Below, one piece after another: positions 1 to 64,000 of a stretch of 64,000 nt of DNA (within the stretch, counting starts at the first letter, position 1; each line of letters opens with the position of its first letter). The position numbers were made by a program, and so were the translations under genes. The notes under the pieces were generated by a model. The model saw only the letters and a program-made list of their open reading frames with translations, had not been told where the DNA came from and made no database searches. This stretch comes from Exobasidium rhododendri (lineage: Eukaryota > Basidiomycota > Exobasidiomycetes > Exobasidiales > Exobasidiaceae): positions 3,658,001 to 3,722,000 of the forward strand of contig CP110631.1 in assembly GCA_026210745.1 (NCBI GenBank), written 5' to 3'.

Positions 1-842
1 GGGAAATCCCAATGTACTCGACTTTCAATTCTGACAAGACCATATTGGGTCTCATGGATCCTTGGTTGGAGGTGACGGACAATTCCAAGACCTTAGCAGC
101 ACTCAAGGCCACATTCACCGATCACTACAATGCACAAAAGCAACCCTTCGGACTGTACTCTCACCCCATCCACATTTCGACAACCTATCCCGGTGCACCC
201 GTGGCTACCAATACTGCGATTGTGGCTACATTGAACCAGTTCTTAGACTTTGCTTTGGCCTCTTCTCAATTTCAGAATGTCTGGATGATCAACAACAAGC
301 AGCTTCTGGCCTGGATGAAGAATCCGGTCCCTGCAAGCCAGCTGAACACGCTTGAAGAGTTCCAATGTCAAACGCCTAATCCATCGCAGGCCAAGCTTTG
401 CTCCGGTATTCCAGCCAAGGAGGACAGTCTTATCATAAAGTGCATCAGCGACACACCGGGAGATTCGCTCAACAATTCGCCTTTCAATACTTGCTACGGA
501 TGTCCCACCGTACGACCTACGCCCGATCAACCTAACCCTCCGCAGAAGAACAATGACGGTAGCGTTCGAATTCGCATTGGCGACAACTGTGATACGCCAT
601 TTTGGGATCCCGTTGCAGGTAAATGCCTGAACAGTGGATATACTGATGACACTCGAGCCATTGGACCCAATGGAGCCAACTTGACAAGCTCAGCCACAAC
701 AAACGTCGCTAACACGACAGGCAGCGCTGTAGATGGTTACGAGACGTTCGGCGGTGCCGCTTCCTTGCATCAGAGCAGTCGAGCTACAGCAGGCTGTCTC
801 GGCCTTTCCTTGCTTTTGGCTGTAGTAAGCTTGTATCTCTGA
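1..842 (+). CDS. Chitin deacetylase-like polysaccharide deacetylase, GPI-anchored, 5' truncated by the window
   Basis: The frame is open from the window edge (EIPMYST...), so this is the C-terminal part of a longer protein; the first internal Met is at 12. The pattern FGLYSHPIH, followed by FLDFALASSQFQNVWMINNK and LLAWMKNPVP, is the usual end of carbohydrate esterase family 4 chitin deacetylases (the barrel strand with the catalytic His, then the helix before the 'NVW' strand). A Cys-rich tail follows with CQTP, CSGIP and CYGCPTVRP. The protein ends in a Ser/Thr-rich spacer and a hydrophobic tail (LGLSLLLAVVSLYL), which is a GPI-anchor signal. The expected role is deacetylation of cell-wall chitin to chitosan at the plasma membrane or wall. 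The metal-binding N-terminal motifs lie outside the window, so activity cannot be judged. The family call is from recalled family pattern; the GPI tail is directly visible. Confidence 0.82.
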   Translation, partial: EIPMYSTFNSDKTILGLMDPWLEVTDNSKTLAALKATFTDHYNAQKQPFGLYSHPIHISTTYPGAPVATNTAIVATLNQFLDFALASSQFQNVWMINNKQLLAWMKNPVPASQLNTLEEFQCQTPNPSQAKLCSGIPAKEDSLIIKCISDTPGDSLNNSPFNTCYGCPTVRPTPDQPNPPQKNNDGSVRIRIGDNCDTPFWDPVAGKCLNSGYTDDTRAIGPNGANLTSSATTNVANTTGSAVDGYETFGGAASLHQSSRATAGCLGLSLLLAVVSLYL

Positions 843-1060
843 TTGGGTCGTCTCTTTTCCTGTCTCTCGTCTACGAGGCTATACGACGTCATGCTTTCAT
901 CTTTCTTTCTCTCTTCCTTTCTCCCATATCGTCGTCATCACCACCACCACCACCACCGTCATCATTATCATACACCATAACATCTCTGTTACATAGTCTC
1001 ACATCCATTTCAGCGACAGGCTTCACAAGAATGCATCCAACTATTCGCTGTTCTCGCGTA

Positions 1061-1087
1061 CAGTAGAACCTCCGAGTTTTAATACGA
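1061..1087 (+). repeat. Left terminal inverted repeat of the pogo-like element
   Basis: Begins CAGTAGAACCTCC directly after TA at 1059-1060. It pairs with 2931-2957 in inverted orientation at 24 of 27 positions (mismatches at repeat positions 14, 19 and 26). Confidence 0.93.
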
Positions 1088-1092
1088 TTTGT

Positions 1093-1134
1093 CTTAATAA
1101 CCCCCCAATGTTAATGAAAACAGCCCGGTCCCCG
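1093..1134 (+). repeat. Left subterminal direct repeat
   Basis: CTTAATAACCCCCC followed by a GTTAAT block and a CGGTCCC block. It recurs in the same orientation at 2889-2930, just inside the right inverted repeat. Direct rather than inverted subterminal repeats may be extra transposase binding sites (inference). Confidence 0.8.
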
Positions 1135-1225
1135 ATTTGGACCTATGGAAATACTAAGAACCTCTCAGACCTAATTCCTAATGCAATTCGAAGAATTTTT
1201 AAGCCTGATATTAAGACTGGGAGGT

Positions 1226-1288
1226 TACACGTGGGAGTGACTTGGCTACACGTGGGAGTGACTTGATTACACGTGGAAGTAACTTGTA
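1226..1288 (+). repeat. Three tandem 21-base repeats at the transposase 3' end
   Basis: Units at 1226-1246, 1247-1267 and 1268-1288 all read TACACGTGGGAGTGACTTG-like, the last with two changes. Each carries an ACACGTGG E-box-like core. The third unit covers the last transposase codons and the stop codon lies at the unit 2/3 junction. The unit length of seven codons keeps frame. Confidence 0.88.
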
Positions 1289-2826
1289 ATCTTTTTCTGC
1301 TTACTTTTTTGTATTTCTTGTATTTCAAGTGTCTTACGACTTCTTTTAAGTGTTCTTATCAATGATATCTGACCTTCAAATGTATCTGCTTCTTCAATGT
1401 ATTTCATGTAGGTATTGAGACCGCCAATTGCAGCAGATATTGTAATGCGATCCGGCATAGCAATATCATCTTCTTCAATATCTTTTTCGAATTGTAGTGA
1501 TTCAATGATTTCAATATTGCTTGGAACAGGAAATTCAATGTGTTCTATTTCTTCTAGTTCTTGTAATGAAATTGGGTTCTTGTATCTCAGCTCTCGTAGT
1601 AGACTCTTGTTTTCTATAGCTAAGCGTTCCAATTCTTCAATACAGAAGTCTAAATCCATTGAATTTGAACAAAGAGCTGACGCGTCTTGTATTGACCGAA
1701 TACCACAATGGCGCCAGCAATTTGCTATTGTATCTTCCTTTATTGTATCCCAGCTGTCAATAGCAATTTGTATTGCTTCATACAAGTCGATCTTCCAATC
1801 CCGAAATGTACCATTATCATAATGAAACAATAGCATTTTATTGTAGCTCTTCCGATAGTAAGCCTTCCAAGTCCTAATGATACCTGCATCACACGGTTGT
1901 ATCTTGGAAGTTGTATTGGGTGGTAATAGCAGTATTGTTGTATTCTTCAATACCACACCGTCAAGCTTATGACTAGGGCAATTGTCCATAATCAATAGAA
2001 CTTTCCGGCCGCGCATATTGTTATCGAAATCTAAGATCCATTCTTGAAATAAAGTTGAAGTCATCCATGCAGTAGCGTTATTTCTGTATTTGATCCCGTG
2101 CGATTCAATATTGACGTTTTTAAATGCACGAGGCTTTCTGTATTTACCAATGATTAACAGCGGGCGCTTATCTGTTCCAGTTTCATTACAACATAGGACA
2201 GCCGTAATGCGATCTTTGACCTTTTTCTTACCCTGCAATACAACATTTGCTAGACTCCAATCTTGTTGTAATCTGAAATTTAAACCAGTCTCGTCCATAT
2301 TGTAAACATCTTCGGGTTTGTATTTATCCAACGCGTCTCTTAGCGCCGGAAGTTGTAACTCTAATTCAGTTTCATTAACATCTCCGCTTTCTCCATGCGC
2401 TATTCTTTTTACCAATTTGTATCTAGACTTGAATTTACTAATCCAACCATTTGACCAACCGTCGGACTTTTCCTTACTTGAGTCGACGCCTGGATACAGT
2501 AAGATCATGAATTCTGCAGCTTTGGTTTTAATGACATCTGAAGTCACTGCAATATTGCCCGTTGCAAGATTTATCCATTCTGTTAATGCTTCTTCAAGCT
2601 TTGGGTACTGAACTTCGCGATTCACTTTAAAATCTTTTGTATTTGATTCTTTTTTTGTATTGAGCCATTTGTCAGAGGCGGCAAGAGTGTAAGAGATTAA
2701 CCCCTGCGACACTACAATGCTATGCTGTGTCTTCAGCCAGTGAGCAAGCGCCTTTTGACTCTGGCCAGGATGATCAACATTATGCTGGCATAGAGCCCGA
2801 CGTTGGCTGTTAGAAAGATGGGGCAT
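1267..2826 (-). CDS. Pogo/Tigger-like transposase (CENP-B HTH plus DDE_1 endonuclease), 519 aa
   Basis: The transposase cuts and inserts the element at TA sites in the nucleus. Residues 1-50 form a psq-like HTH (SNSQRRALCQ...GLISYTLA). A CENP-B-type second HTH follows at about 75-145 (LEEALTEWIN...DGWSNGWISKFKSRYKL). The DDE core shows Asp178 in VYNMDETGLNF, Asp281 in LLIMDNCPSH and Asp313 in IQPCDAGII. The last two are 31 residues apart, the spacing of pogo-type DDD enzymes. PPNTTSKIQPCDAGII is a hallmark of this family. No stop or frameshift interrupts the 519 codons and there is no intron, so it could encode an active protein. The final residues overlap the 21-base tandem repeat. A domesticated CENP-B-like gene is unlikely given the flanking inverted repeats. 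Confidence 0.95.
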   Translation of the reverse strand: MPHLSNSQRRALCQHNVDHPGQSQKALAHWLKTQHSIVVSQGLISYTLAASDKWLNTKKESNTKDFKVNREVQYPKLEEALTEWINLATGNIAVTSDVIKTKAAEFMILLYPGVDSSKEKSDGWSNGWISKFKSRYKLVKRIAHGESGDVNETELELQLPALRDALDKYKPEDVYNMDETGLNFRLQQDWSLANVVLQGKKKVKDRITAVLCCNETGTDKRPLLIIGKYRKPRAFKNVNIESHGIKYRNNATAWMTSTLFQEWILDFDNNMRGRKVLLIMDNCPSHKLDGVVLKNTTILLLPPNTTSKIQPCDAGIIRTWKAYYRKSYNKMLLFHYDNGTFRDWKIDLYEAIQIAIDSWDTIKEDTIANCWRHCGIRSIQDASALCSNSMDLDFCIEELERLAIENKSLLRELRYKNPISLQELEEIEHIEFPVPSNIEIIESLQFEKDIEEDDIAMPDRITISAAIGGLNTYMKYIEEADTFEGQISLIRTLKRSRKTLEIQEIQKSKQKKITSYFHV

Positions 2827-2888
2827 AATGAGTCACAAATGGTGGTCAGAAGAGAGGAATGGTGAATTTTGAGAATCGAACTTTCACA

Positions 2889-2930
2889 CTTAATAACCCC
2901 CCATAGTTAATAGAAAAGGGCTGGTCCCGC
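2889..2930 (+). repeat. Right subterminal direct repeat
   Basis: Same-orientation copy of 1093-1134 (CTTAATAACCCCCC, GTTAAT, GGTCCC). It abuts the right terminal inverted repeat. Confidence 0.8.
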
Positions 2931-2957
2931 TTGTATTAGAACTGGGAGGTTCTACTG
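2931..2957 (-). repeat. Right terminal inverted repeat of the pogo-like element
   Basis: Reads ...GGGAGGTTCTACTG, the inverted partner of 1061-1087, followed by the TA duplication at 2958-2959. Confidence 0.93.
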
Positions 2958-3453
2958 TACTTTCTCTTATTCACACTATCTCACCTCGTATACATACATA
3001 CAAACGGATCTATTAGACTAACACACGCCTCCGATTTGTCCATCTGAGAGTCGAGCCGACGCCACGTGTCTTTTGAAGTCACGGCAACATCAGTAGGCCG
3101 GGCCTATTAAATGATTGAGCCTTATCTCTAACTTTCTTCCGAAATTTTTGACTTTTCTTCTCTCCCCCAATCTGACTCGACACCTTCAGCCCTCTTAGTA
3201 TAAGCGAGAATTGGTTGCACCACCTCGTCATAGGACAATTTAAGCATCCTACCACCCTCGCATGTTCCTTCAATCGACTCGAGACGACTACATCTCGTGA
3301 GTCTGCTTTGAAGGCAAACGACGTTGAAGGAGAGTCGAACGGCTCTATAGGGCTGACATTGCCTGCTATTCCGCCCACAGTGACGCCATTTTCAAATCTA
3401 GTGAAGCATAAAAGACTGCTCCTTTTAGACCTCTTGAAAACGTACAAATCATC
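2958..3453 (+). promoter_or_regulatory. CPA1 promoter remnant and 5' leader
   Basis: This 496-base stretch lies between the transposon end and the CPA1 start. TATTAAA at about 3105 is a weak TATA-like site. A six-codon ATG-start frame (3111-3131) sits next to it and is probably upstream of transcription. The spliced attenuator uORF (3262-3411) is the main feature, with an intron at 3297-3380. Because of the insertion, upstream elements of CPA1 may now lie beyond the 1.9 kb transposon. Confidence 0.6.
3262..3411 (+). CDS. Arginine attenuator peptide (AAP) uORF, 21 codons, spliced
   Basis: Exons are 3262-3296 and 3381-3411, with an 84-base intron (GTGAGT...CTGAC...CACAG). Spliced translation begins MFLQSTR and ends DDYISDAIFKSSEA. 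The tail aligns without gaps to the fungal arginine attenuator peptide (Neurospora arg-2 tail QDYLSDHLWRALNA, from memory). It keeps Asp-Tyr, Ser-Asp and the final Ala with the same number of residues to the stop. The Asp equivalent to the essential Asp12 is present; Trp is replaced by Phe. In the known family the nascent peptide stalls the terminating ribosome when arginine is high and lowers CPA1 translation. The uORF start has C at -3 (weak) while the CPA1 start has A at -3, as leaky scanning requires. The uORF stop is 42 bases before the CPA1 ATG. Alignment and splice sites are seen; regulation is inferred from the family. Confidence 0.85.
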
Positions 3454-4866
3454 ATGTTGACCTCTCTTGTTCGCCAATCTTTAAGGCTATCAGGAAGCCG
3501 GGGACTGGCATCGGCAGCCAGTAAGGCTCCGATCACATTCACCGATGCACCACCCACTCAACCAGCTACTTTGCATCTAAAGTCTGGTCACGCCTTTCAG
3601 GGAAAGTCATTTGGAGCACCGGTCTCCACTCGATTTGGAGAGACAGTCTTCACTACGGCCATCACCTCATACACAGAGTCTTTGACGGATCCTTCGTATC
3701 AAGGTCAACTTTTAACCTTCACCCAGCCCTTGATGGGAAATTACGGCGTGCCTGACAACTTTTCCGGTAGATCGCCAATGGAGCATCCTCTGGATGTCGA
3801 CGTCGGCTCATTCCTTGAGTCAAGAGGAGTGCAAGCATCTGGGGTGATTGTCAGTAACTTGGCAGAAAGATTCAGCCATTTTGAAGCAGTGGAGAGTCTC
3901 AGTACTTGGTGTGCTCGTCACAAGGTGCCAGGGATCTCTGGTATCGACACTCGAGCCCTTACCACCTTACTACGAAATCAGGGATCAACGCTGGGTGCCA
4001 TCAAGATTGGAGAGGGACACGAAACCCCTCCTGCTGCTGGCGATTTCATCGATCCCATGAGCGAGAATCTAATTGCTAAAGTCTCCACCAAGGAACCTTA
4101 TACGATTCACCCTGTCGGTGGAGCAAGCAAGGCCAAAGCTCATATTGCATTGCTCGACTTTGGATCAAAGGCTAACATTGTACGATGCTTGATTCGAGAA
4201 GGAGTCACTGTCACTGTCTTGCCATGGAACTACGACTTCAACTCGGTGCGAGATAATTTCGACGGACTCTTTTTGAGTAACGGTCCGGGCAGCCCTTACT
4301 CGATCCCTGAAGCGATAGAGACAACAAAGGAAGCCATGGCAACCTGGAATAGACCCATTTTTGGAATTTGCATGGGGAACCAGATCATTGGTCTGGCTGC
4401 CGGTCTAAAGGCGTACAGGATGAAGTTTGGCAATCGAGGTCACAATCAGCCAGTCATCTCACTCTTGGACAATGGGAAATCCGTCAAAGCAGGAAGAGTT
4501 TACATTACAAGTCAAAACCACGGGTACGCAATCGAGCACGATCAAGACGCTAAGACAGAAGCAGAAGGAAAGTGGCCCGACGAGTGGTTGCCTTGGTTTG
4601 TGAATGCAAATGACGGAACGATCGAGGGAATCATCAGCGCGCCAAATTCAGGTAAACATGTTCGAAGTGCTCAATTCCACCCTGAATCTCGGGGTGGGCC
4701 TGAGGACACTTTTGGAATGTTTAAAGATTTCATCGATGATGTCCTCACCCTGAAGAAGGAGAGAGGCATGAGAAGCGCTTCACCAGGTCTGGAAGCGGGT
4801 CTCTTAGGTCCTTCTCCCGTCGGTATGGCCCCTCCTGTCCCTCAATATGTAGCCACTGCTGCTTGA
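3454..4866 (+). CDS. CPA1: Carbamoyl-phosphate synthase, arginine-specific, small (glutaminase) subunit, 470 aa
   Basis: It hydrolyses glutamine and passes ammonia to the large subunit to make carbamoyl phosphate for arginine synthesis. Residues 1-25 (MLTSLVRQSLRLSGSRGLAS...) are basic, Ser-rich and acid-free, a likely mitochondrial transit peptide as in filamentous fungi. The CPSase small-chain N-terminal domain covers about 35-175 (FGETVFTT, YPS-like DPSYQGQLLTFTQPLMGNYG). The class I glutamine amidotransferase domain is at about 230-440. The nucleophile is Cys306 in FGICMGNQ (the usual His/Leu neighbours are changed, as in many CPSases), with His409 and Glu411 in QFHPES. There is a single exon. 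Length matches fungal CPA1/arg-2. Expression is probably controlled by the attenuator uORF in the leader. Separate from the pyrimidine pathway CPS, which is fused to ATCase in fungi. Confidence 0.97.
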   Translation: MLTSLVRQSLRLSGSRGLASAASKAPITFTDAPPTQPATLHLKSGHAFQGKSFGAPVSTRFGETVFTTAITSYTESLTDPSYQGQLLTFTQPLMGNYGVPDNFSGRSPMEHPLDVDVGSFLESRGVQASGVIVSNLAERFSHFEAVESLSTWCARHKVPGISGIDTRALTTLLRNQGSTLGAIKIGEGHETPPAAGDFIDPMSENLIAKVSTKEPYTIHPVGGASKAKAHIALLDFGSKANIVRCLIREGVTVTVLPWNYDFNSVRDNFDGLFLSNGPGSPYSIPEAIETTKEAMATWNRPIFGICMGNQIIGLAAGLKAYRMKFGNRGHNQPVISLLDNGKSVKAGRVYITSQNHGYAIEHDQDAKTEAEGKWPDEWLPWFVNANDGTIEGIISAPNSGKHVRSAQFHPESRGGPEDTFGMFKDFIDDVLTLKKERGMRSASPGLEAGLLGPSPVGMAPPVPQYVATAA

Positions 4867-5213
4867 CGCAGACAATCTATCATCTCGACTTATGTAGTTG
4901 CTAGTAATTACGATTTCCATTGCATCCCTCGAATAGAAGAACATCGTAGTGCTAATTGTAACGATTGCCTGAGAAAAAGAAATATTACCGAACGAAGCCT
5001 CTCTCTTATTGAAGGTGAAATCGCAGACAGGTTCCTTGCAATTGATCTCCACGTGCGCGGCCTTTTCCGGACGCCAATTGGTCAATCTGACGTGAAGCTG
5101 AATCGATCGGTGATGGGAGGACTAAGGCTTCCTTCTTTGTTAGTTTTGCCGTTCATAACGTAAGAAGGAACTTCATTCTTCCCTCATCACTCCAAAAGGA
5201 AGTCAGCCTCAAC
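4867..5213. other. Intergenic: CPA1 3' region and COX12 promoter
   Basis: No coding signal is seen. It should hold the CPA1 3' UTR and the COX12 promoter. CACGTG at about 5051 is a candidate E-box (inference). Confidence 0.5.
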
Positions 5214-6149
5214 ATGTCAGACTCAGACTCGGAAGGCGGCAGGTCGTTCACCTTGCAAAGTAAGTTTATTCTTGAGCTGTGGTTGGAAGCATATTTTCAG
5301 TGTAGTGAGGGATGTGAGACAGCCGGGTCTTCAGCGGCGAATCACAGCTTGCAAGAGACAGGTCCTTTACCTAGGGAAGATGGAGATGTGATCTCGGTGG
5401 GAATTTCGATGCTTACACTGTTCCTCTCGATCTCCTTTTTTTTTTGGCTTGTCTGTGCAGCTGCATCTTTTGATGCTCGATTCCCAAATCAGGTAAGTTC
5501 TACAGCACTGCCGCTCTTCATTTACCCTTCTTTCTACTAACGGTTTCCCTTACCTTGCCCCACTTTCAGAACCAAACCAAGCACTGGTATGTTCAATCCT
5601 CAAGGGCACGCCTTGTCGAGCCTGGAGCTTACACCATCTTCTTCACTATGTCTATTGCTTACTTCTTCCTCTTCGACATTTCCTAGCTGGCAAAAGTGAG
5701 TGGTGATTGCATGATCGCGACGGAAAATTTAGGATGCAGAGCATTTATTTATCTGGAAAAATCGTGCTGCCTTGCCTCACCTAATCTCTCACAGCTACGT
5801 TGACTACTACAAGTGCATCAACGCCAAGGGCGAGGAATTCACACCCTGCAAGCAGTTTTACCGAGCTTACCACTCACTGTGCCCTAGTGAGTCTATGGCA
5901 GGGTGGGACACTCCGCTCACTGGACTTATCACTGATTCATCATACTTTTTTCTTCTCCTTCCCTGCAGACGAATGGGTGCGTCTCAAACTGCATGAAAGG
6001 CGAATGGCAAAGGCTCTGAATTTGCACTGGCTAATGTAATTTCTCCTTCCCACCCACTTCTCTCCTCCATCTTTCTTCCTTCTTAACAGCTGGCAAAGTG
6101 GGACGAACAACGTGAAAACAGCAACTTTCCCCACTCGCTCGAGCCATGA
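5214..6149 (+). CDS. COX12: Cytochrome c oxidase subunit VIb (Cox12/COX6B), 87 aa, seven exons
   Basis: This intermembrane-space subunit of respiratory complex IV has a twin-Cys helical hairpin fold. Exons: 5214-5259, 5461-5492, 5570-5586, 5687-5695, 5795-5886, 5969-5976, 6090-6149 (264 nt, 88 codons with stop). All junctions are in phase with GT-AG ends. Spliced protein reads ...[25 protein letters not shown]...PCKQFYRAYHSLC-PNEW-LAKWDEQR... It shows the CX9C ([11 protein letters not shown]) and CX10C (CKQFYRAYHSLC) pairs of Cox6B and the WDEQR tail motif. Exon 4 is only 9 bases and exon 6 only 8; exon 3 is 17. The intron after the 8-base exon uses a GTGCGT donor. Import should run through Mia40 with no cleaved presequence. 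Family match and the phase check make this secure; cDNA would settle the micro-exons. Confidence 0.94.
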
Positions 6150-6418
6150 TTGGTCAAAACAGCAACCCACGATCGGATGAATGTATTACTGGGATGTAGT
6201 CTAAGCGCCATCTCAATATTTATTTGCAAAATGATGGTCATTGGTGTAGTATTAGAGGACGCGGCTCGATGCAGAGATAGGCAAGTAATAGGGTGATATT
6301 CATTGAGTAATTGTTCTTGAGGATAGGTAACGTGTTTCTTGAAGGGTGAAAATGTGCAATTTCGCGAGCAAGTACATGTCATGAAGGCTGGAGGGATAGT
6401 GAGGGCAAAAGGAGATGA

Positions 6419-8554
6419 TCAAGTACTCTGCAGCGTTTTGATTTTTTCTTCGAGTGTCTCAATCGGCAGTTTGCTGAGGGCACCGGCAGAGGTCACTGTC
6501 GTCTTTGTTTTGCCAGGTCCGCCACTTAATGCTGAGCTGATGAGACCTTCTCCAAGGGCAGAGGAAGTGTTGGCGGTGTTTCCAGCACGAGATTTGATGA
6601 TTGTTTCACACAATTCTCCTGCGCGATGAGCTACAATAGATAGAAGACTGTCCGACAGACCATGCGTTTGCTCGTTTCCACCAAGGAAGAATACGGAAGG
6701 TTCAAACACTTTACCGTTGATCACTTGATGAAGGCCAGTCTCGCCCAACGTCTCACTGGAAGACAGAGGGGAGGAAGTGCCAGACCTCTCCGTGCTGCTT
6801 GCTCTGCTTGCAATTGGCTCCGGTCCCTTCGTATTGCAATGATCACCACTGTCCTTGGAATGAGTGAATGCTTCTGACCAGTAGTTGACCAGTCGATAGT
6901 CCCTTGCGATACCTCTGGTTCTCTGTCGAAGTCGTTCAACTGCAAATTCGTCGTTCGACTCCATCAGCTTATTGAGAGTAGCGTCCGTCTCGGCTTCATT
7001 CGCGAATCCCAACTCCGCTTTCTTCAATTCGCTTTCTTGATCCAGCAGTGGAAAGTACTGCTTGATTGGATCTAAAAACTTGATAGCATTGGGTTGCCTT
7101 TCGTAACCCGTGCCGACAAAGACGGCATCAAAGCTTTCCACTGTCTCCGCCTTCAGGTCCGTGGAAGAAGACAGCGTCAATTGGACCATCCCTTTCTCCA
7201 CATTCATCTCTACCTTCTCTACTACAGTGTTCGAAAGAAGCTTCAAGATGCCATGGGTGGGTGACCCATCTGCATTTGGCCAAGGTCGATCAAAGTCGAT
7301 GTTCTGATCATAAAGATCGGAATTGATCTGATTCAGGACATCAGATCTGACAACGGAATAGTTTGTTCTCCTGTACTCCTTCAACCAAGCTTTCCTCGAT
7401 TCTTCGTTCGCTTGCCAGAATACGTCTGTCCTACTTGGATCAAACGCTTTCGCATTGACAAAAGGCGAGTCGTCAGATGGCACCATGGCAGATGATCGAA
7501 AGATGACTTTGACTTGAGACTTGGGGAACGTCCTCCGAAGGTGCAACGAGATCTCGGCAGACGATTGACCACTACCGATCACTGCAAAGCGCAGAGGTGC
7601 CGGTTTGGATGCACATGGGTCGAGCGAATGGAGCGTGGCAGAGTCAGGCAAGGTGGCTAGCCTCTTGCTTTCCCTGTCGCGCAGCATTGGCTCGAGAACA
7701 GCGAGACTGGGCAGGTACGTGCTGGAATGCGCAATCTGCTCAATCTTGTCGGCACTATATGGGCGGTAGAGGTGGTGAAATGGAAGTGGTAGGCGAGGGA
7801 CACCACCGACTCCTACACTGACGTTCTTTGTCAGGCGGATCAAAAGGTGGCCAGTGGACAAGTCTCGAGTGGTGACACGTAGGTATCGAACATGACTTGA
7901 TGCGTCGATTTGTTTCGATGCCGCTTCTTCAGCTTCTACACTGACGACTTCTTGGTTGTAGGTGACGGTGTCGTCCATTCTCTCTGCTGCCCAAGTCAGG
8001 TAAGCAGACCACTCTCGTCGACTCGGTACGCTTGCTTCTCGATTGATGTAAGCGGCCAATCTACCCTTTTGATGCAGGTAGTTGAAAAACGTGTAGGAAG
8101 AAGTGGGATCTCTCATAGTGGCCAAGTCCTTCAAAGGTGATACCTGAAGCTGAGCGCCAGGTAGCAACAAGGTCGAGTGCCATGCAAAATGAGCCTGCTT
8201 CTCCACAAAGGTAAACTTCAATCCGCAATCTTGTGCTTCCTGCGACTCTCGAAAGGCGATGCTGAGCGCAAGATTCGCTGGACCAAATCCGATCCCGATG
8301 AAGTCATAAATGTCGTCATCGATCTTTAACAGCTCTGAAGTGGACGGAGCTGATGGTGAAGGCGGAGTCATGACGGAAGCTGGGGGCACAGGTGATTGCG
8401 AACGGGGTCCTTGGGAGCCAAAAGACATCTTTTGGCGGCGTATATTGTCACAGGGAGTAGTGGTGGGAGTAGTGATGGGAAGGGCCAAGTTTGCGTGGGG
8501 ATCGATTGCTACCAGGGGTCGCGATATAAAGGCAGGATGCTGATCAAATGACAC
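6419..8554 (-). CDS. sid1: L-ornithine N5-monooxygenase (SidA/Sid1 family), siderophore synthesis, 711 aa
   Basis: It hydroxylates L-ornithine at N5 with FAD, NADPH and O2, the committed step to hydroxamate siderophores such as ferrichrome. The FAD motif GIGFGPANLAL lies at residues 87-97. The substrate-region signature WHSTLLLPGAQLQVSPLKDLATMRDPTS-type stretch is at about 128-152. The NADPH motif AVIGSGQSSAEISLHL starts at about 325, and the C-terminal GxGxxR-like GTGYER and FFLGGNEQTHGLSDSLLS motifs are present. There is one exon. The protein is longer than Aspergillus SidA (about 500 aa) because of an N-terminal Pro/Ser-rich extension and a Ser-rich insert; Met43 is an alternative start. 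It is convergent with COX12 (269-base gap). The 1.8 kb upstream region carries GATA sites, suggesting control by an Urbs1-type iron regulator. Confidence 0.95.
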   Translation of the reverse strand: MSFDQHPAFISRPLVAIDPHANLALPITTPTTTPCDNIRRQKMSFGSQGPRSQSPVPPASVMTPPSPSAPSTSELLKIDDDIYDFIGIGFGPANLALSIAFRESQEAQDCGLKFTFVEKQAHFAWHSTLLLPGAQLQVSPLKDLATMRDPTSSYTFFNYLHQKGRLAAYINREASVPSRREWSAYLTWAAERMDDTVTYNQEVVSVEAEEAASKQIDASSHVRYLRVTTRDLSTGHLLIRLTKNVSVGVGGVPRLPLPFHHLYRPYSADKIEQIAHSSTYLPSLAVLEPMLRDRESKRLATLPDSATLHSLDPCASKPAPLRFAVIGSGQSSAEISLHLRRTFPKSQVKVIFRSSAMVPSDDSPFVNAKAFDPSRTDVFWQANEESRKAWLKEYRRTNYSVVRSDVLNQINSDLYDQNIDFDRPWPNADGSPTHGILKLLSNTVVEKVEMNVEKGMVQLTLSSSTDLKAETVESFDAVFVGTGYERQPNAIKFLDPIKQYFPLLDQESELKKAELGFANEAETDATLNKLMESNDEFAVERLRQRTRGIARDYRLVNYWSEAFTHSKDSGDHCNTKGPEPIASRASSTERSGTSSPLSSSETLGETGLHQVINGKVFEPSVFFLGGNEQTHGLSDSLLSIVAHRAGELCETIIKSRAGNTANTSSALGEGLISSALSGGPGKTKTTVTSAGALSKLPIETLEEKIKTLQST

Positions 8555-10338
8555 TGTGGAATGCGCCGAACTCGTAAGGTTTCCCTCCGCTTCAACGAGT
8601 GCCAGGCTGCTTGATTCGATGAAGGCTTTTTCCTCTTAGCGCCAAGGCGGTCTTGTAGGGCGAGATTGAAATCCCAAGATTGTCGCAACAATACTGTGAG
8701 AAGCTCCTTTCTCTCCTTTGCCTTTGATAAATAGAAAGAAGAATCGAAAAGGCTGAGAGACCAACAAAAAAAAAGAAGAGGAGAAAATGAATCTAAATGA
8801 AAGAAGAGCGCTTAACGTCAGCCTCCACCAAAATTCCGAATCTAAGTTTATCATCCTTCCAGATCCGAAAACTCTTTGCCAAAGCGGGATCCCGCCCCTT
8901 CTATTTCCCCCTCTCTCTCCGCCGTTTTGCTCTCCACTTTCTTTAAGCGTAGGCATTTCGCTAGCGAGAGCGGAGAAGGCCCTATAATTTGAAATACTAA
9001 GATCTCGGCCTTTAAACCCTTTGTGATGCCTCCTCCTTCCCTGAGATCTCTGCGTCAAAGCCCGATCTTTCAGAAGTATGATTCATAACGACAAATGTAC
9101 TCCCATGTCCCCTCACGTTTTCTACTTAATATCAAATGAGAAGACTTAATTCTCCGCGGTGGAAGAAGGAACTCCACTTTCGAATCCCACTAGAAGCAGT
9201 AGAAGCGGCATTACGTAGCTACAAAAGTAGAAATCGTCCAGTATAAAACTCACCTGTCACAAAAGCGCTGACGAGATTCTCCTACTGCCTTTCTCTTTCG
9301 TCTGCGTCGGGGAGATCTGACCCTGAGGAGGAAGACGGAGCCAATGAAAAGCTTCAGAAATGTAATCGAGAAGTTGTTTTTCTTATTTTCGATGCCAAGT
9401 TTGGGCCCGGCTTAGGAGTGAATTTGACTATCGGCCCACGTTGGCTCACAGTAACGGCCACTAGCAGGCAGAGAGGTGGTGGAGAGGGTGCGCTATCGGT
9501 AGAGGTGGCGAGCGACCTGCACGGTTGAGATGTCTTGATCTAACTCGCGGATAGGAAAATTGCGATGACCGGGGGTGACGTGGTAATAGATCACTTCTCT
9601 CTCTGTGCTGAGGTTCCCAGCTCGGGTCTGTGAGGGGAAGAAAGAAGCATACGGGTCAAGAAGAGACGCTCTCCTATATATGCGAGTCTGCTTTCGTGCC
9701 AAGCAAAACGTATGCAAATCAACAAAGGAAGAAGCTTCACCTTGCTTGATCGGGTGAACGATGGAAGAGACGCACAAGCTATAGCTGTCACGATACACTT
9801 TTGATTTGCGTTTTCAAAGCAGTCATATGCTGCAAATGTCAGACGGAAAAAGAACTAGTCGCTGCTGACGATGATCAGATAGAGAGGTAGAATCTGAAAT
9901 CCGAGAGGAGGCAGGCAATCAAGGGACGGCCGACACACACGCGCGCCGCATTTATTGCAAGAGGAGGAAGATTGTGCATTTCCACTAATCAGAACGATAA
10001 GATCGATCTGCGTCGATTTTCACGCTAGCACACCTGTCCACTGATCTTATCTACGCCGGCTGATCTCAGGCCTTCCGAGAGTTGATGATGGGATGGAAGC
10101 AGTGCAAGACGAACAGAAGACGCTGTCGATCGTGGGCGTTCTTCTAGTGAGTTTAAGAGGAGTCCAATCTGCAAGCCGTCGTGTAAGAAGCCTTGCATCT
10201 TTTATTCCCCGTTCTATCCTCTAGGGATTCGCCGAGGCGGGACTGCACAAGACACACCGCCTTGGAATCTCTTTATCTTTCTCTCCCGGGAAAGCAATCT
10301 ATTCGTGTACGTTATACAATGACTATCATTACTCCCTC
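8555..10338 (-). promoter_or_regulatory. 1.8 kb upstream region of the ornithine monooxygenase gene
   Basis: This is the longest gene-free stretch of the window. It holds no frame with family-like coding content on either strand. GATA-type sites: TGATAA at 8725-8730, TTATCA (TGATAA on minus) at 8848-8853, and a closely spaced pair CGATAAG (9995-10001) and CTTATCT (10046-10052, AGATAAG on minus), about 1.45-1.5 kb upstream of the start codon. In Ustilago maydis sid1, distal GATA sites about 1.6-2.3 kb upstream mediate iron repression by Urbs1 (recalled knowledge). The match in layout is suggestive only. Confidence 0.5.
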
Positions 10339-12073
10339 TCATAGCCACTGCAATAGATCAGGAAGATCAGGGTGGAAGATTCAGCAATACTGTTCGACTT
10401 CTCGACACCATGATCTTCTCTTCATTGCATCGATCGGCACTCACCTCAATAGTCGAAGGGGGCTTGGAGGAGACATCGTACACGACTCGATTGACGCCTT
10501 GTACTTCATTTGTTATTCTATTAGAGACTTGCGATAAGAAGTCGTATGGGAAGGGGAACCAAGTAGCCGTCATAAAGTCGGTCGTCTGAGCTGCTCGAAG
10601 AGCGATGACTTGATCGTACGTTCGCTTGTCTCCCTGAACTCCTACTGCTCGAACAGGCAACAAGACGGCAAAAGCTTGACTGATCTCATCGTAATAGCCT
10701 GCTGCGCGGATCTCTTCAATGAAGATGGAGTCGGCTTGCTGCAGAATTTCGACTTGACTCTTTGTCACTGGCCCGAGTATCCGAATGGCCAGGCCGGGAC
10801 CGGGGAAAGGGTGCCTACCGACCAAGTGAGCCGGGATTCCCATCACTCGACCAAGCGCTCTGACCTCGTCTTTGAAGAGCTCCCTCAGTGGCTCGATCAA
10901 TTTCAGCTTCATGTTCTCCAGCAAGCCACCCACGTTGTGGTGGGTCTTGATGGTTGCACTTGGACCCTTGAAGCTGATGCTTTCAATGACATCGGGATAT
11001 AATGTTCCTTGTAGCAAGAATTCGTACTTGCCCTTTGTTTCATGTTGCTTGCCGGCCTTTTTGGCAGCTGCTTCTTCATCCTCTGCCTCCCTTTCGAGTC
11101 TTGCCGCTTCTTCCTCAAAGACGTTGATAAACGTGTTTCCGATGATCTTCCTCTTCTTTTCTGGATCATCTACATCTTCCAAGCGGCTCAAGAAGAGTTC
11201 ACTCGCATCTACTACAGTCACCTTGACACCCAAATTCTGATTCAACATCTCGTATACTTGATCTGCTTCCTTTGCTCTCAAAACACCGTTGTCAACCATG
11301 ACAGCATGGAATCGGTCTCCAATAGCTTCATGCATCAATTTCGCTGCTACTGAGCTATCTACCCCTCCCGAAATAGCACCGAGGACTCGCCCTGTTGGCC
11401 CTACCAGCTCTCGAATTCGCTTGATTTCCTTGTCGATAAAGGTCTCCATATTCCAGTTCTGCTTGCAACCGCAAATCTTGACGACAAAATTATCAAAGAG
11501 CTGTTTTCCCCTCGGACTATGCGTCACTTCAGCATGAAATTGAATGCCAAAGATTGGTCTACTCCTATGAGCTAGTGCCGCAAAAGGAGCTGTTGGTGTC
11601 CTAGCGATAACTTCAAAGTCGGGTGGACACTTCGATAATTGATCTCCATGAGACATCCACACTGGAATTTGGGCATCTTCTCCATCAAACAATTGATCCG
11701 CTAGAGCGATGCCCGTCTTTACGACCTCAATCATGGCTTTACCGTACTCTCTGCGATCGTGAGGATCTACCTTCCCGCCGAAAGTCCAGGCGATCTCTTG
11801 CAATCCGTAGCAGACACCCAAGACTGGCACACCCATCTCAAAGACATTCTTATCGACCCGTGGTGCACCCTCTTCGTAGACACTGTATGGTGAACCAGAC
11901 AATATTACTCCCTTTGGCTTCCAGTCCAAGTCTGCAATTTTCTGTGTGCATGGCAGCATCTCGCAGTAGACGTTCAATTCTCTGCATCTTCGAGTGATCA
12001 GATGACTGTACTGCGAGCCAAAGTCGAGGATGAGAATCGAATCATACTGCGAGTGAATGGCCTCGGTCGTCAT
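10339..12073 (-). CDS. GUA1: GMP synthase (glutamine-hydrolysing), 545 aa
   Basis: It converts XMP, ATP and glutamine to GMP in the cytosol. Exons are 12073-10445 and 10347-10339, with a 97-base intron (GTGAGT...CTATTGCAG). The glutamine amidotransferase domain (1-200) has Cys88 in GVCYGLQ, His180 and Glu182 in QFHAEVTHS. The ATP-PPase has SGGVDS at 235-240. The dimerisation domain has [21 protein letters not shown]. The last exon carries just TGG CTA TGA, giving ...PPSTIEWL, which restores the family ending 'PP-TIEWE'. Without splicing, the frame reads on for 25 unrelated residues (EVSADRC...). Length is close to yeast Gua1 (525). It is divergent from the next gene across 417 bases. Confidence 0.97.
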
Positions 12074-12490
12074 TGTCGATGGAGAGTGAGGGTGCTGTCA
12101 GGGTGTTCCTTTAGCCTTGTCTTGCTCGAGTCACTTCCAAACCTCTCAAGACTGCCTATCACTCTCTCATGCAGACGTTCCTAATTTATTCAGTGCGCCC
12201 AATTTTTTTCTTTTTTTTCCTTTGCGATAAACTCTATACGCGTGATCTCGAGTGCCGAGGAGCGACTCGCGCGTGTCGTATACATACCCGTACTGGCCAT
12301 TCTTCGTTCTCGCGTGGAGTGGCTGCGATTCCTCTCTCGCATGTCAAGCGACGTCATTGGAGAGGGGGGTGGAGAAGCAGCAGCAGCAGAGGCGTTTCTT
12401 CGAGATTCTTTCCCCTTCATAAGAGAGTGTCTGCTGCGTCGAATATTACCTCTCACCGTCAAGTCCACCCTAAAAACAAAACTGCGAGCC
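12074..12490. promoter_or_regulatory. Divergent promoter region between GUA1 and the 12491 gene
   Basis: 417 bases with a T-rich tract at about 12207-12221 and a CAG run at about 12377-12388. No additional gene is seen. Confidence 0.5.
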
Positions 12491-12978
12491 ATGTCTACCG
12501 ATAGCAAAGTCTTGATGCACCTGTGAGTGCGAATTTACATAAAGAGAGGTTATGGTACTGTGAACGATCACGGACTCATCATACGTCGCCTCTCCTTGTT
12601 TTGCAGCACCGGTGCTGACCAAAAGCCTGATGGAGAGCAGAAAGAGACGCGACCTTCGCACGAGCAAGGTGTAGAGAACTCGCACCAAAATCTCGATGCA
12701 AAGGACCAGAAGAGCATTGCTAACAAGCTCGACCAAGCGTCTAAGCAAGAGAAGCGACAGGAAAAGGCCGAAGAAGCCGCCAACAAGAAGCCTCCTACGC
12801 AAGCTGCCAGAGACGTAAGTCCCAATATGTGTATTTTGGAAAGGGGAAAAGGTTGCTAACGCCTGTCTCTCACACACAATAAAAGAACGGCAACGAACCC
12901 TCTCGAGGCGCCAAGATTGATGAGCAAATCGAGCTTGAGGAGGCAGCAGAGCTCCGCAAGAAGGGCATTGAGCCTTGA
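12491..12978 (+). CDS. Small charged protein of unknown function, 110 aa, three exons
   Basis: Exons: 12491-12522, 12607-12814, 12886-12978 (333 nt). Donors are GTGAGT and GTAAGT; the second intron has a GCTAAC branch site. The spliced protein starts MSTDSKVLMHLTGADQ, is rich in Lys, Glu, Gln and Ala (QEKRQEKAEEAANKK), and ends ...PSRGAKIDEQIELEEAAELRKKGIEP. No membrane segment or signal peptide is visible; it should be soluble and largely helical or disordered. I do not recognise a named family. The C-terminal 'RGAKIDEQI..EEAAEL.KKG' looks like a conserved helix seen in fungal small proteins, but that is an impression. It is divergent from GUA1. Confidence 0.72.
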
Positions 12979-13373
12979 AAGACGTCCTTGCCTATCAAGT
13001 CGCTTCTGATGGAATTTCTTCTCCCTCTATGGGGAGCTTTCTCTATGAGATTAACAACTGTCTCTGAAGTTTTAGTGTAGCTAGGGAACATAGCATAGTA
13101 ATAGAAGAAATCGCCTATGTGCGTGATGTGTGATCGTGCCGCTCTCGGGACCGAAAGCAGAATCGGTGACGTGAATTACCGCGCTCTTGGCGCCGTTCCC
13201 TACACCAGCATTTAGCACAACCGATCAAGCCTAAATTACCCGTTGCAACCAAAGAAGAACATATGAGGCTCTAGATGGGCAGTCTAAGTCTCTTCAATCA
13301 ATGTCCATGTGATCGAGCAGCAGTCATGTCCCAACGAAGAGGGAAGCATCATAGATACTATATTTCTGCGAGA
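12979..13373. other. Convergent 3' intergenic region
   Basis: 395 bases between two gene ends. No coding, RNA or repeat signal is seen. Confidence 0.45.
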
Positions 13374-14104
13374 TCAAATTACAAAGGGTATGATTTTGAA
13401 GGGGACCTTGTGCATGTAGGCATTGTATTCATCCCCTACTTGCGCCAGCAGCATCCTCTCCTCATCTCGTATGCGCAGATTGATCAGACTCTGGGAAAAC
13501 AATATGTTTCCGATACGTCAGAGAGCGGGTAAGAGGCATTCTGGATCTCTAGTCGACTTACCAGAGCAAGTAGCGTCAAGGCACCATTGATCCAGGCGGC
13601 TGGCTGCCTCCAATGGTGTGGAACTAGTGGGCCAAACACAGTCATGGAGGACAGCGTTCCGATCTGATGTAGCAACATTGCCGTGTACGAGGGATGTCTC
13701 ACAAAAGCATATGGGCCGATTTGGATGATCTTTTGATCCTCTTGTACTGCCAAATCAAATGTAAAAAATCTTCCCAGAGCTTTGAAGCAGACAACACGTA
13801 ATGTACCACCCAGGATGTTAAGCAGACTCATCAGTCGAAACGCAGATCGTGTGCCATTACTCTCCCACACCGAGCATGCTGCATCAGACATTTGTAGTAT
13901 GCTTCGACATTGGAAGATGGTGGCAGCAAGTAGAGTGAGATGATAGACACTCGAAATACGGGTAAATCCCAGCTTGTGGATCCAATCGCCCGAAGCTTTA
14001 CTTTTGTGGTCAGGTGAGGCAGTGAAAGGAGGTGTGGTACCTCGAATCGATGCGTAGACTGACACGGCAGACAGAAGCACGTCAAATGCGGCTTTGTTGC
14101 TCAT
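13374..14104 (-). CDS. Isoprenylcysteine carboxyl methyltransferase (ICMT)-like membrane protein, 219 aa
   Basis: Exons: 14104-13562 and 13490-13374 (71-base intron, GTAAGT...TTCCCAG). The motif GPYAFVRHPSYTAMLLHQIG at about residues 125-145 is the SAM-binding signature of ICMT and related phospholipid methyltransferases. The second exon supplies the matching end: LRIRDEERMLLAQVGDEY, then AYMHKVPFKIIPFV. This R-EE-L-G-EY-Y-VPF-IPF pattern is the family C-terminus. Several hydrophobic segments fit an ER membrane protein. Family members methylate the C-terminal prenyl-Cys of CaaX proteins such as Ras and mating pheromones. Whether this is the Ste14 orthologue or a divergent paralogue cannot be decided; the N-terminal half is weakly conserved. 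Confidence 0.82.
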
Positions 14105-14687
14105 AGTGTAGAGCGCTGACGACTGTTATTTGAGAGTGGCAACTGCGTTTACCGTCTCGCTTGGAATTGCAAAGAAGTTGGTAATTGTTGAGGCGACAGA
14201 TTCTACGGATGACAGCCGCGCTTTTGGATTATTCACCCCGCGAAAAGTGTCCGGTTCACTATTTGCTTTCAGCACAACCTGCCCAGGCTCATGCGCCATG
14301 CTAAGACATACAGGAAACAGTGTGTTGATCAGGCTGGCAGGCAATGTATTTGAGGACATGTGAAATGCACGAGATGACAGTGCTCTGCAAATAGAAGCAG
14401 CCGGGTTTTGAGTGCGTGATGCCGCATCTTCTTCTCGTGCTTATGTAAAAGAGAAGTGGGAAAATGCATTTCTAGGAAGTGGTCGTAGCGGAAATTTGGA
14501 AAAGTCGAGATGCAGGGATGCAGGATGATGAAGGGCGGCCGAATCTTGTGCTCTCGATCTTCTTTACCTTGCAGGAATTCGCGACAGAGACCTCCTTCGC
14601 TGTACAGTCAAGATTTTCCCTTTCCTTCCTCTACATTTGCAACAGAGCTGCTAAATCACTGGTGAAGAAGGCAAGGTCATCATCTAC
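14105..14687. promoter_or_regulatory. Divergent promoter region, ICMT-like and MAM3-like genes
   Basis: 583 bases between two start codons. A 77-codon minus-strand frame at 14126-14359 was examined and not accepted as a gene. Confidence 0.45.
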
Positions 14688-16527
14688 ATGAACAATCAAG
14701 TTGGCAGTCCATCTGCGAGGCTACCGCTCTCCACATCGTTGGTCAAATTATGCATTCTGGCTACAACAGCGATTGGCAATGTCCTAGCAGCCCCTCTACT
14801 TGAATCAGCGGCATCCAATGGAATCTGGTCCTCAAGTCATGATCACAAAGAAGCAGAGGGTCGAACTACAGGTCAGCTCATCGTCGACTGCCTCAGCATA
14901 GCGGTAAGTGAAGCCAAGTGTTGGCTAAGATTGCCTGAAGGGAAACGACTGTCTTACCTGTTCTCTGTTTTTCCGATTAGGCACTTGTTCTAGGAGGCGG
15001 GCTCTGTGCAGGCCTTACGTGAGTGCAGCCTGATTGTTTGCTTCCAGCGAGGGTTTCCTTCTTAAAAGTCGCTTGCCTTTCCGTATTATCACCTTCTAGT
15101 CTGTCTCTCATGGGCCTCGATGCTGTCAATTTGCAGGTCTTGTCTACCGCCGGTTCGGATTCAGAGAGAAAGAACGCTGCCAAGGTCCTGAAATTGCTTG
15201 ACAGAGGCAGGCATTGGGTCCTTGTTGTACTCCTGTTGTCTAATGTCATTGGTGAGCCTGGAGAAGGAGGAAAGGGAAAACTGCGCATCACTCACTCTAG
15301 CATACGTCCTCCACAGTCAACGAGGCTCTACCTGTCTTTCTCTCCGACTTTGGAGGTTACTGGGCTGTCTTGGCATCGACTGCTTTGATCGTTATCTTTG
15401 GCGAAGTCCTGCCACAATCTATTTGCGCTCGATATGGTCTTTCGATCGGGGCCGCTTGTGCACCTCTGGTCTGGATCTTGATGGTCGTTCTCGCCCCGAT
15501 CGCATGGCCTACTGCCAAGTTGCTCGATTGGTCTTTGGGTGAAGATCACGGCACAACGTACAAGAAAGCAGAATTGAAGACCTTCGTCTCGCTACATCAA
15601 CAATTAGGAACAGAAAACCTTAACGAAGATGAAGTGACAATCATTCGAGCTGTCTTGGACCTCAACGACAAGACTGTTCAAGACATCATGACACCTATTC
15701 GCGATGTTTTCATCCTAAGCGCAGATACAGTTCTTGACGATCACGGAGTCGGCAAATTGGTCCAAAGTGGATATTCTAGAGTACCGGTACATGAGAAGGG
15801 CAAACCAGACAGCATCATGGGCATGTTGCTAGTCAAAGATCTTATCACGTATGATCCAGAGGATGGGAAAGAGGTGTCTACCTTTCAACTGCGACCTCTG
15901 CCTGAAACGGCTCCTGATCTATCCCTTCTGTCCACCTTGAATTATTTCCAAACCGGTCGCTCGCACATGCTTCTCGTCAGTACTAACCCAGGTCAATCAG
16001 GAGGAGCTCTAGGAGTGGTAACGTTGGAAGATGTAGTGGAGGAATTGATTGGAGAAGAAATCATTGATGAAACTGATGTTTGGGTCGACGTTCACAATCG
16101 TGTCCGAGTAGCGAGAAAGCCACCGGGTACAGCAGCAACAGCAAACGAGGCAGATCTTGGCCCTTTAGTGCGAGGAATCATTGAAAGGAGACGAATGGGA
16201 GGGCTAAAGCAGAGAACACCCTTGAAAGCTTCTTATGGCGCAACGGCGAATGCGACACCGGCCGCGGATAAAGTGCGCATCAAGAGACCAAACGAACCGG
16301 CCAGAGCAATGTCCATGTACCACGACGGTGACGCTAAGAAGAAGATGTCTTCACCTTCTCTCAATAACAGCCCGAGAACACTAAACGATATCCGCCCTGG
16401 ATCAGTCGATACAGAAGGGTGGAACGGAGACAGCAGCAGTCAAACGCAGACGAATGAAGCAGACGAGGAAGTCAATGAGAGAAAACCATTGCTTGAGAAC
16501 GGCACCGGCAAGTCAAGAACGCCATAG
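14688..16527 (+). CDS. MAM3: Mam3/CNNM-family membrane protein (DUF21 plus CBS pair), 538 aa
   Basis: Exons: 14688-14903, 14981-15018, 15100-15251, 15317-16527 (1617 nt). The N-terminus has a hydrophobic signal-like stretch ([19 protein letters not shown]). The DUF21/CNNM transmembrane domain reads [31 protein letters not shown], then [15 protein letters not shown]. The CBS pair follows at about 230-360: [46 protein letters not shown]. The tail is Ser/Thr-rich and probably disordered. The family places it on the vacuole or ER membrane in Mg/Mn homeostasis (yeast Mam3). All four exons are needed to complete the membrane domain, and exon 2 has only 38 bases. Confidence 0.93.
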
Positions 16528-16768
16528 TGACGAGTCAGGCAAGCCATGATGAAAATTCCTTCAACACAGACAAAATCAGAACGCAGAGACTTCCATCTAT
16601 CCTCTCCATTTCTTGGATCCGCATCAAAGACTCTGTCTATCAGCCATTACCTTATAGCATACTATTCACACTCTCTCTCCCAGCCAAAAGATTTTATTTA
16701 GCTCGCTCAATGATATAAGTACATTTCCCTCACCATCTAGAGCGCAAGGGAGACTTCTGGCCAGATAG

Positions 16769-19193
16769 CTAGGGTGGCGGAGAGGACACTACGTCGATTC
16801 GGACCAGACCGCATGCTAATCCACTGGCTAGCCAACCCTCTCTGCCTTCGTTTGGATTCCATCGGGTAGCGGTGAGACAGATTGCAGGATCCCAGGCACT
16901 GCTTGAATTCTTTTGATGTTGTTCTTTGTACGACGTGGGAAGAAGAGCGAGATTCTCAATCATTCGAAAGTCTCCAGAGGTTCGATGACGATCCAAACGA
17001 AAGACGGTCATGACCACGTCTACAATTGGGTTCTTCTTTCCTTTGTTCGCTCTCTTGTCCCATCCTGAATCAAGAACTCGAACACTTCCATCAGCGCCGC
17101 CACTGGCGACGAACGGGTGCAGGGTGGACACACTCATTGTCTGCATCAGAAGGGGGATGTAGAAGGTCAACAGCTTAGACGCATGGGAGAGCTCCTAAAC
17201 CTTCGAACACTCACTCGAACACGACCGAGATGAGAGTACAGATGCGGAATGTGGAATTTGCCATTGACGAAGTCGACAGACCTCACGTCGTCGACTTCTG
17301 GCCGCTCCATCAAGGGAGCGCCAAGCGCTTCACTGTACTCGATAGCATAGCAGACATCTGGGAATTATCATGTTGAGTAATGGGAGAGATGAAAGACGCA
17401 CGAATGATGGTCAGGACTCGTCTGCTCGCGCCAAGCAGCCTCCTTCAACTCAACTCACCTCGCGAATGGTATATTTCGGTGCTGGCGTGAGGATGACTAA
17501 GTTGCATGCAGCGAGCAGAGCCATCGTATGCTGACACGAAGACTTGCCTGCCACTAGTATCCCAAGAGATAGAGGTGATGGGCGAAGCGCTCACTTTGGC
17601 GTATATCAGGGGTCGAATCTTCCTTGCGTCCATTCCGAGACACCGACTCAAGCTCCAAATTGAGACCCACCCATCGGAATATGCTATCGCCAACTTGTCT
17701 GCATTGCACCAAGCCATGCACAAAGCGACTCCCTTATTAACGTTGAGAGAGAGAATTGGACTCAACCGTAGCGTTGGCGCTTCCTTTTCCCCTTCTCCTC
17801 CTCCTCCTATTTCTTCTTCTCCTTCGGTACTTCCGTTTTGTTGATGTACGTCAGATAGAGGGACAGCATAGATGCCGACAGACCCGTCTTGCATGCACGC
17901 AGACAAGAGGCCTAACTTCCCGCCTCTCTTGTCGTCGATGCTCGAAGTAGGCAACCATCGCACACAAGATACTCGACCTTCTTTGAAGCGCAGTATGAGC
18001 TGCAACTTTGCCTCGAATTCATCATCAATTGACCAAATCTGAAGTTCAGCAGCAGAGGGAGAAGATATCGGTGTCAATCTTTCTCCAATCAACGTGAGTG
18101 GATCTTCTTCCAGAGAAGCAGCGATGCAGAGGTGTTGACGGGCAGAGCCAGCTTTTCCACTGCTTTGCAGCCAGTCCAGACTGTATACGTACCCTCCTGC
18201 GTTCAAAAGAGATCCTTTCTTGCCTTTATCATTGACCAGACCAGCTAGAGGCCGACCTATTCGTAATGGTAACGATTGTGCCGCTTGATCTGTTATTGGG
18301 CCCATGAAGCACTTCATTACCTGTCCAGTACCATGTCCATCGTTCGCTTCCGCGGGAGAAGGTGATATACTGCATCTATATAAGCCCCCAACACCTTTAG
18401 CCCGCACACTTTCCACCTGATCGATCACTTTCTTCCTCAAGACTTCATTCTCGGCATCAATTTTTGCTTTTTCCTTTCTAGGTGGACATTTTGACGGGAA
18501 TTTATTGAGGGGAGTCGTAGTCCCCTTTGCGCGTCTAGCTCCAGAAATTGCTGCATGAGTAGGCCTGAACGAGGTGCTGAGATCGTATGGAAGACTCGGG
18601 AGACATGGTGTGGTACCTGTGTGTTTTGAGCCTGATGGCATCTGCGTCGTCTGGTCCACCAGACTGTCTTGATCAGCATTATTCTCGTGTGAGCCAGCAT
18701 CCGCTTTCCTCTTCCTTGCCCTTCCTGTAGCTTCTGAGAGCCCTTGCGCTGTTTCCTTTTGAGATGCGCCTACTGATTCGTGTTCCCTCTGCAAAGCTGG
18801 GCTTTCGTCTACCAATTTACCCTTTCCTTTACTCGAGCTGGCCCTCGACGACGGTTGATTCATCTCTTCTGTGATTTCCACAATCTCCTTTTGCACTACC
18901 GAGCGTCCTTTGCTTCCTCTTCTACCCATCTTGCTGTTGTTTTCCTCGCTCTCATCGACTATGCTCTTCCTGCCTGTTGCAGGAACTTTTCCCGTATGAT
19001 GGCCACCAAAACCTTCGTCCAAGCTTTTCTCTTCAATCTTCCTTGGCCTGCCCCTTTTCCTGACGCCCAAGGTTTCGCCTGCAGCTGCTGTTTCCTCTAC
19101 GACAGCTGCACTTCCAGAACCACTTGCGTCAGTGCGGAGTTCTTTGCCAACGACGTTCGATTCATCTTTCCTGGAGGACATCGATATCTGCAC
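16769..19193 (-). CDS. TFIIIC WD40 subunit (Sfc6/Tfc6, GTF3C2-like), 749 aa
   Basis: Exons: 19193-17459, 17357-17215, 17140-16769 (2250 nt); introns of 101 and 74 bases, phases consistent. Residues 45-52 (RKRGRPRK) are an AT-hook inside a Lys/Glu-rich disordered N-terminal region. From about 300 there are WD40-like repeats: YSLDWLQSSG, LQIWSIDDE, VSCVRWLP, MAWCNADKLAIAYSDGWVSIWSL, ITSISWDTSGRQVFVSAYDGSARC, FVASGGADGSVRVLD. AT-hook plus WD40 matches the TFIIIC tau subunit that recruits Pol III to tRNA promoters. The family call rests on domain order; another AT-hook WD40 chromatin protein is possible. Met5 is an alternative start. Confidence 0.8.
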
Positions 19194-19375
19194 AAGGAGC
19201 GATCACATTCGAATGGCAAGATGAGGAGGTAGAAGAGAGGCAAGTGTTTAATGTGTCGCGTTCTCACTCGCGACTGTCAAGATTGGACGTTGGCCCGAGC
19301 GAGTGAGTATATACAAGAATCGAAGTGGGGGGACGCATGCTTCTCCATTTCCTCGCAGCCCCACCCCACCCCCCC

Positions 19376-20455
19376 TTACTTCAGATTCAAAGCTTCTGCG
19401 AGCGTTTGCTCTACGTTTCCTCTGAAGAACCAGTCTGCGTTCACATCCGATTCTTCCACGTTGAATACAGCGGTCCTACCCCCTTGGCGTTGAACTTGAG
19501 ATGCAAAACTCGCAGCTGGATTCACCGTAGAGCTAGTGCCAAGGACGAGTAAGAGATCGCACCGTTCCACCAATGCCTGTATCGTCGGAAGAGTGGGAAT
19601 ACTCTCGCCGAACCAGACTATTTTTCGAGTGTCTCGGAGTCAGCTTGCTTCCTTCCATTTGCAGCCACGATTGACAGTCTCGCCCTCCAGGACTAGGACT
19701 CACCGACACCCGGCCTCAAAAGACCACCACAATTCTTGTCGGGGCACCTCGGTAGGTCAGCGACTGCGATGCTCCTGTACTCCCGGCTCGGATCTTCGGT
19801 ACCATAGAGGCATTGAGCAATCGGCGAGTCAAAGTTGCTCATCTCGTTTTGGCAGCTCGTGCACCGTACTACGAATAGGGAACCGTGCCTGCAAGTGGAT
19901 TGAGAAGGGGGGGGGGGCCAGGAGCGTCACAAATGGTGGTGTATTACCCTCTCAGATGGAGATACACGTTGCCTCACATTTCTAAGGGCTTCGATGGTTG
20001 CAGCTCTGCAATAGACTGAATTGCTCGCATTGAGAGACCGTCAACACTGGCAAAAATACATGAAGCTCCGTTGGCATCACTGGACTGTCTTCCTTCGTAT
20101 CATCATTCTCGCTCGCTCACTCACTTTTGCGTGATAAAAGAGAAGCCTTGCTTTGCCGAGGGGAACACCTCCTTTGCCCCTTTCTCAGTCGACAATCGTG
20201 CCAATACTTCATGAGTTTGTTCGGTGCCGCCTTCAAGCACATTTCCCTTCTGTAATGATAGAATTGCCAGACTTTGCTTGCATCGGCTCGAAATGCTTGA
20301 GGTGTTGCTAACGACATGGCATCATGCTGCCGCCATAACCCACCAGCCCCCCGAAATGTCGGAATACCGCTTGCTGCACTGATCCCAGCTCCGGCAAGAG
20401 CTACTGGATGTTTTGCTTCTCTCACTGCTTTCTGGAAAGAGGTGTAAGGTGCCAT
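19376..20455 (-). pseudogene. Sirtuin (SIRT5-like class III) gene with a single-base frameshift in exon 1
   Basis: Exons: 20455-20125, 20046-19978, 19888-19704, 19617-19376; introns of 78, 89 and 86 bases. The NAD motif [15 protein letters not shown] is at 23-37. Exon 2 gives NVDGL; exon 3 gives the catalytic HGSLF and the first zinc pair CTSC, then CPDKNCGG; exon 4 gives WFGE, LLLVLGTSS, NVE. This order and FYHYRREM fit NAD-dependent protein deacylases of the SIRT5 group. In exon 1 the frame breaks after APNK at about 20215-20219. One base later the family sequence resumes ([23 protein letters not shown]). Total exon length is 827 nt, one short of a whole number of codons, so exactly one base is missing. 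Either a recent null mutation or an assembly error; all other motifs are intact, which favours a very recent or artefactual break. Confidence 0.88.
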
Positions 20456-20858
20456 TATTGTAGCCTCTGACTCATACTATCATCGAAGGGAGATTTGTGT
20501 GCTAGTCAAGAGGGAACACAATCGTCGACGATGCTTGAAGCTATGTGGAGGGCTTCTTCTACACGAAAGAACGAAACAATAATTCTAATGCTGTGAGCGG
20601 AATATGTCTGCAACTACGCACAAATCAATATTAGCAAGGCAATAGAGGAGATCGATGACATGGATATAGACAAGAAGGAAAGGGGAGTGAGGTTGCAAGA
20701 TATTAGCATCGAGGAGCACCCCGGTCAACGCTCGCGAGGGATATAAGTGGGGATAAGTAACGGATGGTAGGGTCGAGTCGCGGGTATTAAACGTGGGATT
20801 ATAATAATTAGGAGTGGAAGTAGGCTGGTGCAAGAGTGTTGGCAAACTGAAGTAGTCT
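20456..20858. other. Intergenic: YTP1-like 3' region and sirtuin promoter
   Basis: 403 bases between two minus-strand genes. No gene is seen. It should contain the 3' UTR of the YTP1-like gene and the sirtuin promoter. Confidence 0.45.
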
Positions 20859-23736
20859 TCAGATCTGCTCTGAATTGTTTGTCGAAAGGCGAAGGTGACC
20901 ATCCTTCTCCTCTTCCTCTTCATCCTCTAGCACGAAGACGGATGGTAAAAGACGGCTTGCAGCTCCTTGTTTTCCGCTGCTGGACTGAGGCTCGTGCTCT
21001 GCTTCCTCCTCTTCTTCTCCTTCTTCTCTCACTAGAGAATTGGGTCGCTCCGTTCTCCTTTGCTCTCTTTGAACAGCGTATGCCTTGAAGATCATCAAAG
21101 CAGCAATGAGGCAAAAGACGAATGAAACAATGGCCACTGTCAAGTTCATGATCATCATGAAATCGCCAAATCCATTCCTCATGGCCACAAAGCTTACTTC
21201 TTCACTGCTCAACATGAAAACCAAGCCCCCGCTTGTCAAGCAGAAACTTGCCAAAGCTTCCGTGGGAGGTCTGGAAGGCAAAATCGAGTTGGTCGGAGGT
21301 CGCAAGAACAAGAAAAAGTATGTAAGAATTCGGAAAACACTGAAGGCGGCCAGCAAGTTTCCCCAAAGTTGATGAATGGACACTTCGTATAAGTAGTCCT
21401 GATGATGCGCAGCCATTGCTACGCCCGTCACTCCGATCACTAGCGCAGGAAACGGATTGAAGGAGAAGTTGTACGATGGCGGGAGTGCAGGCAACGCCAG
21501 CGCTTCTACGCCTCCAACGGTTGCATCTTCCTCATTCACCGTAGTTTGTCTGAGAACAACAGATATGGCGAGAAGTTTCTTGATTGACTTGGTCTCTAAG
21601 ATCAGACCCATCAAACCAGCGAAGCAGAACATGACCGCGATGGAAATGTGTTGCACTTGCTTAACAGTATAGGCGTCACCGGGAGCAGCACCAAATCGCT
21701 CCATCCACATGTTCGTCGAACCATAGAAGAAGATGACGAAACATTCCACCCATTCTGCACTGATCCCATTTGATCCGGAATCTTTCTTGCTACCGCTGGT
21801 AGGCTTCCTGTTCCAGGCCCATCCAAGGTCAGCATATGCCCCCAAGTATCGAGCAAAGGAGAGCAGACCATACCAGAAAAAGATGCCTCCCTTCACTCCA
21901 TGAGCAATGCAAACATTCTTGTACGGCCCTCGACAAGAGCCTGTGTAGATCGCCAGACCGGTGTAGGCCGCTGCAAAGCTCAAGACTGGAATGGAACGTG
22001 CTATGGTGACATCAGAGTAGCGAACGATCGACTTGAGGACCTGCTTTCCCGAACGGGGTCCATATTTCTTCTCCACTGCATGTCCTGCTCTTGGATGCTG
22101 CTGCTGCGAATGGCGATCTTGCAGATCATCATACTGCCTCCACGAGCTTATCCTTTCATCGGCACTTTCTTGCAGCACGGACGGCATCTCCCATCCTTCT
22201 TTCGGGACGGGGTGGTGTAGACTGCTGAAGCTCAAAGACCTCGGAGTGTTACATAGTGTGCTCGTCGGGCTAGATGTATCTCTGGAGACATATTGTGGAC
22301 CGATCCAGGTATCCTGAGGTGCCGCTTCAATGTTCTGTCCGCTTTCATTAGCAAAGTGAACACGATGAGAAGAAGAATGAGAGCTCGAGACTGATCCCAA
22401 CGTCCTTTGAAAGTTTCTTTCGAATTGATGATAATCACCCTCCTGTGCGTCGCTTTCGCCATCCTCAGCATGCAGCATCTTTTCTTCCTCCAGAGGATCG
22501 TACTCTTCTACTTTTGAATTGTTCTTCGTCGCTCCGAAAGAGAAAGACTTTACAAAGCTTCTGTAGCTCATCGCCTTGGAAGATGCTCTGGCACCCTTCA
22601 CCATGCTGAGCACCCGGACGAGGAGCTTGAAGACGTCATTCCGCAGCGCAAAAAGGGAAATCCAGAATATAGCGTAGCCCAATCCACCGTGAGAATTGGA
22701 CGGGTATAGTTGCGGTGTCCATCTTTTGTACACTTTTGACAAGCAAAGCGATCCGAGCAAAGAGAGTAAATAGAGGAAACTTGCCCACGGTGCCAGGTCC
22801 GAGTCAGCAGCGCGGAGAGCAAGAGCTGTATGGAAAGGGAGGGGGAGCATGTGGGTATTTGCGTCAGTCGTGTACTCCTCACAAAGCCCTGCGGTTGCCT
22901 TACCCACCTATAGGTAGAAGAATGAAACAGCTTATGATGCACCCTACAACATGGGAAATAAGGAGAAGTCGGTGTCTTCCTACATCATCATCGGAACCAC
23001 TGTCCACTCTGTGCTTGATATCTGAAGCAATTGAGGACCTGACTGCTCCCTCCTTCTCGTCGACTAGCGTCCTCCATCGACCACCGCCCACGCCCATGAT
23101 GTTGCTGCTCTCATCGTTCAGTTGACTGTACGCTTTCGAGAAGCGCACAAGATCGGGCAATTTACCAATGCCGTAAGAGAAGTCCCATTCGATGTAACTC
23201 AAGGGGTCAGGACCCTTCCCTCGCAGAATGACAGATTCGTTGAGTTCCAATTTTGGTTCTGCATGTCCTCCGTGAGAATGCCCGCCTGCTCCTTTTGGCA
23301 GTTTTGGAACAGAAAGAAACGTATCTTTTGTCTGTGCGAGGGGATCTGGAATGAACACAGTCATGTCATCCATGTGATTGTGGTGATGGTGTTCTTCTTT
23401 ATTTGTTTGCGATGTATTGTTGCTCTGGAGGTGGTTGGTATCATGATGATGCTCATCTTGCGTAGGTTTTGCTGGTGTTGGCATTTGCGACACCGGCATG
23501 CCATGATGCACTTCTTCGTGCTCGTCGTCACCGTGTCGCTTGCTTAGAGTGAGCTCCAAAGGATGTAGACTGAACGAAGGAGGAGCTCGTTCAAGGACAA
23601 GAGCTGACGTCGAAGCGATCGAAGAAGCACCCAATAGACCAGCAAAGGCAAGGACATGCGATGCTAATGTGATCCTGCGAAGCAAAATAGAATGATTCGA
23701 CACTCGACGCTTCTGATCTCTGCATCGATCTGTCAT
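20859..23736 (-). CDS. Ytp1-like multi-pass membrane protein, 931 aa
   Basis: Exons: 23736-22908 and 22825-20859 (82-base intron, GTGGGT donor, CTGAC branch). The splice joins HVVGCIISCFILLPI to ALALRAADSDLAPWASFLYLL, completing a membrane helix typical of Ytp1. An N-terminal hydrophobic stretch (LASHVLAFAGLLGASSIAS) is a probable signal peptide. It is followed by a His/Asp-rich lumenal region (HGDDEHEEVHHG, DEHHHD, EEHHHHNH, GGHSHGGH) that could bind metal. The C-terminal half has many helices, e.g. IPVLSFAAAYTGLAIYTG, HVKGGIFFWYGLLSFARY, AEWVECFVIFFYGSTNMWMERFG, and ends in an acidic tail. Ytp1 of yeast has no proven function. The sequence supports a secretory-pathway or vacuolar membrane protein; no activity can be assigned. 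Confidence 0.87.
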
Positions 23737-24983
23737 GACGAAGTAATGTGGTTAAAAGTGTGTGCAAGGTCGGGCAAACTTTGCAACCTCTCTAAGGGAA
23801 AGAAAAGCAAGGCAAAGCAGAGGAGAGCAAAGCGAGAAATAGCCTGCTGATGGCAAGGTTGGTAGTAGTCACAGAGAAGTGGAAAGCGGAGGGAGAAGAC
23901 GGGGCCTTGCCCAATTTTCAAAGACGCATTTAAGAGGGCTTCATCGGAACCACCTTACCACTGTATTTACTACCCACCCAAAAAGAATCGAGAGAAAAAA
24001 AAATTTGAGGCGGCAACTATCCGGATACTCTAATTCGGAAAAGGAAACTTAAGGGAACAGAGGAAAGTGAGGAGATTAGATTAAAAGCGGGACAATTATC
24101 CTCTAGCTGTTCTTATTCCCTCTCTCGTGTGGATCCGCGGCTAACACCGTCGACGTCTGTGCCAGTCTGCTCTGCAATATTGTATGCTGCACTTTTTCAG
24201 TCATGCAGGTTAGTCAAGCCTCTCTCGTCATACAGCTTGAAAAAACATGCAGTGGTTCTTTGAACACATCCTTTTTTTTTTTTTTTTTTTTTTCTTAAAT
24301 TTCAATTTAGGGTATTACGATAGCAAGGGGAATAGGCGATTTACTGTGTGCGGTGATCTCGCCCAATCTCCCACTGTAGTGGATTGCGTCGGACGCTTGC
24401 GCAGAGATCGCGTCCGGAAGTACAAGGCCGAAGAACAGAGGCGCACACCAACACATTGATTTTTTGGGAGTCGCGATGGTTAAGGGGGGGTGCAGAGAAA
24501 TTACGCATTCAGCTCGTATGAGTATTGGGAGCATATGCACCCGTTGGTCGGTCGGCCCTGTCGTGTATTGGTCAAGGGCTAGGTTGAACAATCTAATTGC
24601 ATGTCACCACCGTCTTTAGATACTGACTGGCCCTCCAGATCGAATTGAACGATGATGCAGCAGAACAGTTCGGTGTGTTCTGCTGATCGATGAGTCCGAA
24701 GAAAGTGGACCGCCACGATAGGAAAAGGTTCGACCGGAATTGTCACTCTCGATCGCGGAGGTAAGAGGCCCGACTTCTCTTTCACACTCGAACCATTGAT
24801 TGGTAGGGTTAAGGGACCGACACGATCAGCGGCTGGTGGTGGCTCGAGCGCGGAAAGACACACCAATTTCGAAGGAAGGGAAGCGAAATTTCCAGAGAGA
24901 CATCTTCTCCCTCACGATCACAGATGCGATCACAAGGCCCAAAGAACGCGGCCATGGCGGATCTCTATCGACAGAGGTAGAAG
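23737..24983. promoter_or_regulatory. Divergent intergenic region, YTP1-like and GPI10-like genes
   Basis: 1247 bases between two start codons. A run of 21 T lies at 24273-24293 and a shorter A run at about 23996-24003. No gene with family-like coding content was found. Confidence 0.45.
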
Positions 24984-27385
24984 ATGCAAAGAGTAAATGC
25001 CAATGCAAGGCGAGCATCACTTCCACCAGTGTATGGGGACACAAATGGACATGCTTTAGGCTCAGAGCAACTAGATTTCACGCAGTATCCTTCCTCGTCG
25101 TCTGGGGAAGAAGGAGAGGGTGAAGCAATCGCCGCGACCCATCATCAGAGAGAGAGATCACGTATACGTCGAGCTACACCTGTGCAGCTCATTGAATCAC
25201 ATAGGAAAAGTAACGACAGGCTTCTCTTTGGTACCTTGCTCCTCTTTCGATGCATCGTTGCAGTAATCACTAGCAGGAGTGTATTCGCTCCTGATGAACA
25301 CTGGCAAAGTCTTGAGATCGCTCACGAGATCGTCTTTGGATATGGCTACAAGACGTGGGAATGGCGAGACGACCGTGCAAGGCAGAACAATGGCGCATGG
25401 GGAAGTGGCCCAATCCGCAGTGTGCTGTATCCAGCCCTCTTCGTTGGTCCTTACTGGATCCTACACAAGCTCAAATTAGATGACACTGTGCTCTTGGTAA
25501 GTCAAAAAAGGCGACTGCAGCTGGTCGGCACAAATCATAACTGAGAATTACTCTAGACGATACTGCCAAGCTTGATCCAGGCTATCTTGGCTGCCCTTAC
25601 CGACTATTACACCTATACATTATCGCGCAAGCTTCTTCATGAGCGAGCAGCCTGGATAACAGTGAGTCCATCGCTCTCTCATAGCTGCCAGTCCATGCTG
25701 AACTCTCGACTTTTCTCCCCAAACGCAGCTAATTCCTACGATACTGTCTCTATACACCTTTCACACCTCGACAAGAACGCTTTCGAATTCAACAGAAGCG
25801 GCACTCACAATCGCAGCTCTCTGCTATTGGCCTTTAAGTTTGCCGGAGACTGTGGAGAGTGACCTCACCGGGGAAACGTCCCTGCTCGATGTCAAGTCAC
25901 TACGAATCTCCATCGTGCTCTTTGCTTTAAGCGCCAGCCTTCGACCTAGCAACCTGCTGCTTTCTTTTCCGCTCGTAATCCTTCTGCTGCAGAAGATTTT
26001 GAGCAACATTACGTCGACTGCCAGTGCACTTGAATCTACCTTTGCCATGATAGTAGTGTGTCGTAATTGTCTAGCAATAGGGTGAGCGAGGCAAAAGAAA
26101 CGGTTCCTTGGTGAACGTTTCTCACAACCATTCTTGTTTTATCTCTCACCCCTCTCTCACACCCTCCAGCATCATGACAATAGTGACACTCACCTCGATC
26201 GATTCACTCTACTTCGGCAGGCTCACAGTCACACCGATTGCCTTTCTCAAACGCAATGTCATCGAAAGCATCTCCATCTTCTATGGGCAGTCACCCATTC
26301 ACTTCTATCTTACAAGTGCCCTTCCATTCATTTGCTTCACCACCCTACCCTATACTCTCCACGGCTTCTGGGTTGCCCTTTGGAAGCCGCCGCAACTCAT
26401 TGGATTGGACAAACGGACCAGAAGACGATTTGGTAGCAGAGGGGAGAGCGATCCGTCTGGACTCAAGACTCTCGCTCAAGTCTCCTTTTTCTTCATCGTC
26501 ACTATGAGCTTTCTTGGTCATAAAGAAGTTCGCTTTCTGCAGCCAATCACTCCGATCTTTCACATCCTCGAAGGGTACGCCCTGACTTGCTTGCCATCTT
26601 TGCAAGCAAGTTGCCAGCGGCTACTGGGAGGACCAACCGGAGTAGGAAGAGGCGAGCGAGAGGAGGCTGCAATTCATCAGGCAGCACAGTCTGACAGAGC
26701 TCTTGATGCACAAACAATGAGAAATCTTTCTTCACACACTTCTTCTAGGAATAGAGCACACATTCTACCGCCCTTGCCTTCTTTTCTGTCGATCCAACTC
26801 ATCACAAAACTACAACAAAGTGTTCAGGAGATATACCATCGACACGGCAGACTCGCTTTATACCTGCTGGCTGCTCACCTCGTTCCAATCATCTACATGT
26901 CAGCTCACTCTCGTGGCCAGGTAGCTGTGGTAGAAAGTATTGGTCGCCTGAGTCGACAAGGTCACGTAGAGGCTGTTGGATTCCTGATGCCGTGCCATAG
27001 TACCCCTTGGATGAGTCACATGCATGACAGTCGACTGAGTCGAGAAGGCAACAGCTGGTTCATTACGTGTGAACCTCCTCTGGATCGCCAAGATGTGAGG
27101 ACGTATAAAGATGAATCCGACTACTTCTACGACGATCCCTATCGTTTCCTACTCAACCGCTTCGACCATCCTCCAGCAGGAAAGGAAAACGCTTGGCCCT
27201 CACATGTCGTCCTCTTTGAAGCACTGCTGGAGGTACAGGGGCGAGATCGAAAGACTGTTGCCTCCCTGCTCGATTTGCAAGGCTATCGAATTCAGAAATC
27301 CTTCTGGAACAGTCTTTTTCATCTCGATCACCGCAGGAGAGGGCGAGTGATACTGATGAGTAAGTCGACAGACCCTACTTTGTAA
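24984..27385 (+). CDS. GPI10: GPI mannosyltransferase 3 (Gpi10/PIG-B), 728 aa
   Basis: It adds the third, alpha-1,2-linked mannose to the GPI precursor in the ER lumen, using dolichol-phosphate-mannose. Exons: 24984-25496, 25557-25661, 25729-26081, 26170-27385 (2187 nt). RSVFAPDEHWQSLEIAHEIVFGYGYKTWEW is the first-loop signature of the PIG-B/ALG9/ALG12 family, with the catalytic acidic pair in PDEHWQ. SLRPSNLLL, SIDSLYFGRLTVTPIAFLKRNV and HKEVRFLQPITPIF are further family motifs. About eight to ten hydrophobic segments are present. It is longer than yeast Gpi10 (616) because of hydrophilic inserts (RTRRRFGSRGES; the GVGRGEREEAA loop). The third intron donor (GTGAGC at 26082) is chosen by phase and family spacing and is the least certain junction. 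Confidence 0.93.
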
Positions 27386-27770
27386 CGTGCACCTTGCCAT
27401 TTATTTAGCATGACAAGTGAAGTGCGTGTAATTCGTTGCTCATCAAATTGACTGTAGTGATGCGAGCAAGTTTGTGGCCTGAACAGTATTGTCATTTTGA
27501 TTTGAATGAATGTGAGAAGAATGTCAGGGGGCAAGAAGAGAGAGGGAGGAGAGTCTACAATGGAGAGTGTGCTTGTTACTTATGCGCTGCTAAAATGATG
27601 AGATCCGAGGCAAGATTGAGTGTAAGGGAGAAAAGGGTGAGGGAACAAGAAAAAAAAGCTATATAAAAGAGAAACGAAATCTACTTGGATGGATGCGAGA
27701 GAGGTAATGTTCATTGGCGGTGTGCATTCATACATGGTAAAGCAAGCCATCTCTTCCCGTCTGTGACTTC
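27386..27770. other. Convergent 3' intergenic region
   Basis: 385 bases between the 3' ends of the GPI10-like and the surface-protein gene. No gene is seen. Confidence 0.45.
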
Positions 27771-29833
27771 TTAGTTGGCCAACGCTAGCACTTTCCTGGT
27801 GTAGTCTTGGTCATCGCGCAGCGAATGTGCGCTTCCGTTGCTGTTCCTTCGCAAGAAATTATCACGGTCTAACCTGTTGTCAGATTCGACTTCATGCACT
27901 GCAGGTGGACTGGTGTCATGCTCTGGGCTGCTTGTATGATCGGCAAAGACATTGGGACCGAGCAATTCATCTTCATTCTGGCCCATGCCTGATCTTCTTA
28001 CGTTGCCTCCTGCTGCCGCTGCTGCTCCTCCTGCACCTGCAGCAAAGGGCATACCTTCACCATCCACACCAGATGGATAGTTCCATCCGTCGTGCGATTG
28101 TGGTTGCTGCTGTGGTGCTTGCCCGTCCATGCCGTAACCGTAGTTATAATTGTTGTAATTGTCTTGTTGACCGTAGTGACCTTGACTGTAGGCATTATCG
28201 TGACCTTGGCTTTGACTGCCAACGGCACCTCCGTAGTAATCACTAGGTTGCGTGCCCGGATTATCATAATAGTTGTTCGGTGAATTATTCGCATAGTAGT
28301 CGTTGTACCCAGCAGCTCCGGCAGCTCCGGCTCCAGCTCCGGCTCCTGCACCAATGGCTGCCGCTCCTGCCGTGGGTCCGTAAGCACCCATTCCTGCATA
28401 TCCAGGAGCAGTGCCTGCTGAAAAGTGGCTAGGTTCGTATTCGTTTTGAGAGGCAGGGTAATAGTTGGAAGCCGCCGCACTTCCAGCAGCAATCCCTCCC
28501 GCTCCATAAGAGTGATTCTCCATCATTTCAGGGTCATCATCATCATCGAATGGTGTACGAGTCGTAGCTGCCGCAGCAGAAGCGGCCATGGCAACGTCGG
28601 CGTCCATCCGCTGGGCCTTCCTTCTCCGGTAGAACAGCCAAGCAATGCCTGCTAGAATAAGGACAGCTACGATACCAACAGCCGCAAATGTACCACCGAC
28701 GGCACCGGAATGTTCGAAGAATCCATTGTTGGAAGAATTGTCTGCTCCATTAAGAGAGCCTTGGGCGCCAGTGGCATTGATGACGGACGTCAAGGTTGTT
28801 GGCCGGCCATCGACAAAAGTGACTTGTGTTGATGTGGAAAGAGCGGCCGACGTCTCTGTAGGAGTTGTCGTCTGAGATGTAGCTGTTGCTTGTGTCTGTA
28901 GCGTGAGAAGAAAGGGAAAAGCAGGAAGGCGTGTCAGACTTGATCACCGTTAGAAGCACTCTGCCTAAACCACGCAGATCGATTGGTATCAGATATCCCG
29001 TGTGTGTGCGGGGGAGGAGGGGAGAGAGAAGGGGTACTGACCGATGTGGAAGATGTTTCAACAGCTTGAGAACTAGAGCTGGAACTCACGCTTGTCGATT
29101 GAGCTGCTGATGATGATGTGGATGCGGCCGAAGTGGATCGACTCGAGCTTGAAGAACTTGACGTAGTTTGTGCAGCTGTGGAGGTAGTATCCGCACTCGT
29201 GGTGGTAGCACCAGTATTTGAAGTAGTTGTCGTAGCTGCGGTAGATCCTGGTGCGGTGGAGTCTCCGGTGCTTCCATTATTTCCTGTGCTCGCAGCCGTG
29301 GTCGATTCTGTGCTGCCCGCATTGGCACTACTGGAGCCTACAGATGAGCTAGAGTCAACGGTTCCAGAGTTACCGCCAGTAGCTGATGTCGTGGCTGGAT
29401 TGTTGCCATTTCCAGTGTTCGAAGTTATTGCAGAAGCGGAGGATGGATTGCCTGCTAGGTTAAGTAAGTTTTCGTTAGATTAGAGCAATGGAACGAAAGT
29501 GCAAAATATGCAAGAGGAAACAAATGTTGCGGGAAAGAAGAAGAAGAAGAAGAAGAAGAAGAAGAAGAAGAAGAAGAAGAAGAAGAAGAAGAAAAAGAAG
29601 AATTAATACGCACCAGAAGATGTAGTGTCCGCCGAGGATGAAGTCACGGACGGTGCCGAAGACGAGGAAGAAGACATCGTGTCAGTATTTGTGGATGGGG
29701 TTCCAGTAGAAGAGGAAGAAGTTGATGCGTTTTCAGAGGTTGTCGATGTAGGATCGTCGTTCGAGTTGGAGTTATTATTAGTGGTCGAGTCGGTAGTAGT
29801 AGTAGTTAGTGCCGTTGATGTTGCCGAGTTCAT
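27771..29833 (-). CDS. Ser/Thr-rich single-pass cell-surface protein, about 568-584 aa, unknown function
   Basis: Exons: 29833-29614, 29451-29090 (or to 29042), 28895-27771. The first half is almost all Ser, Thr, Asn and Ala (STALTTTTTDSTTNNN, STSSSSTGTPSTNT), a likely O-mannosylated extracellular stalk. GTFAAVGIVAVLILAGIAWLFYRRRK is a transmembrane helix with a basic stop-transfer. The cytoplasmic part has an acidic patch (FDDDDDPEMMEN), then Gly/Ala/Tyr/Gln/Asn-rich low complexity with YGYGMDG and PQQQPQ. This layout resembles fungal wall-stress sensors (Wsc/Mid2 type), but no WSC domain is present, so the sensor role is inference. No clear signal peptide follows Met at 29833, so an upstream start or exon may exist. 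Intron 1 contains a long GAA/TTC microsatellite. Confidence 0.75.
29535..29591 (+). repeat. (AAG)19 microsatellite inside intron 1 of the surface-protein gene
   Basis: Nineteen perfect AAG units (57 bases). On the coding strand this is a CTT run starting about 20 bases after the 5' splice site, taking up about a third of the 162-base intron. Confidence 0.95.
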
Positions 29834-31511
29834 TCGAGGCCAATGAGGTAGATGTGCCAGAGAAGAGCGTTATCGAGTCGAATGAGATGTAAGGAGAAGA
29901 AGGGACGAGAGAGATACTGGGATGTAAGCAGCTCGAATCTCCAAACACTGACGAAAAGAGGAGAACAATGCCGTTTCTCGACGCAATGAGAACGTACGAG
30001 ATAAGGTGGCAGTGGAAAGAATTGGACGAGGTGGAAAGCACCGCTGAACCAGGCAATGATTGGGAAGGGTTGAAATGGAAGCGAAATCCACGCGCATGCA
30101 ACAAAGTGATTGAGCCTAGTACGGCTATAAGGGCAAAGTTTTTTTTTTCTTGCTTTTCCACTTTGTATTCCGCGCTTTGTAACGCGCGCGCAGAGGGGGC
30201 ACTTGAACTCTCTCTGATTTCGTTAAGATCCCCATTTTCCCTTCTCAAGCACACAAGGCAAAATGATTTTAAATCTGTAGCCTGTGCGATGATGATCAAA
30301 AATAATCAAAACGTCCTAGGAGCTCCGAGGCGGAGTCCAAGGCCAAAGCAACTTCCGCCCAAACCCTGCCCGCCTGGCTCCTAAACGTTTCGCGGTCTAC
30401 ACGAAGGCAGACACGCACGCCGTGTAATAGAAGAGGGGAGGCCCGCACCAGAATAGCCACAAAGTGAGAAACTCGATGGCACAAAGGAGACGCAGAGAAC
30501 AAAGCAATCCGTGTAGCTAGTCTTGCGTCATGTAGTGTGCGCGCACTAACGTAGCTTAACGGAACACTCTGCCTCATTCAACTCTTCCACCAAACGTAGT
30601 CATGTACCTGATCACGTTTCACATGACCAAGAGCTTGACTCCTTCACACCATCTCAAGGAGAACCGTATGCCACCACTACCTGGGCCATTCAAGACTCTA
30701 CGCACCTGTCGAGCTCATTTTGAGCTTGCTTCCTTAGCAGTGCAAAGGATCGGTCGAGTCGAAGCAAGTAGGGCGTCCTCAGTCGAGAGATGTGTTCGAG
30801 TGAAGGAGCGAAGCAAGCTGAGCGGAATGACCGTTGGCTTTCGTCGTACCGTTTAGCTGCGTGGTGGGAGGAAGGAGAAAGACAGACAGACCAAAGACAG
30901 AGACGAAAGACAGCTGGGTTTATATGCTGATCTTTCCTGATGGTCGTGTGCAAGAGAAAGGTAAGCGCCTGTCGTCGGAAGGATTTGAGTCCCCCCCCCC
31001 TCTGTTATTCTGTCTGAGAGACGCTTGACTCTTACCGTACCACGAATTCCACCGACAAAGAATGAATTTTCTTTTTGGGCGCGAATTCAAAAAAAGGGCA
31101 ATTGTAATCTGAAAGAAAACTCTCTTACCTGCAAACACTTAAATTTCCTTATTATGTTTTAATGCCTTTGATAGTCTTTTGTCGATCCATACATATGACT
31201 TTTTTAATGAAAGACTAATCACATGGCTCCTCGTCAGGTACCCCCCGCTTCCCGTTCGGGCATGAAAGTGTCAAGTTGAGACATATGTGAAGTTGAGCAA
31301 GCCACCTACCTACCTCTCCATCATTGCAATCGACTCACCTAACCCGCTCTCTTACTCCTCGTACCCTTTCGATACATACAACACCGGCCTACGCCAATCA
31401 CGCTCTTCAGCACACACTTTCATTTCAACATCGGTCAGTAACAACGGCATTCAAATTGTCTGCGCACGCCATACTTTGACACATCAAAATAGTCTCATAT
31501 AAAGGCAAAAC
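29834..31511. promoter_or_regulatory. Divergent intergenic region of 1.7 kb
   Basis: Lies between the surface-protein gene and the 31512 gene. It holds a T run at about 30138-30147 and a C run at about 30990-31001. No frame in it has convincing coding content, and no tRNA could be folded by eye. Confidence 0.45.
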
Positions 31512-32108
31512 ATGGCGCCCTCACCCCTCACATCATCATCATCATTCATTGCAAAGCGTAGTGCTTCCTCCTTGTCCGCCGGTGATATTGCAGGCATCAT
31601 TGTCGGCATCGTAGTAGTAGCTCTGCTCCTCCTTGGGTTACTTATTTGGCGCCTCCTGGCTTATCGAAAGAATCTGGACCCATACAGCGCAAAATCACTC
31701 GACTCCCGTGCAAGAGAAAAGGCTTTATCCCAAACAAGAGGAGGACACATTCGTAGCACAAGACCACGAGATCGAGACACCATGGGTATGGACGAAAGCA
31801 GGGGTCTCGTGGTGAAACATCCGTCGAAAGTAGAAGAAGATGAAGAAATCCTGACAGGCGTCGACGGTGGAGATGGCAGTTCGCACAGCCTCGATGGTAC
31901 TCAAAACCTGACCAAGGAAAGGCTGGGCGAGAAGAGCTCCGATCAAGGTGTAGACATGGAGGAAACCTTCCAAGGTCATCACGAAAGTTCGCGCCCGGCT
32001 ATTCCTCAAGAATTCTCAACTCAGGACCCTCGCAAAGAGAACTTTTCCTCTCCAGAAGAGAACAATCAGCCTGAGAAGAGCATCGCACGGGGCTGCACGA
32101 CCATGTGA
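31512..32108 (+). CDS. Small single-pass membrane protein with a C-terminal CaaX-like box, 198 aa
   Basis: Single exon. After a short Ser-rich N-terminus (PLTSSSSFIAKRSASSLS) comes one strong membrane helix (AGIIVGIVVVALLLLGLLIW) at about 27-47, then a basic stop-transfer (RLLAYRKN) and a hydrophilic, probably disordered cytoplasmic tail of about 145 residues. The protein ends RGCTTM, which fits a CaaX motif (Cys195, X = Met, a farnesylation-type residue). The short ectodomain, helix and charged tail resemble a truncated relative of the Ser/Thr-rich surface proteins next door. I do not recognise a family. Confidence 0.72.
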   Translation: MAPSPLTSSSSFIAKRSASSLSAGDIAGIIVGIVVVALLLLGLLIWRLLAYRKNLDPYSAKSLDSRAREKALSQTRGGHIRSTRPRDRDTMGMDESRGLVVKHPSKVEEDEEILTGVDGGDGSSHSLDGTQNLTKERLGEKSSDQGVDMEETFQGHHESSRPAIPQEFSTQDPRKENFSSPEENNQPEKSIARGCTTM

Positions 32109-32293
32109 AGCGGAGTTTGCATCCTTCAAGAGAACGAACGCATCCCTCTCCTTTCTACTTCCCGCTCTCTGCACCATTACACTCATTTTCCTCACTCGCC
32201 CTTTCGCGCTCCCTGTATATCGTTCCCGATTCGTACTTCTCTATAGTGATGAGCGACATTGATGTCTGCGCTCCTATACATTGTCTTCTTATG

Positions 32294-33207
32294 CTAGAGT
32301 TGGAAGTTTGTCTCGGAAAGGTATTGGAAGATGGTGTAGACGGTAGTTCCGAGGAGACCTAGTTGTGCCACGGCGCCAACTCCCGCACCAGCTGCTCGTG
32401 AGGACGGCTCGCCCGTCGAGTAACCTGTATGACAGAGAGTAAGTACTTAGAAGGAGGCCGGTATGGGTCTTGACCATTCTTAATGGTTCGGCACACTCAC
32501 CCAGAGTGTACATCACTCGACCAATAAGGTATACGCTAGCTAGACCAACCGCTGGTCTGGGGTGTCGAAGACCAGAGATGAGGGTCATGAGAATGTAGTG
32601 ATGCACACTTTCCAGACTATTGGCATGAGAGCGTTGTACACAATTGAAGATCTGCAAGATGCGTTGCGTCAGTATATCTATCCTTCTACTTTTCACAGTA
32701 GCAACAGAGATTCATCGTCGAGCTCAAGACGAGGAGGAGCAAGAAAACAAGGTGTACGTCCTGTATGTCGTGGGTGGTAGAGGCGCGCTCGGCAGCGTCG
32801 CCGTGACTTCTCTCCATAAGACACTTGCTACTCCGAATAGTCTTCCCACCCCACCCCTTTCTCTGACGCAGAGCCAATCCCCTGCTACTTCCAATTTCGC
32901 AGCAAGAGTCCAGCAAGGCTGTCAGGCTACCAAGTGACTGGACGTCCCTTATCGCAAAGGAAGAACAACAATCACAAGTGGCGCCTTGTAGAATATCGGC
33001 TGAATGTGCTATAGCAGACAGGCTCACCTTAGCATCTTTGTTGGAAGCTTCCTCTTCTTTGGTAGCATAAACTTGAGGGTACTTTATTCCAGCTTTTTTA
33101 CGAGCTGCAGAAACTAGCAGACTTTGCCAGATATTGAGAAAGATGGTTCCAGTAGCAGCTGCGATGACCCAAGGGTAGCCGACAGGTAGGCCGATTGCGA
33201 TGCTCAT
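32294..33207 (-). CDS. MAPEG-family microsomal glutathione S-transferase 3-like, 153 aa
   Basis: Exons: 33207-33028, 32651-32501, 32424-32294 (462 nt). MGST3-type proteins conjugate glutathione to, or reduce peroxides of, lipid substrates in ER or mitochondrial outer membranes. The spliced sequence shows YPWVIAAATGTIFLNIWQ, YPQVYATKEE, then IFNCVQRSHANSLESVHHYILMTLISGLRHP, where FNCxQRxHxNxLE is the MAPEG glutathione-binding signature. VYLIGRVMYTLGYSTGEP gives the second family motif (Arg-x-x-Tyr, GY-tGdP). Four membrane helices fit the family, and length matches human MGST3 (152). Intron 1 is unusually long (376 bases), and most of it is open in frame. Confidence 0.94.
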
Positions 33208-33889
33208 GATGATCTTCTGAAGCTGTGTTCGACGATTACAGAGAAGTACAGTGAGTGTATAATGACAGGTCAGCTCAACCTTCCCTTCCAATTCCAAAGT
33301 ATTTCACAGTCATTTTGTATATATAGGTATGCTACAAAATACTCTACGTGTCGCATTATGTAATGAACCTTTGGTATGTGGCGGAGCCGACGAGTAGATA
33401 GAATTGCGTGCATATACGTCGCATGGCACATATATCGACCTCTCACCGATATGCAGGATATGGTTGCCATCCGGACATATCTCTATCTATCTAATCTGAT
33501 ACCCTCCATCTGCCGTCAAGATCGCTGTGATGCAAAATTGCAATACTGCTGCGATCAGAATTGATCACTGGGGCCCTCGCCAACATTTTAATCTCGTAAG
33601 TGTAGGAGGGGCCACTATCTCGTTTCCCTCTCTGTCGCCCGATCGATACAGGGCTGATTTCTCGCACGGACCTACGCTGCGTTTATCTCGGACAGACGGC
33701 TTCAATCATGATGAGCTGATCGTAATTATCTCAAGACGGACCCCTTCAAGTCTTGGGTGTCCCTGCTCGTCGCCATAGAGGTCTATACTCTTGTCGTTCC
33801 TCGACGTAGAAGAATTGCCGCGACTACATCTTCTGCGCCCCTTCCAAAACTCATCAAGCACACCATCCTTGCATTTTCAAAGCCCCACA
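33208..33889. promoter_or_regulatory. Divergent promoter region, MGST3-like and F-box-like genes
   Basis: 682 bases between two start codons. The reading frame upstream of 33890 stays open to about 33791 but has no earlier ATG that fits. No further feature is seen. Confidence 0.45.
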
Positions 33890-35103
33890 ATGTTGTCGGT
33901 CATCCCGCCCCTCCATCAAGATTTTCGAGCTCGACACACGTTCATTTCTTCCGGAGATGGGTGGAGAACATTTGTCCCTCCTCCGTTTCCGACTGTACAG
34001 CCTGCTTTTCATTTCCTTTCTTCCCTGCTAGAACAGCCTGCGCATGTCGCGACTACACCGTTGGTAAAGGTCCGCCCGCCTTTAAATCCATCTTTGTACG
34101 GATCGCTGGAACGACTAAAGAGCCTACCGATAGAAGTGCTGGACTTGATCGTCAGCCTAGTTGTAGATCTGGAGACAGGTCCCAGCATTGCCTTAAGCTG
34201 TCGACAATTCAACCGACTAGCTACAAGGCATCTATACAAGACTGTAGAACTAGCAACGCATAATTCCGTCTCGCTTTTGTCTAGATCGCTCGAGATGAGG
34301 CCAATCTTAGGCGAGCATATACAACAGCTGTTCCTGTTGTGTCATCGGCCGCAGTGGGATCAGATGCATAAGCTTGTCAAAGCACTAGGAAGGAATGCAA
34401 GGACCATATCAGCCCTTCGAGTGCGATTCCAATCTAGCGACTTGTACACCGCCATGCCCTTCTTTGCTTACTTTTCGCCAGAATCATTTGAATGGGTGAG
34501 TCCTTTTTTAGTGGGAAACACAATATTGTTGAAATGGACATCTGAACGACATGTTTCCTCTTGACAGGTCACATCGCCCTGCTGGATGATGCGACCTGCC
34601 AACCTCTTTTCAGAATTTCTCGTAAGTTGGAGTAGAGTCGTACTGAGGGGAATCTCTTGTGACTTACGGCGCTGCTACAGTCGGAATGGACCCGACTCCG
34701 ATACTTGACGTTCGGCAATTTCCGCTTTGATTACGCCATTGTCGAGAGTGTCGTTAAGCTTTCGTGAGTCCTGAGGGCGAATGAATGCGTAAGAGGAATG
34801 CCGAGGCGATCGAAGGACTAGTGCAAATTTATCACTGTTTCTGTTTTGCATGACAGCTCCATGAGGATCTTGACGCTCAGGGGCGGAGGATGTGGTCATC
34901 TGGACACCGAGACACTATCCTCCCTCTTGCAACTCAACGGAAAAAGCCTTGGTCAGCACCCAGAGCTAGCTGAGGAGAAGAGATCCTATAAATTACACAT
35001 CAAGGACTGTCCCCTACCAGATCGATTCCTCCTGCAAAATGAACTTCTTGCTTCTCTTGCGGAAGATGACCAAGCTTTATTATCTAGATTGACATGGCTT
35101 TAA
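33890..35103 (+). CDS. F-box-like protein, 329 aa
   Basis: Exons: 33890-34495, 34568-34621, 34681-34763, 34857-35103 (990 nt), all phases consistent. LKSLPIEVLDLIVSLVVDLETGPSIALSCRQFNRLATRHLYKTVEL at about residues 76-121 has the F-box pattern (L-x-LP-E-hL--I, a polar spacer, then L-L-C-F--L-----Y). The rest alternates hydrophobic strands and loops (LRYLTFGNF, VVKLS, MRILTLRGG), like the irregular leucine-rich repeats of fungal F-box proteins. Such proteins choose substrates for SCF ubiquitin ligases; the target is unknown. The start chosen is the first ATG in the open frame. Exon 2 is 54 bases. Confidence 0.75.
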
Positions 35104-35607
35104 GCAGGCATGGGCGTAATTGCGTTCTCGTCCGCTACTGTATTGTACCCATCATGTCCTCGACTCTATTGTATCAATGCATTTCATTCTCAGCCTTCAC
35201 GTCATCAAAGAGTGTTGGACAAGGCTCTGAGAGGTAGGGGATGCAGGGAGGGTGGGAAAGTACCCCGTTCAAGACGCGTACTTTTCGCCAAATTTTAAGC
35301 TTCCCAGTTGTTACCAAGTAACAACGACCTTTCCTCCTCCTCCTACACTGCTGGGTTTCGTACAGAGCGACGACTCCTTGGTTGCCTTTCGGTTGCCATT
35401 TTCGTTCTTCGTCGCCGCTTCACTTGATCCCGCCACCTCTTTACGAGTGAGCCTGACCCCTGCGAAAAGACCACCTCGACCTCAGAAAGGAAAAGAGACA
35501 AGAGAAAAGAAGGGCACAAGTCGCTGTTGCTGCTCTTTTGATCTTCCTCAAGTTAAATTCTTCCTCCCGTTTCTCACCTTTCTTCTGAGCGACCAACAGT
35601 CAGCAGA
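35104..35607. promoter_or_regulatory. Intergenic region upstream of SFT2
   Basis: 504 bases between two plus-strand genes. It ends in a pyrimidine-rich leader typical of the promoters here. No gene is seen. Confidence 0.45.
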
Positions 35608-36475
35608 ATGTCGTGGAATCCCTTTGCTTCTTCGTCCAATGCTGCTCCTGCGACAGGTGGATCAGGGTCATGGATGAATATGGAAACAGCACAAGTGCGT
35701 GCAGTAGCGACAGGAGAATTGACGGGCGAGGCAAGCGCTTTCGAGGGCTTTTACAAGCTATCTCGGAAGGAGAGGATAATAGGTTTCGTTTCATGGTAAG
35801 AAGAAGATAGCACAGCTCAATCTATCTTGATGGGACTACTCTTGGATCCGGCTCACCTTTCCGATCTGGTTCTCCTGTCTCCCCTTTCCCCACCTCTTTA
35901 GTCTCGTTTTGGGTTTCGCCCTCTCGCTCATCGGCACAGTCATGCTATTCATTGGTCTGACCACCTTGTTTGCAGTCTTATATAGCATTGGTCTGATAAT
36001 CTCCCTGATTGGGTCGGGCTTCTTGGTGGGCTTTCTGAGACAGCTCAGATTGATGTTTCAACCCGTTCGAGTGGTAGCGACAGGAATTCTATTCGCTTGT
36101 CTAGTGATGGTCTGGTGAGTCACGCCGTGCGGAAGGTTGTCAGTCAATAGTGTGATGAGTTGTGATGTCTGACACAACCGGGATCTATCTCAAGGATATC
36201 GGCCTTTGTTTTGAATATAGCAGTCTTAGCACTGATCTTCGTCATTATCCTGTATCTGGCTTACATCTGGGTAAGTCATGAAAGGATCAGGGAGACGAGA
36301 GTAGAGCGATCTCTTGCTGATCTTGCATTTGCTCTTCATCACAGTATACCTTGTCATACATACCCGTACGTTTTCTCGTCGAGATAGAGAGTGCTATACC
36401 CCAATTGACAGCCCGTCTATCCATCTCTAGTACGCTCGATCCTTTGTCAAGAGCCTCGTATCGAAATTCGTGTAA
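35608..36475 (+). CDS. SFT2: Sft2-like Golgi vesicle transport protein, 180 aa, five exons
   Basis: Exons: 35608-35795, 35902-36114, 36195-36270, 36345-36365, 36431-36475 (543 nt). After a hydrophilic N-terminus comes LSRKERIIGFVSCLVLGFALS, the Sft2 signature, then four membrane helices (GTVMLFIGLTTLFAVLYSIGL, ISLIGSGFLVGFLRQL, VATGILFACLVMVWISAFV, ALIFVIILYLAYIW) and the ending WYTLSYIPYARSFVK, again a family mark. Sft2 acts with Got1 in retrograde fusion of endosome-derived vesicles with the Golgi. Exon 4 has only 21 bases and supplies YTLSYIP. The 93-base gap to the convergent lipase gene is the shortest in the window. Confidence 0.94.
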
Positions 36476-36568
36476 GCGAAGCATGATGAAACTAATGATT
36501 GAGACGATGATGATGATGTTTACAAGTGCATGGGAAATGGAAAGGTCATGGCACGTCTATGAGGTGTT

Positions 36569-37954
36569 CTACATTCTTGGAGTGGGATTAGGATCGACTG
36601 GATGCCAGACAAATTGGCCACCTTTTCCTAGATCCCTTTGCTCTACCTCGCCTGAAATCTCATCTCGTACAGGTAATTTGAGATCCTTTCTATCGAAATG
36701 ACCCATCATTTGCATCACCGAAGCTTGAGAGAATGCCTTTACAAGCGTCTCAGATGGAACTCCAGTCTTGTTTTTGAAGAATCGAGGCATCAAGAGAGGA
36801 AAGTCTGAGAAGTCGGTATGAGCCGTCTTTGTCATGGTCATGAGCCAAGATTGCCCAGACGCCTTCCAAGATTCTTGAACGAATTCTCTCAATTGGGCAA
36901 AGTGAGATTGCCATACGGTAAATGCCTCTGAATTTATCACGAATAAAGGTTTCTTTACGCTTTCTACCTCTCCTTCTCCAACTTTCCTGATCATTTCCAG
37001 CCATGGGTCCAGTACAATGGCACTGGTGAAGATCGAGTCGGGCTTGCGGATCAACTCTATACTGGTAGCCCCACCGAAGGAATGACCCAACGTCCATAAG
37101 TTTCCTAAATTCAAGTGGCCCTTCCATTCGGATAATTTCGCCTTTGGATCCACGGGTCGAGACGATGAGGCTTCCAACATATCGCCTTTGCCTTCATTTA
37201 GTTGCTTTAAGACGTTCACCACTTCTAGCACCTCACACTGACGGAGTTCCAGTTGAGCCTTTCGCATTTCCGAAATAGGACCCTTCTTTACATCATCCAC
37301 CTCTGCATCCAATTCGTCGTACTTGAAGTAAGTCAACGTCTCTTGTCGCTTTCCCTCTTTGTGTTGTATCGTGGTCGAAGGACCACTGCCGTCACGATGC
37401 TCTACTGAAGCGACGACTACGCCATGACTAGCTAGTTCAGCCAAATACTGAGAGTACGTGGTACGAGAGCCAGCTAAGCCATGACTGAAGACTCCGACGG
37501 GAAACACTTTGCTGGACGATGCAGGTGAGGAAGATTCCTGCAGGAAAGCTTCCTTACCACTATTGGAGCTGCTGCTGCTGTTGCTGCCGGAAACATAGTG
37601 AGGCGACTTAGATGCTAATGCCGCATCATTGGTGTACGGCAGTTTCGCAAAATACGGTAGAATCGCAAGGGCAGGGTAGGTGAAGTATTTCGACAATCCC
37701 GCGTACTTTACCAATCCCTCCATACTCTTCCATTTGGGAGTGGGTAGCCAGCTGATCGCATTGTGGCTTGGTCGTTTAGAGACGTTGCTCACATCTGTCG
37801 GATAGAAGAAAGTCACGAGTATCGTCTGGAGCTGGAAGATCGGCTTGCCATTCAATCTGAATTGATTGGGCTGGAAAGAACGAGGATCGCGCGCTGGTAC
37901 TTCTAGAGTGAGCGTGGAAACTGCATATGGTCCAGAGGGGACAGTTAGTGGCAT
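36569..37954 (-). CDS. Platelet-activating factor acetylhydrolase-like phospholipase A2, 461 aa
   Basis: Single exon, alpha/beta-hydrolase of the PAF-AH group VII/PLA2 family, which removes short or oxidised sn-2 acyl chains from phospholipids. FPVGVFSHGLAGSRTTYSQYLAELASHGVVVASVEHRDGS covers the oxyanion strand. LGHSFGGATSIEL holds the nucleophile Ser in GxSxG, AIVLDPWL the catalytic Asp and TAHTDFSDFPLL the catalytic His, all in family order. No signal peptide is seen (MPLTVPSGPYAVST), so the enzyme is probably cytosolic like the intracellular PAF-AH II. A Ser/Asn run (GSNSSSSSNSGK) at about 122-133 is a low-complexity insert. Confidence 0.92.
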   Translation of the reverse strand: MPLTVPSGPYAVSTLTLEVPARDPRSFQPNQFRLNGKPIFQLQTILVTFFYPTDVSNVSKRPSHNAISWLPTPKWKSMEGLVKYAGLSKYFTYPALAILPYFAKLPYTNDAALASKSPHYVSGSNSSSSSNSGKEAFLQESSSPASSSKVFPVGVFSHGLAGSRTTYSQYLAELASHGVVVASVEHRDGSGPSTTIQHKEGKRQETLTYFKYDELDAEVDDVKKGPISEMRKAQLELRQCEVLEVVNVLKQLNEGKGDMLEASSSRPVDPKAKLSEWKGHLNLGNLWTLGHSFGGATSIELIRKPDSIFTSAIVLDPWLEMIRKVGEGEVESVKKPLFVINSEAFTVWQSHFAQLREFVQESWKASGQSWLMTMTKTAHTDFSDFPLLMPRFFKNKTGVPSETLVKAFSQASVMQMMGHFDRKDLKLPVRDEISGEVEQRDLGKGGQFVWHPVDPNPTPRM

Positions 37955-38772
37955 ACTAACAGGTTCGCCAACCTAGCAGTGCGCGGGGTAGTCAAAAGGG
38001 TATTGTCGCATGAAGCAGGACTATGTGCGTGTCTCAAGCTTGTACGTAGCATGCAAGCAAATGAGCGAGTAACCAGATCCTTAGCTAAAAGTACAGTGAA
38101 AGAAAGTCTTGGTCTCCTCTGCATCTTGTGTATCCTGCAGCAATAGAGATTACCCAAGATAATACAAATGCACCTATAGGGACGTGTAATCTGCGACTTG
38201 GGGGGAACCCCCCCCCTCTGTGGCCGCTGCAACACGCTTTGTATTAAAGTAAACAAATCCTATGTTTCGCCTTCCTTCCCGTTTGTTCGGTTTCACCATT
38301 AGCTCGAGCGAGATTTGCAAGATTTGACTTAGATTTTATGATCTAGCGCCGATATTCAATCAATTACACTAATGATATCATCTCCTGTTCGGGCTTGCGT
38401 CCCCCAACCTCATAGTGTGCAGGTAGCAGGAGCGGAAGAGGGAGCGTACCAGTCCAATAGCCAAATACTCACCTTAATCGCTGCTCCAACCTCCTGTCAA
38501 GACCACCACCGTAACCGAGGTCGTGTGTGCTCTTGCAGGGCTCTTCAGAAAGTAGGACGACCGCCTGCCCACCGAATACTTTCGAGACCTCTTACAGCAG
38601 ATTGAAGCCGACGCTGACAGTACTACTGCAAGCCACCAGTCTTCCCTCATGCTACGCCTCTCCTGAAAAATCCTCGTCCATCTTGTTCGGGGCCTTAGCG
38701 TCCACTTCACCGTCAGAAGAAGGCCCTGTTTTGAGGTTTCCGACGCTGATGCGCCTGCACACGTAGCCGAGA
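37955..38772. other. Region upstream of the 38773 gene, possibly with 5' exons
   Basis: 818 bases. 38372-38770 has coding-like stretches in more than one plus frame (e.g. RLPTEYFRDLLQQIEADADS near 38560-38620; PEKSSSILFGALASTSPSEEG near 38660-38720), but no splice model joins them cleanly to the large ORF. An in-frame TAG lies just before the ATG at 38773 (CACACGTAG, which could also be a 3' splice site). A C run lies at about 38207-38216. Confidence 0.4.
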
Positions 38773-41700
38773 ATGATATCGATACCATCTGCTGCCAATG
38801 CTGGTCAGTCATTTACCCCTTCGTCGAATGACAATTTTGACGCCATCGTTCAGGCAGCAAATCCTTCTCATCCCAATCATGCAGCCTGGGTAGAGAAGTT
38901 TGGAGGTAGCGTACCGAGAAGAACGCTTGCGAGGAGTGCATCGGGAGATGATGAAGAGAAGGATGTGGATGTCAATCGGCGAAGAAGTGGAAGCATAAAG
39001 CAAAGAAGGAGTCGAGCGAATACATATGGCTCCAAACGATCAGAGATTGCAGACCAGCGAAAGCAGGAGGAGCCTACTGCAATTGAGACCTATATGGGAA
39101 GAATGCGTAGTCGTACACATACTTCTGCGAGTGAAAGTCGTCCGCCATACCATCTCCAAGATGAAGACCTACCACAGCCAGAGACGAGAAGGAGTATTGA
39201 CGAGCTGAACAGAAAGAAGAGGAAGAAGAAGAAGAGGAAGGATGACGAAAAAGGTAGGGAAAGAGCACCTCCTGTTCCTCCGCCCCGAACCACCAGTCAC
39301 GGCCTACAGACAGCGCCCTTGGAGCCACTGATGTCATCGTTGACAAGTAACGCTTCACCAAGCACCACAACATCGTTTCTTGATCCACTAGTCACACCCA
39401 AGACACCAGCGACATCTACATTTTTTGGCTCCAACCACTCACGAAACACTTCTGCCTCGCATCATACCCCAACCTCGCCTCATGATAATCCTCAAAGTCC
39501 TGTCCGAACGATGTCAAACAAACACACGACATCATCATCATCATCATTCCGCGGATATCCCTCATCATCGACTGCTGATGCTCCCACGAGGCTCTCTTCG
39601 ATGCACCCTAGAGACGGTAGCATTGATCAAGGGCGTTCACTCGCAACGCAGACTGCCACAAAGACCGGTCATCCTTTCCATCGCAATTTTGGAAATGGGA
39701 GCAGACCATCCGTCGATTTTGCCGTACTTGAGGAAATATCCCCAAGAAGGGAAAGTGTGGACTCCAATGCGATTCGAAGAAGCTTTGATGCCCTCGTCTC
39801 CCCGTTTCGAAGTGTCAGGGAGAACAGTTTCATTGTTCGGAAGGGCATGGGGCCTTTGACCACCAGCGCCATATCGCCTTCTCCGCCGATTCTTCTGACT
39901 CCGTCCATTGACATGCCAATAATTCCTGCATCTCAAGCAAGACCGCTCAGCAGCGTTCGAGACGAGGGTGAAGGTGTCGATTCATCCTTCAAGGGAGGAA
40001 ACTGGGGCCTTCCCGTTCCATCGTCGCCACTTTTGCCAGAGTTGTATGACGGCACACCTTCGTTGCAGCCGATTGCTGCGTCCGTGGTCCCTGTCACTGA
40101 CTACAGTCGTTCCGGAAATATAACAGAGGAGGCGGAAGATTTCTTCGACGCACAAAGTGATGAGGGGGGCAATGGTTCGTCGGCAGAAGAAGCTAGTCAA
40201 ATTGTGCAGAGTCTTCCTCTCAGTGGTGCCCAATCAACGGCAGAGAAAAAGAAAGGCAAGAAAAAGAGTGTAGATTATCACAACACCGCAAGAGCAAGAG
40301 CGAAAGTGGCTGCCTCAGGACTGGGTGTTGTAGCGCTAGACTTGTTACCGAGCTCGACAATAGTGATAGGCCAGGCCAGCACTGACTCAACGGAGAAGCT
40401 AGACAGCAGTGCTTCTGAAGCAGAACAGGAACGCAAAGGGATAACGAAATTTCCTAGAGGTGAAGATAGAACGGTTGTTACGGAAAAAGCACTCGTCAGA
40501 GAAGAAATCGTTTCGTCCAAAAGACAGAAGCCAGTGCAAGATACACCGGTAGAGATGCCAATACATTCATCGATGCAGGAAGATAGTAGTGCAGATGTGA
40601 AGGTGGCAGGAAGCATCGAGTACGTCACGACTCCTAGGAAGTTGACGCCAGACGAAGAGTGGAATGAACGATTCGACGCAAGTACTTTTCATCCTTCCCC
40701 GAGTGTTGTGCTACGAAGTGAAGGCCACCAAAATCGATCTGGTGCAACCCGATCCACGCCATTACCTTCAGCACCATTGTTCTCTGCTTCTCACACCAGT
40801 CTCCCTGACAAAGCGGTGAATAGTAGCGTCTCAGGAAAAGCACCTTCAGGTCGATCCAATCGAGGCTTTGCAGGCGTCATGGCGCGAATGAAGAGAGATA
40901 GGACACCTAGTACGAATACGATGAACACCCAATCTTTTGGTCTCACACTTATTCCCAACAGCCCAGAGCAAGGACTTCACCTAGAGCAGGAGTACCAAGC
41001 TAATTCAATTCCCTTTGGACTTGGCATTGGCGCATCGGACGTCATTGATGGAGAAAAAGAAGAGGTACGTATGAAGAGCTGGAGGCATCGCTTAGCTTCC
41101 CTTTCGAGTAAGTCTGCCAAAGCACAATCGAGAGAGGGACAAGAGGAGAAACATCAGGGAGTGCTACCACCTCCGCTCCCGCCCGTGTCTGTCAAGGGAA
41201 GAAAATCGTTTGTGATTGCAGATTATGCGAACATTCGTCGGGACTGGCGAGAGGATCCTACTCCGCCGAGCTCAATTCCAATGAGAGAAGGGGTTGCCAT
41301 TCACTCGGCGAACAGCGGAGAGAACAGCATGACATCCGACAGATTTAATGAACCTGAATCTCCCACGATTCATAAATCACTCAGTCCTGCTTTCTTACTG
41401 GAACATCATCATCAAGTGGACAAAGATGCTGATAAGGAGAAGGAGCAAAGCACAAGAAGTTTCTTACCCCACTCTCATCCTCTTCCCGCTCAGACAGTGG
41501 TCGTTGGGTCGTCTCCCACTGCTTCCACTCGAGAAGCCCCCTTGCATGCTCCTGTGACGACGAGGAAGCACTCAAATAGCATAGGGCTTCCTGCCAATTG
41601 GAATCTTGGTGGCAAGAGTCGGCGGAAGCCTTCACCCGCTCTCGACTCTCCGCCACCCCTCCCTCCACCTTCCAAGCCCTCTACTGAGAACGTTGAAGTC

Positions 41701-42402
41701 AATACACCGACACCTGCTCGTAGGAGCATCGACATTCGAATGCCATCGTTCTCTTCCATCAGGTCACGCACGTTCAACAACGCTACTTCTTCTGTGGATC
41801 GCTCTTCCCCGATGGTCTCTCAGACATCCTCCCCAACGCCACTTACTGATGCCAAAATCTCACCAAAGTCGGCAAAGAGGTTGTTTCAAAGTAGCGGCAA
41901 CAAGGGAAAAGAAAAATGGAAAGGCATCAGTAGCTCAGACTTTGTACCATCGTATGTCGTGTACGACGAGGGGACGCCTGTGAATGGTTCTCAGAGCGAT
42001 CTTCAGTCGTTGAACGTGTCCGACAATTATGCAAGCTTCTATACTTCGCAAAGGAGCCATGTCGATGATCTGATGAAGGGAAACATCGACAAGCTGGAGG
42101 AGATGGATGACAGCGTGTTCAAAACACAAGAAGCGACAAACTTACTTGCCGTTCACATGGACAATATGGCACTGACGCCATCCAGCCCAAACTCTCTCAA
42201 TAATCAGTCACTCCGTCCGCTACCGCGATCTCGCTCCGCTACGTTTGCCTCTACTACAACCACTTCAACTACTAATCCCAACAGTGACGCCAGCGCATTC
42301 AGCATGATGCTTCGTAACAGTGCAAGGGAAGACGCTGCTCGGCTGAAAGAAATCGCCCACAGGACTGCTCAAGCGCACGGGGCTGCATCTCGACCTTGCT
42401 AG
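38773..42402 (+). CDS. Large Ser/Pro-rich low-complexity protein, at least 1209 aa, unknown function
   Basis: One long exon; the start is uncertain and 5' exons may be missing. The N-terminal part has FDAIVQAANPSHPNHAAWVEKFGGSVPRR, the only segment that looks globular. The rest is rich in Ser, Pro, Thr and basic residues, with repeated short linear motifs: RRxS sites (RRRSGS, RRSIDELN, RRSIDIR), a Lys-rich run (RKKRKKKKRKDD) and polyproline stretches (PPPLPPVSV, PPPLPPPSKP) that could bind SH3 domains. SFDALVSPFRS and ARRSIDIRMPSFSSIRSRTF recall phosphorylated scaffold regions. The C-terminus ends with a helical stretch (REDAARLKEIAHRTAQAHG). It looks like a phosphorylated cytoskeletal or polarity scaffold, but this is inference. 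Confidence 0.7.
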   Translation: MISIPSAANAGQSFTPSSNDNFDAIVQAANPSHPNHAAWVEKFGGSVPRRTLARSASGDDEEKDVDVNRRRSGSIKQRRSRANTYGSKRSEIADQRKQEEPTAIETYMGRMRSRTHTSASESRPPYHLQDEDLPQPETRRSIDELNRKKRKKKKRKDDEKGRERAPPVPPPRTTSHGLQTAPLEPLMSSLTSNASPSTTTSFLDPLVTPKTPATSTFFGSNHSRNTSASHHTPTSPHDNPQSPVRTMSNKHTTSSSSSFRGYPSSSTADAPTRLSSMHPRDGSIDQGRSLATQTATKTGHPFHRNFGNGSRPSVDFAVLEEISPRRESVDSNAIRRSFDALVSPFRSVRENSFIVRKGMGPLTTSAISPSPPILLTPSIDMPIIPASQARPLSSVRDEGEGVDSSFKGGNWGLPVPSSPLLPELYDGTPSLQPIAASVVPVTDYSRSGNITEEAEDFFDAQSDEGGNGSSAEEASQIVQSLPLSGAQSTAEKKKGKKKSVDYHNTARARAKVAASGLGVVALDLLPSSTIVIGQASTDSTEKLDSSASEAEQERKGITKFPRGEDRTVVTEKALVREEIVSSKRQKPVQDTPVEMPIHSSMQEDSSADVKVAGSIEYVTTPRKLTPDEEWNERFDASTFHPSPSVVLRSEGHQNRSGATRSTPLPSAPLFSASHTSLPDKAVNSSVSGKAPSGRSNRGFAGVMARMKRDRTPSTNTMNTQSFGLTLIPNSPEQGLHLEQEYQANSIPFGLGIGASDVIDGEKEEVRMKSWRHRLASLSSKSAKAQSREGQEEKHQGVLPPPLPPVSVKGRKSFVIADYANIRRDWREDPTPPSSIPMREGVAIHSANSGENSMTSDRFNEPESPTIHKSLSPAFLLEHHHQVDKDADKEKEQSTRSFLPHSHPLPAQTVVVGSSPTASTREAPLHAPVTTRKHSNSIGLPANWNLGGKSRRKPSPALDSPPPLPPPSKPSTENVEVNTPTPARRSIDIRMPSFSSIRSRTFNNATSSVDRSSPMVSQTSSPTPLTDAKISPKSAKRLFQSSGNKGKEKWKGISSSDFVPSYVVYDEGTPVNGSQSDLQSLNVSDNYASFYTSQRSHVDDLMKGNIDKLEEMDDSVFKTQEATNLLAVHMDNMALTPSSPNSLNNQSLRPLPRSRSATFASTTTTSTTNPNSDASAFSMMLRNSAREDAARLKEIAHRTAQAHGAASRPC

Positions 42403-42532
42403 CACACCTCATTCGGACAGCCTCCTTCCTCCAATGTCAACATTCCTTGTCCCTCGCTCTCGCGCGCGCCTAATTCCCATTTATACCCTTTTGCTTTTCT
42501 CCCACCCCACCCCAGACCCCTGCCATGTAATG

Positions 42533-42570
42533 CCCCCCCTCTCTCTCTTTCTCTTTCTCTCTCTCTCTCT
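42533..42570 (+). repeat. Pyrimidine (CT) microsatellite between two convergent genes
   Basis: A C run followed by CTCTCTCTTTCTCTTTCTCT-type repeats, all pyrimidine, in the 259-base gap between two 3' ends. Confidence 0.9.
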
Positions 42571-42661
42571 GGAAAAAGTATGACTGTACTGTGCATTGCA
42601 ATCATTGGTGTACAAATAAAGATGCTGAAGCAAAGGAAACAGATCGTCTTGAAATTGCTTT

Positions 42662-45600
42662 TCACAAGATAGCCCTCTTCCTGGCTTGAAAACTGACGCC
42701 TTCATCCTCCTCGTCCACGTTGTCCCCTTCTCCTGAAGCATCGTCTTCCTCGTCTTCCTCCTCGTCTGCATCGGCGAATCGTTCGTCTGACGTGGCAGAA
42801 ATGTCTCCTTCTCCTGCAATCGGGTATCTTCCACCTCTGCTCTCTCCTGCCTTGGTGTAGAGCGCTTCTAGATCATGATGATGCTGTTGCTGCTTCGCTA
42901 CGCTCGCTCGACGTAGCGCTTCTGCTTCATCGCTATGAGCTTGTGTCATTGCAAAGCTCTCCATCTCGTCGCCTTCTGCTGACTTGCGCGTGTTGCCTGC
43001 TGTACTTTCTACTGAGCCCCTTCTTACAACACTAGTGAAAGGTGCCTTGAAAAGGTTATAGCCCCCTTCTACAGATGGAGTAAGACTATTCAGGTGTAAA
43101 TCTTCAAGAGGAACTCGAACATCGCTCCTGGAGGACGTCGAAGAAGAGTAAGCATGCTCCATCTTCCAACCGCTCCCATCATTTCGTAAGATGCCATGTG
43201 AGGCATGCCTTCCGTTGTTGCTTTTGTCCTCGTCGTCCAGGTCATCATCGGAAAGATTCAAGTCCACGTCAAAGTCATCCACTTCTAGCATTTTTGGTGG
43301 TGGTTGCACCCTGCTCAATTCGTCATCAAAACAATCATCATCGTCACTTGCATCCTCTGCATCCTTTCCGACTCTCCTGAACGCCGTCATTCCAGACTTC
43401 TGCCCTGTACCGTCCGCTGCTCGACCGTCTCGTCCTTCCGCGTGCTCATCCGAAAGGGCCAAAGGAGCAATGGCAAGGGCAGGGAGCATGAGTGAATTTT
43501 GATCAAGATCGCGAGTGAAGGGGGGGATGCCTTCTTGGTTGGTTGCTCCATTTCTTGGAGGAACGCGGCTTTGTTGTAATCGCTGCTGCTGTTGCTCCGG
43601 ATTTGGTTGATGTCCCAAGACGTTGCGAAAGACGTCACTTAGCCGCGATCGACTTCTTGTTCGATTCGAGGATGATCTCTGAAGACCAGGCTTACTGCTC
43701 TGAGAAGACGACGTAGTATACGACCAGTTGCCCGCATCGAGGTCCTGTGATAGTCGAGGGGAGGAAGCATTCTCCACCTTTGTCAGCTTAGTCAACATGC
43801 TGCCGGCCTTCGACGTTGGATGGGAGGAAGAGTGGGAGACATCAAAATGAGTAGGCCTCTCCCTCGCTTCTCCTTTCGATGCCGCCCTCTTGAAGAAGGA
43901 AGAAGGCCTTCGCTGCTGAGGATCACGACTTTTTTCCAGGTGTTCATCACTGATAACTTTGCTCCCGCTACCCAGATGGATAATTGGTGAATGCGGTCGA
44001 GAGTTTGGCTGGCTCTGGCTTTGGATTCGACTACTTTCCAAATTAGTAAAGGCAGCCAAAGAAGCAACAGTGGGAGCTCCTGACTTCACATGAGACTTCG
44101 ATTGGCCACCGCGCGAGAATGAATGAAGAGGCGGGGAGGCCTTTGACGTGCTTGCGCTGCTATCCATTGCGCTGTGTACTTTGCCATCGTTGCCGATGCT
44201 ATGGTCCCTGCTGCTAAAAGCACTCGTTGTCGTTGCTGGATTCACCTGCACCTGCGAGACAGATTTACTACGCTGCCTTTGGATCGATTCGCCCGCAGTC
44301 CTCGGCCCTCCTCCGCTCCCTCCGACTTGCATACGTCTAGATTTTGGATCTCCACGATCGATGGAGTGTTGACTCTGCAGGCCAAATCCTCCAAAGAGCT
44401 TTGATTGGAACTTCTTCCACGTTTGCTTGATCTTGGAGAAGCCGGTAAGGGCACCTTCTACTTCCTCGTTACTGACTTGTACGTAAGGCAACTGAGCCGG
44501 ATCCGTCTCACTGAGCCACAAGGGAGGATCAGCGATGTCTCGGACTACCCAAGGGTGCTTCTTGACTTCTTCCAATCTTATCCGCTTAGACGGGTCTTTC
44601 TCGAGGAGTCGATCGAGAAGGTCCCGGACCAAGCGAGCTTCCTCGCTAAGACTGTGTATGTCAATGTCCGGCTCGACGTTTTCTCCATCCAGTCGATCAA
44701 CATCAGCCTCCTCGTCTCTCCATTGAGGCAGTGATGACCACCTCTTTCGCCTTGGTCCGATTCGTATGCGGTCCGCACCCATAAAAGCCGGCAATTCATA
44801 ATCTTCCCTTGGTATCACTGCGAACAAGGCAAATTCACTGTCGGCCGTAAAGGGAACATGGCCAAAGAGAAGGCAATAGAGCGTCACGCCCAACGCCCAG
44901 ATGTCGATTGACTTTGTGATGGAAGGACGACTCTTCCGACTGGTCAAAGGAGCTCTACCGCCTTCCTTTTCGGAAGACGTCGTGATAGAAGTTAGTCCTT
45001 TCCATGGAAACTCTATACTAGGAGCATCGCCTTTGGGTGAAGCATTTTGTGATGACTGCGATCGTTGACTGGCTGAAGTCGGAAGCGGCTCACCGGCAAG
45101 ACAGAGCTCTGGAGCGAAGAAAGCAGGACTGCCTGCCGTCTTTGCCAGCTCGTGATCGTCCACGAGGCTTGGATCCTTCATCCGTTCTTCGTCGCTGTCT
45201 TGGCTGGGGAGTCCACCGCTTGCCACAAGGAGTGCATAGCTGAAATGCGACACTCCAAAGTCCGATATCTTCACTTTTCGATGGGCGTCCCACAGCAGAT
45301 TGGCCGGTTTGATGTCCCGATGAATGATGCCTTGATAGTGTAGATACTCTAAGCCAAGGACAACATCTCTCAGTGTTCGTCTTGCTTCGTCGACAGTCAA
45401 GGTTGGAAATCCTCGCTCGTCCTTCCACTGAACTTCGCCGCCTTCCATGAATTCAAGCACCATGAAGATTTTCTTACTGGAAGGATCATCAATCACTTCT
45501 TTCAGTCGAACGACGTTCTCATGCGCACACTTCTTCAGCAGTGCAATCTCTCTTTTCACCTTCTTGTCAGTCGTCCATAGCAGTCGCTTCCTGGCTTTTA

Positions 45601-46927
45601 CCTTTTCCTGTTCCTGCAGTCTTTCCGCCTCCTTTGTAGAGTCGACTTCCACCTTTCCATTCTGCATTACCTTCGCCGAGGGGTCAGGACTTGTGGGAAT
45701 ACTGCTCAGACTCGACCCTACACCAGACACCTGACGCTGCTTTCCTGGCGATGAAGCATGTGGTTCCTCGAAGGACAGGGTCCCCTGTGACCGCCTTTTC
45801 TCCGTCGATCCTTCCTCTCGATGCTGTGCTGCCCTACCTTGCCAAGTAGTCCCTCCACCTAGCCGCTTCTTGCCTTCCCGTTCTACGATCTTCACTGCCA
45901 CTCTTTCGCCGGTCTCTGTGTCCCTAGCTAGCCTGACCTTTCCATGAACACCTCGCCCCAGTTCCGTCTCGATGATGTACTGATTGATCATTCTTCTTCC
46001 ACTAGGTCCATGCGTCTGTAGCTGCAGATGGTGCGTCTCCAATACTTGCGACTTTTCCTTTCCGTTCTTACTCAAGTGAGGGGTCGATTTTCCCGACTCA
46101 GGAGGACTGCCGTTGGAGACAGGAGTAGGAGGAGTGCCACTTGTGTGCTTATCGGAACTAGCTTTGCGAAGCATGCCTGCTGCCGATGGATGCAATGATG
46201 TTGCAGCATGCTTGCCTGGTCCTGTGGCAGCAGCAAAGGTGTAGGAAGAACTGGCTTTGCTTGGGGATTTCAGCGCAAAGCTTGCAACATGGGGCGTCAA
46301 CCTGGTGTGTGACGCTCCCGACGATTTCGCTGTACTTGGTCCACTGCGAATGTCATCATCTACCCGCATCGTAGGAGATGTTGGACGACTCGTTGAAGAA
46401 GAGGCAGAAGAGAACCGTCCACCGAGAGTGTTGTGTCTACTATCTCTGGATTGGTGGAGATCCACAATGTCGAGGTTGGGTATAATCTGCTGCTCATTAT
46501 CGGTTGCGTTCGAGCCCTCTTGACGCAATTCTCTCTCTCCTTCACGTCGAGTGTCCATTTCCAAAGTCGGGTGGTGCTGTTGCTTCATGAAGTCTGCCAG
46601 TGATTCGCTGAGACCGGCCAGACCATGCTTGTCACTAGAGAGGATCGATGAGGGAATGTCCACATTGTCAAATTCACGATGTCTGTCAGACATTTTGGGA
46701 GAAGAGAATAGCCCACCGGCCGATCTTGTTCGAGGTGCCGGCGGCCGTGCCTGTAGGTCGGAGGTCGGACGGTGATCGTAGTTTTGTGTAACAGGCACTT
46801 TGGCTGATGATGATTTTATTGAGATAGAGGGCGAAGAGCTCTTCGTAGACGAGACGAGCGTGGCTTCACCTGGAATTCTATCGCCCATGTCGACCCATCC
46901 GCTAACCCTTTCTGATGCTCCCACCAT
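42662..46927 (-). CDS. CaMKK/SAK1-type Ser/Thr protein kinase (upstream kinase of SNF1/AMPK), 1421 aa
   Basis: Single exon. The kinase domain spans about 313-795: YIIETELGRGVHGKVRLAR (Gly loop), VAVKIVE (Lys), an insert of about 95 residues, then KREIALLKKCAHENVVRLKEVIDD, IHRDIKPANLL (catalytic loop), ISDFGVSHF (DFG), AGSPAFFAPELC (activation/APE) and DIWALGVTLYCLLFGHVPF. The tail HPWVVRDIADPP and the split kinase with inserts are typical of fungal Sak1/Tos3/Elm1 and S. pombe Ssp1, which phosphorylate the activation loop of Snf1. Long Ser-rich tails flank the domain, with acidic low complexity at the end (DADEEEDEEDDASGEGDNVDEEDE). Expected role is glucose and stress signalling. Elm1-like function in cytokinesis cannot be excluded. 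Confidence 0.92.
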   Translation of the reverse strand: MVGASERVSGWVDMGDRIPGEATLVSSTKSSSPSISIKSSSAKVPVTQNYDHRPTSDLQARPPAPRTRSAGGLFSSPKMSDRHREFDNVDIPSSILSSDKHGLAGLSESLADFMKQQHHPTLEMDTRREGERELRQEGSNATDNEQQIIPNLDIVDLHQSRDSRHNTLGGRFSSASSSTSRPTSPTMRVDDDIRSGPSTAKSSGASHTRLTPHVASFALKSPSKASSSYTFAAATGPGKHAATSLHPSAAGMLRKASSDKHTSGTPPTPVSNGSPPESGKSTPHLSKNGKEKSQVLETHHLQLQTHGPSGRRMINQYIIETELGRGVHGKVRLARDTETGERVAVKIVEREGKKRLGGGTTWQGRAAQHREEGSTEKRRSQGTLSFEEPHASSPGKQRQVSGVGSSLSSIPTSPDPSAKVMQNGKVEVDSTKEAERLQEQEKVKARKRLLWTTDKKVKREIALLKKCAHENVVRLKEVIDDPSSKKIFMVLEFMEGGEVQWKDERGFPTLTVDEARRTLRDVVLGLEYLHYQGIIHRDIKPANLLWDAHRKVKISDFGVSHFSYALLVASGGLPSQDSDEERMKDPSLVDDHELAKTAGSPAFFAPELCLAGEPLPTSASQRSQSSQNASPKGDAPSIEFPWKGLTSITTSSEKEGGRAPLTSRKSRPSITKSIDIWALGVTLYCLLFGHVPFTADSEFALFAVIPREDYELPAFMGADRIRIGPRRKRWSSLPQWRDEEADVDRLDGENVEPDIDIHSLSEEARLVRDLLDRLLEKDPSKRIRLEEVKKHPWVVRDIADPPLWLSETDPAQLPYVQVSNEEVEGALTGFSKIKQTWKKFQSKLFGGFGLQSQHSIDRGDPKSRRMQVGGSGGGPRTAGESIQRQRSKSVSQVQVNPATTTSAFSSRDHSIGNDGKVHSAMDSSASTSKASPPLHSFSRGGQSKSHVKSGAPTVASLAAFTNLESSRIQSQSQPNSRPHSPIIHLGSGSKVISDEHLEKSRDPQQRRPSSFFKRAASKGEARERPTHFDVSHSSSHPTSKAGSMLTKLTKVENASSPRLSQDLDAGNWSYTTSSSQSSKPGLQRSSSNRTRSRSRLSDVFRNVLGHQPNPEQQQQRLQQSRVPPRNGATNQEGIPPFTRDLDQNSLMLPALAIAPLALSDEHAEGRDGRAADGTGQKSGMTAFRRVGKDAEDASDDDDCFDDELSRVQPPPKMLEVDDFDVDLNLSDDDLDDEDKSNNGRHASHGILRNDGSGWKMEHAYSSSTSSRSDVRVPLEDLHLNSLTPSVEGGYNLFKAPFTSVVRRGSVESTAGNTRKSAEGDEMESFAMTQAHSDEAEALRRASVAKQQQHHHDLEALYTKAGESRGGRYPIAGEGDISATSDERFADADEEEDEEDDASGEGDNVDEEDEGVSFQARKRAIL

Positions 46928-47941
46928 GCTGGATGGAGCCTCCTAGATCGAGCAGATTGGATTTCTTTCTAGTGATTGCATGAGACGGACATTCCTTGTG
47001 CTGCTCGTCGTCCGGTCATACAAGTGAGTCGTGCCAGAGAGCGTCTAGTATATGGCTTGGTGTTCGTATGTCGTTGATCCTTTTCCACACTCGCTGGACG
47101 CTGAGCTGGAGGCTGCTACTGCTGACGCTGATGCCGCTCACTGTTCCCCAAAAGGTAGCCTATATTCTTCAATACAATCCAAGCATGAGGATCAATACCA
47201 CGAGAATTGACTGTGAAGCGGCAAAGATCGAATGGTTGTCCTACTACAAGGACTTAGCAAATGGTTTCACAGACAGGGCAAAATGATCGAGGTCAGAGCG
47301 GGTAAGGAGATGGTAGAGGCACAATTCGCCAAAATCAATAGATAAAGAAAAAGGGCCCAAATAGCGGGCAAGATTACTTACTTATCTGCAGTTACATATG
47401 ATCAGCATTGTATCTGGACTTCTTAACCTTTCGCCGCTAGTGGTGTGAAGAGATAGAGTGCAGGCTAGTATTCCTTTTATGAGAATTTTCTGTTCACACA
47501 CACACACACACGCGTATTCATTTACACTCTGATGACGCCACAACACAGGTTACGAAATTCAATCTGGCTTGTGTGGAACCCAGGTGCTTGCTATCGAGAC
47601 AAGCAACACTGACTGGACGACGGAATGAAGACGTCCTTCTTGGGGTCATACCCAATGCACCTGCCTAGAGGTGGCCCTTCGGTGTGTACGACGCAGCCTT
47701 GTGACCCGGTCTGTGCAATGCAAAGTCAAAGGCCCTAATTTTAGCCAGTGGTGCAGGACTTCCTTAACGAAGAAGACGTGGTGGCTTAGGCATTGTCCCC
47801 TCTCACTCTATACATTCTCTTACATTATTTTTCGCGTCAAAAAGTAGTCTCTCTCAATCTATCACACAGACACACCACTTTCCACCCGACAGTCACCAGG
47901 GACAGGACACAACATTGCCCCCACTTCAGCATACGTTTACG
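46928..47941. promoter_or_regulatory. Divergent intergenic region, kinase and small Cys-rich gene
   Basis: 1014 bases between the kinase start and the small gene. It contains a CA run at about 47495-47511. A 97-codon plus frame at 46996-47286 and a GTGAGT site at 47023 were considered, but no convincing gene could be built. Confidence 0.45.
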
Positions 47942-48287
47942 ATGCAACAACAGATGTCTCCTGAAGGGCTGAGAGATACTTGCATTGCTGTTGAATGTGG
48001 GTCGTTCTGTTCGAAACGGAACTGGTCTGTCGCCGCAAATGACGTGAACGCTGACTTGTCGCTGGCCCCCTCTTTTGCCTTCGCTTTTCTCTCCTGTTCT
48101 TTCCACACTCTCAAGGCTCTGAGTGTGGGAAGACGACGTGGAAAGGCTGTGGACTTCACATCGACAGGGTTAGTCCCAGCCTGGCACTGCTTTCAATCTG
48201 ATCTGCACTCTAACTCATGCTTTTGCACATCTACAGGTCATGAATGCTGTTCCAGAAGCGGAACGATGCACATGTCCTCGCAAGTAA
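47942..48287 (+). CDS. Small Cys-rich zinc-binding-like protein with TWxGCGxH signature, 52 aa, three exons
   Basis: Exons: 47942-47996, 48116-48168, 48237-48287 (159 nt with stop). Introns are 119 bases (GTGGGT...CTGAC...TCAAG) and 68 bases (GTTAGT...CTAAC...CTACAG), both in phase. Spliced, it reads ...VECSECGKTTWKGCG, then LHIDRVMNAVPEAERCTCPRK. The Cys pattern CxxC, then TWxGCGxH, then CxC with a 'vm..vp.e.RC.C' spacer, matches a widespread family of tiny uncharacterised proteins in bacteria and eukaryotes that I recall by pattern only. The residues suggest a single zinc site. Met at 47942 or 47954 could be the start. The gene is invisible to long-ORF searches because each exon is under 60 bases. 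Confidence 0.78.
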
Positions 48288-48355
48288 GGCAGACTAGTGC
48301 TGCTATCTCCTGACTAGACGACGGACGATCAAAAGACTGCCAGGAAATTGAGAGG

Positions 48356-48394
48356 ATTAAAGAGATGTATTAAAGAGATACATTAAAGAGATGT
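48356..48394 (+). repeat. Three tandem 13-base repeats, 3' intergenic
   Basis: ATTAAAGAGATGT, ATTAAAGAGATAC, ATTAAAGAGATGT, between the small Cys-rich gene and the RasGAP 3' end. Confidence 0.9.
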
Positions 48395-48499
48395 TCTGTA
48401 GTTAAAGGAGGGGGGAGAAGGGTGAATCGAAGAGATCACAGTGAACTCGTCTTGCTACATTTGTAGCCTCTCAATACTGGTACATCTCCGCTGATGTTA

Positions 48500-51400
48500 T
48501 TACGATTTCTTCCACCAAGCTCGTTTCACCTCAGGGAGGTTCGTTTCTTGTCTGCCTGATTCGATAGCAGGACCCACTGTGCTACTTTCATCCATGCTTT
48601 GCTTTTTCCACTTGCCACGCAGAATTGCTCTTTGCTCGCCAAGATTGTCATCGTTTCGTATCGCTTCGACACCCATTGAGTCAGACAGATGAGTACTCTG
48701 AAAGCGATCCAAATCCCTGCCACTGCTTCTCTTTGCTCCTTTCAAAGATGCACCGCCCAGCCTCGTTTCGAGGTGATGCACAGGGTCCGTGGGCATGTTG
48801 CTCTTCGTAGCTGACGAGGTGGGATCACTACCGATCGAATACAATGAGTGCTCTTGCTTGATCATCGCTGCTGCAGCTGACGCGGCAGCTTCCGTTCTGA
48901 ACCGATCGGCTGATATGGTCGCTCTCCTAGAATGCACCGTTGGAGTAGAGCCTGACTTGGCGAATTCACTGGACTGTGGATAGGCAGGCTGAGCGACCGG
49001 CTTTGTCACGCCTGTAAAGGACTGCGATTGACTGAGGGTGGTGTAGATCTGCGTCGACTTGATGATACTTTGTTGCCTTGAGTTGATCGCTCCCATATCG
49101 TTCGGCTCAGGATTGTAACCGGCTCGATCGATATAGTACCCTACTTGATCTTCGATGTCGCAACACAGGTCAACGAAACGATCAAAAGGTTCGTCTGCAT
49201 ATGCCCCTCCAGATCCTTCCTCCGGCTGCTGCTGCTGCTGCTGCTGATGAGCGCCGCGCTTCAAGATTTTCTCTTCTTGGCACGTCTCTACGTTGGCATC
49301 TCTCACTACGTAAGAGACGAGCGATGACAATGCCAACGCATGATCTAGCATGTACTCAGGCGTTGGTATAGATTCTCGGTGTAGTTCCGGCAAGAGATCA
49401 ATCTTCTCTTGGATCAAGCTCTGGAAAGCAAAGTCAACTTCATCACCCAGCGCTTCTTTCTTCACTTGAGACTTTGGTGGCGGTTCCGTGGAGATGTAAG
49501 TGATGAAGTCATCGTAGGCGGTGGCATGTTGATCCAAGAATTTGTTTGCTTTAAACAACCAAGGCTCTTTATCTTGATCAAACGTACTTCTCTTACTGGC
49601 CAACGCAAGGAAGACTTTTGCAACGAGCATCAACGTCTTTCCACTCGCTTCGTTTGCCTTACTCGTCATCAGGCCATATATGTTGGGCGTAGTGATGGCA
49701 GGGCAGATTAAACGCAGAAACACAAAGGCTCCTACTCCTTGAATGCCTGGACCCGCCTTATTAAAGTGTTTGAACTGGAGATTGACCTTGTTGCGAATTT
49801 GGGACAGAGCACTTCGCAGATCTTGCGGGCAACGATGTCGATTTGCGTAGATGTTCTTCCATAGGTCTCTGCATAATCGCTGTAGGGCATCCAAATTACT
49901 CTCTCCCACGATAGTGCCTGTTCCCTCCACCTGGATCGGACTGGCGTAGTAATGATGAGAGTCGCTGGCCTCTAGGTAAATGCGATCGTGACATATCTGC
50001 CGTACAGTAGGTCCGATGCAAACCTCCAGCCAATCCTTGCAATACTTTCGCTGAAACTTGTCTACTGCTCTTGTAAGCAAGGTGTTCCCACGAAAGAGCA
50101 AATTCAGGTCCGACTGTCTTGTGATCGTCGCACTTTCTACTTCGGTTAAATTACTCAGAAGCTCGACAATACTTCCCTTGCTTGTGTGAATGTCGACAAG
50201 GTGGGTGACGACTTGATCCTCGTTCAGTTCCTTGCACATCGTCTGCATGAGCTTCACAAAGTCCCCCGTGTGAAGACTTTCCTCTAGCTTTGCATACTTT
50301 CGCAATGGCAAGACATTCTCTTCCTTTACCGTGATACTGATCTTGACCTCTCCCAGCATCTCATCGGCCGTGCATGACTCCATCGGAGAGCTGACCATGT
50401 CTATATGACTCGCCTTTGCGGACCATATAGGAAACCACCCATGAATATTTTCACCGCGACGTACAGTGTTCATGGGTAGATCAACCACTCCTATCACGCG
50501 AAACCTGCCATTTCTGCCCTGCTGCATCACCTCGATCTGGATCGGGGCCAGGTCGGGGAGATCTTGGAGTATAAACTTGTCGAGCCAAGTCCTTCCAATA
50601 GAGAGACCACTACGAACCTTGGTTTGAGCAACAACCTCTCCTGCCATCCAAACCACACAATAACACGCCGATGGTATCGCCGATGCCCTAGTCAGATCCG
50701 GAGCTCTTCTCCTGTCCGTATCGAAGCCTTGCCCTCTCCCCGTCAATAGACCACTTTCCTTTATTCTCTCTCGACCGGATATTCCACTAATGGGTCCATT
50801 GACGACATCAGTGCCGCAACTTTCGTCATCCAGATCATCGTCATCGCTGTCGTCTTCTTTGACGTCGATTTTCTTGTCGCCATTAGTATCCTCGTCCAGC
50901 GATGGCACTCTGCTTCTTCCACCCCTCTTCAAGTCGAAAGAAGCAGTACTGATGGAATGTGCGACTGACCTTCCTGCTCCATGATTCTCCTTGTGTAAGT
51001 GCGTATCGTCGACAGATCGTCTACTCAATGCTTTCAGGTTTCCGAATATGCCTGATTCAGTCGGCGAAGCAATCCAATCATCATCATCACCAAAGGACGA
51101 GCTGTTGGTCTCGCTGGAACGTACACTCGAGATGTTATGCTCAACGGCAAATTTGACCTCGACGATCGACAAGTCAACTTGACGATAAGTCCGATGAGTC
51201 CCTCCCTTGTGAGGAGCACCATATATCTCCGGCTTCGAAAAAGTTCTCATTAGCCCTCTCCATCGTTTCAGCTTCTGACTTGTTGGAAAGCACAAATAGA
51301 TCGGTTCATCTCTGCTTGTCTGACTCGTACTTTTGACAACGGAGGGTGTAGGGTAACGTATGCTGCCACCGGCTGTTAGGGTGGAAGGGCGAGAAAAGAT

Positions 51401-51991
51401 TCCTAAGACGTTTGCACAAGCATATACTGACTCATCCACTAGTCGAATGTCGGTCGCTGAAAGTAGATTCGTTGAAATCGAGTGAAGTAGAGCTCGATCC
51501 TCTCCATAAATAAGGAAAACTCCGCCCTCTCTACAGATCACAGTTGCTTTCTTCCATAAACCTCTCTTCTGATGAGCTGGGTTGATCTGCTCTGATAGCT
51601 TGTGTCTGCTCGGCTTTTCGCGTAACCAGCTCGGGGCGACACTCTTTAGACTTTGAAAAGATCTCGTCTCAGGGACAGTCACACTGACGTCTCGATCTCT
51701 CTTATTCAGCTTTCTCTTCACTTGAGGCACTTCTCGAAGAAGAGGTGTCTTTGATAGAGTGGAAGTGGAGGTGTAGACTGGAGTCGTATGCCATAGTAGA
51801 ATGGTGATGCTCGTCTCATGAGTCTGTTCTCGGTAGCCGGTACCGATTCCAGAAGCAAAGAGGGGAGTAGACGAGTAAGACGTTTTGTTTCTTCTTCGGT
51901 CATATGGTTGGGCAGATGGGGTACTGGTAGTCGCCTGTGACGATTCGTACCGATCCAAGGAAGTCGTCTGCATCGTCGCCGCTACAGGCAA
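48500..51991 (-). CDS. Ras GTPase-activating protein, Bud2/SynGAP-like, 1163 aa
   Basis: Single exon. The layout is a PH-like region (about 135-260: KKATVICREGGVFLIYGEDRALLHSIS ... TSQKLKRWRGLMRTF), a C2-like region (about 440-580: VRSGLSIGRTWLDKFILQDLPDL, FRVIGVVDLPMN) and the RasGAP domain (about 600-880). The GAP core shows LLFRGNTLLTRAVDKFQRKY, with the arginine finger in FRGN, LRSALSQIRNKVNLQF, and GVGAFVFLRLICPAITTPNIYGL, the FLR-ICPAI signature. PH-C2-GAP order fits Bud2 (GAP for Rsr1/Bud1) or the SynGAP/DAB2IP group. It would limit small GTPase signalling in polarity and budding. A glutamine run of 7-8 lies after the GAP domain (HQQQQQQQPEE), and the C-terminus is Ser-rich. Confidence 0.92.
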   Translation of the reverse strand: MPVAATMQTTSLDRYESSQATTSTPSAQPYDRRRNKTSYSSTPLFASGIGTGYREQTHETSITILLWHTTPVYTSTSTLSKTPLLREVPQVKRKLNKRDRDVSVTVPETRSFQSLKSVAPSWLREKPSRHKLSEQINPAHQKRGLWKKATVICREGGVFLIYGEDRALLHSISTNLLSATDIRLVDESVYACANVLGIFSRPSTLTAGGSIRYPTPSVVKSTSQTSRDEPIYLCFPTSQKLKRWRGLMRTFSKPEIYGAPHKGGTHRTYRQVDLSIVEVKFAVEHNISSVRSSETNSSSFGDDDDWIASPTESGIFGNLKALSRRSVDDTHLHKENHGAGRSVAHSISTASFDLKRGGRSRVPSLDEDTNGDKKIDVKEDDSDDDDLDDESCGTDVVNGPISGISGRERIKESGLLTGRGQGFDTDRRRAPDLTRASAIPSACYCVVWMAGEVVAQTKVRSGLSIGRTWLDKFILQDLPDLAPIQIEVMQQGRNGRFRVIGVVDLPMNTVRRGENIHGWFPIWSAKASHIDMVSSPMESCTADEMLGEVKISITVKEENVLPLRKYAKLEESLHTGDFVKLMQTMCKELNEDQVVTHLVDIHTSKGSIVELLSNLTEVESATITRQSDLNLLFRGNTLLTRAVDKFQRKYCKDWLEVCIGPTVRQICHDRIYLEASDSHHYYASPIQVEGTGTIVGESNLDALQRLCRDLWKNIYANRHRCPQDLRSALSQIRNKVNLQFKHFNKAGPGIQGVGAFVFLRLICPAITTPNIYGLMTSKANEASGKTLMLVAKVFLALASKRSTFDQDKEPWLFKANKFLDQHATAYDDFITYISTEPPPKSQVKKEALGDEVDFAFQSLIQEKIDLLPELHRESIPTPEYMLDHALALSSLVSYVVRDANVETCQEEKILKRGAHQQQQQQQPEEGSGGAYADEPFDRFVDLCCDIEDQVGYYIDRAGYNPEPNDMGAINSRQQSIIKSTQIYTTLSQSQSFTGVTKPVAQPAYPQSSEFAKSGSTPTVHSRRATISADRFRTEAAASAAAAMIKQEHSLYSIGSDPTSSATKSNMPTDPVHHLETRLGGASLKGAKRSSGRDLDRFQSTHLSDSMGVEAIRNDDNLGEQRAILRGKWKKQSMDESSTVGPAIESGRQETNLPEVKRAWWKKS

Positions 51992-52392
51992 GGGAGGCGG
52001 ATGGGTAAGGTCAAGCGGGCGGATCCATCGGCCTTACCACCCTTGTTGATATTGTCAGGACGGAGGACGAGAAAGGAAATGATTTGCAGCAAAGTCGCGC
52101 TCTAAAATTGAGAACCGTTTTTAGAGTACAGCATCTGTAGTTTTGTCTATCTACCTATCTCGTGTGCCTCGATGATTTCGCTAGAAATTAAACTTTGAGG
52201 TGCAACGAAGAGAAGTCCGAGGTATCACGATTATTAGGTGAGATTGAGAAAATCTCGAGTGAGTGCAGATGGAAACAAATACATGAGCAAAGCGGTGAGG
52301 GAATAGGGGGAGAGAGACGGATATGCTAAATATTACAAAGAGAGTGGGGGGGAGGTGTCTGCGAGGTACAACATTTCCAGGTCTTTAGAATC
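51992..52392. promoter_or_regulatory. Intergenic: RasGAP promoter and Fhl1 3' region
   Basis: 401 bases between two minus-strand genes; no gene is seen. Confidence 0.45.
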
Positions 52393-55300
52393 TCATGGAA
52401 GGCGAGTGCTGGTCGGATTGGGTGGAGAAAGATCGGTCACCTTTGGAGAAGTGGAAGAGGTAGTGGTCTGAACGCTGCTGAAGCTACCTTGAGCCTGATC
52501 ACGTCGTTGTTGTTGAGCCTTTTGTTGTTCTTCGGCAATCCTGCCGACTCGTTGTAGCAGTTCTAATTGACTTGGAGTCAGCTTTGTTCCGCTTTCCATC
52601 TTTCCGCCACTCAAGAGAGGCATGAGACCTGCTGCATCTGGATGAGAAGCTAGCGCTTGCATGGCCGACATCATTGCATTTGACGACGGAGGCACGGGTG
52701 CAAGAGCAGAAGGAAAAGAGAGACCAGGACTGGCAGCAGACTGGACAACAATTGCCGGTGACGTGGCTAATGCAATGGTCGTTGGTGGTCTTGTAATCCC
52801 AGCGACCTTCATCGGCATGGGCCTTGGTGCAGGTGCGACATGACCTGCTGGTGTACCTTGAGAGGCAACAGGAGTATTGATAATCGCACTGGAAGGAGTT
52901 GGGGCAGCAGCAGGTCGAGCTGTTGACGGAGCAGATACAGAAGGAGAAGGAGTCGCGATCATCGGTCTGGCCACACTTGGCGATACGCCTTGACCGGCAA
53001 TTGGTCGCTGTTTTTCACTTTGGTCGTGCTGCTGTTGGACGTGAGCCGAAGATGACAGAGGATTGGCAGGAAGACTTTGCATCTGTGATCCCACAGAGAC
53101 GGGTTGATGAGGTGATTGTACAGGCCGAACGTGTATAGGAGCAGTAGCTGGTCGCACACCCTGCTGGACGGATATGACGGGTCGCACTTGGCCAGTGAGA
53201 CCATTAGCCTGAGAGGCTGTTGGATGCGGCCTCGCGAGGTTTGTTGCAGTCGGTGGTGGTGGCCGTGACGGTCCAGCCGTTACTGCAGGCGTCGGCCTTG
53301 TTTGCAATGGTCTCCCTGGTTGAGAAGTAGGGACATTTGCCATAGGTCGAGCAACAGGATGGGACATAGCAGTAGCTCCGTTGGACGTCGTCATTGGTCG
53401 AGGTCGAGCTGCTGGAGAGGGTGCCGCTGCTGTATTCGCCGGTCTCCCTACGCCTCCGTTTGTCGACTGGGTCGAAGGCGTGCTGGTGGGTCTTACTGGC
53501 CGATTCGTTCCCCCTTGACCTGCACTCATCTTGCTTTGCAAGTGTTTCACAAGCTGACTTTGAAGTAAAGCAAGAGCTTGAGCTGCTCCCTTCCCTCCAA
53601 TGTCGTTGATCTCACTTGCGCTCATGTGACCGAATACCACTGGACTGAGAAAGAGCTTTCCTTCATGATGTACGATAGGTGGACCACCGAACAGACTCTC
53701 TATGCTTTGTGTGATTGCAGCTTTCGGGACTGCCGCCATTTGAGCAAGAGCCTCCTTCGGTGCCTTGCCAATCACAATCGTCACTCTACCACTCGATAAA
53801 GTAGGCGGCGAAGGTCGAGCAACAGGTGGTGGCCTTGCTGGCATTGATGGTCGAGGCGGAGCTAAGGCAGCAACAGGCTTTGCTGAAATTGAAGGAGCCG
53901 GTAGTCCAGCCGAATTAGCAGAAAAGGCTGAGGGAGGACGAGCAACGGCACCGGGAGCAGCAGGCGCAACAGCAGGAGTAGCAGCGGGAGCGACAGACGT
54001 GGTAACAAGAGTACGAGGAATGACAGCTGCAGGCGCAAGAGCAGCAGCAGGAGCCGCATTGACCGCCATTGAAGATGACGCTGAAGTCGAAGAGGGATTG
54101 GCGGTCTCTGCATTGCTGGCAGTAGCACCCGACTCAAGTCGATATACCCTCGCGGCTTCACTGGTATTGAGGGCATAAAAGATTCCCTTGCCCTGTTCGT
54201 TTGCCTTCCGAGGAATACGACACATTTCTCTACTGCTTCCTACCGCATGACGAATTGAGCTGTGCCAATCTCGACCATTTGCACGATTATTGTTTCGATA
54301 CCACTCGTGCTTTCCAGTGATGTCTTCGTAGATCTCTTGAAGTGTCAACTTCCCACCACGATTTGTTGACGTTGCGTTCGCCAAAGCAGTCTTGATCAAG
54401 TCCATATTACTGAAATCTGGCTTGATACCAGCTCCTGCAGGCAACATCGTTTCCTTTCCGGCTGATGCACTCTTGCCATTCGTCAGATGTGTGGAAGAAG
54501 GAGCAGCCAAAGGAGAATTTATTGCATCGGAAGGGGCAGTGGTGATTCCATTCGGTGGCGGTCGAGAAGAGAAAGTCTGTGTTGCGCCCGTCGAAGTACC
54601 CGACAAGGTAGTAGTAGGAGCGAGCGGTCGAATGGAGAGATGCCCAGACAAACTTGGTGGTCCGGCTTGTGTCTGATAGGGAATCGCATTTGTGCTGGGT
54701 GCTTTCGAATGGACTTCTGCTACGATAGAGGGCGGAGGAGGTCGAATTGCGACGCCGGTGGGTCGAATTGCTACATTGGCGGCGGATGAAGACGAGGAAA
54801 GGGAGGGCTGGAGCTCGCCTGCAGGTCGGGGTCTTTCGCCCGCTATCGGTCTTTCTTTCGAAGCGACGATGGGTGGTGGTCGTGCAACAGCAGATGCCAC
54901 GGTAGGTGCACTAGTGCTAATGCTAGTCAAGGATGCAAGGGGTGTGCTTTCCGCCTTTGCCCTTTGCTCGTCTGCCTTAACCTTTGCGGCTAGTGCTGCA
55001 GCCACGATGTGTGCCTTTCCGCCACCTTTACCTTTTCCTTTGACAGCCGGATCAGGAGTAGACGATACAATGGCGTTCTGCTCTTCCACACTCTTTGCTG
55101 CTGCTGCTGCTGCCGCTGCCGCCTTCTTCTTCTTCTTCGATTTCAATTGAAGCGCTTCGACCCCAATCGGAGTGCCAACCTTGAGTGCACCCCGATGCTC
55201 CTCGTCTATCATCTCACCCCTCTTCCGCTTCCGACCTGCTGTCCCTACTTCGAGATTATCAACCTTGTCTCTTGCTTCTTTCTTGAAGTTCGCTAGCTTG

Positions 55301-56737
55301 ATCTTTTTCCCTCTGCCCGGTTTCCTTTGCTCTTCATTTCCTTCTTCATCTTCTACACCAAGCATATCGACATCGTCATCCTGCGCATCTTCTTCGTCGA
55401 TTTCTGGAGCCCTGCCTTTATTTGCTGGCTTCTTCCCCTTACCATCCCAAATAGTCTTGCCTTGATACTTGCCCTTTCCTTTGCCTCCTATCGCTGGCGG
55501 AACAGGCTTCTTCTTCAACACAAGTTTCGGCCTCTTCTTCAGCTCTGCAGCTTTGCCTCTCTCGTTCACCTCTTCTGCACTATCGCCCTCCTCGACACTG
55601 GAGAGGCCAGAGGATTCTTCATCAGATCTGGTCGAACCCAGTGACTCTGATTCTTCTTCTTCGTCGGTCTCCTCCAACGATCCTTCACTCTCTAGTTCGC
55701 CATCCGAGTTGTATGTCTGGCCGAGTGGTGTAGGTGGCAGCACAAAGTAAAATACTCTTTCTGCAATCTGGATCTTCGTCCTGTTCGTTCATGACAGAGA
55801 TTGAGGAAAGACTTAACGATGGCACTTGCTATAAATTAGCCTGTTTGAATGCTACTCACCTCTTTCCTAGCGGAACAATGCTATCCTTCAACACAAGTAC
55901 ATCATCTACAAAGGCTCCATTACGACCTAGTACTTGCAAGACGAAGCGACCTGAGCTGCCACTTGCTTCAGAAGGGAAGGGGCGCTGGTGAAGCATATCG
56001 GAGGCATTGTGATGCAGAGCATTTTGTCGTGGCTGATCTTGGTAGAATATTCGGACATGGCATCTCGATATTGATTTCAGAAGCCCCAAATCTACGTCAA
56101 CATCGCCCTCAAGCTTCTTTGCTCCTGTAATGTGTTGCTTTTCGCCCTCTTGCAAGGCTGGTGTCCTCATATGAGCTGGTCGCCTTCCTATAGTACAGCT
56201 TAATGTTTGTAGATAGTAGCTGAAGCCTGGAAATTCTAGCTTTGCGTATGCCTGGATGGGGCCAGAAGGGTCTTCCATCCCTGCAGAGATGGCTCCCGTT
56301 GTTGGAGCAGACACTTGTGGATCAGCAAAGGATTCTGACTTGATGAGAGGTGGCATTTCCTGGTTTAGTGCCGCCAGTAAAGTCTGTGAGTCTGCTTGAT
56401 TCAATGTTTGGTCGCCAGTTGACAAGGTGCTCGCCAAGGAAGCTAATAGTTTGGCGTCCTCATCTTCGTCATTGACGGCGGAGTACTGTGGCTCTGGTGT
56501 AACTTTCATAGAAGTCTCCGACGTTGTCAAACTGGCTGCATTGGTGAGTACCGGTTCGTCCAACGTAACGGCTGAAGTTGAAGCGACTGGCTGCGATTGC
56601 GCATGAAAGGAGGATGATGCTTCTCCTGATACTGCTGTGCTGCTATTGTTGAAAGTACCGACCGGAACAGAGATGGGTGTTTCGGATGCTACTGATACTG
56701 CTGTTGAGGCGCTCAACGTGGTGGCCATGGCCAGCAT
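52393..56737 (-). CDS. FHL1: FHA-forkhead transcription factor Fhl1, 1421 aa
   Basis: Exons: 56737-55860 and 55780-52393 (79-base intron, phase 2). The FHA domain (about 170-310) is rebuilt by the splice: LSCTIGRRPAH, SISRCHVRIFY, FVLQVLGRNGAFVDDVLVLKDSIVPLGKR, then TKIQIAERVFYFVLPP. The forkhead domain (about 750-825) reads NMDLIKTALANAT, KLTLQEIYEDITGKHEWYRNNN, DWHSSIRHAVG, REMCRIPRK. FHA followed by forkhead is the Fhl1 layout. In yeast Fhl1 sits on ribosomal protein promoters and recruits Ifh1. Between the domains is a basic, acidic-patch linker with an Ala run (KKKKKAAAAAAAAAK). The C-terminal third is Pro/Ala/Ser-rich. It is divergent from the eS1 gene. Confidence 0.94.
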
Positions 56738-57773
56738 GATTTAATCTTGCCCACCCGTGTCTCTATCGCCGTTACTCTTGTACGTGGTCAAGCTGACCTC
56801 GTCCTACGAGCTTGTTCCATGCAAGACAAAATAGTTTCACGTTTTCTCGCCGATTCTCTCAAAAGACGTGAGGAAGCCCACGATCGTGTGCGATGAAGGT
56901 GGAGTGGTTGTGCAGTACGGGTGAGAGGGCTTGCGGTGAACAACGAAGTTTGACTCTGGTCTACTATTCAGGCAGGACGCACTAGAACGCGCCGCCTCCA
57001 TTCAAAAGCGCGAAAAAGTCGAAGGAAACTCTCCACTCTGACACAGAGTTTCTGGGAGAATGTAATGTACGCCGGTAATCAGCCGGTAGTCAGTAAGGAG
57101 AAGACTCTCCACGATGGAGGTATCTCGCTTCAGTAGAGAGCTCAGGTACAGCGTCCGCGAGATGTAGAGGCTTATGCGCAAGGAAATGTATACTTTTTTA
57201 CGGGCAGGCAAGAGGAGTACATGCTTTGATGAAACGACCAGACTGGTCACACATCGCAAAATCGTCTCCGTCGCTTCAGGCCATGATGTAACAGTCCACA
57301 ATTTTGTCCTTCCGCTTGATCATGACTGCTTCTTTGACCGTGAAATGCTGCTTCCCTGTGAGATCGCATAACAAAGCGCTGTCAGAGTGCTTCTTACGCC
57401 TCCCTACAAAGACCCGACTCCCAATCTCCTGTAGGTAGGCTCGCCCAAGCAGAGAGTGATGCAATTTCTCATAGATGGCTGACTCGGCCGTTAGTTACCT
57501 CTCCGTCTCGTCCGGCTCCTTCGTGTCGCGTTCTTCTCATCCACGTGCAACAAATCTCTTCGGTCTTCGACACAGAAAAGAATGTTTCGAAATGAGGATT
57601 TATAGCGCAATGCAGGAATTTTTCTGCCGCAGTCTTAGACTGTACGAAGGCCAAGCTCTAAACTCACCCACGCGAGATTTTGGAAGAGCGCGTCTCGAGT
57701 GGGTCGGCTTCTCGATACCTCGAACTTTCCCTTCTTGCTCTCCTTGAAGAAGTCCACTCATACAACATACAAC
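56738..57773. promoter_or_regulatory. Divergent promoter region, FHL1 and RPS1 (eS1)
   Basis: 1036 bases between the two start codons. A pyrimidine-rich stretch (CTTTCCCTTCTTGCTCTCCTT) at 57724-57745 lies just before the eS1 start, as expected for ribosomal protein leaders. No gene is seen. Confidence 0.5.
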
Positions 57774-58915
57774 ATGGCGTGAGTAGCTGGACATTTGGAG
57801 AAGAATTATGTTGCTGTGGCGGTATGCTGATTCCTCTGAATCTTGTTCTGCTTCGTGACAAAACAGTGTAGGAAAGAACAAGAAGCTATCCAAGCGAGGT
57901 GGTACGAAGAAGAGAGCAGTTGATGCTTTTGCTCGAAAGGACTGGTACCAACTCAAGGCTCCAATCTTCTTCCAACAAAGAGATTTGGGACGAACCCCCG
58001 TCAACAGAAGTCAGGGATTGAGTGAGTATCACAAGACAATGTGCATGGTGGATGACCATGATAAATGGATGTGGACATTGCAGGGGGGGTTACAGGAGGA
58101 AATAGATTCTATGACGGAGGAGAAGGGAAAGAAGCGGCGACGTACATTCAGCGAAATGAGTATAGTAGACCAGTATGACTAATGCAAACCTCTTTCTTCT
58201 TACTTTAGAGAATGCCAATGATGCTCTCAAGGGAAGAATCATGGAAGCATCGCTCGCAGACTTGAACAAGGACGACGAGCAAGCATTCCGAAAATTCAAG
58301 CTTCGTATTGAGGAAGTACAAGGACGAACATGTTTGACCAACTTCTTCGGTATGGACTTCACCCAAGACAAGCTTCGATCGCTTGTGCGAAAGTGGCAAA
58401 CTCTCATTGAAGCTCACCAAGATGTCCGAACAACTGAAGGATATCTACTTCGAGTCTTTGTCATTGGTTTCACCCGAAAGAGAATCAACCAACAGAAGAA
58501 GACTACCTACGCCAAGAGTTCACAAATCCGAGCTATCAGACAAAAGATGTTCGACATTGTTCAAAGAGAATGCTCCAGCTGCGATCTAAAGGAGTTGGTA
58601 GCTAAGTTGGTACCTGAAGTGATGGGAAGAGAAATTGAAAAGGCTTGCCAGGGAATCTACCCGCTCAAAGGTGAGTGAACTGGCGAGGCAAGGGAGTGAC
58701 CAAAAATTTCATTACTCACGTTCACACATATTTGCCTCTTCCTCTCTCTCATAGATGTCTACATCCGAAAGGTCAAGGTCCTCAAGGCGCCCAAGGCTGA
58801 CATTGGCCGATTGCTTGAGAGTCACGGTGGTGCCGCAGCTGTCGGTGCCGAAGACACTGGTGCAAAGACAAAGTCAAGTGAATTTGTCGAACCAGCTGCC
58901 CTCACCTCCGTGTAA
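57774..58915 (+). CDS. RPS1: 40S ribosomal protein eS1 (S1/S3a), 260 aa
   Basis: Exons: 57774-57778, 57867-58021, 58209-58670, 58755-58915 (783 nt). The first coding exon is just ATGGC, followed by a GTGAGT donor; the intron directly after the start codon is common in ribosomal protein genes. Spliced protein: [139 protein letters not shown]. These are eS1 signatures from end to end. It is a structural protein of the small subunit near the mRNA exit. Intron 2 (187 bases) was checked for C/D box snoRNA signals and none was convincing. Confidence 0.97.
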
Positions 58916-59705
58916 GCATATCTCAATGGTCAAAGAGATTCAACCTCAGGACAGGAATCGCATAGAGAAGTGGTCTAGAAATCTATTTTCTTTTCCTTGC
59001 CCCTCTCATCTACCCTGAAATGGTCAGTCTGCCGTGGCTGTCTACCTGAGTTTCCTTTTGTATAACGGGCATCATTACACCTCTTTGTCTACCCAACCTT
59101 GTCAATGACATTGTCTTTACTATTGCGTATGCGTATTGCGTTGACGGCGCGCGCCCTGCCTCACCAGCATCTCCCACCGCGCTGATGTAGCATGGTTGAC
59201 GCACTCAACGAGCGTCGGATAGAGAAATGGATACTAGCATAGAATCACCTGTCGCCATTGAGCGCATCGAGACTAGCTTGTTCGACCTGGTCGACCCGCC
59301 TGACAAAGTAATCGTATGCAGTTGTCAGACCAGACAGAAGACTTTGAGGGCGACCGCGCTCAAAAGAAGACTGTTCTCCTACGACCTTACATTTGCTTAG
59401 CTTCCTTCGGCCCTTTTTTAATCTAACTGATATCCCTTTTTCGAAGCATCACCAGATTTCTGAGCAGCCAGCCAATTAGCCTCGACTGATTCCCATTCAA
59501 TACAAATTACAGGATATGTGTGCCCTTCACTTTTGGATTACGCGACCAGAGTACTGTAGACAAGATCCCGAATCCCACACAAGATTCGAGTCTCGCTTTG
59601 CCTCCCGAGGATCCCCCCCCCTTAACCACATCATCCCTAACAATCTTCTTTTAGTACACGCACTAATCTCTTTCAACATCGGTAGCAATTCTCGTCATCA
59701 TCAAG
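58916..59705. promoter_or_regulatory. Intergenic: eS1 3' region and HEM1 promoter
   Basis: 790 bases. The pyrimidine- and A-rich end near 59640-59700 fits a leader of the HEM1 gene. A C run lies at about 59613-59621. No gene is seen. Confidence 0.45.
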
Positions 59706-61775
59706 ATGGAGCGACCCCTCACCAGCTTGGTCAAATTCAGGGCTTCCTGCCCTTATTTGAGCCGAACGTCAAACATTCAGCTTCGTAAGATGAGCACGCA
59801 AGTGTTCTTGCCCGGTGGTCCCAATCGACTTGCCGTACGAGCTCAACAATGTCCTGTCATGTCTCAAGCCATCGACGCTCGTCCTCAAGATGCTGTAGCA
59901 GCTGCACCAGCCATGTCTTCCGCTGCCGCGTCCTTCATCTTTGGCAGTGAACCTAGAAATCTTGCTGTTGCCGCAGCCAACACCAATGCGAGAGTCGGTG
60001 GTGGATGTCCATTTGCACACGGGCAACAGACTCGATCTTACGTCAGTCGATCGGAAGCTCACTCTGCATCTGTTGTTGCACCCCCGGATCGCATCGATAG
60101 GATTCATGCAAAGGAGGGTCTCCATACTGGAGGCATGGGTGATGTAAACAAATGCCCCCATGCTAAGGCAGCTGCTGCCGCTGCGAAGGCGGCTGAAGAA
60201 GCAACCGCTACTTCCAATGCTTCGCAGATGAGTGATCAGCAAGCCGAGAAGAATGCAAAGAAGTACGTACAGAAGCGTACGCCTGGATCTGGTCTAGGAG
60301 TTCCGCCTACACCCACGCCGAAAGAAGCTCCTGGCTTTGACTACGAGTCATTCTATCATCGAGACCTCATGGCAAAACATGCTGACAATTCGTATCGATA
60401 TTTCAACAACATCAATCGTCTGGTTGCCAAAGCACCTCGAGGACACTTGCAAGAGGAAGGTCAAGAGATCACTGTATGGTGCTCAAACGACTATCAAAAC
60501 ATGAGTCGTCATCCAAAAGTCTTGCAAGCTATGGGAGAAACGTTATTCAAGTATGGTGCAGGTGCTGGCGGTACCCGTAACATTGCCGGACATAACCAAC
60601 ACGTCGAAAAAGTCGAGGGCGTTTTGGCCAATTTACATCGAAAGGAAGCAGCTTTGGTTTTCGGCAGCTGCTATTCTGCGAACGACGCTTGTTTGAGCAT
60701 TCTGGGATCAAAGCTGCCCGACTGTGTGTTCTTTTCCGACAGCAGTAACCATGCTTCAATGATCCAAGGTATTCGTCACTCTAATGCCAAGAAAGTGATC
60801 TACAAGCACAACGATATGCAAGATTTAGAGGCAAAGTTGGCTGCTTTACCCTTGGATACACCAAAGATCATAGCTTTCGAAAGTGTTTATTCCATGTGCG
60901 GAACTGTTGGTCCGATCGAAAAGACGATTGAGTTGGCAGAAAAGTATGGAGCCCTTACCTTTTTAGATGAAGTCCATGCCGTAGGAATGTATGGCCCTCG
61001 AGGAGCCGGTGTAGCCGAACATCTTGATTGGCATCTGCAAGCTAGTGGCGGACCCAAGGACGGGCAAAAGACGCTGATGGACCGTATCGATATCATCTCA
61101 GGAACGTTGGGAAAAGCATATGGAAACGTGGGAGGGTACATTGCAGGATCCAATCGAATGGTGGACATCATTCGAAGCTTTGCACCTCAATTCATCTTCA
61201 GCACCACTCTGCCCCCGAGCGTTTTGACAGGTGCTACGGCAGCTGTCGAGATTCTGATGGAGACCAACGAGAGTAGAAAGCTGCAACAGCTTCGAACTCG
61301 TGAAACAAAGGATGCTCTTATTGCTGCCGGTATTCCTCTCCAACACAACCCTTCTCACATTGTTCCCGCCTTGGTAGGAAGCGCTGAAAAGGCAAAGGTG
61401 GCAAGCGACATGTTGTTGAATGACTATGGATGCTATGTCCAACCGATCAATTTCCCCACTGTTGCACGAGGCTTAGAACGATTGAGAATCACGCCTACTC
61501 CCGGACATTCTCAAGAAGACGTTCGTCATCTCGTCTATGCTTTGGATCAAGTTTGGAACAGACTGTCACTGCGACGAGTCGACGACCTCCGAGCCTGCCC
61601 CGATGGTGAAGATGCCTTGGCTGATTTGTTCAAGTCTGCTGAACGTGACGATAGCGTACCTCTCTGGCACGACGAGCTCATGGCATGGAAAGACGATGAT
61701 GTCGTCAAGGAGGTGGAAGCATCTACTCCTTCTCTCCATGACATGGCCAGCTCTACTGTGCACGCTACGGTCTGA
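59706..61775 (+). CDS. HEM1: 5-aminolevulinate synthase, mitochondrial, 689 aa
   Basis: It condenses glycine and succinyl-CoA with PLP to 5-aminolevulinate, the first step of heme synthesis, in the mitochondrial matrix. Single exon. The N-terminus ([23 protein letters not shown]) fits a presequence. Cys-Pro heme regulatory motifs lie at 15-16 (SCPY), 49-50 (QCPVMS), 101-102 (GCPFAH) and 150-151 (KCPHAK). Such motifs bind heme and block import or activity in animal ALAS. The catalytic core starts at about 211: [46 protein letters not shown]-type [13 protein letters not shown], and the PLP lysine Lys470 in SGTLGKAYG. The long Ala-rich linker (about 155-190) is longer than in yeast Hem1 (548 aa). 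Confidence 0.97.
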
Positions 61776-62199
61776 TCTTTTCCAAATTTACTCTTCCGTC
61801 GGTCTCATTCGAATGTGACTCCTTTCCCCTTCTCTCCCCTTCGTCCCCTTCTCCGTCCATTCGTTTCGTGTGACTACTCTGATGCGCAAAGGAATGTGAT
61901 CTCGTCCCCCCCCCCCCCCCACCCCAAAGAGTGTGTTGTGTGACTTTGTGACTTTGTCTTCGTCAGGGTAATTAATATCTTTGGCTGGGCTTTAATTCGA
62001 CTCGATCTACCGGTAAGGGAGACTTGTTCGGCGAGAAGGCTATCACGTGGTGGCAGTCTCGATTCAAATCTACAAAAAACTGAAGATTTGCCATCAGTAC
62101 CCCTCTTAGAAGTGTGTTAAGAAAAGTGAGGTAAAGCTGGACGCTCTTCATCCTACACGATCGCTACATCTTCACCCTCACCATCGGACAAACTACGAC
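61776..62199. promoter_or_regulatory. Intergenic: HEM1 3' region and eRF3 promoter
   Basis: 424 bases. A run of about 15 C lies at 61906-61920, then ACCCC. A CACGTG E-box core is at 62045-62050. No gene is seen. Confidence 0.5.
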
Positions 62200-64000
62200 A
62201 TGAACCCAAACGCTCGAAATTTCGCTTTCAATCCAGCGGCGTCTGGGTTTGTACCACCTCAACTGGCAGCTCAATACGCTACTCCACAACAAGGATCAGC
62301 GGAGGGAGGAGCGCCAAATGGTCAAGTACCACCACAGCAACAGCAAGCGGGCGGTGCATACTATGAACAAGGACTTGGGTCAAATTCGTACAATTTTGGT
62401 CAGCAAAATTATGGTGGTTTTTCGCAACAGCCCCAGCAAGGAGGCTATTATGCCGGCAATGGAGGTAATTATACCCCTTACGACAATACTCCTCAGCAAC
62501 AGTACAACAATGCACATTTCCAGCAAGACACACAGTCCTCCGTCACTAGAAGTGGGAATTTACCGCCAAGACCGTCTGCTGCTGATGATGTAAATCGAAA
62601 GCCAGTCAGTCTAAGCATAGGTGGAGCAAAGCCAAGTACATCAAACCCATCAGCAGAGGGAGAAGCGAGAAAACCAGTCACTATCAGCTTAGGAGCTAAA
62701 TCAGCTGCAGCGGATAAGAAGCCGGTCAGTATCTCATTAGGCGGAGGAGCCAAAAAGCTTGACTCTGTGTCAAGTAGCACGAACTCGACGAATCCCACTA
62801 CTGCTACAGCTCCGGTAGCAAAGGACGAAGCAACGCAGTCTGCGTCGGAAAGTGGAACATCTACACCGGGTCAAGTCAGTAGTCGAAATGAAGTACCATA
62901 TCCTGATTCGAAAGGACCTGGGGCAGGTCAGGCAGCCAAGAAGACGGCGAAGATCGATCAGAAAGTGGAAAAGAGCCAGACTGACGCTGTCAAGATCCTC
63001 GAAGAAGCCAGCAAGGCAACAGATGAAGAAACTATGAGAGACTTGTTTGGTGACAAAGTAGACACTTTCAAAGCACATCTAAATGTTGTCTTTATTGGTC
63101 ATGTCGATGCTGGAAAGTCAACAATGGGTGGAAATCTACTCTACCTGACTGGAATGGTGGACAAGCGAACGATGGAAAAGTACGAAAAGGAAGCAAAAGA
63201 AGCCGGTAGAGAAAGTTGGTACCTGAGTTGGGCTCTTGATTCTACGCCACAGGAAAGAGAAAAGGGAAAGACGGTTGAAGTCGGACGGGCCTACTTTGAG
63301 ACGGGAAAGAGGCGTTACACAATCTTGGACGCACCAGGTCATAAATCTTACGTACCAAGTATGATAAGTGGAGCGGCTCAAGCTGATATCGCCATCTTGG
63401 TCATTTCCGCGCGACGAGGAGAATTCGAAACAGGATTTGAACGAGGTGGTCAAACTAGAGAACATGCTATGCTTGTCAAGACGGCCGGAGTACAGCGTTT
63501 GATTGTCGTCGTGAACAAGATGGACGAACCAACAGTGAAATGGGAAAAGGAAAGGTACGACGAGATTGTCACGAAATTAACACCCTTCTTACGAAGTGCT
63601 GGCTTTAACCCAAAGACCGATCTGACCTTTATACCCGTCTCGGCTTATGCTGGTCAGAATTTGAAAGAAGTAGTCCCAAAGGAGGTTTGCCCATGGTATT
63701 CTGGTCCTTCTTTGCTTGATTTTTTGGACAACCTATCACTGGATGATCGAAAAATCAATGAACCCCTCAAGATGCCTATCAGTGAAAAGTATACCGACAT
63801 GGGAACGGTCGTGGTAGGCAAATTGGAATCTGGCAAAGTTCGAAAAGGTGACACGATGTTGCTGATGCCTAATCGAACATCGGTAGAAGTACTTTCGATC
63901 TTTAACGAGGTAGAAGAGGAAGTTCCGGCAGCTATTTCGGGTGATAATGTTCGTATCAAGATCAAAGGAGTCGATCATGAAGACGTCAGCGTAGGCTTCG
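62200..64000 (+). CDS. SUP35: Eukaryotic release factor 3 (eRF3/Sup35), 3' truncated by the window
   Basis: The GTPase works with eRF1 in translation termination. ATG at 62200; the frame is open to the window end (600 codons). Residues 1-20 (MNPNARNFAFNPAASGFVPP) resemble the overlapping PAM2 motifs of eRF3, which bind the PABP MLLE domain. Residues about 40-110 are rich in Gln, Asn, Gly and Tyr (prion-like N region). The charged middle region carries three KPVSISLGG-like repeats (134-142, 158-165, 174-182). The GTPase shows G1 GHVDAGKST (300-308), the switch-1 region GKTVEVG, G3 DAPGHKSYV and G4 VVNKMDEPT. Domain 2 begins before the window ends. No intron was needed. Confidence 0.97.
   Translation, partial: MNPNARNFAFNPAASGFVPPQLAAQYATPQQGSAEGGAPNGQVPPQQQQAGGAYYEQGLGSNSYNFGQQNYGGFSQQPQQGGYYAGNGGNYTPYDNTPQQQYNNAHFQQDTQSSVTRSGNLPPRPSAADDVNRKPVSLSIGGAKPSTSNPSAEGEARKPVTISLGAKSAAADKKPVSISLGGGAKKLDSVSSSTNSTNPTTATAPVAKDEATQSASESGTSTPGQVSSRNEVPYPDSKGPGAGQAAKKTAKIDQKVEKSQTDAVKILEEASKATDEETMRDLFGDKVDTFKAHLNVVFIGHVDAGKSTMGGNLLYLTGMVDKRTMEKYEKEAKEAGRESWYLSWALDSTPQEREKGKTVEVGRAYFETGKRRYTILDAPGHKSYVPSMISGAAQADIAILVISARRGEFETGFERGGQTREHAMLVKTAGVQRLIVVVNKMDEPTVKWEKERYDEIVTKLTPFLRSAGFNPKTDLTFIPVSAYAGQNLKEVVPKEVCPWYSGPSLLDFLDNLSLDDRKINEPLKMPISEKYTDMGTVVVGKLESGKVRKGDTMLLMPNRTSVEVLSIFNEVEEEVPAAISGDNVRIKIKGVDHEDVSVGF

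Follow-up and report, generated by a model that had tools for sequence, protein, structure and literature searches.

The locus examined here raises the question of whether the leader of a fungal CPA1 gene encodes an arginine attenuator peptide (AAP) whose upstream open reading frame (uORF) is divided by an intron. Positions given below are those of the window, the whole 64-kb stretch of DNA that was analyzed. A preliminary description had proposed an intron-split, divergent AAP uORF in the CPA1 leader, and this proposal is supported by the candidate peptide, its location, its distance to the stop codon, and the signals of the putative intron. Our best reading of the sequence, to which we assign a probability of about 70%, is that CPA1 carries an arginine-responsive ribosome-arrest uORF of the AAP type that is interrupted by an 84-nt spliceosomal intron.

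The main open reading frame (3454–4866, plus strand) encodes a 470-amino acid product in which a Pfam scan identified CPSase small-chain and glutamine amidotransferase domains (PF00117, 2.5e-42; PF00988, 4.4e-41). Among the matches listed, the best identity to this product is 93%. The nearest match that carries an organism name is the CPA1 of Acaromyces ingoldii (75%), ahead of those of other smut-lineage fungi; the position of Acaromyces ingoldii as the closest named source indicates that the host is a basidiomycete. The genome that was scanned (17.65 Mb in 4 contigs) contains a second match to CPA1 that is 48% identical and lies elsewhere, inside a 2,306-amino acid CAD-like frame. Another frame elsewhere in the genome, 1,191 amino acids in length, contains two CPSase_L_D2 matches and is probably CPA2. 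Because the CAD-like frame and the probable CPA2 are separate and located elsewhere, 3454–4866 most likely encodes the arginine-specific CPS small subunit, which is the AAP-bearing gene of other fungi. The N-terminus of the product looks, by eye, like a mitochondrial leader. The idea that AAP-like residues have become fused into CPA1 gene models was also considered and was rejected, as a DYISD-like motif was found within the first 140 residues of none of the 120 listed CPA1 relatives (the best 120 of 642 at E ≤ 1e-100). A scan of IMG/VR for relatives of CPA1 returned none.

The candidate uORF starts at an ATG at 3262, and we assume that the transcript begins 5′ of this position. Exon 1 (3262–3296, plus strand) extends from the ATG through the first two bases of the codon for Ser-12 (MFLQSTRDDYI plus TC). 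It is followed by a phase-2 intron of 84 nt (3297–3380, plus strand), predicted from sequence signals, that begins with GTGAGTCT and ends with GCCCACAG. Exon 2 (3381–3411, plus strand) supplies the remaining T, the residues DAIFKSSEA, and the TAA at 3409–3411 that constitutes the predicted stall site. Joining of the two exons gives 21 sense codons that specify the peptide MFLQSTRDDYISDAIFKSSEA. When the joined exons, the frame, the splice ends (GTGAGT...CACAG), the number of codons, and the position of the stop were derived anew, each agreed with the preliminary description. Retention of the intron leaves a frame of 12 codons from the same ATG (3262–3300, plus strand) that encodes MFLQSTRDDYIS and ends at a TGA (3298–3300) located within the 5′ splice site. 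The phase-2 intron interrupts the Ser codon and thereby divides the AAP core, which means that the whole arrest core is encoded by the spliced mRNA only. Scans for uORFs on unspliced DNA can overlook such a peptide because its core is interrupted and the frame without splicing stops in the 5′ splice site; reliance on the Pfam model alone can overlook it as well. The stop codon of the uORF is separated from the CPA1 AUG by 42 nt (45 nt if the stop codon itself is included). Exon 2 is in the reading frame of CPA1, and readthrough of the uORF stop would therefore yield an N-terminally extended CPA1.

The candidate resembles the AAPs of S. cerevisiae CPA1 and N. crassa arg-2 (PF08252, Leader_CPA1; PDB 2xl1) in its gene, in its location, and in the spacing of 13 residues between the essential Asp and the stop, which all three peptides share. 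BLASTP aligned the candidate with yeast AAP without gaps and with 10 of 16 residues identical (E of 4e-6 for a single comparison). Together with scoring anchored at the stop, this alignment bears out the earlier statement that the peptide aligns gap-free with AAP and has the same length to the stop. An alignment of the candidate with yeast and N. crassa AAP by MAFFT revealed that M, T, D, Y, S, and D are invariant and that overall identity is 57% to yeast AAP and 33% to N. crassa AAP; from the Asp onward, only 5 of 13 residues equal those of the N. crassa peptide as judged by eye. The essential Asp (residue 12 in N. crassa, residue 13 in yeast) and the Tyr, Ser, and Asp that follow it are all kept, and the yeast core T..DYISD.I.K is common to the candidate. 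The candidate differs from the yeast and N. crassa peptides in its shorter N-terminus, in the 84-nt intron inside the core, and in the replacement of His 17 and Trp 19 of the N. crassa core by Ala and Phe, respectively. The preliminary description had listed changes of Trp to Phe and of His-Leu to Ala-Ile. The first of these stands, whereas the second holds in part; the pair in yeast is His-Ile, so the core departs from both references only where Ala replaces His and Phe replaces Trp. The core Trp is important to AAP, and its replacement by Ala at position 19 of the N. crassa peptide, studied by Spevak and colleagues in 2010, reportedly abolishes regulation. We know of no test of Phe at this position. 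The conserved Asp of yeast AAP, which the candidate keeps, is shown in PMC7969011 to be required for the arginine response.

With HMMER filters on, the Pfam model Leader_CPA1 (PF08252; curated cut-off of 18.5 bits) gave no match to the candidate peptide at E ≤ 10; the same model scores 58.8 bits on yeast AAP and 56 bits on N. crassa AAP. A phmmer search of PDB with the candidate peptide as query returned nothing, and a query with yeast AAP recovers N. crassa AAP (2xl1). When PF08252 was run against all six frames of the genome, with exons not joined, a single match (L003; G000:C2:4989365-4989406) was obtained, which scored 13.6 bits with an E value of 1.48. This match falls below the cut-off and is probably due to chance.

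The uORF AUG has C at –3. Its context ranks at the 15th percentile when set against the presumed starts of 54 long ORFs and at the 31st percentile when set against every ATG in the 264 kb of sampled DNA. The AUG of CPA1 has A at –3, and the corresponding percentiles are the 59th and the 83rd. Thus, the context of the uORF AUG is weaker than that of CPA1, yet it is not specially weak. The start of the yeast CPA1 uORF is described as inefficient in PMC7969011. Another ATG, located at 3111, opens a frame of 6 codons, and its context ranks last in a comparison of four starts. It lies within a stretch that appears TATA-like by eye and is therefore probably upstream of transcription. The leader region also contains the sequence TGACTCG at 3173–3179, which we take to resemble a Gcn4/CPC1 half-site.

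The neighboring COX6B gene (5214–6149; Pfam PF02297, 1.2e-23) contains seven exons, and its six introns served as the yardstick for splice sites. The uORF intron has canonical signals at both splice sites and at the branch site, and its length is usual for this genome, as the COX6B introns range from 77 to 201 nt. The fifth COX6B intron is identical to the uORF intron over its first 8 nt. The branch-point-like CTGAC of the uORF intron is found at 3353–3357 (plus strand) and places the branch A at 3356, 24 nt 5′ of the intron end; CTRAY occurs 10–55 nt from the 3′ end in four of the six COX6B introns, and the other two are without any in their last 70 nt. In a noisy splice model, the best donor in 2951–3453 is the GTGAGT at 3297, and the acceptor at 3380 scores second to one at 3313 that is too near the donor. 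A first set of introns called de novo (37 clusters) was likewise noisy and visibly included false introns. In 65 de novo introns, CTRAY is positioned 8–60 nt from the end in 23, compared with a frequency of 14.7% before any AG; these introns were picked by donor motif, which means that their donors carry no evidential weight.

Other explanations of the locus were weighed against an arginine-responsive AAP uORF. The most probable of these, which we nonetheless consider unlikely, holds that the peptide is an AAP homologue by descent whose response to arginine has been lost, its core Trp and His having been replaced, and that the frame is now either in decay or limited to the role of a weak constitutive uORF. 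The Ala and Phe at the core positions and the lack of a Pfam match for the peptide speak for such a loss. However, the Asp, Tyr, Ser, and Asp residues and the spacing to the stop are retained, the intron signals are good, the uORF AUG is still weaker than that of CPA1, and Phe preserves an aromatic residue at the position of Trp.

An improbable explanation is that splicing itself gates the attenuator. Retention of the intron would yield the 12-codon product, from which the latter half of the core is missing and which would not stall, and regulated splicing would set the share of mRNA that responds to arginine. The division of the core by the intron and the TGA that ends the retained frame within the 5′ splice site are in keeping with this idea, as is the score in a two-sequence local HMM (see below), which falls from 16.4 bits for the spliced peptide to 7.1 bits for the unspliced one. 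Against it, the 5′ splice site is strong, and the RNA of the intron folds no better than shuffled sequences (z of –0.15; 80 of 200 shuffles as good); a scan of 2900–5000 with Rfam found no family at gathering score. Moreover, truncation does not necessarily abolish the activity of an AAP, as PMC13183943 describes premature termination arrest when the AAP stop is shifted toward the N-terminus. Structured RNA in the leader or intron, considered as a feature in its own right, was rejected because of the shuffle-like fold and the lack of an Rfam family. It is similarly doubtful that the leader forms a two-input attenuator in which splicing chooses between a stalling AAP and a 12-codon non-stalling uORF, arginine acts on the spliced form only, and the Phe/Ala core still senses it.

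The resemblance to AAP was compared with that of other peptides encoded in the same genome. Peptides of 14–40 amino acids that start with ATG, either unspliced or with one GTRNGT...[ACT]AG intron of 45–150 nt, were collected from both strands of the 64-kb window and 20 further 10-kb stretches (264 kb in all). The resulting set of 5,251 peptides, including the candidate, comprised 2,935 unspliced and 2,316 spliced entries that are not independent owing to shared ATGs. Each peptide was scored with BLOSUM62 over 14 residues anchored at the stop against two known AAPs, a small reference set that was entered before scoring. The candidate ranked first with a score of 38, compared with 23 for the runner-up and a mean of –11.7 (sd 7.4), and contained 8 identities to the known AAPs, compared with 5 or fewer in all others. 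The two-sequence local HMM, built from these two AAPs, also placed the candidate first (16.4 bits, E of 0.0014) among 5,227 distinct peptides. The margin is less overwhelming than with BLOSUM62, since the HMM runner-up (L023) reached 12.6 bits; it was rejected as a second AAP-like peptide, for it matches at LSNSVFT in the N-terminal part only and the core is absent. The resemblance of the candidate to known AAPs exceeds chance. Application of the same rules to 2941–3457 allows 4 peptides, all of them spliced and all starting at the ATG at 3262. That the likeness is fortuitous and that the leader carries a mere 12-codon uORF is exceedingly improbable: the peptide is just 21 residues long, has no Pfam match, and leads by a modest margin in the HMM, but its lead in the BLOSUM62 comparison and the small number of peptides possible in this leader argue against a chance likeness.

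For the preferred reading of an arginine-responsive AAP uORF split by an intron, we infer a course of events that runs from splicing through translation and arginine-dependent stalling to mRNA decay. After removal of the intron, some scanning ribosomes would begin at 3262, where the AUG is weak, and read through the 21 codons. Under ample arginine, the emerging peptide, whose core is TRDDYISDAIF, would work from within the exit tunnel to hold the ribosome at the TAA at 3409–3411; arginine-dependent arrest at this site is expected because of the homology to AAP. The held ribosome would block scanning to the downstream AUG of CPA1 and would probably expose the mRNA to nonsense-mediated decay. 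When arginine is scarce, ribosomes would leak past the uORF or terminate normally, which would allow CPA1 to be made.

An AAP-type uORF on a basidiomycete CPA1 is already in print. PMC7049704, citing Hood et al. 2007, describes such a uORF with strong ribosome occupancy in CPA1 of Cryptococcus, where the uORF is translated and the main ORF is repressed; the candidate is very probably a divergent AAP. The uORF of TgApiAT1 in Toxoplasma is characterized in PMC8370653 as arginine-responsive, peptide-dependent, AAP-like, and in need of a conserved Asp. The candidate shares the resemblance to AAP and contains a counterpart of this Asp. The TgApiAT1 uORF differs in that it belongs to a transporter gene of an apicomplexan, and convergent evolution is raised by its authors (PMC8370653). 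The points of interest in the present locus are the predicted split of an AAP between exons and the core in which Trp is replaced by Phe and His by Ala. If the peptide stalls ribosomes, it would provide a natural test of the residues needed for arginine sensing in a lineage distant from yeast and Neurospora. Intron-bearing AAP genes may have been discussed before.

Two further elements flank this part of the window. A DNA transposon at 1058–2960 is bounded by 28-nt terminal inverted repeats (93%) and encodes a transposase on the minus strand (2826–1267; DDE_1, 2e-45; HTH_Tnp_Tc5, 1.4e-10). The transposon ends approximately 300 nt 5′ of the uORF and is thus near the CPA1 promoter. Past COX6B on the CPA1 side, a 738-amino acid open frame on the minus strand (6419–8635) can be assigned to PF13434 (3.4e-88), the family of L-lysine/L-ornithine monooxygenases found in siderophore synthesis; CPA1 is a gene of the arginine/ornithine pathway.
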